Shown: positions 1 to 41,289 of the stretch, piece by piece
Numbering within the stretch: the first letter of the stretch is position 1
Layout of the letters: each line of letters opens with the position of its first letter
Made by a program: the position numbers and the translations under genes
The notes under the pieces: model-generated
Seen by the model: only the letters and a program-made list of their open reading frames with translations
What the model was told of the DNA's origin: nothing
The model's database searches: none
Assembly: GCA_024400565.1 (NCBI GenBank)
Contig: JAKSMQ010000013.1
Location: 1-41,289, forward strand
Reading direction: 5' to 3'
DNA from: Bacteroidales bacterium
GTDB lineage: Bacteria > Bacteroidota > Bacteroidia > Bacteroidales > P3
Length of the DNA: 41,289 bases

Positions 1-875
1 TTGACTTCACTAGCCCAACGCCATTGCGAGTCTCCTGGTTGAGGAGCCTTTGTGAGCGTGAGGAAATGACCCCGTGGGGAAAACGACTCTCTGTGCTCGG
101 GTGCCACAAACCTAAGCATGGGACACATCTGTTTCTCCAACTTTGTATAGACATGACCGGTCTCGGGGCAGACTATCTTTACATCTTCCAACCTATTGTC
201 GAAGTAGATGATTGCGGCAATGCTTTTGCTTAGTGGGAATAGGTCCACTCCACTCGGTACATGCAGTTCTTTGCACTGCAGGTTCATGATGGCGAAGTTG
301 TCGATCTCGTTCACCTCATCGGGCAAGCAAACCACCGAGTCTTCGTTGTAGGCGCTCGTTTGCAGATATAGAAGGCGCTCCTGACCTTGTGTGTAAAGCG
401 AGCCTTCGGCGGTGGCCATCAGTGGGGTGTTCTCATCGGGGAATATGCTAAACTTAAGATCTGGGTGGTGGTTTGTGCTCCAGTTGCTGTTATTCATCAA
501 GTATGGCAGTCGGTCCACATACACATCCTCGATGGTGGTAGGAATCTCCAACTCGGAGTTTATTGATCCCAGCACATAGAGCTGCTTTACCACGAACTCC
601 TCGCTCACCGCATTATCGTCAGACTCTATGTAATTCCCGTCGAGTTTTATAGCTCTGACCTTTTCGGGCAATGCAAGGTCGCTACCAAACACGCATGCCA
701 CAGCTGACATATCCTCTGGTTGGAGATAATATATCACATTGCTGTTTTTTGCAAGCAGCTTGTAATAACTTCCAATGAAAGGATTGGTTCGAAAGTCGGT
801 TCCTAATGGGCCATCGTCTATCATGGTGCTTCGGTACTCACCATCGACCATCATCTTGAATTTTGTCTTATTCAT
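1..875 (-). CDS. BspA-like leucine-rich-repeat protein, 3' end outside window
   Basis: The minus-strand frame is open from the ATG at 873-875 to the window edge (about 291 codons), with an in-frame stop just upstream (906-908), so this start is well defined. The protein begins MNKTKFKMMVDGEYRST and has no signal peptide. In its second half there is a block reading LYTQGQERLLYLQ, then VVCLPDEVNEIDNFAIMN, then CKELHVPSGV. That matches the BspA-type LRR_5 pattern (a value line, 'ipdgVttIgdyAF', 'LkeItiPssV'). Such proteins often mediate adhesion when exported. Here the lack of a signal peptide and the missing C-terminus leave location and role open. An IS remnant lies directly upstream. The reading frame is certain; the family call is good but rests on few repeats. 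Confidence 0.75.
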   Translation of the reverse strand, partial: MNKTKFKMMVDGEYRSTMIDDGPLGTDFRTNPFIGSYYKLLAKNSNVIYYLQPEDMSAVACVFGSDLALPEKVRAIKLDGNYIESDDNAVSEEFVVKQLYVLGSINSELEIPTTIEDVYVDRLPYLMNNSNWSTNHHPDLKFSIFPDENTPLMATAEGSLYTQGQERLLYLQTSAYNEDSVVCLPDEVNEIDNFAIMNLQCKELHVPSGVDLFPLSKSIAAIIYFDNRLEDVKIVCPETGHVYTKLEKQMCPMLRFVAPEHRESFSPRGHFLTLTKAPQPGDSQWRWASEV

Positions 876-957
876 ATGTCTTGTAATATTGCGTTTCCAA
901 ATAAGTTATATGACGGATTATTTTATGTCAATTTATATATGCGTTGTGGCGTCGTGT

Positions 958-1221
958 TTATAGTAGTATGATAAAGGTAGAGTCGACAACGGATTCGTCG
1001 GACACGTTGCGGATGTGTTTCAGCAAGATCAGACCCACCATTCTGAGAATCGGTTTTGCCATACTGCCATTGCTTTTGCAATAGTGCTTCTTGAACTCAT
1101 TCTCAAACAACACCCAATGGATGAGTTTGGCCAGGACGTAGAGGGGGTGATTCTGGTCCAGCATTGATTCGAGGTCTCCAAACATTGTGGTCTGATGGCA
1201 GTCAGATGGTCTATTGTACAT
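958..1221 (-). pseudogene. IS5-type transposase N-terminal remnant (DUF772)
   Basis: An 87-codon frame. Residues about 13-79 (from MFGDLESMLDQNHPLY to LKHIRNVSDESVV) match the conserved N-terminus of Bacteroidales IS5-family transposases, where short motifs of the form 'LaxxIdWxxFE', 'KPIRxMVGLLILKHIRNxSDESVV' recur. After SDESVV the family normally continues 'eqWsENxYyQyF' and several hundred residues including the DDE triad. Here the frame instead runs into unrelated DSTFIILL and a stop, so the catalytic domain is gone. I could not identify terminal inverted repeats or a target duplication. It is a decayed or truncated insertion sequence sitting at the promoter side of the LRR gene. Confidence 0.7.
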
Positions 1222-1500
1222 GCTATTCCCGTGTGTTTATGCATTGTCAATCAAAACTTTGTATAAATAACGAGAATTTGAATTGTTTATTGTGTTGAAT
1301 GATAAATAATTAAGAGCTTCTTGAGAGATGGCTAACTATTCTTTATAAAAGGGGGGATAGGTCAAATCTCAATGTGTAGAAGTAATTTGTACGAGGATAT
1401 GGCACCATCTATAGTAGTGTTGTATTCGGAAAATGTTCATAGGAAATCATGAACTTTCTTGCAATCGGTGCTGCATTCTATTGAAATTCTCCCACACCAC

Positions 1501-1556
1501 TAGTTGTAGATCACAACTATGCTATTTATGACCTCAAAACAGCATAGTTACGCTGT
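1501..1556. repeat. Three overlapping, mutually exclusive hairpins
   Basis: TAGTTGT 1501-1507 pairs with ACAACTA 1513-1519. AACTATGCT 1515-1523 pairs perfectly with AGCATAGTT 1541-1549. ACAGC 1539-1543 pairs with GCTGT 1552-1556. Neighbouring stems share bases, so only alternative folds are possible. Function unknown. Confidence 0.55.
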
Positions 1557-1603
1557 CTTAATAATAGGTATATAAAGCAAAACTATTGAAAATATAAACA
1601 TCC

Positions 1604-1688
1604 TATCCACTTTATCCACTTTCCTTGTATTAGTCTGCTATGATGTTAGTTACGGGAAGTGGATACCCAAGTGGAAAGTGGATACCCA
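1604..1688. repeat. Cluster of four TATCCACTT 9-mers, two per strand
   Basis: Exact copies on the plus strand at 1604-1612 and 1613-1621, and on the minus strand (AAGTGGATA) at 1657-1665 and 1676-1684. The last two lie in a 13-bp direct repeat (1657-1669 and 1676-1688). TATCCACTTTCC 1613-1624 is a perfect 12-bp inverted repeat of 1673-1684. A degenerate fifth copy lies at 1669-1677. The arrangement looks like a protein-binding or iteron-like site. TTATCCACT differs by one base from a DnaA box, but there is no other sign of an origin. Confidence 0.6.
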
Positions 1689-1840
1689 TTTTTGGGCTAC
1701 GTTTCTGATTGGTAAATTGTATAAGTCAGTATTTTAGATAGATATGTCAAAAAATACTGCCAGAAACGAGCCTTTTTGTCACGGGAGGCAATACCATAGA
1801 GAACGATGTGACGAAGGGGTGATCACACCCATAGATGCTA

Positions 1841-1882
1841 ATAAAAAGCGTAGCATACAATGATTTTTTGATGCTACGCTTT
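1841..1882 (-). terminator. Rho-independent terminator of apbE-yicC
   Basis: Perfect 12-bp stem AAAGCGTAGCAT (1845-1856) with ATGCTACGCTTT (1871-1882). Read on the minus strand it is followed by a T-rich run, 20 bp after the yicC stop. Confidence 0.85.
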
Positions 1883-1901
1883 ATCTGGAGTAGGAAGTAT
1901 G

Positions 1902-2774
1902 TTAAAGGATATTTCCTAGCTGTTCTTTAATCTTTTCGAGTTCATCCTTCATTTGAACAACGAGTTTCTGGATTTCTACGTGGTTGGCTTTGCTTCCAGT
2001 AGTGTTTATTTCGCGGCCAATCTCCTGTACAATGAATCCGAGTTTCTTGCCTGAACAATCGGAAGAATTCATTGTAGAACGGAAATACTCGATATGCTTT
2101 TTGAGACGAACTTTCTCCTCGGTTATATCTAGCTTCTCAAGATAATAAATCAGCTCCTGTTCGAACCGGTTTTCATCTACATCCTTGATATTGAAGTCTG
2201 CTATATATTTGCGCAAGCGCTCACGAGCTGTATCAATTCGTTCGGACTCGTATTGTGGTATCTGAAGGGAGAATTGCTCGATAAGGTCGATGTGTTTTAC
2301 GAAATCGTCGAGAAGTATGTTCCCTTCGTGTGTACGGAAGTCATCAACCTGGTTAATTGCCTGCTGGATGGCCTCACGCAAGGTCTGCCAGTCGTTGTCG
2401 GGCATTTCGTTGCTTTGAGTCGTTACCCAAAGGTCCTGTTGGCGAAGAAGGTTGGTAAAGATATCACTCTGGGAGTAATCTACGGCCATGGATTCGGCAA
2501 GAGACTTGACCTCCTCGTAGCGGAATTGCAGCAACTGGTGGTTGAGTTGGGCGGCAGAGGCTATCGAACTGTCTTCCTCGGTGAGGATAAAATCTATCTT
2601 GCCACGTTCTAACTGATTGAGCATAGAACGTATCTCAAGGTCTTTGTCGCGATAGGAAAAAGGCAATCGGACATTGGTGTCCATCTGCTTGCTGTTGAGA
2701 GTCTTTATCTCTATGATGATTTTCTTGTCGCCAATAACACATTGGTGTTTGGCGTAGCCAGTCATTGATTTCAT
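1902..2774 (-). CDS. yicC: YicC family endoribonuclease
   Basis: 290 aa, the usual length. The N-terminus MKSMTGYAK and the LNSKQMDTNVRLP segment are the YicC_N signature. The C-terminal half (from about residue 205) is the DUF1732 domain, with EQELIYYLEKLDITEEKVRL, a segment on the SGKKLGFIVQEIGREINT pattern, and a long C-terminal helix. Family members are stress-related RNases/adaptors acting on RNA in the cytoplasm; the E. coli homologue is described as an endoribonuclease. The gene follows apbE by 17 bp and shares its terminator, so the two are probably co-transcribed. Nothing unusual in the sequence. Confidence 0.93.
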   Translation of the reverse strand: MKSMTGYAKHQCVIGDKKIIIEIKTLNSKQMDTNVRLPFSYRDKDLEIRSMLNQLERGKIDFILTEEDSSIASAAQLNHQLLQFRYEEVKSLAESMAVDYSQSDIFTNLLRQQDLWVTTQSNEMPDNDWQTLREAIQQAINQVDDFRTHEGNILLDDFVKHIDLIEQFSLQIPQYESERIDTARERLRKYIADFNIKDVDENRFEQELIYYLEKLDITEEKVRLKKHIEYFRSTMNSSDCSGKKLGFIVQEIGREINTTGSKANHVEIQKLVVQMKDELEKIKEQLGNIL

Positions 2775-2791
2775 ATTATACAGAGTATAAG

Positions 2792-3817
2792 CTATTCAAT
2801 AATTAGTTTCTGAAATTCGGGTGTTGCGTAAGTCTTATTGCTGCCGTTGTCGTCGTAGATGAAGAATACGGCCTGGGGCTGGTCGGGATTATTCTTGAGC
2901 CATTCTAATGCTTTGTCTAGTCCCATTACCATAAACGATGTTGCCAGTCCGTCGGCAAGCCAGCTCTCGTTGGCTATTACTGATACACTCAATAGGGAAT
3001 GTTCAACAGGATAGCCTGTTGAAGGGTCGATAGTATGGGAGAAACGTACGCCATTCTTCTCGTAATACTTTCTATAATTGCCGGACGTGACGACTGAACA
3101 GTCGCAAAGTTTTATCATGGTTTCAACCTCGGGTATGGCGTCTTTGTCTTTGGCGGGACGCTCGATACCTACAGTCCAGGATTTACCATCGGGCTTATGG
3201 CCAAAAGCAATCACCTCGCCTCCTACATCAATCAGATGGTTGTTGATGCCAAGACTTTTAAGGTACTTGCTGATGAGGTCGACGCTATATCCCTGACCTA
3301 TGGCGTTGAAGTCGTATTCCTGGCCTGCTATTGTGCGTTCTATGGTAGAGATGGATCCATCAGATGTGATTGAGAAATTGTGGGCTGTAGCCAGCAAGAG
3401 GCTGTCTACCCGTTTCTGGTTCATATCCGACGCTTTGTCGAAGGCAAATCCCCACGCACGTACCAGCTTGCCGACGGCGCAACTGAATGCCCCATCGGTA
3501 TGACTATAGAGCCAGTCATCCTGGCGGAAGAGCTCGGAGAGAATAGGATCTAGGGTATCGGTAAGTCCTGCGTTGAGACGGCGCAGATTCGAGGTCTCAA
3601 CCCATAATGAAGCCGAGAGGTCGAATGCCTTGAGTATGGAGTCTATCTGAGGCTGAAGGTCGCGTTGCTGCTCGTCATAATATATAATAGAATAATAGGT
3701 GCCTTGGGCCTGGCCTTTAAGACGGATGGGCTCAAGCGCTTCGGTAGTCTTATTCTGATGGCAGCCGATAAGAACGGTTGTGGCTATTAGTATTAAGAAA
3801 GGAAGATGTCTACGCAT
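2792..3817 (-). CDS. apbE: FAD:protein FMN transferase, lipoprotein
   Basis: About 341 aa from the ATG at 3815-3817. ApbE transfers FMN from FAD onto threonines of exported flavoproteins such as Nqr/Rnf subunits, at the outer face of the inner membrane. The N-terminus MRRHLPFLILIATTVLIGC is a lipoprotein signal with lipobox LIGC. Family motifs are present in order: TYYSIIY, YDFNAIGQGYSVD, HLIDVGGEV, SHTIDPSTGYP and ADGLATSFMVMG (Mg/FAD site). An upstream in-frame ATG at 3853 would add 12 residues, but it lies inside the preceding gene's terminator stem and would spoil the signal peptide. The start at 3817 also has AAGGTG about 10 bp upstream. No flavoprotein partner is in the window. Confidence 0.92.
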   Translation of the reverse strand: MRRHLPFLILIATTVLIGCHQNKTTEALEPIRLKGQAQGTYYSIIYYDEQQRDLQPQIDSILKAFDLSASLWVETSNLRRLNAGLTDTLDPILSELFRQDDWLYSHTDGAFSCAVGKLVRAWGFAFDKASDMNQKRVDSLLLATAHNFSITSDGSISTIERTIAGQEYDFNAIGQGYSVDLISKYLKSLGINNHLIDVGGEVIAFGHKPDGKSWTVGIERPAKDKDAIPEVETMIKLCDCSVVTSGNYRKYYEKNGVRFSHTIDPSTGYPVEHSLLSVSVIANESWLADGLATSFMVMGLDKALEWLKNNPDQPQAVFFIYDDNGSNKTYATPEFQKLIIE

Positions 3818-3826
3818 GAATATCAC

Positions 3827-3864
3827 CTTAAGAAAAAAGCGTCCGATTGGCATCGAACGCTTTT
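3827..3864 (-). terminator. Terminator after the T9SS cargo gene
   Basis: Stem 3835-3847 with 3852-3864 (13 bp, one G-T pair), loop TGGC. Read on the minus strand it is AAAAGCGTTCGAT, loop, ATCGGACGCTTTT, then TTCTT. It lies between the cargo gene stop (3885) and the apbE start (3817). Confidence 0.85.
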
Positions 3865-3884
3865 AGTATTATCTGTGTTCGGTA

Positions 3885-5366
3885 TTAGCGAGCGATAACA
3901 AAATTGCGAACCTCTACCTGGCCGTTCTTGAGCTGAACGCGGAGAACGTAGGTGCCGTTTGCAAGATGACCGAGGTTAAGAGTGTTGCTGGTCATGTTGT
4001 AGGACTGCATTACACGCTGACCCATTACATTGTAGATAGCGATGTTGTCGATACCTTCAACGCATTCGAGGGAAATCTGAGTGGTAGCAGGGTTGGGGTA
4101 GAGTTTGAGGGTGCTGCTGTTAGCGTCGGCGATGCCTTCGTTAACCATTACAGTAACCTTGGTAGTGTCGGTACATTGGGTGCTTGCGTTGATTGCTACA
4201 AGGCTGAAGTCAGTATTCTCAGAAAGTGCATCGGTAACAATGCTGTCGGCGGTAGAAATCTGAGTGTTCTGAGCGTTGAACCATTTGAAGTTTACATTCT
4301 GGTCGCAGGTTGCGAAGAGGGTAGTGGAAGTGTTGGGACGGAGGTTGATGTCGCCTTCGATTACAGCAACGGGTGACTTGAAGATGGTGAGGGTGAGAAC
4401 GTAGTTGCTGTCGCAGTTCTGGGAGTTTACACCAACTTTAACTTTCTGCTGGCTGATGTTATTGCTGAAAATGGTATCGTAGTCGTGAGCGATGGTATCG
4501 ATTGTAGTATTGGTAGTGTCGCCGGATTCGTTAACATCGTAGTTGTATTTGTAGGTGAAATAGGTACCTGCAAGACGATACTGGTCGCAAACTTTGGGGT
4601 CAACGATGCTTACGTTGGTGCTGTGGCGAACGTTGAGGTGGGTGTAGAGAACGCTGTCGTAGCATTGTGCCTGGTTAGCTTCGCGTTTGTGGAAATATCT
4701 CCAGTATGCGGAACCGGGGGTAGCATACTGCTCGGAGCTTACTACGGTATCCTGGGTGAAGTTCTGCCAAGTGTTGGTGAATTTGTACTTGATAGTGTCG
4801 CACTTTGAAACATTTACGTGATGACTGATGGCAGTAGGAGTGAGGATGGTAAGATTGAGCGAGAGCACAGAGTCGCAAAGACCATTGGGGTCAACGAAAG
4901 TGCGGTTGCTGATAACGGTGCTGGAGGTGAGGGTATCGTTTTTCCAGATGTAAGAATCGCAAGCGGTAACAGTATAGGAAGCGCTTGCGGAACTGGAAAG
5001 GGTGAGAATGATGGATGCCATACTGTCGCAACCATGTGAGCTCTGGAATTTTCTGGTGTAGGTACCTGCAGCGGCGAGAGTGGTATCGCCCCAGGTGTAG
5101 GTGCAACCGCCATCAATAGGAACAACGCTTACGGGAGTGTTGTATACGGGATAGATGGTGAGGTCGAGGACATAGAGGGTGTCGTGGGTCTGGGTGAAGT
5201 AGGTGTATACACCCGACTCGGTGTAGGTCTGGCCGTTCAAGCTCCAGGTGTAGGAACCACAGGTGTCCTTGTGCTGAACTTCGCTGTAGCTGGCATTGGA
5301 TTGTGCCTGCATCATGAAAGGCATCAATACGGCCATCAATAAGGTAATGAATAGTCTTTTTTTCAT
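3885..5366 (-). CDS. Secreted T9SS cargo with Cys-paired repeat modules
   Basis: 493 aa with a clear signal peptide (MKKRLFITLLMAVLMPFMMQAQ). Residues 418-493 form a type A T9SS sorting domain: KLYPNPATTQISLE, IYNVMGQ and GTYVLRV in the usual spacing. The middle is a string of beta-rich modules carrying pairs of cysteines (88/113, 136/164, 189/235, 260/318). These use recurring phrases such as CDSYIW, GTYT and CDSxxxLxLTI, which are common in Bacteroidetes surface proteins. About residues 330-408 look like an Ig/PKD-like domain. The protein should cross the outer membrane through T9SS and be released or anchored to A-type LPS after CTD cleavage. No enzymatic motif is seen, so the role is probably structural or adhesive. 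It has its own promoter and terminator. Confidence 0.88.
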   Translation of the reverse strand: MKKRLFITLLMAVLMPFMMQAQSNASYSEVQHKDTCGSYTWSLNGQTYTESGVYTYFTQTHDTLYVLDLTIYPVYNTPVSVVPIDGGCTYTWGDTTLAAAGTYTRKFQSSHGCDSMASIILTLSSSASASYTVTACDSYIWKNDTLTSSTVISNRTFVDPNGLCDSVLSLNLTILTPTAISHHVNVSKCDTIKYKFTNTWQNFTQDTVVSSEQYATPGSAYWRYFHKREANQAQCYDSVLYTHLNVRHSTNVSIVDPKVCDQYRLAGTYFTYKYNYDVNESGDTTNTTIDTIAHDYDTIFSNNISQQKVKVGVNSQNCDSNYVLTLTIFKSPVAVIEGDINLRPNTSTTLFATCDQNVNFKWFNAQNTQISTADSIVTDALSENTDFSLVAINASTQCTDTTKVTVMVNEGIADANSSTLKLYPNPATTQISLECVEGIDNIAIYNVMGQRVMQSYNMTSNTLNLGHLANGTYVLRVQLKNGQVEVRNFVIAR

Positions 5367-5479
5367 CTTTCAGTACTGAATTTAATAGTCCTTATTATTT
5401 TTTATTTTCTTTCTAACTTAATGTCTGATAGGCATATTAAGGCTTTGTGAATGCACTCTGCCTTTTTACTATCAATATG

Positions 5480-5487
5480 CAAAGATA
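5480..5487 (-). promoter_or_regulatory. -7 box upstream of the T9SS cargo gene
   Basis: TATCTTTG on the minus strand, a perfect Bacteroidales TAnnTTTG element, about 110 bp before the start codon. The -33 region is AT-rich without a clean TTTG. Confidence 0.55.
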
Positions 5488-5513
5488 ATATTTTTTTTTA
5501 ATATAGAACTAAT

Positions 5514-7010
5514 TTAATGTTTTTTTAGAGATAATTTGACCACATTTTCCACATGCTGGGTGTGGGGGAACATGTCGACGGGCTGGATAGCAACCACGTC
5601 GTATTTGCTTGACAGAAGTTCCAAATCACGGGCTTGGGTAGCTGGATTGCAGCTTACATACACGATGGTCGGAGCCTCGGTCATAAGCAGCTGTTCTACC
5701 ACCTTCTCGTGCATACCGGCACGGGGAGGGTCTGTTACCACTACGTCGGGACGTCCGTTCTGGGCGATGAACTCTTCGGTCAGAACCTTTGCCATGTCTC
5801 CGGCATAGAAGACCGTGTTGTCGAATCCGTTGTGGGTGGAGTTGATTCGTGCGTCGGCAATGGCCTCTTCCACATACTCGATACCCACCACCTTCTTGGC
5901 TTTCTCGGCCAGGAAGAGGGCTATGGTTCCCGTTCCGGTGTAGAGGTCGTAGAGAGTCTCCTGGCCCGTAAGGCCTGCAAATTCTGCTACAAAGCTGTAG
6001 AGCCGCTGGGCCTGGAGCGAATTGGTCTGGAAGAATGATTTGGGGTTGATCTTGAACTGCAGGGTCTTCCCGCCCTTGTAGCCTTCCATCTGCTCGAGAA
6101 TATGGTCTGCCCCGGCATAGGTGATGACCTCAAGCTGGTCGAGCGTGTCGTTGAACTTGTTGTTGACTACATACTGAAGGGAGGTAATCTGAGGGAATCT
6201 CTCTTTAATCATCTCCAGAAGAGGGAACAGTTGAGCCCGAGCCTCTTCGGTAAGGGTCTGGTCCTTCTGCTCTCCGCCCGTAGCTATGGATATCAGCAAC
6301 ATCCAATGACCCATGGTAGTGTTGCGGATCATTATGTTGCGCAGGAAACCGGTATGGTTTCTTATGTCGTAGAAGGGCAGCTTGTGCTCGAGAGCGTAGT
6401 CTCGGATGGCCATGCGTATGGCATTCGAGGGGTCGGCCTGAAGGGCACAATGTTCTATGTTGAGCACTTTGTCGAACAGCTGGGGAGCATGGAATCCCAA
6501 TGCACCCGGGTCGTCAGCCAAAGCTTCGCGAGGAGTGGATTCCATCTCCTCGGTACTGCGCCAACGTTTGCTCGAAAAGGTGTATTCCAGTTTGTTGCGA
6601 TAGTAGAAGATGTTCTCCGATCCGCATATGGGACGCATCGAAGAGCAGTCTACACGACCCAGCCGTTCCAGGTTGTCGCGTACCTGTTTCTCCTTGTACA
6701 CAATCTGGTCGGCATAGCTCATGGTCTGCCACTTGCATCCGCCGCAGTTGCCAAAATGGGGACATTGGGCTTCCACTCGCTTGGGCGATGGCTTCTTGAT
6801 AGAAATAGCCCTACCTTCGGCGTAGTTCTTCTTCTTTTTGAAGACCTTAAGGTCAACAATATCGCCGGGGACTACAAAGGGAACAAATACTACCAGGCTT
6901 TGTCCGTCGCCTTCGGCATCAACTTTGGCTATGGCCATGCCTTCGGCTGCTGCATCCACTATCTCAACATCGTAGTAGATGGTCTCTTTCTTGGTTTTTC
7001 TCATCTTCAT
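5514..7010 (-). CDS. rlmD: 23S rRNA (uracil-C5) methyltransferase, RlmD/TrmA family
   Basis: 498 aa. A TRAM domain (about 8-75) precedes a 4Fe-4S cluster site with Cys83, Cys89, Cys92 (CPHFGNCGGC) and a fourth Cys at 188 (IEHCAL). The C-terminal Rossmann methyltransferase shows FFQTNSLQAQRLY (327-338), the SAM motif LYDLYTGTGT (353-362), TDPPRAG (426-432) and the catalytic Cys454 in YVSCNPATQARDL. RlmD makes m5U1939 in 23S rRNA in E. coli. Close relatives RlmC and TrmA act on other sites, and Bacteroidetes members are usually annotated RlmD, so the exact target uridine is inferred. It starts 10 bp after the stop of the secreted-protein gene upstream (8028-7021), so the two form an operon. Confidence 0.9.
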   Translation of the reverse strand: MKMRKTKKETIYYDVEIVDAAAEGMAIAKVDAEGDGQSLVVFVPFVVPGDIVDLKVFKKKKNYAEGRAISIKKPSPKRVEAQCPHFGNCGGCKWQTMSYADQIVYKEKQVRDNLERLGRVDCSSMRPICGSENIFYYRNKLEYTFSSKRWRSTEEMESTPREALADDPGALGFHAPQLFDKVLNIEHCALQADPSNAIRMAIRDYALEHKLPFYDIRNHTGFLRNIMIRNTTMGHWMLLISIATGGEQKDQTLTEEARAQLFPLLEMIKERFPQITSLQYVVNNKFNDTLDQLEVITYAGADHILEQMEGYKGGKTLQFKINPKSFFQTNSLQAQRLYSFVAEFAGLTGQETLYDLYTGTGTIALFLAEKAKKVVGIEYVEEAIADARINSTHNGFDNTVFYAGDMAKVLTEEFIAQNGRPDVVVTDPPRAGMHEKVVEQLLMTEAPTIVYVSCNPATQARDLELLSSKYDVVAIQPVDMFPHTQHVENVVKLSLKKH

Positions 7011-7020
7011 AAATAGAGGT

Positions 7021-8028
7021 CTATAGCTCAGGCTTGTAGGTGTCGAACAGTTTCATTCCTTCGGAGAGATAGGTTGAAGCACACATTATCGTCATCTTGG
7101 AGCTCATGACGGTGATAACGTCATCGGCCTGTGGCTGTTCGGCTCTCAGAGCCTTGTAGGCGGTCTCAATCTGGCTTGCTATGGCCAGCTGTTGTGTCTT
7201 GCGCAGGTTCTGGGCTTGCTGCACGGTTGCTATCTGTCGGGTTGCAGCCTCTTTCAGATAGTCAGACAGTCCGGCCTTGCCTTTGGCTGCATATTTGCTG
7301 TTCCAGAGATTCTCGCACTCTTCGAGAGTCTTGTTGTACATCCCGTAAATGATGCTGTCTATAGAGTTGTATTGCTCCATAAGAGCCAGATAACGCTTGG
7401 CGGTAGCGGTTTCATAATTGAAGGCGTTCTTCACCAAGGAGTTGTAGGCCGCCGAAGGGTTGATATTTGAGTTGGAAAGGACTGCCTTCATTTCCTCTTC
7501 GCTCATGTTTTCAAGCTGTTCGAGAGAGGCGTTGATTCCCATTTTCCGGAGAGTGTTATCTCGAATGCGTTGGTAAACAGCCTCCTGTTCTTCCTCGGAC
7601 ATCTGCTCGAGTTGTTCGGGGGTGACACCCACTTCGGCAAGGCGGTCTCTCTGCATGTTGTCTGCCCAACTGGAGAGCTTGTCAGAGGAACTGGTAAAGG
7701 CAACTCCGTTGGCTCCAGCTATGGCCATGTTCAGCTGGGTCTGGAAGGCGGCTGCAGGGTTAAGCATCAGCTTGAATGGGTTTGCGTTACCGGATATTAC
7801 CATCATCTCGTAGTCGGCAATCTGCTGAGCGTTGGGCATGGCTGGCATCTGGGCCATCAGCTCTTCGGCGGTAGGCATTTCGTCCTGAGAGCCTTTGTTG
7901 TCCTGCTGGGTCGAGTTCTGCTGTTTGTTTATCGCGTTGAGACCTTTGCCAATGAGGTCGAGAATCTGGGCGTTGGCGGAAACCGAAGCCACAATCATGG
8001 CTACGATTATTACTAATGATTTCTTCAT
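7021..8028 (-). CDS. Secreted protein of unknown function
   Basis: 335 aa from MKKSLVIIVAMIVASVSANAQ, a standard signal peptide. The frame stays open further upstream to 8094, but that part overlaps the rpmH terminator and would destroy the signal, so 8028 is the start. The mature part is rich in Gln, Ala and Met and mostly helical. It contains two similar segments, EQLEQMSEEEQEAV and EQLENMSEEEMKAV, about 35 residues apart. There is no recognisable domain, lipobox or sorting signal, so it is probably periplasmic. It lies just upstream of rlmD and probably shares its transcript, though their functions need not be linked. Confidence 0.75.
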   Translation of the reverse strand: MKKSLVIIVAMIVASVSANAQILDLIGKGLNAINKQQNSTQQDNKGSQDEMPTAEELMAQMPAMPNAQQIADYEMMVISGNANPFKLMLNPAAAFQTQLNMAIAGANGVAFTSSSDKLSSWADNMQRDRLAEVGVTPEQLEQMSEEEQEAVYQRIRDNTLRKMGINASLEQLENMSEEEMKAVLSNSNINPSAAYNSLVKNAFNYETATAKRYLALMEQYNSIDSIIYGMYNKTLEECENLWNSKYAAKGKAGLSDYLKEAATRQIATVQQAQNLRKTQQLAIASQIETAYKALRAEQPQADDVITVMSSKMTIMCASTYLSEGMKLFDTYKPEL

Positions 8029-8069
8029 AATAGGTTTTGTGTCAAATTGTGTTAAAACTATCGTGTACG

Positions 8070-8100
8070 GAAAAAAAGAAAGTATTGGATACAATACTTC
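8070..8100 (-). terminator. rpmH terminator
   Basis: Perfect 8-bp stem AAGTATTG (8080-8087) with CAATACTT (8092-8099), loop GATA. On the minus strand it is followed by TCTTTTTTT. Confidence 0.85.
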
Positions 8101-8155
8101 CCTTCTTTCTTAAGCAATGTCATTTCTTCGCCTCTGCAAAGAAATGTTAAATGCA

Positions 8156-8302
8156 CTATCGTTCGTCAGAAACGGTGAGTCTCTTTCTGCCTTTTCTGCG
8201 GCGAGCAGCTAAAACTTTGCGACCATTTGCGGTAGACATTCTCTGACGGAAACCGTGCTTATTTGCTCTTTTTCTGCGTGATGGTTGAAATGTTCTCTTC
8301 AT
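8156..8302 (-). CDS. rpmH: 50S ribosomal protein L34
   Basis: 48 aa, reading [18 protein letters not shown] at the start and ending KRLTVSDER. This is the full conserved L34 signature (KRTFQPS, HGFRx[18 protein letters not shown]). It is a small, very basic ribosomal protein of the large subunit. It has its own promoter at 8325-8354 and its own terminator. In many bacteria rpmH lies beside rnpA and dnaA; neither is present here, which is normal for Bacteroidetes. Confidence 0.98.
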
Positions 8303-8324
8303 TTTTACTCAAATTTTGGAATTG

Positions 8325-8354
8325 CAAAAGTACACATATTTTTTGAACTGGCAA
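8325..8354 (-). promoter_or_regulatory. rpmH promoter
   Basis: On the minus strand TTG (8352-8354), 19 nt, then TACTTTTG (8325-8332). This is a close match to the Bacteroidales -33/-7 consensus, 22 bp before the start codon. Confidence 0.8.
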
Positions 8355-8509
8355 GAAAAAACTTTCTAAATCTTTATTTTTTAACAATTGATAAGAACCG
8401 TAAGAGGCGAAAGGAGGGCGGTTTTTTATTCTCTTTTTGGTGGCAGTTCTCCATAGAAAATCATTCTGCCAGGGGGATTTTTGTTTCGTCCGTCCCTTGT
8501 GAAGGCACA

Positions 8510-8620
8510 TTCTCTCCACGTTCTCTCCACGTTCTCTCCATATTCTCTCCATACTGGCAGCACTATTGCCCTTTTGGGTGGACCCTATGTGGAGCCTGTG
8601 TGCCCGCTAGGTGCTCTTTA
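8510..8620. repeat. 11-bp unit arrays in inverted orientation, locus A
   Basis: Left array: units starting at 8510, 8521, 8532 and 8543 read TTCTCTCCA plus CG or TA. The phase continues with CTGGCAGCACT (8554) and ATTGCCCTTTT (8565). Right array: GGTGGACCCTA (8577), TGTGGAGCCTG (8588), TGTGCCCGCTA (8599) and GGTGCTCTTTA (8610), the inverted version of the unit. It lies in the 500-bp gap between divergent rpmH and the TPR gene, and resembles locus B at 26981-27126. The rest of the gap (8355-8509 and 8621-8759) shows nothing I can name beyond a weak T-tailed hairpin at 8396-8427. Confidence 0.7.
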
Positions 8621-8759
8621 TACAGATTCGTTCAATCGCTAGGGCTTATGAAAACAAAGCTCAAATCCGATATGCCCCGAGAAGGTCGGAATCAAGTCAG
8701 GAAACCCCTAAAAGAGCGGTATAAATGAATTGTTTTTTCTCTATATAAAAAAAAATATG

Positions 8760-8767
8760 TACCTTTG
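8760..8767 (+). promoter_or_regulatory. -7 box for the TPR-secG operon
   Basis: TACCTTTG, a perfect TAnnTTTG, 35 bp before the start codon at 8803. About 21 nt upstream is only a T-run (8733-8738) as -33 candidate. Confidence 0.65.
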
Positions 8768-8802
8768 CAAAATTATTTCGGAAGTAAAAAACACAAATCA
8801 GC

Positions 8803-9465
8803 ATGGAAAAGTCTACCTTTTACAGCAAGATACAAAATCCCGGCACCTATACGCTAGAGGAGAAATTGGCAATTCAGAACGAGAAAACTCATTTTCCCTA
8901 CTGCGCTTTGCTTCAGCAGATGGACCTTCTTAGCGATAAGGCTGCCAGTATCTATCAATGGGAAGAACGTTTTGTTCCCCGCGTATCGCTTTACATGCCC
9001 CAGCCCGAACGTCTGAGAGCGCTCCTGGACGGCGTTGAGGTGATAGATATCGCCACCCCCGACCAGCTCAAGATGAAACAGCAGATAGAGGAACGCAAGC
9101 GCAAGGAATTCTCTACCGACGAGCCCGATGCTTTCGATGTAATGTCGGAGATCAACTCCTATCAGGATGTCTCTTTCAAGACTGCTCCCAAGAGCGAAAT
9201 TCTTTCGAAATTTCTCGAAGCGGGTAATGTTCAGCCCACTTCCAACACGGCTTCGGAGGCTTTACCTACCGAAAATATTGCAAAAAAATCGAATTCCCTC
9301 AACGAGACCATAGAGACTGAAACTATGGCAGTTATATTCGAAAAGCAAGGCAAGATACAGCAGGCTATAGATATTTATATGAAATTAATATCTAAAAATC
9401 CCGAAAAAAGTAGTACTTTTGCAGTTCGAATTGAAGAATTAAAAACCAAGTTGGAAACAAAATAA
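8803..9465 (+). CDS. TPR-containing protein upstream of secG
   Basis: 220 aa, no signal peptide or membrane segment, so cytoplasmic. The C-terminal about 50 residues contain one tetratricopeptide-like helix pair (MAVIFEKQGKIQQAIDIYMK, then LISKNPEKSSTFAVRIEEL). The N-terminal part is helical and unassigned, with a charged linker near residues 85-160. A protein of this layout directly upstream of secG is a conserved Bacteroidetes arrangement. The two genes are 11 bp apart and share the promoter at 8760. Its role is not established; an accessory function at the Sec translocon is only suggested by position. Confidence 0.8.
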   Translation: MEKSTFYSKIQNPGTYTLEEKLAIQNEKTHFPYCALLQQMDLLSDKAASIYQWEERFVPRVSLYMPQPERLRALLDGVEVIDIATPDQLKMKQQIEERKRKEFSTDEPDAFDVMSEINSYQDVSFKTAPKSEILSKFLEAGNVQPTSNTASEALPTENIAKKSNSLNETIETETMAVIFEKQGKIQQAIDIYMKLISKNPEKSSTFAVRIEELKTKLETK

Positions 9466-9476
9466 ATTATTAGACA

Positions 9477-9860
9477 ATGTATATTTTTATCACCGTTCTC
9501 ATTCTGATAGTTTGCGTTCTGCTCGCTATCATAGTTCTGGTTCAAAACTCCAAAGGTGGCGGATTGGCTGCCAATTTCTCTGCTCCCAATCAGATTATGG
9601 GTGTAAGAAAAACTACCGACTTCCTTGAGAAGACCACTTGGACTCTCGCTATCGTTCTTATGGTACTCAGCATTACTGCTACCGCTCTTATCAAAACCAA
9701 GCGCGTAAGTACCGGTACCGAGCTTAAGTCTGAGGTTACTTCCGATGCTGCTGCTCCCGCAATTCCCGCTACCACTACTCCTATGCCTGGCACCGAAGCT
9801 GCTGCTCCCGCTGCTGACCAGCAGGCTGCACCTGCAGAGCAGGCTCCTGAAGCAAAATAA
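9477..9860 (+). CDS. secG: Preprotein translocase subunit SecG
   Basis: 127 aa. Two membrane helices (about 2-22 and 55-73) flank the conserved SecG loop QNSKGGGLAANF, with GVRKTTDFLEKTTW before helix 2. SecG is the non-essential third subunit of the SecYEG channel and assists protein export. After the second helix there is a tail of about 50 residues rich in Ala, Pro, Thr and Glu, longer than in E. coli-type SecG but common in Bacteroidetes. A terminator follows at 9884. Confidence 0.95.
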   Translation: MYIFITVLILIVCVLLAIIVLVQNSKGGGLAANFSAPNQIMGVRKTTDFLEKTTWTLAIVLMVLSITATALIKTKRVSTGTELKSEVTSDAAAPAIPATTTPMPGTEAAAPAADQQAAPAEQAPEAK

Positions 9861-9883
9861 TTACTTTTAAGAAGTAATCAGAT

Positions 9884-9926
9884 AAGGGATTTGTCCTTCA
9901 CCTATTGGGGCAAATCTCTTTTTTAA
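9884..9926 (+). terminator. Terminator after secG
   Basis: AAGGGATTTG (9884-9893) pairs with CAAATCTCTT (9911-9920) with one G-T pair; further pairs extend into the loop, and T residues follow. Confidence 0.8.
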
Positions 9927-9958
9927 TTTCTTTGTCCTCCGTAGAATTTCTCCCAGGA

Positions 9959-11416
9959 ATGGATCCAAAACAGCTGACACAAAAGATAATATTCTCCCAT
10001 TTCCCTCATACGCCGACGCCCAGTCAGCTTGAGGCCTGTCAGTTGCTGTCCGATTTTCTTTTCGATCCGGATCCTTCTTCAACATTCCTCTTGAAAGGGT
10101 ATGCCGGAACAGGGAAAACCAGTCTGGTTAGCGCTCTCATTCAGTCTGCTCCTTCGTTACGCATCAAGACCCTCTTGCTTGCCCCTACCGGTCGTGCGGC
10201 AAAAGTGCTTTCCGGCTATTCCCACAAACCTGCCTATACTATCCACAAGCGCATCTATACTACTATTACCGATTCGTCGGGAATAATGCACACGGTCAGG
10301 GCGCAGAATAAATTCTCGTATACGCTCTTTATTGTCGATGAGGCCTCGATGATAGGGCTAGATGGACCGGAGGGTGCCGCATCATGGAGCAGGCGTAGTC
10401 TTCTGGAGGATCTTATCTCTTATGTGCAGGAAGGCTCTCATTGTAGGTTGCTTTTTATCGGCGATACGGCTCAGCTTCCCCCCGTGGGTTCTTTAGAGAG
10501 TCCGGCATTATCGACAGAGTATCTTTCTTCGATAGCGTCGCTCAATATCTACGAATGCGAGCTGACCGATGTCGTCCGCCAGGAACAGTTGTCTGGTATT
10601 CTGCATAATGCAACCAGATTGAGAAATCAGATTGCAAACATAGAAGAGGAATACGACGAAGTGGAACTCCCGTTGTTTGAGATAGGAGAGTGTAAGGATG
10701 TTGTTCGCCTGTCGGGAGAGTATCTGGAGGAAACACTCAACACGGAATATTCCAATCTGGGGCAGGAGGATGTTGTCTTTATCACCCGTTCCAATAAGCG
10801 GGCGAACCTCTTCAACCAGCAGATTCGCAGCAGAATACTCTATCGTGAAGAAGAGGTGAATGCGGGCGATTTCCTCATGGTTGTGAAAAACAACTATCAT
10901 TGGATAGAAAAGGATGCTCCCATGAATTTTATCGCCAATGGAGATATTGTGGAGGTGTTAGGTGTGAGAAACTACGAGGAGTTGCATGGGTTTCATTTCG
11001 TAGATGCTACACTCCGATTTGTTGATTATCCCGATATGCCTAATCTGGATTGTAAGTTGCTATTGGAGACACTCTATTCAGAATCGCCTTCGCTTACATC
11101 CGAAGAACAGAAGAAACTCTATACATCTGTAATGGAGGATTATGCCGACGTGAAGGTAAAGACTGAGCAGATGCGCCTGGTTAGGGAAGACCCCTATTAC
11201 AACGCTTTGCAAATCAAATTTGCCTATGCGCTTACCTGTCATAAGACCCAAGGTGGCCAATGGCCTACGGTATTTGTAGACCAAGGCTATTTTGCAGAAG
11301 ATATGCTTACGCGCGACTATCTCCGATGGCTTTATACAGCCATAACGCGTGCCACAGAGAAAGTGTATCTTCTCAATTTCCAGAAGGAATTCTATTTAGA
11401 CCCGGAGGAGGATTAG
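9959..11416 (+). CDS. RecD-like ATP-dependent DNA helicase (SF1)
   Basis: 485 aa from ATG 9959, preceded by CAGGA. An upstream TTG (9905) lies in the secG terminator and is rejected. Walker A is LKGYAGTGKTSL; Walker B is FIVDEASMIG, followed by FIGDTAQLPPVGS (motif III). A UvrD_C_2-like end has FAYALTCHKTQGGQWPTVFVD and RWLYTAITRA (motifs V and VI). This is the AAA_30/UvrD_C_2 single-chain RecD-like helicase found throughout Bacteroidetes, not the RecD subunit of RecBCD. Its DNA-repair role is inferred from family. It converges on the polysaccharide operon. Confidence 0.88.
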   Translation: MDPKQLTQKIIFSHFPHTPTPSQLEACQLLSDFLFDPDPSSTFLLKGYAGTGKTSLVSALIQSAPSLRIKTLLLAPTGRAAKVLSGYSHKPAYTIHKRIYTTITDSSGIMHTVRAQNKFSYTLFIVDEASMIGLDGPEGAASWSRRSLLEDLISYVQEGSHCRLLFIGDTAQLPPVGSLESPALSTEYLSSIASLNIYECELTDVVRQEQLSGILHNATRLRNQIANIEEEYDEVELPLFEIGECKDVVRLSGEYLEETLNTEYSNLGQEDVVFITRSNKRANLFNQQIRSRILYREEEVNAGDFLMVVKNNYHWIEKDAPMNFIANGDIVEVLGVRNYEELHGFHFVDATLRFVDYPDMPNLDCKLLLETLYSESPSLTSEEQKKLYTSVMEDYADVKVKTEQMRLVREDPYYNALQIKFAYALTCHKTQGGQWPTVFVDQGYFAEDMLTRDYLRWLYTAITRATEKVYLLNFQKEFYLDPEED

Positions 11417-11428
11417 ACCTTCTGAAAG

Positions 11429-11497
11429 GCATTCTGGAATCTTTCTTATTGCAGAATGCTGTCAAAAGTTAAGGCACCCCTTGTGAGGATGCCTTAA
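11429..11497. terminator. Bidirectional terminator between convergent genes
   Basis: Two hairpins: GCATTCTG 11429-11436 with CAGAATGC 11452-11459, and TTAAGGCA 11469-11476 with TGCCTTAA 11490-11497. The second is flanked by an A-run on the right and, read on the minus strand, by CTTTTG. It can serve both the helicase and the polysaccharide operon. Confidence 0.8.
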
Positions 11498-11526
11498 TAT
11501 AAAAAGGATATGATGAGTGTCTATTA

Positions 11527-13434
11527 TTATTTCTTATCGAGAGAGCAATAGATACTATTGTTGCTCTTGAATTCGGGAACAATATCCTTCATCTTGGCAA
11601 CTATTCGCATATCGTCGAGGGTGATAAGCTCGTCAAAGAGTTTAGAGTATTCGCGGTCAACATCCTCAAGTTTATACTGGCGAACCTGAGCATGCATAAT
11701 CTTGGGATGATAAGTAGGAATGGTATTCTCTTTGGTGGCCAAGAGTTCCTCGTATAGTTTCTCACCGGGGCGTAGACCAATCTCCTTGATCTCGATACCA
11801 TGCAGGCCGCTAAGCTGAATCATTCGAGAAGCAAGATCGTAAATGCGTACAGGTTTACCCATATCGAACACAAAGATATCTCCGCCTTTGCCCATAGCGC
11901 CAGCTTCAAGAACCAAGCTACAGGCTTCAGGAATGGTCATAAAGTAACGGATAATATCCTTGTGAGTTACTGTTAGAGGGCCGCCGGCCGCAAGTTGTTT
12001 CTTGAAGAGAGGAATAACACTACCATTACTTCCTAATACGTTACCAAAACGGGTGGTAACGAATCGGGTCTTATCAGTAGAACGGCTTTGGATGTAAATC
12101 TCAGCCATACGTTTGGTACAACCCATTACGTTGGTTGGGTTAACAGCTTTATCTGTAGAAATCATTACAAATTTTTCTACGCCATATTCAATAGCGAGGT
12201 CGGCAAGGTTTTTGCTACCGAATACGTTAACAAAAACAGCTTCATAAGCATTCTCCTCCATAAAGGGTACATGCTTATAGGCTGCGGCGTGATAAATCAT
12301 CTGAGGATGGTATTTCTCAAATACCTCGCGCATGCGGGCTTTATCCTTGACATTGGCAATAACGAATTCCATCTTATTGATGTGTTTCTTATAGGGTTCG
12401 TTATTGCGTAATTCAAACTGTAGGTCGTACATGGGGGTTTCTGCCTGGTCGAGCATGATAACCTTGGTGGTCTGATATTGCAGAAGCTGACGACACATTT
12501 CGCTTCCGATAGAACCTGCTGCACCAGTTACCATAACGACTTTCCCGTCTACCTCGCGGGCTACATTTGCATTATCCAGTTCTATACTATCACGAGACAA
12601 AAGGTCTTCAATCTTAATGTCCTCAATCTGATTAGAGGAGAAACTTCCGTCAATCCAATTGTTGATATGAGGAACGGCTTTAACCATCAGGCCAAGGTCG
12701 AGGGCACGATTGGAAATAGCCTGTTTATGCAGATTGCGAATACCGGGGATTGCAATAATGAGTTGCTGAACCTTACGCTTCTTTACAAAGTTGGCACTCA
12801 TAACGGTACGGCTACCCAAAACGGGAACACCATCCAGTTGCTGTCCGATTTTCATTACATCATCATCAATAAAGGCTACAACTCGATATTCAAAATATTG
12901 GTCGTGCTTGAGGGCATTCTGTGTAATTACACCAGCTGCTCCTGCTCCATAAATTACAACATTCTTCTGTGGACGGCGATGTTTGAAATAATCGTTGTAG
13001 ATTCGTTGTGCACTCAAACGCATGATTACCATCAATACGATTAGGAAGGCAGCAATCATAGCACTCTCCCTATAGGAAAGAAGGTATTGAGTAGGAATGA
13101 AGTGGAGATTGTTGTTTACAATATTTGCAGACCATTGTATTGCCAATGGAACAATAGCTGCAACAACCACCTTAAGTATGTCATTAATACCAGAATGACG
13201 GATAATGCTGCGATAACTTCCTGAGATGAAGAAACCAATAAAGCAACATACCAATGCTGTGAAAAACTCAAATGCAATCTGTTTCAGGTTTATATACACA
13301 GTACCATTACAAAGAGCTTTTGCCGCAAAGAAGGCGATACAAAATAGGATTAAATCCATGCCTAATATTATCCAACGGGGGATTGTAGCATGACGGTATT
13401 TCCGTACAAGAGTAAAAAATAATTTTTTGAACAT
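11527..13434 (-). CDS. Membrane-bound UDP-GlcNAc 4,6-dehydratase (CapD/WbpM/PglF type)
   Basis: 635 aa. Four predicted membrane helices lie in residues 20-140. They are followed by a CoA-binding-like Rossmann domain (VVIYGAGAAGVITQ, about 159-172) and a short-chain dehydrogenase domain with GAAGSIG (304-310). The active site reads STDKAVNPTNVMGCTK (426-441), with Met437 in place of the usual Tyr and Lys441, the hallmark of this family. It converts UDP-GlcNAc to UDP-2-acetamido-2,6-dideoxy-4-keto-hexose, the entry to QuiNAc, bacillosamine-like and FucNAc sugars. The last gene of the operon, 29 bp after wbpA. No epimerase, reductase or aminotransferase for the next step is adjacent. Confidence 0.9.
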   Translation of the reverse strand: MFKKLFFTLVRKYRHATIPRWIILGMDLILFCIAFFAAKALCNGTVYINLKQIAFEFFTALVCCFIGFFISGSYRSIIRHSGINDILKVVVAAIVPLAIQWSANIVNNNLHFIPTQYLLSYRESAMIAAFLIVLMVIMRLSAQRIYNDYFKHRRPQKNVVIYGAGAAGVITQNALKHDQYFEYRVVAFIDDDVMKIGQQLDGVPVLGSRTVMSANFVKKRKVQQLIIAIPGIRNLHKQAISNRALDLGLMVKAVPHINNWIDGSFSSNQIEDIKIEDLLSRDSIELDNANVAREVDGKVVMVTGAAGSIGSEMCRQLLQYQTTKVIMLDQAETPMYDLQFELRNNEPYKKHINKMEFVIANVKDKARMREVFEKYHPQMIYHAAAYKHVPFMEENAYEAVFVNVFGSKNLADLAIEYGVEKFVMISTDKAVNPTNVMGCTKRMAEIYIQSRSTDKTRFVTTRFGNVLGSNGSVIPLFKKQLAAGGPLTVTHKDIIRYFMTIPEACSLVLEAGAMGKGGDIFVFDMGKPVRIYDLASRMIQLSGLHGIEIKEIGLRPGEKLYEELLATKENTIPTYHPKIMHAQVRQYKLEDVDREYSKLFDELITLDDMRIVAKMKDIVPEFKSNNSIYCSLDKK

Positions 13435-13463
13435 ATAGCGAGTGTTTTTTGTCGTAGTAAAGT

Positions 13464-14726
13464 TTATAGTCGTGCGTCAACAACCTCTCTGGGAAGGAAC
13501 GATTTCACATCGAAGATTACACCTGGTTGAGGAATAATGTTTCGAATATCCAAATCAAGAAACTCTTTATGTGCTACGGCAAGAATAGCGGCATCGTAAG
13601 TTTCTCCTTGGGGGAGCTTGTCTACAATAGAGATATTATAGTCTACAAGTACCTCTTCTTGTGAGGCGTGTGTATCAAGAATGGTGATATGTGGAGTGTA
13701 TTCGCGGAGTGTGTGGTAGATATCTGCTACTTTTGTGTTCCTAATATCGGCGCAGTTCTCCTTAAAAGTAAATCCTAGAATGAGTATCTTTGCGTCCTTC
13801 ACGGGTATACCTTTAAGATTCATCTGTTTGATGGTCTGATTTGCTACATAATCTCCCATTCCATCGTTGAGACGTCTGGCATTACGCATAATGCGAGGCA
13901 TAACTCCATAAACCTGTGCCTTTTGGATAAGATAATAGGGATCGACACTTATACAATGGCCACCTACAAGTCCCGGACGCATAGGGATAAAATTCCATTT
14001 TGTGGAGGCTGCATCTATTACGTCATTAGTGTCAATACCCATTGCATTGAATATCTTAGCCAACTCATTAATGAATGCGATATTGACATCTCGTTGAGAA
14101 TTCTCAATTATCTTTGAGGCTTCGGCTACTCTAATGCTAGAAGCCATGTGTGTGCCATTTTCAAGCACACTATTATATAGCAAGTCAATCCGTTTTGCAA
14201 TCTCGGGTGTTGAACCAGAAGTAACTTTCTTAATTTTCTCTACAGTATGCTGCTTGTCTCCAGGGTTGACTCTTTCTGGAGAATATCCGACAAAAAAGTC
14301 TTTATTGTATTTGAGTTTAGAGCTGTCTTCTAAAAGGGGTACGCATATTTCCTCTGTTACTCCTGGATATACTGTACTCTCATAAATTACCACATCTCCT
14401 GGGTTGAGATGTTGACCAACCATAGTGCTTGCCTTTATCATAGGATCCAGGTTAGGCCGGTTGTTTTTGTCAACAGGAGTTGGAACAGCAATAATATATA
14501 TATTGCAATCTTTTATCCCTTCTTCTTCGCAGGTACAAATGAAACCTCCTCTTAGTGCTTCTTGTAATAGCTCATCATCAACCTCTCCAGTAGTATCGTG
14601 CCCGTTGTTTATTTCCACAACTCGACGGCTATTGAGATCAAAACCAACTACCTTGTATTTGGTTGAGAACAATCTTGCCAATGGCAGACCTACATATCCT
14701 AATCCTATAACTGCTATCTTATCCAT
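13464..14726 (-). CDS. wbpA: UDP-N-acetylglucosamine 6-dehydrogenase (WbpA/TviB type)
   Basis: 420 aa. NAD-binding VIGLGYVGLPLA (6-17), YESTVYPGVTEE (115-126), GYSPERVNPGD (147-157) and the catalytic Cys258 in GLVGGHCISVDPYYL are all present, and the C-terminal domain has ILGFTFKENCADIRNTK. The enzyme oxidises UDP-GlcNAc to UDP-GlcNAc uronate. Its start overlaps the wbpE stop by 8 bp. Together with wbpB, wbpE and wbpD it gives the complete Wbp route to UDP-2,3-diacetamido-2,3-dideoxy-glucuronate. A UDP-ManNAc dehydrogenase (WecC) is the main alternative, but the neighbours and TviB-like motifs favour GlcNAc. Confidence 0.88.
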   Translation of the reverse strand: MDKIAVIGLGYVGLPLARLFSTKYKVVGFDLNSRRVVEINNGHDTTGEVDDELLQEALRGGFICTCEEEGIKDCNIYIIAVPTPVDKNNRPNLDPMIKASTMVGQHLNPGDVVIYESTVYPGVTEEICVPLLEDSSKLKYNKDFFVGYSPERVNPGDKQHTVEKIKKVTSGSTPEIAKRIDLLYNSVLENGTHMASSIRVAEASKIIENSQRDVNIAFINELAKIFNAMGIDTNDVIDAASTKWNFIPMRPGLVGGHCISVDPYYLIQKAQVYGVMPRIMRNARRLNDGMGDYVANQTIKQMNLKGIPVKDAKILILGFTFKENCADIRNTKVADIYHTLREYTPHITILDTHASQEEVLVDYNISIVDKLPQGETYDAAILAVAHKEFLDLDIRNIIPQPGVIFDVKSFLPREVVDARL

Positions 14727-15858
14727 TGGAACGTATTATTTTATTTATGGTTTCAGCAACAATATTTACTTCCTCCTCGGTCAAATAGGGATGAATAGGA
14801 AGAGATAGCACATGTTGACATAAGGATAGAGAATTAGGACACTTATACCACGTTGCATATTTGTGGTATGCAGGTAGCAGATGGAGTGGGGTAGGGTAGT
14901 ATATCTGAGTAGGAATTTTTTTTCCCTGAAGTTTTGTTTGAAGATCTTCTCTGTTTATCTCATCTGGAAGAATGATAGTGTATTGCGCCCAGGATGAATG
15001 GAAACCTTCTTGTACTTGAGGGATAGTAATTATTGAGTCGTCCAGAAGTTTGGAATACAGTTCAGCAATATGGTTAACGGCAACTATCTCTTGGTCAAAG
15101 ACAGAAAGCTTTACTTGAAGAATTGCGGCTTGAATGGCATCTAAACGTGAGTTTAGTCCGATTTTTTCGTTACTATATTTTGAAACTCCTTTTCCATGCT
15201 GACGAAGAGAACGGCATGTATTGGCTAATGAATCATCGTTAGTAAATAGGGCTCCACCATCGCCATAACAACCTAGCGGCTTGGCTGGGAAAAAGGATGT
15301 GCATCCAATAGTACCAAAAGAACAAGCCTTTTGTTCTCCTATGCGACTTCCAAATCCCTGAGCAGCATCTTCAATAACTACTAAACCATGACGTTTGGCT
15401 ATTTCCTGTATTTTGATATAGTCTGCAGGTTGTCCAAATAGGTCAACAGTAATAATTGCTTTCAGATCCTGACATCCATCACCTGTTTCTTCCCAAAGTG
15501 AAATCTCTTCTTCTAGTTTTTCTGGGCTGATATTAAAAGTATTCGGATCCACATCTACGAATACAGGTTGAGCTCCAACACGACTAACAGCTTCTGCGGT
15601 TGCAAAGAAGGTGAAATCTGGTACAAAAACAATGTCATCCTCTCCAATATTTAATGCGCGTAAGGCAAGATAGAGGGAATCTGTACCATTGGCGCAACTT
15701 ACACAATGTTTAACTCCCACATATTCTGCTAGACTCTGTTCCAATTCTTCGACCTTACTACCCATAACGAATGCTCCAGAAGACATTACTTCTGTTACCG
15801 CCTTGTTGATGGGCTCTTTCAAAATATTATATTGTCGTTTAAGATCTCTGAATTGCAT
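14719..15858 (-). CDS. wbpE: PLP aminotransferase for UDP-3-keto-GlcNAcA (WbpE/PorR type)
   Basis: 379 aa, DegT/DnrJ/EryC1/StrS fold. The PLP lysine is Lys193 in FFPAKPLGCYGDGG. Asp164 in VIEDAAQGFGS contacts the cofactor, and CANGTDSL (55-62) binds phosphate. In the Wbp pathway this enzyme transfers an amino group to C3 of the 3-keto sugar made by WbpB. The homologue in Porphyromonas is PorR, needed for A-LPS and surface anchoring of T9SS cargo. It begins 6 bp after the repeat-protein stop and overlaps wbpA. Confidence 0.88.
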   Translation of the reverse strand: MQFRDLKRQYNILKEPINKAVTEVMSSGAFVMGSKVEELEQSLAEYVGVKHCVSCANGTDSLYLALRALNIGEDDIVFVPDFTFFATAEAVSRVGAQPVFVDVDPNTFNISPEKLEEEISLWEETGDGCQDLKAIITVDLFGQPADYIKIQEIAKRHGLVVIEDAAQGFGSRIGEQKACSFGTIGCTSFFPAKPLGCYGDGGALFTNDDSLANTCRSLRQHGKGVSKYSNEKIGLNSRLDAIQAAILQVKLSVFDQEIVAVNHIAELYSKLLDDSIITIPQVQEGFHSSWAQYTIILPDEINREDLQTKLQGKKIPTQIYYPTPLHLLPAYHKYATWYKCPNSLSLCQHVLSLPIHPYLTEEEVNIVAETINKIIRSNG

Positions 15859-15864
15859 ATCTTG

Positions 15865-16316
15865 CTAGATTATTGTGAAAAGAATGGGAGGAATGCTACC
15901 ATCTACTGTATAGAGTATGTTGGAAGAGTAGGCCTGACGTCCGGAATAAAGATACTGTCCATCCCAAGTGAAGAGTATATCGGATGAATAAGTGTACTTC
16001 CCTTTATAAATGTATTGCCCATCAAAGGTATAAAGTATCTCAGAGGGATAAGTATTTCGACCTTTATAGAGATGTTGGCCATCCCAAGTGTAGAGTATTT
16101 CGGAGGAATAGGCATTACGACCTTTGTATAGGTGTTTGCCGTCCCATGTATATAGGATATTTGAGGAATAATTGTATCGTCCTTGGTACAGATGTTGACC
16201 ATCCCAATTGTAAAGAATCTCGGAAGAATAGGCATAACGACCTTTATAGATGTTGGTAGCAGATGCTATCAACCCATAAAGTAACATCGTTATAAATAAT
16301 ATTTGTTTTGCTATTT

Positions 16317-16320
<4 letters not shown>
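15865..16320 (-). CDS. Small secreted protein of six exact 20-residue repeats
   Basis: 151 aa. The signal peptide is [21 protein letters not shown]. Residues 25-144 are six contiguous 20-residue units of the form [20 protein letters not shown], starting at 25, 45, 65, 85, 105 and 125, with no insertions. The last unit ends [12 protein letters not shown]. Each unit should give a pair of beta strands ending in an aromatic-D-G turn. It loosely resembles the 4-fold beta-flower and other YxG/WDG surface repeats, though I cannot assign a family. The start codon overlaps the wbpD stop (ATGA) and wbpE starts 6 bp after its stop, so it is translationally coupled inside the Wbp operon. No T9SS sorting domain, lipobox or catalytic motif. 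Function unknown. Confidence 0.85.
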
Positions 16321-18975
<2,655 letters not shown>

Positions 18976-18999
18976 CGTGTGAAGTATGATGATAATTTG

Positions 19000-20142
19000 T
19001 TATTTGTTTCCGTACATTTCAGTATAGTATTTCTCGTATTCTCCGCTTGTAATGTTGTCCATCCATTCCTGATTATCGAGATACCAACGAACAGTCTTTT
19101 CTATTCCTTCTTCAAACTGAAGGCTTGGTTCCCATCCAAGTTCACGTTGCAGTTTTCTGGAGTCTATCGCATATCGCATATCGTGGCCTGCTCGATCTGT
19201 AACGTAAGTGATAAGATCAAGATCTTCTCCTTCTTTTCTGCCAAGGATCCTGTCAACGGTATTGATGACCTCTTTGATGATATCAATATTCTTCCATTCG
19301 TTGAATCCGCCTATGTTGTAGGTTTCAGCAATTTTCCCTTCGTGGAAGATAGTATCTATGGCACGTGCGTGATCTTCAACATAAAGCCAGTCGCGAACGT
19401 TTTCTCCTTTTCCGTAAACGGGTAGAGGTTTGCGTTTGCGTATGTTATTGATGAAAAGCGGAATTAATTTCTCGGGGAATTGATAAGGTCCGTAATTGTT
19501 GGAGCAATTGGTTACAATTGTTGGCATCCCATAAGTGTCGTGATAGGCACGTACGAAATGGTCTGACGAAGCCTTGGCTGCACTATAGGGACTATGAGGA
19601 TTATATTTGGTTGTCTCTTCGAAGAAGCTCTCGCCATAAGCCTCATGTTGTTTTCCGGAAGATGCTTTCGTAGAAAAAGGAGCAGGGATACCCTCGGGTT
19701 TTGTCATTTCAAGAGCACCATAGACTTCGTCGGTAGAAATATGGTAGAATCGTTTACCCTCATATTTTTCGGGCAGAGATTCCCAATATAGTTTTGCGGC
19801 CTGAAGAAGAGAAAGGGTACCCATCACGTTTGTCTTGGCAAATGTAAATGGATCCTTGATAGAACGGTCAACATGGCTTTCTGCTGCCAGGTGGATTATT
19901 CCGTCTACTTTTTCTTCTTGCATCAGCTGGTAGAATGCTTCAAAATCGCAGATATCCATCTTGACGAATCTATAGTTTGGCTTATCCTCAATATCCTTCA
20001 GGTTAGCCAGGTTACCGGCATAGGTCAATTTGTCTAAATTGATGATACGATAGTCAGGATACTTGTTTACAAACAAGCGTACAACATGACTGCCGATAAA
20101 TCCGGCGCCACCGGTAATTACTATAGTTCTTTTATGATTCAT
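19000..20142 (-). CDS. rmlB: dTDP-glucose 4,6-dehydratase
   Basis: 380 aa from ATG 20140-20142 (MNHKRTIVITGGAGFIGSH). The frame extends 11 codons further, but that would overlap rmlD without gain. NAD site GGAGFIGSHVV, HISTDEVYG (the Thr-Asp-Glu catalytic residues), YSAAKASSDH (Tyr-x3-Lys) and NNYGPYQFPEKLIP are all intact. This is the second step of dTDP-L-rhamnose synthesis. It starts 2 bp after rmlD. Confidence 0.95.
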   Translation of the reverse strand: MNHKRTIVITGGAGFIGSHVVRLFVNKYPDYRIINLDKLTYAGNLANLKDIEDKPNYRFVKMDICDFEAFYQLMQEEKVDGIIHLAAESHVDRSIKDPFTFAKTNVMGTLSLLQAAKLYWESLPEKYEGKRFYHISTDEVYGALEMTKPEGIPAPFSTKASSGKQHEAYGESFFEETTKYNPHSPYSAAKASSDHFVRAYHDTYGMPTIVTNCSNNYGPYQFPEKLIPLFINNIRKRKPLPVYGKGENVRDWLYVEDHARAIDTIFHEGKIAETYNIGGFNEWKNIDIIKEVINTVDRILGRKEGEDLDLITYVTDRAGHDMRYAIDSRKLQRELGWEPSLQFEEGIEKTVRWYLDNQEWMDNITSGEYEKYYTEMYGNK

Positions 20143-20144
20143 AC

Positions 20145-21026
20145 TTATTTTTGCAATTCGAGTTGATGGATACATTTAATGAGAGAGTCCTTCCAATAGG
20201 GAATGGTTATGTTGAAGTCATTCTTGACCTTTGTCTTGTCAAGAACGGAGTAGCTGGGACGGGTAACCTTGCTGGGAAATTCGTTGCTATGGCAAGGGAG
20301 AATGTTGCAATGATTGCCACTTAGTTCACATATTGCATGAGCAAAATCGTACCAGGAAATAGCTCCTTCGTTGCTGAAATGATAAATCCCTTGATGTTCG
20401 GAGAATAGACGATTCTCAATTACATTATATATTATAGAGGCTAAGTCTGCTGCATAGGTAGGCGATCCAACCTGGTCAAATACAACGTTAAGAGTGTCGC
20501 GTTCGTTTGTGAGTCGGCGCATCGTCTTGACGAAATTATTTCCATAAGCCGAATATAGCCATGCTGTACGGAAGATAAGATACTTACATCCAATAGTGAG
20601 GATTGCCTCTTCGCCACGCAACTTGGTCGCCCCATATACTCCTAATGGATTGGTAACAGCCTCCTCTGTTATGGGTGTATTGTGTTGGTTTCCTCCAAAA
20701 ACGTAGTCTGTAGAGATATGGATAAGTTGAGCTTCGGCTTCTTTCGCTACGGTTGCTAGATTGGCAACAGCCTTATTGTTGATAAGATCTGCCAACTCGG
20801 TATCGTCTTCTGCTTTGTCAACATTGGTATAGGCCGCACAATTTACAATAACATCAACATCCTCAAGGGTCACCATCTTGCGAATAGCCTCAATATTGGT
20901 AATGTCCAACTCCGCAATATCCGTAAAGATATAGCGGTCGTCGCTCAAGCGGGAAACATTTCTCATTTCGTTTCCCAGCTGACCATTGGCTCCGGTTATC
21001 AATATGTTGATAGGTTTCTTTTGCAT
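20145..21026 (-). CDS. rmlD: dTDP-4-dehydrorhamnose reductase
   Basis: 293 aa. It begins with the NAD(P) motif TGANGQLGNEM, then DVIVNCAAYTNVDKAE, HISTDYVFGG, and YGATKLRGEE (catalytic Tyr/Lys). This is the last step of dTDP-L-rhamnose synthesis. The four rml genes are contiguous in the order A, C, D, B; rmlC lies 20 bp upstream. Confidence 0.95.
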   Translation of the reverse strand: MQKKPINILITGANGQLGNEMRNVSRLSDDRYIFTDIAELDITNIEAIRKMVTLEDVDVIVNCAAYTNVDKAEDDTELADLINNKAVANLATVAKEAEAQLIHISTDYVFGGNQHNTPITEEAVTNPLGVYGATKLRGEEAILTIGCKYLIFRTAWLYSAYGNNFVKTMRRLTNERDTLNVVFDQVGSPTYAADLASIIYNVIENRLFSEHQGIYHFSNEGAISWYDFAHAICELSGNHCNILPCHSNEFPSKVTRPSYSVLDKTKVKNDFNITIPYWKDSLIKCIHQLELQK

Positions 21027-21046
21027 AGGTAGAGCAGAAAAGGATG

Positions 21047-21610
21047 CTATTTATTATATATGAAAGGAGAATCGAAATCTTTTAGTAGGCCATGATGAGA
21101 GTCCTTGTCCGACAGTTTGACTTTTGATAAATCAATTCGCCAGTCAATACCTAAAGCTGGATCGTTCCATGCAATAGCACCCTCTGATTCGGGATGGTAT
21201 AGTTCGTCGCATTTGTATTGAAATACAACTTCGTCGCTGAGTACGCTAAAACCATGTGCGAATCCTTTGGAAAGGAAGAATTGGCGGTGGTTATCTTCGG
21301 TCAGCTCTACGGCAACATGTTTTCCATAGGTAGGACTTCCTTTACGAATATCTACGGCTACGTCGAGCACGGCCCCTTTTACTACGCGTACCAGTTTGCT
21401 TTGCGCAAAAGGAGGGCATTGGAAATGTAGTCCTCTAACCACATCACGACAGGACTTTGATTCGTTGTCCTGAACAAACTCTATGTCATAACCGGTTGCT
21501 TCTTTGAAAGTCTGTTTGTTGTAGCTCTCAAAGAAATATCCTCTGTTGTCGCCAAAGATGCGTGGTTCAAGGATAATTAGTCCGTCTATCTCCGTATTGA
21601 TTATCTTCAT
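21047..21610 (-). CDS. rmlC: dTDP-4-dehydrorhamnose 3,5-epimerase
   Basis: 187 aa, cupin fold. RGLHFQCPPFAQSKLVRV carries the catalytic His, VLDVAVDIRKGSPTYGK and FFLSKGFAHGFSVLSD complete the site, and ALGIDW lies near the end. Third enzyme of the rhamnose pathway; 9 bp after rmlA. Confidence 0.95.
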   Translation of the reverse strand: MKIINTEIDGLIILEPRIFGDNRGYFFESYNKQTFKEATGYDIEFVQDNESKSCRDVVRGLHFQCPPFAQSKLVRVVKGAVLDVAVDIRKGSPTYGKHVAVELTEDNHRQFFLSKGFAHGFSVLSDEVVFQYKCDELYHPESEGAIAWNDPALGIDWRIDLSKVKLSDKDSHHGLLKDFDSPFIYNK

Positions 21611-21619
21611 GCGATAGGA

Positions 21620-22492
21620 TTATTTGACTAATTCAAGAAGATATTTTCCATATTGATTCTTGGCCATAGGCTGGGCAAGACGGCGAATATCATCGGCAGA
21701 CAGCCATCCTTTCTCGTAGGCGATACTCTCCAGACAGGCAATCTTGAGTCCCTGGCGTTTCTCAAGTACCTCTACAAAGGTTGATGCCTCAGCCAGCGAA
21801 TCGTGAGTGCCGGTATCGAGCCAGGCAAATCCTCTTCCCATACGTTGGAGTTTGAGTTCTCCGTCGTTAAGGAATTGCTGGTTAACGGTAGTAATCTCTA
21901 ACTCGCCACGGGCAGATGGTTTGATATTCTTGGCTACCTTGACTACCTTGTTGGGATAGAAGTAAAGTCCGACTACAGCATAATTGCTCTTAGGTTGAGA
22001 AGGCTTTTCCTCGATGGAGAGCACATTACCGTCGCAATCAAATTCGGCCACGCCATAACGTTCGGGGTCGCTGACCCAGTATCCGAATACGGTAGCTTTC
22101 TTCTCCTGTTCTACATTCTTTACAGCCTCACGGAGCATCTTGCTGAATCCGTTTCCCTGGAAGATATTGTCTCCAAGGACAAGACATACGTCATCATCGC
22201 CAATAAACTCTTCTCCGATAATGAATGCCTGAGCCAGACCGTCGGGAGAAGGCTGAACGGCATAAGAGAAATTGACGCCAAAGTCACTTCCGTCGCCCAA
22301 TAGACGCTGGAAGGCGGGCATATCGTAAGGGGTAGAGATGATAAGGATGTCGCGTATGCCAGCAAGCATTAGCGCCGAGATGGGATAATAGACCATCGGC
22401 TTATCATAGATAGGGAGCAACTGTTTGCTTACGCCCTTGGTAATAGGGTAGAGGCGAGTGCCGGATCCTCCGGCTAGAACGATACCTTTCAT
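21620..22492 (-). CDS. rmlA: Glucose-1-phosphate thymidylyltransferase
   Basis: 290 aa. The nucleotide-binding start [20 protein letters not shown] and the [17 protein letters not shown] segment are the classic RmlA signature. LGDNIFQG holds the metal-binding Asp, and [20 protein letters not shown] and [15 protein letters not shown] follow. It makes dTDP-glucose from dTTP and glucose-1-P, committing to rhamnose. It starts 3 bp after the wzc stop. Confidence 0.96.
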
Positions 22493-22495
22493 CTG

Positions 22496-24958
22496 TTATT
22501 TCTTGTTATGTTTCTCTTCTTCCTCGGTACCGTAACCGTAACCATAACCATAGCCGTAACCATAGCCATATCCGTAGCCGTAACCATAGCCGTAACCGTA
22601 GCCATATCCATATCCATAGCCGCCATAACGTTTCTTGAGGATAGGAACGTCGGTAAGGATGATGGCCATATTCTTGAATTTACCCTTGTCATGCAGTTCC
22701 TGTACGAATGGGAATGCAGCCTTGCGGAATACGCCTACACGCATCACATAACAGGTCAGGTCGGCAATTCTGTTAATGATGGCAGCATCAGCAACAACCT
22801 GAGCAGGTGTTGAGTCGAAGATTACATAGTCGTAGTTCTTACGCAGGTATTCTCCCAATTCGTCAAACTTGCTGCTGAGCAGCAGCTGGGTAGCGTTGGG
22901 AGGAGTCTTTTCGCAAACAATGTAGTCGAGATTTTCGCTCGAGTCGCTATGAGTGATAACCTTGGCGGGGTCGGTCTCTTTGCCCAGCAGGAAGTGGATA
23001 AGACCCATTCTGTTGTGGCGGTCAATAGTCTTCGACATGGAACGTTTGCGGAGGTCAAGGTCGATAAGACAGGTCTTCTTGCCGAGGAACGCCAAAGAGA
23101 GAGCGAGGTTGGTAGAGGTATAGGACTTACCTTCGCCAGGGGTAGTAGATACCATCTGGATAATCTTCTTGTCGGGGCCGTCCAGGAAGAAAGGAATGTT
23201 GGAGTGTAGGATACGGAATGCCTCCGTAACGGCATCATTACCATTTGCGGTTACGATAATGTCGTCGTTCTTGCGCTCTTCGGGTTTTGAAGGAATCTCT
23301 GCCAATACGGGGATGGTAAGCGCTTTCTCTATGTCAATCTTCGAACGAAGCTTGGTGTTGAAGAAGGTAATGCAGAACATGATGCCTGCGGGGATGGCAA
23401 GTCCTAGCACAAGAGCAAGAAGGCCATACTTCATCAAGCTGGGAGAGTAAGAAGGTTTGAATGTTGATGCACTCTCAACGATCTTGGCATTTGCAACTGT
23501 ACTGGCTTGAGTGAGGGCGTTCTCTTCGCGCTTGGAGAGGAGATAGAGGTAGAGCTCTTCTTTAATTTTCTGCTGACGGCCTACTTCTGCAACGGCCTTG
23601 GTCTGGGTAGGAATATTAGTAATCTGCTGCTGAGCACGACGTTCCTGTCCGCGTGCATTCTGCAGGCGTACTTCGGTCGAACTTATTTCGTTCTTGACAG
23701 ATGTGGCAATAGCTGCGCGGGTGGCTTGCAATTGTTGCTGTGTACTCTTTATCTGAGGGTGGTTTGGACCGGCGGTATTGACCAGCTTCTGATAAGCCAG
23801 CATCTGACTGTTATAGGTTCCGATCATGCTTTGAATACCCACATTGGAAATTCCCACATTGGCAGGAATCAGGTCGTCGTTATTGGCGGGGTCAGCAATA
23901 TAATCGCGAACATATTTGATGAGGGTCAACTGTGTCTCGAGCGAGATAACTTCTTCTGTATAGCGGGTGCTGTTAGTCAGAAGCGTGTTGCCTGCATTTG
24001 TAAGGTCAGGCAGACGGGAGTCTCTCTGCAACTGAGCTACCTGGTCGTCCACGGCGGTAAGTTCTCCGCTGATGATGGCTATACGGTCAGCAATAAACTC
24101 TTCGGTTTTCTGGGTAACCTTATTCTTGTCGTTAACCACGTCGTCATTGTATGCCACAACCAAGGAGTCAATAACAGCTGCTGCACGATCGGGGTTAGAG
24201 TCGACATAGGTGATGTTTAAGACAGAAGACATCTTGTCGGCTTTGGCAATACTGAGTCGGCTCATCATACTACGTGCAACCTCCAGAGCTGGAGTGCGAT
24301 GGAGACAATAGGTGACACCCTGGTCCTCTTCGGTGAGATAGTCTGTCTTGTCTACCGAGAACGACATGGTGTTGGTAAGCTTGATAATCTGGTTGAAATA
24401 AGCTTCTTTCTTCTCTTCCTTTACTTTCTGGCCGTTAATGCTGGTTACCTGATAGGCAAACTTGTTTTCGCCCAGCGAGGTTACCTCTACTCCCATACCA
24501 TAGTTGTCTCCAACGTCCGAGCGGTCGTAGACAGTAAGCTTATAGGGGGCATCCAAAAAATAGGATGTCTTGTGGAAGAGGCTGTTTCTGCTACATGAGG
24601 TAGTAAGGTCGAGACGGTTGATAACGCTTACCATCAGGGGAGACGACTTGATGACATACATCTCGTTGTCGATGGTTACATTTCCGTTCATACCCATCTG
24701 GTTGAAAAGAGCGTCCATGGCCTGTCCGCTACGGTAAGACTTGTTGCTGTCGTCGCGAAGCAATACGGTACCCGTACGTTGGAAACTCTTGGGTGTGGAT
24801 TTGTAAAGCACGGCAGCAATAGCAAGGCATAGTACTATGCTGATGGCAAACCACAACCAGTTGTTGATAAGAATGTAGATAAGGTTTTTCAGGTCAAGTC
24901 CATTGTCATCCTGCGTTGGCTTGGAGATTTGGGCGTTGTTCTGTGAGTTGTTTTCCAT
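22496..24958 (-). CDS. wzc: Polysaccharide co-polymerase / BY-kinase with Gly-Tyr tail
   Basis: 820 aa. A Wzz domain follows TM1 (about 34-52); a coiled periplasmic region (about 280-480) leads to the GNVR-type segment and TM2 (about 511-532). The cytoplasmic tyrosine kinase has Walker A STTPGEGKS (604-612), Walker A' LIDLDLR (631-637) and Walker B VIFDS (712-716). Wzc-type proteins control chain length and export through Wza by cycles of tyrosine autophosphorylation. The normal C-terminal Tyr cluster is replaced by RYG plus fifteen uninterrupted Gly-Tyr pairs (777-810), then TEEEEKHNKK. This is encoded by mixed codons at about 22523-22627. It lies 61 bp after wza. Confidence 0.95.
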   Translation of the reverse strand: MENNSQNNAQISKPTQDDNGLDLKNLIYILINNWLWFAISIVLCLAIAAVLYKSTPKSFQRTGTVLLRDDSNKSYRSGQAMDALFNQMGMNGNVTIDNEMYVIKSSPLMVSVINRLDLTTSCSRNSLFHKTSYFLDAPYKLTVYDRSDVGDNYGMGVEVTSLGENKFAYQVTSINGQKVKEEKKEAYFNQIIKLTNTMSFSVDKTDYLTEEDQGVTYCLHRTPALEVARSMMSRLSIAKADKMSSVLNITYVDSNPDRAAAVIDSLVVAYNDDVVNDKNKVTQKTEEFIADRIAIISGELTAVDDQVAQLQRDSRLPDLTNAGNTLLTNSTRYTEEVISLETQLTLIKYVRDYIADPANNDDLIPANVGISNVGIQSMIGTYNSQMLAYQKLVNTAGPNHPQIKSTQQQLQATRAAIATSVKNEISSTEVRLQNARGQERRAQQQITNIPTQTKAVAEVGRQQKIKEELYLYLLSKREENALTQASTVANAKIVESASTFKPSYSPSLMKYGLLALVLGLAIPAGIMFCITFFNTKLRSKIDIEKALTIPVLAEIPSKPEERKNDDIIVTANGNDAVTEAFRILHSNIPFFLDGPDKKIIQMVSTTPGEGKSYTSTNLALSLAFLGKKTCLIDLDLRKRSMSKTIDRHNRMGLIHFLLGKETDPAKVITHSDSSENLDYIVCEKTPPNATQLLLSSKFDELGEYLRKNYDYVIFDSTPAQVVADAAIINRIADLTCYVMRVGVFRKAAFPFVQELHDKGKFKNMAIILTDVPILKKRYGGYGYGYGYGYGYGYGYGYGYGYGYGYGYGYGTEEEEKHNKK

Positions 24959-25019
24959 GATATGGTGGATTGTATTTTGTTACGAATATTGGATTGTTAT
25001 ACCCGATGGTTTCTGAGTC

Positions 25020-25844
25020 CTATTGATTGTATTTTCTGGTAAGGGTAAGGTAGTAAAGAGATGTGAACGCCAAACTGACTACAGAAACAGCACTGGAAAG
25101 ATATGACATCCAAGTCATATCGCGGCTTGCACTTTTCTTTTTGCGAATATTAGGCTCAACGTAAACTACATCGTTCTGGTGTAAGTAGTAGTAGGGTGAC
25201 TCAAAGATGTTTTTCGAGGTTAGATCTAAATTGCCTATTGTTCGCTCTCCATTCTCTTCTCGGATAATAGTGATATTTGTTCGCTGACCATGGATGGTTA
25301 AATCTCCTACCATAGCCAAAGCCTCAAGAATAGTAATTCTTTCGCCGGGGATGATAAGCTCGCCAGGTTTAGCAACTTCTCCAAGCACGCTGACCTTAAA
25401 GTTCATAAGCTTTACGGTAACGCGAGGGTCTTTGATGTGTCCGTCGTCAACGAGGCGCTTCTCAATCTCCTTTGCCAGATTGAGATGGGTGTAACCGGCA
25501 ACCTTGATGCGGCCTAAAACGGGGAAAGTAATGTAGCCTTCCTTGTCGACAAGGTATCCGCTAACATTTCCGGCTGCACTACCGGGATTCATGACGGTAC
25601 CGCTACTGGAAACGGCAATCTTATTGGTCTCTTGGTTAAACTGGATAGTCGAAGAAGGCTCTACGCTCTCTACATAGATATTCAGAAGGTCGTTGGCCTG
25701 AATACCCTTGCTGAACTCGCCATGCAATACCATTGCCGTGTCGCGTGGAGCGTCAGAGATATATGCAATATCGTCCTTCGAAGTGCGGCACGATGCGAGG
25801 CAAACAAGCATCGCCAGAGGAAGAATAAGATGTCTCATTTTCAT
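25020..25844 (-). CDS. wza: Polysaccharide export outer-membrane lipoprotein (Wza-like)
   Basis: 274 aa. Lipoprotein signal with LASC (Cys19). A Poly_export domain (about 45-130, with IQANDLLNIYVES and GYITFPVLGRIKVAGYT) is followed by an SLBB domain (KVSVLGEVAKPGELIIPGE) and a C-terminal hydrophobic helix (about 243-265). Wza-type proteins form the outer-membrane exit channel for surface polysaccharide and dock on Wzc, the next gene. First gene of the operon. A second Met at codon 3 is an equally good start. Confidence 0.93.
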   Translation of the reverse strand: MKMRHLILPLAMLVCLASCRTSKDDIAYISDAPRDTAMVLHGEFSKGIQANDLLNIYVESVEPSSTIQFNQETNKIAVSSSGTVMNPGSAAGNVSGYLVDKEGYITFPVLGRIKVAGYTHLNLAKEIEKRLVDDGHIKDPRVTVKLMNFKVSVLGEVAKPGELIIPGERITILEALAMVGDLTIHGQRTNITIIREENGERTIGNLDLTSKNIFESPYYYLHQNDVVYVEPNIRKKKSASRDMTWMSYLSSAVSVVSLAFTSLYYLTLTRKYNQ

Positions 25845-25911
25845 AGGTTATATATATTTTATAGTTCTACTCTAAATAATATCATAGCCCCAAGGTGTTT
25901 AATATCAATTA

Positions 25912-25941
25912 CAAGGATTGTCTCCTTGCTTAATATTAAGC
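25912..25941. promoter_or_regulatory. Hairpins in the leader of the polysaccharide operon
   Basis: CAAGGA 25912-25917 pairs with TCCTTG 25923-25928. The abutting GCTTAATATTAAGC (25928-25941) is a perfect 14-bp palindrome. Both lie between the promoter and the wza start, about 100 nt of leader. They could be an operator or an attenuation element; no UpxY-like antiterminator gene is present. Confidence 0.45.
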
Positions 25942-25955
25942 GAGATTAGGAGTTG

Positions 25956-25987
25956 CAAAGATAAGAAAAAATCTTAATTGTGCCAAA
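25956..25987 (-). promoter_or_regulatory. Promoter of the polysaccharide operon
   Basis: On the minus strand TTTG (25984-25987), 20 nt, TATCTTTG (25956-25963): a full consensus Bacteroidales sigma-70 promoter, about 110 bp upstream of wza. The rest of the gap up to 26159 shows only a weak hairpin at 26113-26130 (GGGACT/AGTCCC) that may end the upstream omp gene. Confidence 0.85.
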
Positions 25988-26159
25988 TATTTTTTGAGGA
26001 AATTGTTAGGGCGAACAGACCGGACGGATTATTGACAGGATAGATTCCTCGTCTTGAATTAGGGATTGTTGAGATTGGAGTATAATGTCGGGAGGCTGGG
26101 AAATGGAATAGAGGGACTCTTGCAAGTCCCCCTATCACTATTGAATGACGTTGAAATAG

Positions 26160-26816
26160 TTAGAGAACGATACCAAACTTAATCGGATACAATTCGCGTG
26201 CGAAACTGTCCTTCATTAGAGGCAGGGTAGAGACTTGCAGAAACAGACCTATTCCGCCATAAATAAACTCAACACGGGCGTCCAGTTTGTAGGGGTTCAG
26301 ATCTCCGACCTGCATTTGGTCGAGGCCGTTATCCGACTTGTTTTTCAGTCCGGTATGCTTGCCCGTATAGTTGAGACCTGGGATGGCAGACAGTCTGATA
26401 GTGAAGTCGTCGTAAATTTCCAAATCAAGGGTGATGGGCAAGGTGATGTAGCGGGTGCATAGTTTAGTCTTCATCTTGCCGGTTGAGGGCATGTCATAAA
26501 AAGAGTGCAATGTTTCGGAATAAGAAACATAGGGTGTGTCGAATTTATAAACATCCGACTCGTAACCGACTCCTATTGCAGTCGTGATGGTATTATTAAC
26601 ATACCACTTCATTCCGTAACTCAGCTGATAGCTTGAGAAAGAGGTGCGTAGGCTATAAGCGTTGTCGCTCATTCCGCTGAGACCATCGAGCATACCGGCT
26701 CCCCAGTTGTTGAATCCCCAATGAAAATTGAACATGCTTCTGTCGGTTAACGGATTATGTGCCATTGTGCTTATGCTCAACGTGGCTGTGAGCAGGAAAA
26801 GATACAGTTTCTTCAT
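26160..26816 (-). CDS. Outer-membrane beta-barrel protein
   Basis: 218 aa with signal peptide MKKLYLFLLTATLSISTMA. The mature chain alternates polar and hydrophobic residues in short strands (YQLSYGMKWYV, TTAIGVGYES, RYITLPITLDLEI, FTIRLSAIPGLNY) and ends in a hydrophobic beta strand LYPIKFGIVL. This is typical of the OMP_b-brl small porin-like family of Bacteroidetes. Ligand and role unknown. It stands alone, divergent from the nucleotidyltransferase gene. Confidence 0.75.
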   Translation of the reverse strand: MKKLYLFLLTATLSISTMAHNPLTDRSMFNFHWGFNNWGAGMLDGLSGMSDNAYSLRTSFSSYQLSYGMKWYVNNTITTAIGVGYESDVYKFDTPYVSYSETLHSFYDMPSTGKMKTKLCTRYITLPITLDLEIYDDFTIRLSAIPGLNYTGKHTGLKNKSDNGLDQMQVGDLNPYKLDARVEFIYGGIGLFLQVSTLPLMKDSFARELYPIKFGIVL

Positions 26817-26980
26817 AGATGTTTTTTATTGGATTTGCGTCGTGTTGTTCTTTTATTTATTAACGCAGGTTCGATTATTTTATTTCGTCACCAGACAATA
26901 AAATTGTCCGACGACATGCAATTGTTGAATGGGTTCAGCCATAGTCAAACATCCGATGTAAAGAGGTCCTGGCAAGGTTC

Positions 26981-27126
26981 TAGCCAGCATATAGCCAGCA
27001 CATAGCCAGCATATAGCCAGCACATAGGCAGCACGAAAGCCGCACTTTTATGCAGAATAGTGCCGTCTATGTGCTGTTTATGTGCTGCCTGTATGCTGTT
27101 TATATGCTGTCTGAATGCCGCTTGGA
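26981..27126. repeat. 11-bp unit arrays in inverted orientation, locus B
   Basis: Left array: TAGCCAGCATA and TAGCCAGCACA alternate at 26981, 26992, 27003 and 27014, then TAGGCAGCACG at 27025. Right array in inverse orientation with 11-bp steps from 27061: TGCCGTCTATG, TGCTGTTTATG, TGCTGCCTGTA, TGCTGTTTATA, TGCTGTCTGAA, TGCCGCTTGGA. The inner 36 bp of each arm are about 80% complementary, so a long hairpin or cruciform is possible. It occupies the 443-bp gap between divergent genes. 26817-26980 and 27127-27259 hold nothing else I can name. Confidence 0.75.
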
Positions 27127-27259
27127 TTACGGTTATTCTCCATTATGAAGCAGATAGGGTAGGGCTGACGCCTCAGGAGTTAGAAAAATACCTCTTCGGG
27201 GGCAATAAAACTAAGGATGTGGCGTTATGAAATAAAACAGTCTGCAATTCCAATCCGTT

Positions 27260-27991
27260 ATGCAAGCATTTATTCCATCTGCCGGACTCGGCACCCGTCT
27301 GCGCCCCCTTACCGACGACCGCCCCAAGGCTCTTGTAGAGGTGGAGGGTAAGACCCTTCTCGAGATTAACATCCGCCGGGTTGTGGATGCTGGAGCCAGG
27401 AGGGTAGTGGTAAATGTGCATCATTTTGCAGACAAGGTGATAGACTTCCTGCAGTCGAAGGACTGGGGTGTAGAGGTTCTGGTGTCTGACGAGCGCGAAC
27501 TCCTTCTCGATACGGGAGGCGGACTGAAGAAGGCTGAGACTCTGTTTCTTTCGGATGAACCGATACTGATCCATAACGTGGATGTCCTGACCCGGATTGA
27601 TCTGGCCATGCTCGAAGCGATACATGCCGAGGGCGACGACCTGGCGACACTCTGCGTTTCGCATCGGGCTACCTCACGCTATCTTCTTTTCTCGCCCGAA
27701 CAGGGACTTGTAGGATGGAAGAATACCAAGACGGGAGAAATTCTGTGGGCAGAGGATCAGGAGGTTGATAATGTGCCATTGGCTTTCAGCGGTATTGCTA
27801 TGGTAGAGCCCGAGTTTGTGGCCCAATTGCCCGCTCCACAAGAGCCCTATCCCATTGTACCCCAATATCTGCGCGTGGCCAAAGAATGGAGCATTGGAGG
27901 TTTTCTCCACGATGCGGCCGACTGGATGGATGTGGGAAAGCCGGAGACGCTACCGCTCGCGGCCGAGTTTCTTGCCGGTCAAAACCGGTAG
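27260..27991 (+). CDS. Sugar-1-phosphate nucleotidyltransferase (MurU-like)
   Basis: 243 aa, one GT-A nucleotidyltransferase domain. MQAFIPSAGLGTRLRPLTDDRPKALVEV carries the NTP-binding GxGTRL and PKAL motifs; ILIHNVDVLTRIDL has the metal-binding Asp; WMDVGKPETL closes the site. It is most like MurNAc-1-P uridylyltransferase (MurU) of the cell-wall recycling pathway and the related mannose-1-P guanylyltransferases. The kinase partner AmgK often adjacent to MurU is not here, so the substrate is uncertain. Confidence 0.82.
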   Translation: MQAFIPSAGLGTRLRPLTDDRPKALVEVEGKTLLEINIRRVVDAGARRVVVNVHHFADKVIDFLQSKDWGVEVLVSDERELLLDTGGGLKKAETLFLSDEPILIHNVDVLTRIDLAMLEAIHAEGDDLATLCVSHRATSRYLLFSPEQGLVGWKNTKTGEILWAEDQEVDNVPLAFSGIAMVEPEFVAQLPAPQEPYPIVPQYLRVAKEWSIGGFLHDAADWMDVGKPETLPLAAEFLAGQNR

Positions 27992-28050
27992 TCCCTGGGA
28001 GTAAAGATTGCCCAAATAGTCAGAAATCTGTCATCTAAATATAGAAAGAT

Positions 28051-28081
28051 TTTGCCATATTAAAAAATATTATTATTTTTG
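28051..28081 (+). promoter_or_regulatory. Promoter of the OmpA-like/TPR lipoprotein
   Basis: TTTG (28051-28054), 19 nt, TATTTTTG (28074-28081), followed by a leader of about 130 nt. The leader contains a bulged hairpin at 28107-28132 (CGCCG TCCG / CGGA ... CGGCG). Confidence 0.8.
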
Positions 28082-28218
28082 CAGTTCCAATTTACTGTCG
28101 GAATTTCGCCGTCCGAGGGCGGAGTATCGGCGTAAGTGGCAATAAACGTGTAAATAAACAAGAAACTGATTAATAAAGGACCTCAATAAGAAGTCCGCCA
28201 AAAAACGTACTACTGTTC

Positions 28219-30045
28219 ATGAAAAGATCAATCTTTACCTTGGTTTTGGCCGCACTTATGCTCACCGGTTGCGGCGGAATCTCGAAAATGAAGTCGGGCA
28301 GCAGCAAGATTCGCTACCAGGCAACCCCCAATCCCTGTGAGACCAGAGATAACAAGGTTGTGGTGAAATTCGTCGGCTCTATCCCTGAGAAGTACTTCCA
28401 GAAAGGCGTATGCATGTTTGTGCAGCCCGTATTCTCCTGGGAAGGTGGTGATATTCCCCTCGAGCCCATCACTCTCAAAGGCGAAAATGTGAATGGTGAA
28501 GGTATTACTATCAGCTATTCCAATGGCGGACGTTACACCTATACCGACGAACTTGACTTTAAGGATGGCATGGAGAAGGGCCGTGTAACCCTTACCCCCA
28601 TCTGCTACAAGGCTTCTACCAGCGACGATGAGGCCAAATTTGCCGAGGATGTTATCCGCAACGACCGTGGTGTCAAGTTCCCCACCGTACTTATCTCCGA
28701 TGGTGTAAACAATACCTCCGCTATGGTCGATATCCGTGGAAATATCTCAATCTCACCCATCAACTACAACAAGACCCAGGGCGTATACCAGAGTGCCGAC
28801 ATCTATTTCCCCAATGGCCAGTCCAACCTCGACTGGAACTTCAAGATGAATCGCGTTCATGACTCCAAGGCCCAGCTCGAAGACCTCAAGCGCATCATGC
28901 TCGAAGAAGGCCTTCCCAAGCAGATCAGCGTTACCGGATGGGCTTCTCCCGAGGGTGAGGAGAGCAACAACGTAGGCGTTTCCAAGAACCGTACCGACGT
29001 GGCTACCTCTCAGATCAAGCGTGTTCTCGACGAGGTTCTCACCACTATGGCCCGCCGTGCCAAGGTGCCCGCTCACGAAGTTGACTACTACAAATATGAA
29101 CTCGAAAAGAAGGTCATCATTACCTCCCGTGCAGCCGGTGAAGACTGGGTTCATTTCGTTCTTATGGTTGAAGAATCCGACCTCCAGGACAAGCATGCCA
29201 TCATCAATATCGTAGAGACTCAGCAGAATCTCAAGAAGCGTGAGCAGATGATCAAGAACCTTGGCGAGACCTATCCTCTCCTCAACAACCAGATCTTCCC
29301 CGACCTCCGTCGTGCCCAGATCAACCTCTACTACTCCGAGGCCCGCAAAACCGATCCCGAGCTTGCTAAACAGGCTACCCTCAATCCTGCCAAGCTTACC
29401 TTCGACGAGCTGATGTATGCAGCTTACATCAACTACAACTATGAGACCAAGCTCAAATATTACAAGTGGGCTACCGAAAACCACAGCCAGGAATGGGCAG
29501 CATGGAACAACGCAGGTGCCGTATCGTTCTATCTTGGCGACTATGCCGAGGCTGAGCGCTATCTCAACGTGGCTCGCGAAATCAACCCCCACAACCCCGA
29601 CGTGCTCAACAACTTCGGCCTTCTCTGTCTTGCCAAGAAGGACTATACCCTTGCAAAATACTATTTTGAAGAGGCCATCAAGCAGGGTTCTACCGATGCC
29701 GAGCGCAACCTCCCCTTGCTCAATATGAAGCGTGGCGACTATGCAGCTGCCAAGAAACAGCTTAAGGGTACCACCTGCAGCTATAATTTCGCTTTCGTCC
29801 AGATGATGAACGACGAGACCTCTGCTGCTATCCGCACCCTCGACTGCTGTCTCGACCAGAATGCCGATGTAAATTACCTCCGTGCAATCTGCTATGCTCG
29901 TTTGGGCGACCGTACCAGCTGTCTCCGCAATCTCAAGACCTCTACCGACGAGAACTACGACTACAAGGAAAAGGCAGCCGTCGACGTTGAGTTCAGAGCT
30001 TACTGGGATGACGATGAATTCAAGCAGATCGTTAAACTCTACTAG
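28219..30045 (+). CDS. Lipoprotein with OmpA-like and TPR domains
   Basis: 608 aa. The lipobox is LTGC (MKRSIFTLVLAALMLTGCGG). Residues about 40-190 are beta-rich. About 225-330 is OmpA-like, with VTGWASPEGEESNNVGVSKNRT matching the peptidoglycan-contact helix of OmpA C-domains. About 395-560 are TPR repeats (AAWNNAGAVSFYLGDYAEAERYL and NNFGLLCLAKKDYTLAKYYF are the clearest). Probably an abundant outer-membrane/periplasm protein: codons are strongly biased, and it has a consensus promoter and a strong terminator. It is monocistronic. Exact role unknown; it lacks the WD40 domain of T9SS protein PorE. Confidence 0.85.
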   Translation: MKRSIFTLVLAALMLTGCGGISKMKSGSSKIRYQATPNPCETRDNKVVVKFVGSIPEKYFQKGVCMFVQPVFSWEGGDIPLEPITLKGENVNGEGITISYSNGGRYTYTDELDFKDGMEKGRVTLTPICYKASTSDDEAKFAEDVIRNDRGVKFPTVLISDGVNNTSAMVDIRGNISISPINYNKTQGVYQSADIYFPNGQSNLDWNFKMNRVHDSKAQLEDLKRIMLEEGLPKQISVTGWASPEGEESNNVGVSKNRTDVATSQIKRVLDEVLTTMARRAKVPAHEVDYYKYELEKKVIITSRAAGEDWVHFVLMVEESDLQDKHAIINIVETQQNLKKREQMIKNLGETYPLLNNQIFPDLRRAQINLYYSEARKTDPELAKQATLNPAKLTFDELMYAAYINYNYETKLKYYKWATENHSQEWAAWNNAGAVSFYLGDYAEAERYLNVAREINPHNPDVLNNFGLLCLAKKDYTLAKYYFEEAIKQGSTDAERNLPLLNMKRGDYAAAKKQLKGTTCSYNFAFVQMMNDETSAAIRTLDCCLDQNADVNYLRAICYARLGDRTSCLRNLKTSTDENYDYKEKAAVDVEFRAYWDDDEFKQIVKLY

Positions 30046-30061
30046 CAAATAATGTGACTCC

Positions 30062-30118
30062 TTCACAAAGTTTATCAGGTTCGGCATACGGGACTTGGTA
30101 AACTTTGTGAATTTTCTT
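30062..30118 (+). terminator. Terminator of the OmpA/TPR lipoprotein gene
   Basis: A perfect 13-bp stem, TTCACAAAGTTTA 30062-30074 with TAAACTTTGTGAA 30099-30111, a 24-nt loop, then TTTTCTT. Confidence 0.85.
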
Positions 30119-30132
30119 GACTACCATCTACG

Positions 30133-30822
30133 ATGAAGCAGATACCTAATCTGATAACTTTGGGAAACCTCCTGTGTGGCGTTCTGGCTTGCGTGTGTGC
30201 CGCCAATGGCCAGGTAGTCTATGCCAGCGCCCTTATTATCCTCGGAATCGTGTTTGATTTCTTCGACGGGTTGGCCGCGCGTATTCTGGGCGTCTCTTCC
30301 CCAATGGGTAAGGAGTTGGATTCGTTGGCAGATGTGGTTACCTCGGGTGTCGCTCCAGGCTTGATATTTCTAAGCCTTCTCTCCCAGTTCGGCTATGTCG
30401 GATTGGCTTTTCTGGGACTTCTCATACCCCTGTTCTCAGCCTATCGTCTGGCCAAGTTCAACCTCGACACCCGCCAGACGCATTCCTTTATCGGATTGCC
30501 CACCCCCGCCAATGCCCTGGTATGGGTTTCGGTAGCGTTGGCTGTAAATATCAACTCTATGGAATCTGATTTCAGCACCCGTCCCTGGGTAATCGGATTT
30601 GCCGTTGTTTCGGTCATTCTCAATATTCTGCTTGTGAGCGAGCTCCCTATGTTTGCCCTCAAGATAAAGAATCTCTCGTGGAAGGACAACAAAGTACGCT
30701 ATATCTTTATTATTGGATGTATCGCCTTGATAGCAGTCTTCCGCGAACTGGGTCTGGCCTTCTCCATTCTCTGGTATATTGTTCTTTCCATCATAACCCG
30801 CCCCAAGTCTGAAGAAGTATGA
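30133..30822 (+). CDS. pssA: CDP-diacylglycerol-serine O-phosphatidyltransferase
   Basis: 229 aa, membrane protein with about six to eight helices. The CDP-alcohol phosphatidyltransferase motif DG-x2-AR-x8-G-x3-D-x3-D is complete (FDGLAAR, then GKELDSLAD), about residues 43-65. It joins serine to CDP-diacylglycerol at the inner membrane to make phosphatidylserine, precursor of phosphatidylethanolamine. N-terminal IPNLITLGNLLCG is typical of PssA. The stop overlaps the queA start (ATGA). Confidence 0.92.
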   Translation: MKQIPNLITLGNLLCGVLACVCAANGQVVYASALIILGIVFDFFDGLAARILGVSSPMGKELDSLADVVTSGVAPGLIFLSLLSQFGYVGLAFLGLLIPLFSAYRLAKFNLDTRQTHSFIGLPTPANALVWVSVALAVNINSMESDFSTRPWVIGFAVVSVILNILLVSELPMFALKIKNLSWKDNKVRYIFIIGCIALIAVFRELGLAFSILWYIVLSIITRPKSEEV

Positions 30823-32027
30823 TTGAACCTCAACAGATACGCATCGACGACTACGACTATCCCCTGCCCGAGGATCGGATTGCCAAATTCCCCCTTGAGC
30901 GTCGCGATCAGAGCAAGCTGCTCGTATGCAAGGAGGACGGACTTCAGGAGTCGACCTTTGCCCATGTGGCGGAATTCCTGCCTCAGGATGCTCTGTTGGT
31001 ATTCAATAATACCAAGGTTATCCATGCCCGTCTTTTCTTCCGCAAACCTACAGGGTCAACAATAGAGATCTTTTGTCTCGAGCCCTGGAATCAGCCTGTA
31101 GCTACCGCTTTTGAAGAGAGAGAACATTGTGTATGGACCTGCTTTGTGGGCAATAATAAGAAATGGAAAGACTCCACGCTTTCACGCACATTTACGCTCA
31201 ATGATACGGAGGTTACCCTTGTCGCAACCAGGCGCGAGGCTGTAACCAATACCTGGATTGTAGATTTTAGCTGGAATGGAGGATTCTCCTTTGCAGAAAT
31301 CATAGAGTGTGCGGGCGTTATCCCGTTGCCTCCCTATCTTAACCGCGAGGCCGAAGCTTCTGATAAAGAACGTTATCAGACAGTCTATGCGCTTCACGAA
31401 GGTTCGGTTGCCGCTCCTACGGCAGGCTTGCATTTTACACCAGAAGTCTTTGACACCCTTAAGGCAAAAGGAATAGGAACCGAGTTCGTAACCCTTCATG
31501 TCGGAGCTGGTACGTTCAAACCCGTCAATACTCCTACTATCGGCGAACACGAAATGCATGTGGAGAAGGTTCAGCTTTCGGCGGCCAATCTGCAACGCAT
31601 TATCAGCCATAAAGGTCCTGTTATTCCCGTGGGAACGACTTCTGTCCGTACGCTCGAATCGGTCTATTGGTTTGGCGTAAAGCTGTCGCAGAATCCTGAC
31701 CTAGAGGCCATGCATGTAATGCAATGGGACCCCTACCAGTTAGAATCATCAGCAATAAGCAAAGAAGAAGCATTATCCAACGTATTGGATTGGATGCAAG
31801 GTCGTGGCGAGCAGTTGCTCGACGGCGACACACAATTGCTTATCGCTCCTGGATATAAGTACCATGTAATTAGCGGAATCATAACAAATTTCCACCAGCC
31901 AAAGAGCACACTTCTTCTATTGGTTTCCGCTTTGGTTGGAGAAAAGTGGAAAGAATGTTACCGTTATGCCCTCGACCATCAGTTCCGCTTTCTCAGTTAT
32001 GGAGACAGCTGCTTGTTTTTAAAATAA
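30819..32027 (+). CDS. queA: tRNA preQ1(34) S-adenosylmethionine ribosyltransferase-isomerase
   Basis: 402 aa. Family motifs are in order: LLVFNNTKVIHARLF, PLPPYLNREAEASDKERYQT, VAAPTAGLHFTPE, LHVGAGTFKPV, HEMHVEKVQLS, VGTTSVRTLES, and a late FHQPKSTLLLLVSALVG with FRFLSYGDSCLF. QueA adds the epoxycyclopentadiol precursor to tRNA in queuosine synthesis. It is about 50 residues longer than E. coli QueA, as is common in Bacteroidetes. Overlaps pssA by four bases, so translation is coupled. Confidence 0.95.
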   Translation: MIEPQQIRIDDYDYPLPEDRIAKFPLERRDQSKLLVCKEDGLQESTFAHVAEFLPQDALLVFNNTKVIHARLFFRKPTGSTIEIFCLEPWNQPVATAFEEREHCVWTCFVGNNKKWKDSTLSRTFTLNDTEVTLVATRREAVTNTWIVDFSWNGGFSFAEIIECAGVIPLPPYLNREAEASDKERYQTVYALHEGSVAAPTAGLHFTPEVFDTLKAKGIGTEFVTLHVGAGTFKPVNTPTIGEHEMHVEKVQLSAANLQRIISHKGPVIPVGTTSVRTLESVYWFGVKLSQNPDLEAMHVMQWDPYQLESSAISKEEALSNVLDWMQGRGEQLLDGDTQLLIAPGYKYHVISGIITNFHQPKSTLLLLVSALVGEKWKECYRYALDHQFRFLSYGDSCLFLK

Positions 32028-32035
32028 TCTACATT

Positions 32036-32893
32036 ATGAAAGATACCAAATTTGATAATATCAGTTCTGATTCAATTGCAGTAGCAGATATCAATAAAGA
32101 TACTATTGATTCCTATATCTCTTCTGCGTTTATTATGAATGGTGTGCTTGTTGGTATTTGCCTTCAGGGGTCGACCACGCTTAATGTCAATGGAGGTACC
32201 CTTCTGATCAATAAAGGAGAATTGTTTGGAGTAGCTCCCCAGCAGGTAATCAGTATGCAGACCTGTTCTGAAGATTATCATGCTATCTCTCTCTACATCC
32301 CTACAGAGATGATTCCCTATTTCCGTTACGAAATAAATGTAGATTATATCCACGGGTTGCCGACCAATCGCAGTTTCAGCCTTACTCCTGAGGTGATACA
32401 GGATATTATGGCTGTAATGGAAATCCTCAAGCGTCATACCCGTCATGACGGTTTTGGCAATATGGTACTCCCTGGCATCCATCAGACTATTGCAGTCTCC
32501 TTGATCGAGACTATGATATTGCTTGCCAACGATTCAACATCCAAGGTAGTCCCTCAGCTGGATTCTTTGAGTCGTCAGGCCGTTCTCACAAAGCGTTTCT
32601 TCTCCAATCTGCTCCAGCATTACAAGGAGAACCACACGGTAGAATATTATGCCGGTCTGGAGGATATTACCCCAAAATATCTCTCTTCTGTAGTACGTCA
32701 GGTTACAGGCCGACCCGTTCAGGAATGGATTAACTTTATTCTGATTTACTCCGCCAAACGTATTCTCCGTCATACCGATATGTCGGTAGGAGAGCTCTCC
32801 GATTATCTCCATTTTGCTTCCGCGACCACTTTTATACGCTTCTTCCGTATTCATACAGGTAAAACTCCTTCTCATTACAAGAGAGGCAAATAG
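32036..32893 (+). CDS. AraC family transcriptional regulator
   Basis: 285 aa from ATG 32036. The frame is open further upstream inside queA, but MKDTKFDNISSD is the first start outside it. The N-terminal about 150 residues are a cupin-like sensor domain. The C-terminal double HTH (about 190-285) has YYAGLEDITPKYLSSVVRQVTGRPVQ and the second helix pair LSDYLHFASATTFIRFFRIHTGKTPSHY, the AraC signature. Target and ligand unknown. The neighbouring comF and PqqD cassette genes are candidates only by position. Confidence 0.88.
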   Translation: MKDTKFDNISSDSIAVADINKDTIDSYISSAFIMNGVLVGICLQGSTTLNVNGGTLLINKGELFGVAPQQVISMQTCSEDYHAISLYIPTEMIPYFRYEINVDYIHGLPTNRSFSLTPEVIQDIMAVMEILKRHTRHDGFGNMVLPGIHQTIAVSLIETMILLANDSTSKVVPQLDSLSRQAVLTKRFFSNLLQHYKENHTVEYYAGLEDITPKYLSSVVRQVTGRPVQEWINFILIYSAKRILRHTDMSVGELSDYLHFASATTFIRFFRIHTGKTPSHYKRGK

Positions 32894-32905
32894 AAGGCGC
32901 TTTGT

Positions 32906-33598
32906 ATGTCGCTGGCAAAGGATATCTATCATCTCTTCTTCCCTCCTTTGTGCGCATCGTGTGGAAGTCTGTTGGTAGGGTCGGAGCATAATCTGTGTAC
33001 AAAATGCTTTCTCTCGTTGCCTATGATGCATAATGCCGGCATAGAGAATAACGTAATAGAAAAGAGGTTCCTCTCGCTTGTGCCTTGTCAGAGTGCTATG
33101 AGCTTTCTTGACTTCAAACAGGGAAACACAACCCAGAAAGTGATACATCAGATCAAATATCATGGCAACATATCCTTGGCGCATACTATGGGGAGACTGA
33201 TGGGACAGGAGTTGCTGGATAGCGGGCGTTTCGGAAGTTGCGATCTCCTTTTGCCGGTTCCTCTTCATTGGCGCAAGCAACTGAGTAGGGGATATAACCA
33301 GAGTGAGGAGATATGTCGGGGGATAGTCCAAAAGTTACCCATACCCATAAGCAAAGGAGACGTAATCCGTTCGCGCTATACCAAAACCCAAACAAGAAAG
33401 AAATCAGGAGAACGACTTGACAATATGGATCAGGTGTTTGAAATACGGCATAAGAAAGCCTTAGTCGGACATCATATCTTAGTGGTCGATGATGTTCTAA
33501 CAACTGGCGCAACCTTGCTTTCGGTCTGTAAACTTCTGGCAGACTTGCCTAATACCAGGATCAGTATTGCAACTTTGGCTATGGCAACTCCAAGCTAG
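32906..33598 (+). CDS. comF: ComF family phosphoribosyltransferase-like protein
   Basis: 230 aa. An N-terminal zinc finger has Cys16, Cys19, Cys31 and Cys34 (CASC and CTKC). The domain then shows LLLPVPLHWRKQLSRGYNQ and RKKSGERLDNM, and the PRPP-binding loop ILVVDDVLTTGATL near residues 190-203. The family is linked to DNA uptake in some bacteria, but its role in Bacteroidetes is not established. 12 bp after the AraC gene. Confidence 0.9.
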   Translation: MSLAKDIYHLFFPPLCASCGSLLVGSEHNLCTKCFLSLPMMHNAGIENNVIEKRFLSLVPCQSAMSFLDFKQGNTTQKVIHQIKYHGNISLAHTMGRLMGQELLDSGRFGSCDLLLPVPLHWRKQLSRGYNQSEEICRGIVQKLPIPISKGDVIRSRYTKTQTRKKSGERLDNMDQVFEIRHKKALVGHHILVVDDVLTTGATLLSVCKLLADLPNTRISIATLAMATPS

Positions 33599-33658
33599 GA
33601 CATTAGCGATACAGTCGAATATTAAGAGAAAGAGAACCATTACATTATAGAAAAAAGT

Positions 33659-33925
33659 ATGAAGATAGATAACAGACTCACACTCCGCGAAGTTGTAGGA
33701 GAACATCTGATTGTGATTCAAGGAAAAACCGATGCAGAACTTTCAAAGGTCGTAGCCTTCAATTCTACCTCGGTTATGCTCTGGAATCATTTCTTGGAGA
33801 AAGATTTTACTGTTGAGGATGTACAGCAACGCCTGCTCGAAGAGTTTGACGTGACGGAAGAAATAGCTCTTAACGATGCACAAGCGTGGGTCGACACCCT
33901 CAAGCAAAACAATATGGTTCAATAA
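33659..33925 (+). CDS. PqqD family peptide-binding protein (RRE-like)
   Basis: 88 aa, the typical length. MKIDNRLTLREVVGEHLIVI, FNSTSVMLWNHF and the winged-helix tail TVEDVQQRLLEEFDV with DAQAWVDTLKQNNMV match the PqqD fold. PqqD-like proteins bind leader peptides of ribosomally made modified peptides and present them to maturation enzymes. 3 bp before the HPr-kinase-like gene. No radical SAM enzyme or obvious precursor is adjacent, so the peptide substrate is unknown. Confidence 0.88.
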   Translation: MKIDNRLTLREVVGEHLIVIQGKTDAELSKVVAFNSTSVMLWNHFLEKDFTVEDVQQRLLEEFDVTEEIALNDAQAWVDTLKQNNMVQ

Positions 33926-33928
33926 CCT

Positions 33929-34819
33929 ATGACATCCGTTAATCTCAATATCGCCAATCTGCTTTTCCAGGTCAGAGGGGGAGAAGAATCAAAGTTGATT
34001 CCCGATATCCTCGGATTTGCCCCGTTCTTGGCTCCCGAAACGGATGAAAAACCTCATGGCCAGATGATCTTCGGGGGAGAATGGACCGAAGATGTAGAGC
34101 ACGAATGCACACTCTTCGAGTTCGTCTTTTCTGATGCCGACATCCGATGCCGTTTCTCAAGAACGGCCTCAGACTATCGTTTCTATATGCAGCCCGAGGA
34201 TAAAGTAGAGCAGACCTTGAGACTGGTCTATAAACTGGATTCGTCCACGATAGTATGTGCCACAAAAAATGGCCAGCCTTGTCTCAACGACACGATGCTC
34301 CGTTACGGGCTCTGGTTTGGCTTTGTGCTGGTCTGTGCCGAGAACAACCGGACCCTTATTCATTCCTCGACAATAGTCCATCATCAAGAGGCAGTATTGT
34401 TTCTTGGAGAATCCGGAACGGGCAAGAGCACGCATACTCGCTTGTGGCTAAAACATATTGAGGACTCCCATCTGCTCAACGACGATTGTCCCGTATTGGC
34501 CTGCGAAGATGGGCAGATGATGGTTTACGGTTCCCCCTGGAGTGGTAAGACGGCTTGCTTTCATAACAAGCGCTTCCCCCTTAAAGGAGTCGTCCGTCTC
34601 TCTCAGGCATCCGAGAACAAGATCCGCCGGCTTCCTGTCATAGAATCCTTCATGGCCCTGCAGCCCTCGTGTCCGCCGGCATTGGCTTATGATGATATCC
34701 TTTCCGGAAGGATGATAGACCTGATATCCCAAACCATCAGGCTGACCCCCGTCTACCACCTGGCCTGTCTCCCCGACGAGTCGGCCGCTCAATTGAGTTG
34801 CAATACCCTTTTCCAGTAG
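33929..34819 (+). CDS. HPr-kinase-related P-loop kinase
   Basis: 296 aa. The C-terminal half is HprK-like: IHSSTIVHHQEAVLFLG corresponds to the HPr kinase lead-in, GESGTGKST (160-168) is the P-loop, LNDDCPV (183-189) holds the Walker-B-type acidic pair, and YGSPWSGKT (200-208) follows. The N-terminal about 140 residues are a separate beta-rich domain. Such stand-alone HprK relatives are found beside PqqD-like proteins in putative peptide-modification cassettes and are not the PTS regulator. It sits between the PqqD gene (3 bp) and the peptidase gene (0 bp). Phosphorylation of a peptide is inference. Confidence 0.87.
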   Translation: MTSVNLNIANLLFQVRGGEESKLIPDILGFAPFLAPETDEKPHGQMIFGGEWTEDVEHECTLFEFVFSDADIRCRFSRTASDYRFYMQPEDKVEQTLRLVYKLDSSTIVCATKNGQPCLNDTMLRYGLWFGFVLVCAENNRTLIHSSTIVHHQEAVLFLGESGTGKSTHTRLWLKHIEDSHLLNDDCPVLACEDGQMMVYGSPWSGKTACFHNKRFPLKGVVRLSQASENKIRRLPVIESFMALQPSCPPALAYDDILSGRMIDLISQTIRLTPVYHLACLPDESAAQLSCNTLFQ

Positions 34820-35632
34820 ATGAAAGACGCTCCAATCATATTACCCAACGAAATAGTCTTTGCCGAAGTCGAAGACCGTCTGGCACGTGGCGAGCATGTA
34901 ACGATGAAGCTGCAGGGAATTAGTATGAAGCCCTTTATCAATCCCGGCGACAGCTTCACGCTCATACCTTTCGACGGCAAGTTGCAAGAGAATCAGGATG
35001 TAGTTTTGTTTCGTCTGCCCAACGGATTCCATATCCTTCATCGGGTAGTTGGAAGAGTAGGGGATAGGGTCAGAATGCGTGGCGACAATACCCTTACAGG
35101 CGAGGAAGTCCCCGTTCAGAATATCCTCGCAAAGGTAGTAGAGATCAAGAAACCCGGCGGAGTGGTCTATTCCTATGGAGAAGAAACGTGGACAAAGGCT
35201 TCTGCCCATTCGCTCAAGATGCAGAAATACCGTTCCTCGCTCCATTCCCTTCTGGGTTATAGGAGCCGAAGGATTCTGTCTCCTCTCTATTTTGTGTGTC
35301 TGGCCCTTCTGATGTGGCTCCCTATGGGATTTGTTCCTTTGGATAATTTCGTGTTCGGAATTCGTATGGACCATCTTGTCCATGCTTCGGTATATATCCC
35401 CTGCAGCTTTTTCCTGATGGACTGGGTTCTGAATTCCTCAAAATATCTAAGAAAAGGCCTTCTCCAGCTTTGGCTTGTGGGCGTCGGCGTGAGCATTCTG
35501 ACCGAAGGAGTCCAGTATCTGTTGCCCTATCGCGCATTTGATGTGAATGATTTGTGCGCCAATAGTATAGGCGTTACTCTCGGTTGGGCCATCATCGGGT
35601 ATCACAAGAGCCGTCGCAAATTTCAAAGTTGA
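34820..35632 (+). CDS. S24/S26 peptidase fused to a VanZ-like membrane domain
   Basis: 270 aa. Residues 1-125 are signal-peptidase-like (S24/S26): GISMKPFINPGDSF with candidate nucleophile Ser35, QDVVLFRLPNG, HRVVG with His74, and RMRGDN (86-90). This is the Ser/His arrangement of the SipW/Sec11 type, with no Ser/Lys dyad. Residues about 150-262 form a four-helix VanZ-like domain: IRMDHLVHASVYIP (Asp184, His185, His188), ILTEGVQYLLPYRAFDVNDLCAN (Glu229, Gln232, Arg238, Asp241). VanZ is known from low-level teicoplanin resistance. The fusion places a peptidase on a membrane anchor. The start codon abuts the kinase stop and the stop overlaps a small ORF. Confidence 0.85.
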   Translation: MKDAPIILPNEIVFAEVEDRLARGEHVTMKLQGISMKPFINPGDSFTLIPFDGKLQENQDVVLFRLPNGFHILHRVVGRVGDRVRMRGDNTLTGEEVPVQNILAKVVEIKKPGGVVYSYGEETWTKASAHSLKMQKYRSSLHSLLGYRSRRILSPLYFVCLALLMWLPMGFVPLDNFVFGIRMDHLVHASVYIPCSFFLMDWVLNSSKYLRKGLLQLWLVGVGVSILTEGVQYLLPYRAFDVNDLCANSIGVTLGWAIIGYHKSRRKFQS

Positions 35633-35718
35633 TGCTTCGGCAAGGAGGATCCGTGGCCGTAGAAAAGCCAAATCCTTGCCTTAGACAGACCCTTGAGCCG
35701 ATCCAGAAAAGATCCTGA
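35632..35718 (+). CDS. Possible 28-codon peptide overlapping the peptidase stop
   Basis: ATG overlaps the preceding TGA (TGATG), as in translational coupling, and the frame runs 28 codons to TGA at 35716-35718. The peptide starts MLRQGGSV, has a single Cys at 16 and ends PIQKRS. It could be a cassette product or precursor, or a chance frame. The same DNA forms a stem (GGCAAGGA 35639-35646 with TCCTTGCC 35673-35680, inner TGGC/GCCA), so an RNA structure is an alternative explanation. Confidence 0.3.
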   Translation: MLRQGGSVAVEKPNPCLRQTLEPIQKRS

Positions 35719-35774
35719 TTTGCTATTTCTCGGCTTTTTTCGTTTGTTTTTACTAATATATACTTTTTTTTGTG

Positions 35775-35782
35775 TATCTTTG
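35775..35782 (+). promoter_or_regulatory. -7 box upstream of the DPM1-like gene
   Basis: TATCTTTG, a perfect TAnnTTTG, 55 bp before the start codon. The nearest TTTG (35743) is too far for a normal spacer. Confidence 0.55.
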
Positions 35783-35837
35783 CTTTTTCAATTTGTCGCC
35801 AATGGCGTAGCGTTTTAACCTCTAACAGATTCGATAT

Positions 35838-36563
35838 ATGTCAGATTGCCTAGTTATTACCCCTACCTATAATGAGAAGGAAAATATTGAGAATATTATA
35901 CGAAAAGTGTTCTCTTTGGACAAAGAGTTCGATATGCTCATCGTTGAGGATAACTCTCCGGACGGTACGGCTGATATTGTAAAGCGTCTCATGCAGGAGT
36001 TCCCCAACCGCCTTTTTATCAAAGAGCGCAAAGGCAAACTCGGCCTCGGAACAGCCTATCTCGACGGCTTCCGTTGGGGATTGGAAAACGGCTACGACTA
36101 TATGATAGAGATGGATGCCGATTTCTCCCACAATCCCGACGATCTTCCCCGTCTCTACGAAGCCTGTTCTTCGGGCAAAGGCGATGTCGTGGTAGGATCG
36201 CGTTATGTCGATGGCAAGATTAGCGTTGTCAACTGGCCTATGGGCCGACTGATGATGTCGTATTATGCTTCGGTCTACGTGCGTACTGTAACCCGCATGA
36301 AGGTCATGGATGCAACAGCCGGTTTCGTTTGCTATAGCCGCAAGGTTCTGGAGAAGATGAAATTCGATAAGGTCAAATTTATCGGCTATGCCTTCCAGAT
36401 AGAGATGAAATATACTGCGACCCGATTGGGATACCACATCTACGAGGTCCCCATCATCTTTACCGACCGCGTGTTGGGCGTGTCCAAGATGAGTATGAAG
36501 ATCTTCAAGGAGGCCTTCTTTGGCGTGTTCTCTCTCCGTTTCCGCAACTGGAAGAAATATTAA
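35838..36563 (+). CDS. Polyprenol monophosphomannose synthase-like GT2
   Basis: 241 aa, a single GT-A domain. VITPTYNEKENIENII, VEDNSPDGTADIV, KLGLGTAYLDGF and the metal-binding MDADFSHNPDDLP follow the DPM1 pattern. It lacks the C-terminal membrane helices of longer homologues. The family makes dolichyl- or polyprenyl-phosphate-mannose; in Bacteroidetes the donor is probably GDP-mannose or another NDP-hexose. It supplies lipid-linked sugar for glycan or protein O-glycosylation. Own promoter and terminator. Confidence 0.9.
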   Translation: MSDCLVITPTYNEKENIENIIRKVFSLDKEFDMLIVEDNSPDGTADIVKRLMQEFPNRLFIKERKGKLGLGTAYLDGFRWGLENGYDYMIEMDADFSHNPDDLPRLYEACSSGKGDVVVGSRYVDGKISVVNWPMGRLMMSYYASVYVRTVTRMKVMDATAGFVCYSRKVLEKMKFDKVKFIGYAFQIEMKYTATRLGYHIYEVPIIFTDRVLGVSKMSMKIFKEAFFGVFSLRFRNWKKY

Positions 36564-36582
36564 TCAATAAAAAAAAAACTAT

Positions 36583-36612
36583 AAAGACGGGGCTTGCTCC
36601 GTCTTTGTCTTG
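36583..36612 (+). terminator. Terminator after the DPM1-like gene
   Basis: AAAGACGG 36583-36590 pairs with CCGTCTTT 36599-36606, 8-nt loop, then GTCTTG. An A-run precedes it, so it may act in both directions. Confidence 0.8.
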
Positions 36613-36622
36613 ATAAAAAGTT

Positions 36623-37123
36623 ATGAAGCAGACCACCCTTTGCTATCTTGAGCTCGACGGCCGATACCTTATGCTCCATCGTGTCAAGAAAGAGAACGAT
36701 GCTTCTCACGATAAATGGATTGGCGTCGGAGGCAAGTGTGAGAAGGATGAAAGTCCCGACGAGTGTATGCTCCGTGAGGTTAAGGAAGAGACGGGTCTCG
36801 ATGTCACCCAATGGCAATACCGTGGCATAGTCACGTTCATTTCCGACATCTGGCCCTGCGAGTATATGCATCTCTTCTCCTGTCGCCAGTGGGAGGGCGA
36901 ACAGTTGCAGGATTGCGACGAGGGAGACCTCGAATGGATAGAAAAGGAGAAGCTTTACTCCTTCACCCTGTGGCCGGGCGACCGCATCTTCCTTCAGCTT
37001 ATCGGCAACCCCGAACAACCCTTCTTTTCGCTCAAGCTCGTTTATCAGGGCGACGACCTTGTCGAAGCCAAGCTTGACGGAAAGCCTATTGATATAGAAA
37101 AATACCTCAACTATGGAAATTGA
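36623..37123 (+). CDS. NUDIX hydrolase (8-oxo-dGTP diphosphatase-like)
   Basis: 166 aa. The NUDIX box GX5EX7REUXEEXGU is perfect (GKCEKDE, then SPDECML, then REVKEETGL), at about residues 34-56. The sequence resembles the MutT/8-oxo-dGTP diphosphatase branch: TTLCYLELDGRYLMLHRVKKENDASHDKW. Probable role is cleaning oxidised nucleotides; substrate not proven. Its end overlaps cutC by 11 bp. Confidence 0.9.
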   Translation: MKQTTLCYLELDGRYLMLHRVKKENDASHDKWIGVGGKCEKDESPDECMLREVKEETGLDVTQWQYRGIVTFISDIWPCEYMHLFSCRQWEGEQLQDCDEGDLEWIEKEKLYSFTLWPGDRIFLQLIGNPEQPFFSLKLVYQGDDLVEAKLDGKPIDIEKYLNYGN

Positions 37124-37799
37124 AATCTGCTGCAATTCCATCCAGTCTGCCATTAATGCCAGGAATGGTGGCGCTACCCGTATCGAACTCTGTCACGACC
37201 TCGAGGGTGGAGGAACCACTCCCTCCGGAGCCGCAATCGACCTCTGTGCATGCGAGCTGGGATTGCGCACCCGTGTCCTCATCCGTCCCCGCCGGGGCGA
37301 TTTCTGCTATAACGAGGCCGAATACGAGTGCATCCGCCACGATGTCATGCTTTGCAAGGAGCTGGGAGCCTCGGCAGTCGTAGTAGGATTCCTCAAGGCA
37401 GACGGAACCATCGACGAACAGCGTACCCGCGAGATTGTAGAGCTGGCAGCCCCCATGGAGGTAACCTTTCATCGTGCTTTCGACGAGCTCAGTCCTGCCG
37501 ATGCCCCGGCAGCCCTCGAAACCCTCATACGTTGTGGCTGTCACAAACTGCTCACCTCGGGCTGTCATCCCACAGCCCTCGAAGGCGCCGGTGTGATCAG
37601 ACAACTTGTCCAGCAGGCCAATGGCCGTATAGGCATCATAGCGGCCTCGGGCGTTACCCCGCAGAGTGTAGGCGAAATCATTTCCCGTACGGGAGTCAGC
37701 GAGGTCCACGGCTCCTGCAAGCATATTGTCAACGGACAGATCGAGACCGACTCCAGTCAGGTCCAGTCCCTCATAGCCCTGGCCCGTCAGGCAATATAG
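37113..37799 (+). CDS. cutC: CutC family protein
   Basis: 228 aa TIM barrel. MEIEICCNSIQSAINARNGGATRIELC, VLIRPRRGDFCYNEAE, VGFLKADGTID, VTFHRAFD and HKLLTSGC are the standard CutC landmarks. CutC was linked to copper tolerance in E. coli, but the activity is unsettled. It overlaps the NUDIX gene, so they are co-transcribed. Confidence 0.92.
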   Translation: MEIEICCNSIQSAINARNGGATRIELCHDLEGGGTTPSGAAIDLCACELGLRTRVLIRPRRGDFCYNEAEYECIRHDVMLCKELGASAVVVGFLKADGTIDEQRTREIVELAAPMEVTFHRAFDELSPADAPAALETLIRCGCHKLLTSGCHPTALEGAGVIRQLVQQANGRIGIIAASGVTPQSVGEIISRTGVSEVHGSCKHIVNGQIETDSSQVQSLIALARQAI

Positions 37800-37812
37800 C
37801 AGGTCATCCCTC

Positions 37813-37846
37813 TTCAAGAAACAGGACTACATTCAAGAAACAGGAC
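37813..37846. repeat. 15-bp direct repeat before the transglutaminase gene
   Basis: TTCAAGAAACAGGAC at 37813-37827 and again at 37832-37846, period 19 bp, about 30 bp before the start codon. It could be an operator site or a simple duplication. Confidence 0.6.
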
Positions 37847-37875
37847 AACACTTTACGAATCCAACATATCCGTTT

Positions 37876-40485
37876 ATGAAATTCAGACATCTTATTCTCG
37901 CATCCCTTTCAGCATTATTGCTCCTTGCATCCTGCAACAAAGGCGATCATTTCCTTACCGACAAGGACTACCGCAACCAGGTCCATGCCGATTTCGAGGC
38001 CCGGAAGGAATTGGCCAAGAACCGCTCCCGGCAGCTCTTCTCCGTGCTCGACACCATCTCCCAGCCCGAACGCGAGGCTATGGAGTTCCTCTATGCCTAT
38101 ATGCCCTATAGCGACCTGGCCGACTACGACGGCGAGTTCTTCCTCTGTCAGACCCGTACCGCCTTCCAGGCAAGAGAGACCTTCGCCTGGGGCAAGGCCG
38201 TCCCCGAGGATATATTCCGCCATTTCGTACTCGTCTACCGCGTCAATAACGAAGACCTCGATTCTGCCCGAATGGTATTCTTCCGCGAGCTGAAAGACCG
38301 TGTCAAGGACCTCTCTATGGCCGAAGCTGCCCTCGAGGTCAACCATTGGTGTCACGAGCACGTGGCCTATCGTGCAGCCGACGCCCGTACCTCTGCCCCT
38401 CTGGCTACGATGCGAACCTCTCTGGGCCGTTGTGGCGAGGAGAGCACCTTTACCGTTACAGCCCTGCGCTCCGTGGGTATCCCTGCCCGCCAGTGCTACA
38501 CCCCCCGTTGGGCCCATACCGACGACAATCATGCCTGGGTAGAAGTGTGGGTTGACGGCGAGTGGTATCATCTGGGAGCCTGCGAGCCCGATCCCGAGCT
38601 CAACATGGGATGGTTCGACGTGCCCTCCACCCGTTGCATGATGGTCCACAGCAACTGCTTTGGCCGCTACGCAGGTAGCGAAGAGGTAAACTATCAGAAC
38701 TCCCTCTACGCCAAGATCAACATGCTGCCCAATTATGCGCCCACCCGCAAGATAACCGTTACCGTCAAGGATCCTAAGACCGAGAAGGCCCTTGCCGGCG
38801 TCGACGTAATGTTCAAGCTCTACAACTATTCCGAATACTATACCCTGGCCACCGTCAAGACCGATGCCCAAGGCCGTGCCCAGCTCACAACCGGTCTGGG
38901 CGATCTCCTCATCTGGGCTACCGACGGCCAGCGCTACAACTACAGCAAGATGGACGTACGCTCGCAGGAGAGCCTCGAACTCTATCTCTCGCGCGAGAAG
39001 GGTACCGAGTATGTAGAGATGTTCGACATCGTGCCTCCCGAGGCCGGCGTAGCCAAGGTTACCCCTACCGAGGAGAAGAAGGCCGCCAACGACAGGCGTA
39101 TCGCCTACGAGGACAGCCTCCGCAACGCCTATACCGCAACCTTCCCCAACGAGAAGAACTACACCGGCTTTGCCAAGCCCAACGCCAATCTCAGTCCTGC
39201 CCAGCAATGGGAGATCCTCCATCGCAGCGAGGGCAACTACAAGGAGATTGCCCGATTCATGGATGCCCACACCGACAAGGTCGACGGCCTTATGATTTAC
39301 GAGTATCTCAAGTCCTATTCCGACAAAGACATGCGCGACATGCCCTGTGACATCCTCGAGGCCCAGCTCACCAGCTCCAAGGACTATAACTTTGACAGAA
39401 GTGTCTACGAGAAAGGTATCCTTCCTGCCCGCATCAGCAACGAGCTGGTACGTCCCTGGCGCAGTTTCCTCGCTCAGGAGCTCAAGGTCAAGACGGCCGC
39501 AGAGCTGAAGACCTGGATCGAGAAGAACATCCATGTCGACGATTCGGGCAACTACTACAACTGCCCCATCTCGCCCCGTGGCGTATACGAATTGCGTTAT
39601 GCTGATGCCCATTCCCGCGACATCTTCTTCGTGGCAGCCTGCCGTTCCAATGGCATCCCCGCTTATCTCGACAACGCAACCGGACTCGTATATGTCTTCG
39701 AGAACAACGGCTGGAACAGCATCTCCTTCGGCGAGAAACCTACCATACAGCCTTCTGCCAAGCTGCGTCTTACCTACAAAGGCAAGACCCCTGCCAAGCC
39801 CGTCTACTGGCCCAATTTCACCATCGCCAAGTATGTGGACGGCCAGTTTGAAAGTTTCGACTTCGAGGACGATCCCCGCATGGACCGTTTCCCCGCCACC
39901 ATCGACATAGAGCCTGGCTATTACATGCTCTCCACCGGAGCCCGCTATCCCGAAGGCGATGCCCTCTCCCGTCTCGAGTTCTTCGAGGTCAAGGAAGGTC
40001 AGACCATCGAAAAGGAAATCGTAATCCGTACCCTCGAGGCAGTCAATCCCCGACTGGCCACCAGCCAGAAGGCCACCATCGATGCCGGCATGGAGCTCTT
40101 TGAAGGCGTAACCCTTGGCGATTATGCTTCCAATAAGGGAATGCTGCTCCTCTTCATGGGCGACTATCGCGAGCCCTCCAAGCATCTCGTCAAGGAAATC
40201 CAGCAGCTCAGCGCCGAGTTTGCAAAATGGGGCGGCATGCTCTATGTAGTGGCTCCCGCAAGTGCCAAGCCCATGCAATGGAATCTCCCCAATGCCGATA
40301 TCAGCATGGCCGAAGCTTCGGCTCCCAACACCCTGCGCGATGCCCTCGTCAAGGCGCTCAACATCGAGTTCAAGGACGACTATCCCCTCGTGGCATTAAT
40401 CGACAGCAAGGGCAACATACTCCTCTCCTCAAAGGGCTACACCATCGGCCTGGCCGAGCAGATACTCAAGGTAGCCAATAAATAA
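37876..40485 (+). CDS. Large transglutaminase-like lipoprotein
   Basis: 869 aa. Lipoprotein signal with LASC (Cys20). The transglutaminase core is at about 150-245, with Cys186 in LGRCGEES, His219 in DDNHAWVEVW and an acidic ACEPDP (235-240), so the triad looks intact. An Ig-like/carboxypeptidase-regulatory-like domain (about 295-375) follows. A second, degenerate transglutaminase-like part (about 540-625) has YNCPISPRGVYELRYADAHSRD and ACRSNGIPAYLD but no clear Cys-His-Asp triad. The last about 110 residues look thioredoxin-like (MLLLFMGDYREPSKHLVKEI) but have no CxxC. It is probably anchored in the periplasm or outer membrane; members of this family are suspected amidases or peptidases. Codons are strongly C-ending. 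Confidence 0.85.
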   Translation: MKFRHLILASLSALLLLASCNKGDHFLTDKDYRNQVHADFEARKELAKNRSRQLFSVLDTISQPEREAMEFLYAYMPYSDLADYDGEFFLCQTRTAFQARETFAWGKAVPEDIFRHFVLVYRVNNEDLDSARMVFFRELKDRVKDLSMAEAALEVNHWCHEHVAYRAADARTSAPLATMRTSLGRCGEESTFTVTALRSVGIPARQCYTPRWAHTDDNHAWVEVWVDGEWYHLGACEPDPELNMGWFDVPSTRCMMVHSNCFGRYAGSEEVNYQNSLYAKINMLPNYAPTRKITVTVKDPKTEKALAGVDVMFKLYNYSEYYTLATVKTDAQGRAQLTTGLGDLLIWATDGQRYNYSKMDVRSQESLELYLSREKGTEYVEMFDIVPPEAGVAKVTPTEEKKAANDRRIAYEDSLRNAYTATFPNEKNYTGFAKPNANLSPAQQWEILHRSEGNYKEIARFMDAHTDKVDGLMIYEYLKSYSDKDMRDMPCDILEAQLTSSKDYNFDRSVYEKGILPARISNELVRPWRSFLAQELKVKTAAELKTWIEKNIHVDDSGNYYNCPISPRGVYELRYADAHSRDIFFVAACRSNGIPAYLDNATGLVYVFENNGWNSISFGEKPTIQPSAKLRLTYKGKTPAKPVYWPNFTIAKYVDGQFESFDFEDDPRMDRFPATIDIEPGYYMLSTGARYPEGDALSRLEFFEVKEGQTIEKEIVIRTLEAVNPRLATSQKATIDAGMELFEGVTLGDYASNKGMLLLFMGDYREPSKHLVKEIQQLSAEFAKWGGMLYVVAPASAKPMQWNLPNADISMAEASAPNTLRDALVKALNIEFKDDYPLVALIDSKGNILLSSKGYTIGLAEQILKVANK

Positions 40486-40500
40486 ACCCTCTTCACTCGT

Positions 40501-40528
40501 CGGGCCGGAGGGCATCCCTTCCGGCCCG
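40501..40528 (+). terminator. GC-rich hairpin after the transglutaminase gene
   Basis: CGGGCCGGA with TCCGGCCCG plus GGG/CCC across a 3-nt loop, one bulged T. No T-run follows, so it may be only a partial stop or an mRNA stabiliser before the next gene. Confidence 0.5.
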
Positions 40529-40542
40529 GCTTCTCCAATCCG

Positions 40543-41196
40543 ATGTCGAAACAGACCGCCAAGAACCGCCGCACCTTCTTTCATGCGCTATATATCGTAG
40601 TGCTGATATGCGGCATGATGCTGCTCATGGGGTGGGGCATAAGCTATCTGACTGCCGAGGCTCCCTCCGAATACTATGTGGAACGCCAGGAGCTCAAGAA
40701 AGACTACGACCAGCTCTTCGACGACAACCAGCATACCCAGCTCAAGGCAGCCCATCGTTTCGGCATTACCCCTGTCGGGCATGCCGCCGACATCAAGCCC
40801 CTCCTCGAGTCGGGCGAGCTGGTCGAGATCTCCGGCCATAAGAGCTACTATCTCCACGATGTCTCCCTGCCCTATCTCACCCCCAACGCAGCCGGCCTGC
40901 TGCAGGAGATAGGCGTCCGTTTCCAGAAAGAGAAGGGTATGAAACGTTCGCGTCTGCGTGTCACCAGCTGTCTTCGTACCGAGGCGTCGGTCAACGAGCT
41001 GATGAAGAACAATCCCAACTCTGTCAAGAATTCGTGCCATCTCTACGGTACCACCTTCGACATCTCCTATGCCAGGATGAGTCCTACCCAGAAGCAGGCG
41101 CTGGCCCAGGTTCTCTACGACCTCCAGTCGGCCCGCTATTGCTATGTGAAATACGAGCAGAATATGCCCTGTTTCCATATCACCGTCCGCCGATAA
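40543..41196 (+). CDS. DUF5715 / M15-like peptidase
   Basis: 217 aa. One N-terminal membrane helix (about 12-34), then a periplasmic domain. SCHLYGTTFDIS puts His166 and Asp173 at the H-x6-D spacing of M15 (VanY/DacB-like) metallopeptidases; NMPCFHITVR supplies His212 and SCLRTEAS an upstream Arg145. The family is called DUF5715 in Bacteroidetes and is probably a D,D- or L,D-carboxypeptidase-type cell-wall enzyme, but activity has not been shown as far as I know. Starts 57 bp after the transglutaminase gene. Confidence 0.8.
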   Translation: MSKQTAKNRRTFFHALYIVVLICGMMLLMGWGISYLTAEAPSEYYVERQELKKDYDQLFDDNQHTQLKAAHRFGITPVGHAADIKPLLESGELVEISGHKSYYLHDVSLPYLTPNAAGLLQEIGVRFQKEKGMKRSRLRVTSCLRTEASVNELMKNNPNSVKNSCHLYGTTFDISYARMSPTQKQALAQVLYDLQSARYCYVKYEQNMPCFHITVRR

Positions 41197-41249
41197 GTCT
41201 GCTCTCCGTCCGTAGTAGCGATTCCCGTTCGCTTTCCTCGCCGTTCCGT

Positions 41250-41283
41250 TTTCTCAAGGGCCGAGGAATGCCTGCTTGAGAAA
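41250..41283. terminator. Inverted repeat at the right edge
   Basis: TTTCTCAAG 41250-41258 is a perfect inverted repeat of CTTGAGAAA 41275-41283, about 50 bp after the DUF5715 stop. It could be its terminator, but no T-run follows within the window. Confidence 0.4.
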
Positions 41284-41289
41284 TACCAG

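Follow-up and report, generated by a model that had tools for sequence, protein, structure and literature searches.

The closest described relative of the system considered here is that of the linear polyphosphorylated peptides (LPP), which Popov et al. described in May 2026 from Paenibacillus alginolyticus and which are encoded by lppA, lppK, lppB, lppS, lppD and lppN (PMC13381572). According to the accessible parts of that report, LppB is an RRE whose N33 and D70 hold the Pro and the Tyr of the leader, the HprK-like LppK adds several phosphates to S3 of the core, and the SipW-like peptidase LppS (S29, H68, D93) performs an RRE-dependent cut after T-1. The leader consensus is YxxPxVLxHQxIxFETxxS. 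The same parts describe LPPs as restricted to Bacillota and give their role as unknown. The underlying peptidase set consisted of homologs of one protein collected in 2019, and precursors were searched for in the cluster and the 5 kb around it, so that dispersed precursors would escape this search (PMC13381572). For Bacteroidales, the accessible text of a RiPP survey deals mainly with rSAM/YcaO and GG-leader PCAT systems (PMC10352776). No report was found, in a literature coverage that leaves out most subscription papers, that places a PqqD-HprK-S26 trio system in Bacteroidota, describes LPP precursors as dispersed or pairs them with lipoproteins.

Such a trio occurs in the window, that is, the whole stretch of 41,289 nucleotides analysed from a Bacteroidales bacterium (contig JAKSMQ010000013.1, assembly GCA_024400565.1). 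Its three ORFs lie on the + strand with gaps of 3 bp and then 0 bp, exactly as outlined in the original prediction. The end at 35718 given there belongs to a 44-aa TTG ORF overlapping the third gene, and the trio itself ends at 35632. A Pfam scan covered eight genes around and including the trio. The first gene (33659..33925, + strand) encodes an 88-aa PqqD-like discrete RRE, comparable to LppB, recognized by PF05402 above its cut-off (E 2e-11) and with N35 and D73 invariant in 17/17 aligned proteins. Searched against solved structures, its profile retrieves the lasso RRE TfuB1 (6jx3, E 1.2e-6) and, weakly, TbiB1 (5v1u, 0.077). Downstream of the trio, in the window as in many loci of the genus, comes a GT2 glycosyltransferase gene.

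The second gene (33929..34819, + strand) encodes a 296-aa HprK-like kinase comparable to LppK, an assignment based on residue conservation and on the HprK_rel_A/B matches of its relatives. Its P-loop GESGTGKST (aa 160-168, 34406..34432, + strand) is intact, as had been claimed, and residues H145, S162, G163, G165, K166, T168, D186, P203 and N230 are identical in 68/68 aligned sequences. Recognition of the window member by curated models is weak, with 18.8 bits against HprK_rel_A (TIGR04352), far from reaching the curated cut-off of 200, and 11.4 bits against Hpr_kinase_C (cut-off 33.3). Among 19 aligned relatives, eight match HprK_rel_A (best 5e-8), five match ScmC (4e-10) and four match HprK_rel_B (TIGR04355, best 6e-10), while Pfam yields only PEPCK or AAA matches for them. 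The comparison with solved structures points weakly to HPr kinase (1ko7, E 0.006), ranked after unrelated P-loop proteins and PEPCK.

In the third gene (34820..35632, + strand, 270 aa), an LppS-like S26 peptidase domain of SipW/Sec11 type (aa 29-103, 34904..35128, + strand) is fused to a VanZ-like membrane domain (approximately aa 145-262, 35252..35605, + strand). Both Pfam matches stand above their cut-offs (PF10502, E 1.5e-5; PF04892, E 1e-10), and the best solved relatives of the peptidase are SEC11A/C (SEC11A 7p2p, E 3.4e-5). S35, H74 and D89 are invariant in 64/64 aligned S26 domains, which is consistent with a Ser-His-Asp centre whose Asp is assigned by conservation only. Hydrophobic windows of the VanZ domain start near residues 149-163, 186 and 213-217, and D184, H185, H188, E229, Q232, D241, D244 and N248 are invariant in the 12/12 aligned domains. 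The S26 gene encodes at least 225 aa in all 48 intact trios of the genus; the peptidase of other families is mostly short, with 149-195 aa where it stands alone.

In an initial search, 87 of 148 related genomes, own genome included, contained the kinase, with named relatives in Tidjanibacter, in Prevotella and on one short contig labelled Ruminococcus. Sixty regions were fetched around kinase matches. The same-genus set comprises 51 regions chosen because they hold the kinase, among them the window and two regions of one genome (G031). The adjacency of the three genes is not due to chance, as 48 of these 51 regions keep the order PqqD-HprK-S26. The exceptions are two loci with the kinase alone (L068, L069) and one in which a single ORF carries the kinase and then the S26 domain (L070). 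PqqD and S26 are absent beside the kinase of G016. An HprK-S26 fusion is also found in Prevotella (L033), and the ABC exporter of L065 and L067 carries a fused S24/S26 domain.

In other families, gene order is variable and the cassette also comprises an ABC exporter, in many cases together with an NTP_transf_5 protein. Thus, L190, L059 and L060 hold full LPP-like gene sets with exporter and NTP transferase, and L191 displays the order precursor, lipoprotein, ABC, S26, PqqD, 246-aa gene, HprK. Neither an ABC nor an NTP-transferase gene stands beside the trio in the 51 genus regions, the flanks of which vary and where some contigs end close by. The statement that the system has no exporter therefore holds beside the trio of this genus but not for the cassettes of other families. 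An unlinked NTP transferase (PF14907) is encoded in 21 of the 22 genus genomes searched, including the own genome (contig C14), a presence that does not show that it serves the trio system. The kinase occurs more frequently in the order than in the phylum at large, with 41 of 293 genomes of the order outside the genus at more than 100 bits against 6 of 246 other genomes in a phylum-wide search at E<=1e-20.

A conserved short ORF beside the trio was to be expected from the original prediction, for which its consistent absence near homologous trios would have spoken against a peptide system. The neighbourhood comparison found no precursor-like ORF in the genus of the window, so that this absence is nearly complete there; it is misleading, because the precursors are encoded elsewhere. 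In a first scan for small ORFs, the clusters listed contained only shadow ORFs of neighbouring genes. A second scan masked ORFs overlapping longer genes, a mask that could hide a real small gene, and left, in 13 loci, a presumably YidD-like small ORF some 3.4 kb downstream of the trio. A 90-aa ORF located 140-170 bp upstream of PqqD in seven loci was set aside, being devoid of the leader motif, as were the other remainders, which are shadows or small clusters. The leader profile described below detects no precursor in the window, and leader-type ORFs occur in only 3 of the 51 genus regions, at 2.7, 5.8 and 7.2 kb from the kinase. Among the fetched loci, a regex scan yielded a single plausible candidate, in L059.

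This locus, which belongs to another family, has a 47-aa ORF 38 bp ahead of the kinase gene. A search of 17 genomes with this ORF recovered two further ORFs from the genome of L059 and single ones from G148 and G151; the match in a fourth genome was rejected, as it lies inside a 753-aa frame. A five-row profile containing no row from the window's genus found matches in 99/148 genomes at E<=5, many of them of that genus. After refinement (25 positions, 32 rows, E<=0.01), the leader profile matches in 81/148 genomes, with a maximum of 22 in G021. The own genome, which is incomplete, holds one precursor, on contig C29, 3' of a BspA-type LRR gene.

Each precursor combines a conserved leader, some 20 residues long, (K)xYxxPx[VIL]xVVEFxVExGFAxS, with a subsequent hypervariable acidic tail of 8-56 residues. 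In 59 distinct precursor sequences read from the fetched loci, the tails include no Cys and 0.5% Lys, with 297 D+E against 36 K+R. An aromatic residue stands within the last six tail positions in 56/59 precursors, compared with a mean of 30.9 and a maximum of 42 of 59 in 500 shuffles of the tails. The leader codons vary synonymously, with all four Pro codons and both Tyr codons in use. A Pfam scan of six precursors gave no match except a weak one in a tail, and NCBIfam gave only matches below cut-off, among which two concern RiPP leaders (lasso_cyano, StsA). The Prevotella-like genome G143 has a diverged form of the leader, in which Y.KPDFxVIEx precedes LLTGSG or ILCASG; it occurs ahead of lipoprotein-like genes, at distances of 16 and 28 bp.

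The precursors are indeed dispersed beside genes for lipoproteins. The downstream gene is in view for 57 of the 59 precursors, and a precursor was counted as paired when a lipobox gene of the same orientation followed at no more than 200 bp. With this permissive lipobox regex, such a gene directly follows 39/57 precursor ORFs and 5/108 control genes of the same loci (1.4e-18); in this comparison the control genes are the longer ones, and tandem paralogs such as those in L135 cannot be counted as independent. This last locus, from G021, displays a tandem array of four precursor-lipoprotein pairs. Of ten partner genes scanned, those in L155 and L134 match BspA LRR, that in L103 a Por secretion tail and that in L159 Mfa_like_1, slightly under the cut-off; the other six are without Pfam match. 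A search of solved structures with one partner lipoprotein found no match. The usual operon position of the precursors, immediately ahead of a surface-lipoprotein gene, makes it probable that the acidic core peptide acts on the lipoprotein or together with it.

The presence of the leader follows that of the kinase. In 88 genomes of the genus, which are not independent samples, the leader (E<=0.01) is found in 73/76 kinase-positive (>100 bits) and 4/12 kinase-negative genomes (Fisher 1.1e-6). The four kinase-negative genomes with a leader are 68-80% complete, one of the 12 has a kinase match of 43 bits, and none of the six that are at least 88% complete has a leader at E<=0.01; three of these six (G014, G038, G078) show one weak match each to the five-row profile, at E 0.02-0.8. 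The kinase-positive genomes without a leader match are G016, G029 and G065. Among the 293 genomes of the order outside the genus, 11 were leader-positive, nine of them with the kinase, before the matches were read, and those of G306 and G355 then proved spurious. The kinase is thus found in 8/9 leader-positive genomes against 33/284 others (p 6e-7), the eight including three genomes of one genus as well as G318 and G201-type genera with weak or related matches. The ninth, G248, is 99% complete and has a clear leader frame with neither a kinase nor an evident ATG. In the opposite direction, 33 of the 41 kinase-positive genomes have no leader at the cut-off, perhaps because of leader divergence as in G143. 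Precursor and cassette are physically linked in two families, at L059 and L191.

Taken with the characterized LPP enzymes, these observations favour, with a probability of roughly 0.78, a trio that is the trans-acting maturation unit of an LPP-like system of linear, phosphorylated RiPPs in Bacteroidales. By analogy with LppA/B/K/S, the PqqD-like RRE would bind the YxxPx[V/I/L] motif of the precursors as an added beta strand, as the motif and the RRE family suggest, and the HprK-like kinase would phosphorylate the invariant Ser just past the leader, in keeping with its conserved residues. The SipW-type peptidase is predicted to cut the RRE-held precursor after the invariant Gly (VExG/FAxS). Cleavage after the invariant Ser, with A-x-S as a signal-peptidase site, had been considered and was dropped, because the register counted from the YxxP of LPP places the cut after Gly and leaves Ser as the phospho-acceptor (PMC13381572, accessible parts). 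The fusion to VanZ would place this cleavage at the membrane; the position of the domain, taken in other lineages by an ABC exporter, hints at a possible role in transport or anchoring. One cassette would then serve precursors scattered in the genome, mostly directly upstream of surface-lipoprotein genes. The minimal scheme of binding, phosphorylation and cleavage at the membrane is in this way well supported by analogy, its functional relative having been characterized since, and the earlier view that product and chemistry are unknown now appears too pessimistic (PMC13381572, accessible parts).

The position of the small ORFs 5' of lipoprotein genes also fits regulatory leader peptides or independent small proteins of the lipoprotein operons, with a co-occurrence reflecting shared ancestry in a sample drawn mostly from one genus, and the leader frame of G248 without a kinase agrees with this. 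An attenuator, though, would not need an amino-acid motif of 20 residues kept while its codons vary, the co-occurrence extends outside the genus to several families (8/9), and L059 and L191 link a precursor to the cassette. As the motif moreover resembles an experimentally shown substrate of RRE, kinase and peptidase (PMC13381572, accessible parts), this explanation is unlikely. Slightly less probable still is a trio that serves a different substrate, such as a lasso-like or polysaccharide-linked peptide, with the YxxP family belonging to another RRE. YxxP is a motif of lasso RREs too, as far as the accessible text indicates (PMC12710340), and the glycosyltransferase after the trio would suit such a substrate, but the genus regions offer no other precursor-like small ORF near the trio, no cyclase is present among the eight window genes scanned, Cys is absent from all 59 tails, and the near-complete genus genomes devoid of the kinase are devoid of the leader as well (0/6).

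That the three genes act apart in housekeeping, as a signal peptidase-like processing enzyme and an HPr-type regulator, draws on the distance of the kinase family from curated models. This reading is disfavoured by the HprK-S26 and S24/S26-ABC fusions and, given the adjacency conserved in 48/51 regions and a characterized system with the same three components (LPP; PMC13381572, accessible parts), is very improbable. Within the preferred reading of a trans-acting LPP-like unit, a further step can be proposed only tentatively: the phosphorylated acidic peptides may be dedicated partners (ligand, chaperone, plug or covalent mark) of the co-encoded fimbrillin-like or BspA-like proteins, with VanZ replacing the exporter in delivery across the inner membrane and one unit serving many unlinked precursors.

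Such a system would extend the LPP-type RiPP family from Bacillota to Bacteroidales and offer a possible role for a VanZ-like domain. The pairing of the precursors with surface lipoproteins gives this family a first functional handle, making an involvement in surface adhesins or in adhesin variation testable. Neighbourhood mining misses these precursors, as one cassette serves dispersed genes.

Among known systems, the HprK-related kinase A/B cassettes (TIGR04352, TIGR04355), which presumably include a PqqD partner, share the kinase family; they differ in that the window kinase falls far below the cut-off and in the S26-VanZ protein and dispersed precursors found here. Lasso peptide clusters of the paeninodin/pseudomycoidin type combine a PqqD-type B1, an HPr kinase homolog, a nucleotidyltransferase and an exporter (PMC8498205, accessible parts), and their leader motif, YxxP or WxxP, is related (PMC13381572, accessible parts). 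In contrast, the window peptidase is of SipW type, and neither the Asn-synthetase-like cyclase (C) nor the transglutaminase-type peptidase (B2) of lasso clusters is present among the eight window genes scanned. The DAG-RiPPs are likewise Bacteroidota RiPPs tied to the lipoprotein pathway, but there, in the accessible text, the precursor itself becomes the lipoprotein and is modified by an MNIO enzyme (PMC12636315), whereas the Bacteroidales peptide is a separate ORF with a tail free of Cys and the lipoprotein is its neighbour.

Compared with LPP, as far as the accessible parts of that report describe it (PMC13381572), the cassette of the window is a variant and not a full member, because a linked precursor, exporter and NTP transferase are missing. 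A precursor gene in or near the cluster, typical of LPP, is found at L059 and L191 and not in the window; the MsbA-like exporter and the NTP transferase of LPP clusters are lacking from all 51 genus regions and present in the cassettes of L059, L060 and L190. Further differences are the fusion of the peptidase to VanZ in the window's genus, precursors that are dispersed and paired with surface-lipoprotein genes where those of LPP are clustered, an invariant Ser at core position 4, counted from the Gly cut, instead of 3 in LppA, and a spacing between peptidase His and Asp of 15 residues instead of 25 (D93 in LppS). The discrete RRE, the HprK-like kinase with an intact ATP site (the window member lying below curated cut-offs), the SipW/archaeal-type signal peptidase with its Ser-His-Asp centre (Asp by conservation only), a Ser close behind the cut, which is a predicted one here, the hypervariable core and a cassette without cyclase are common to both, and the YxxPx[V/L]...xxS leader with a variable C terminus is present in trans. 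Counted from the Pro of YxxP, the E and Gly of the Bacteroidales leader fall on LPP positions -3 and -1. The Ser and His of the peptidase are 39 residues apart in the window as in LppS (S29-H68), and the spacing of N35 and D73 nearly equals that of N33 and D70 in LppB, an equivalence drawn from spacing. Since leader register and peptidase Ser-to-His distance match LPP and the PqqD spacing comes close to it, the trio is read as the counterpart of LppB, LppK and LppS.

In many loci from the window's genus, a GT2 glycosyltransferase gene is retained downstream of the trio (PqqD, HprK-like kinase and S26-VanZ), as in the window itself, where it comes after the trio (35838-36563). The next gene is often one of 637-750 aa, the L050 version of which is a DPP-IV-like S9 peptidase (L numbers designate fetched regions, with region-internal coordinates). 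A gene of 246-250 aa without Pfam match separates PqqD from HprK in L191 (8021-8758) and L193 (6788-7537), which come from two genomes of one genus.

At precursor loci, an NTP_transf_5 (PF14907) gene lies at most about 5 kb from the precursor ORF in five genus loci (L151, L179, L180, L181 and L141), where it is unlinked to the trio. L135 carries a tandem array of four precursor-lipoprotein pairs (3093-8923), in which three of the four precursors are near-identical and the lipoproteins are paralogous; this array may represent a surface locus that is expanding or phase-variable. In L160, from the 99% complete genome G248 outside the genus, the leader frame is clear, with no kinase detected and no evident ATG, and is maybe a relic left after trio loss.

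A 3.2-kb contig labelled Ruminococcus (L037) includes a kinase, a PqqD and an NTP transferase related to their Bacteroidales counterparts (415-2672); either the contig is mislabelled or the genes crossed between phyla by transfer.

Peptidase fusions are also found. The HprK-like kinase and the S26 peptidase form a single ORF, kinase part first, in L033 (5968-7338) and L070. In L065 (1716-3953) and L067 (1176-3593), an S24/S26 peptidase domain stands N-terminal to an ABC exporter within one protein, an architecture resembling that of PCATs, except that the peptidase of this fusion is a serine peptidase.
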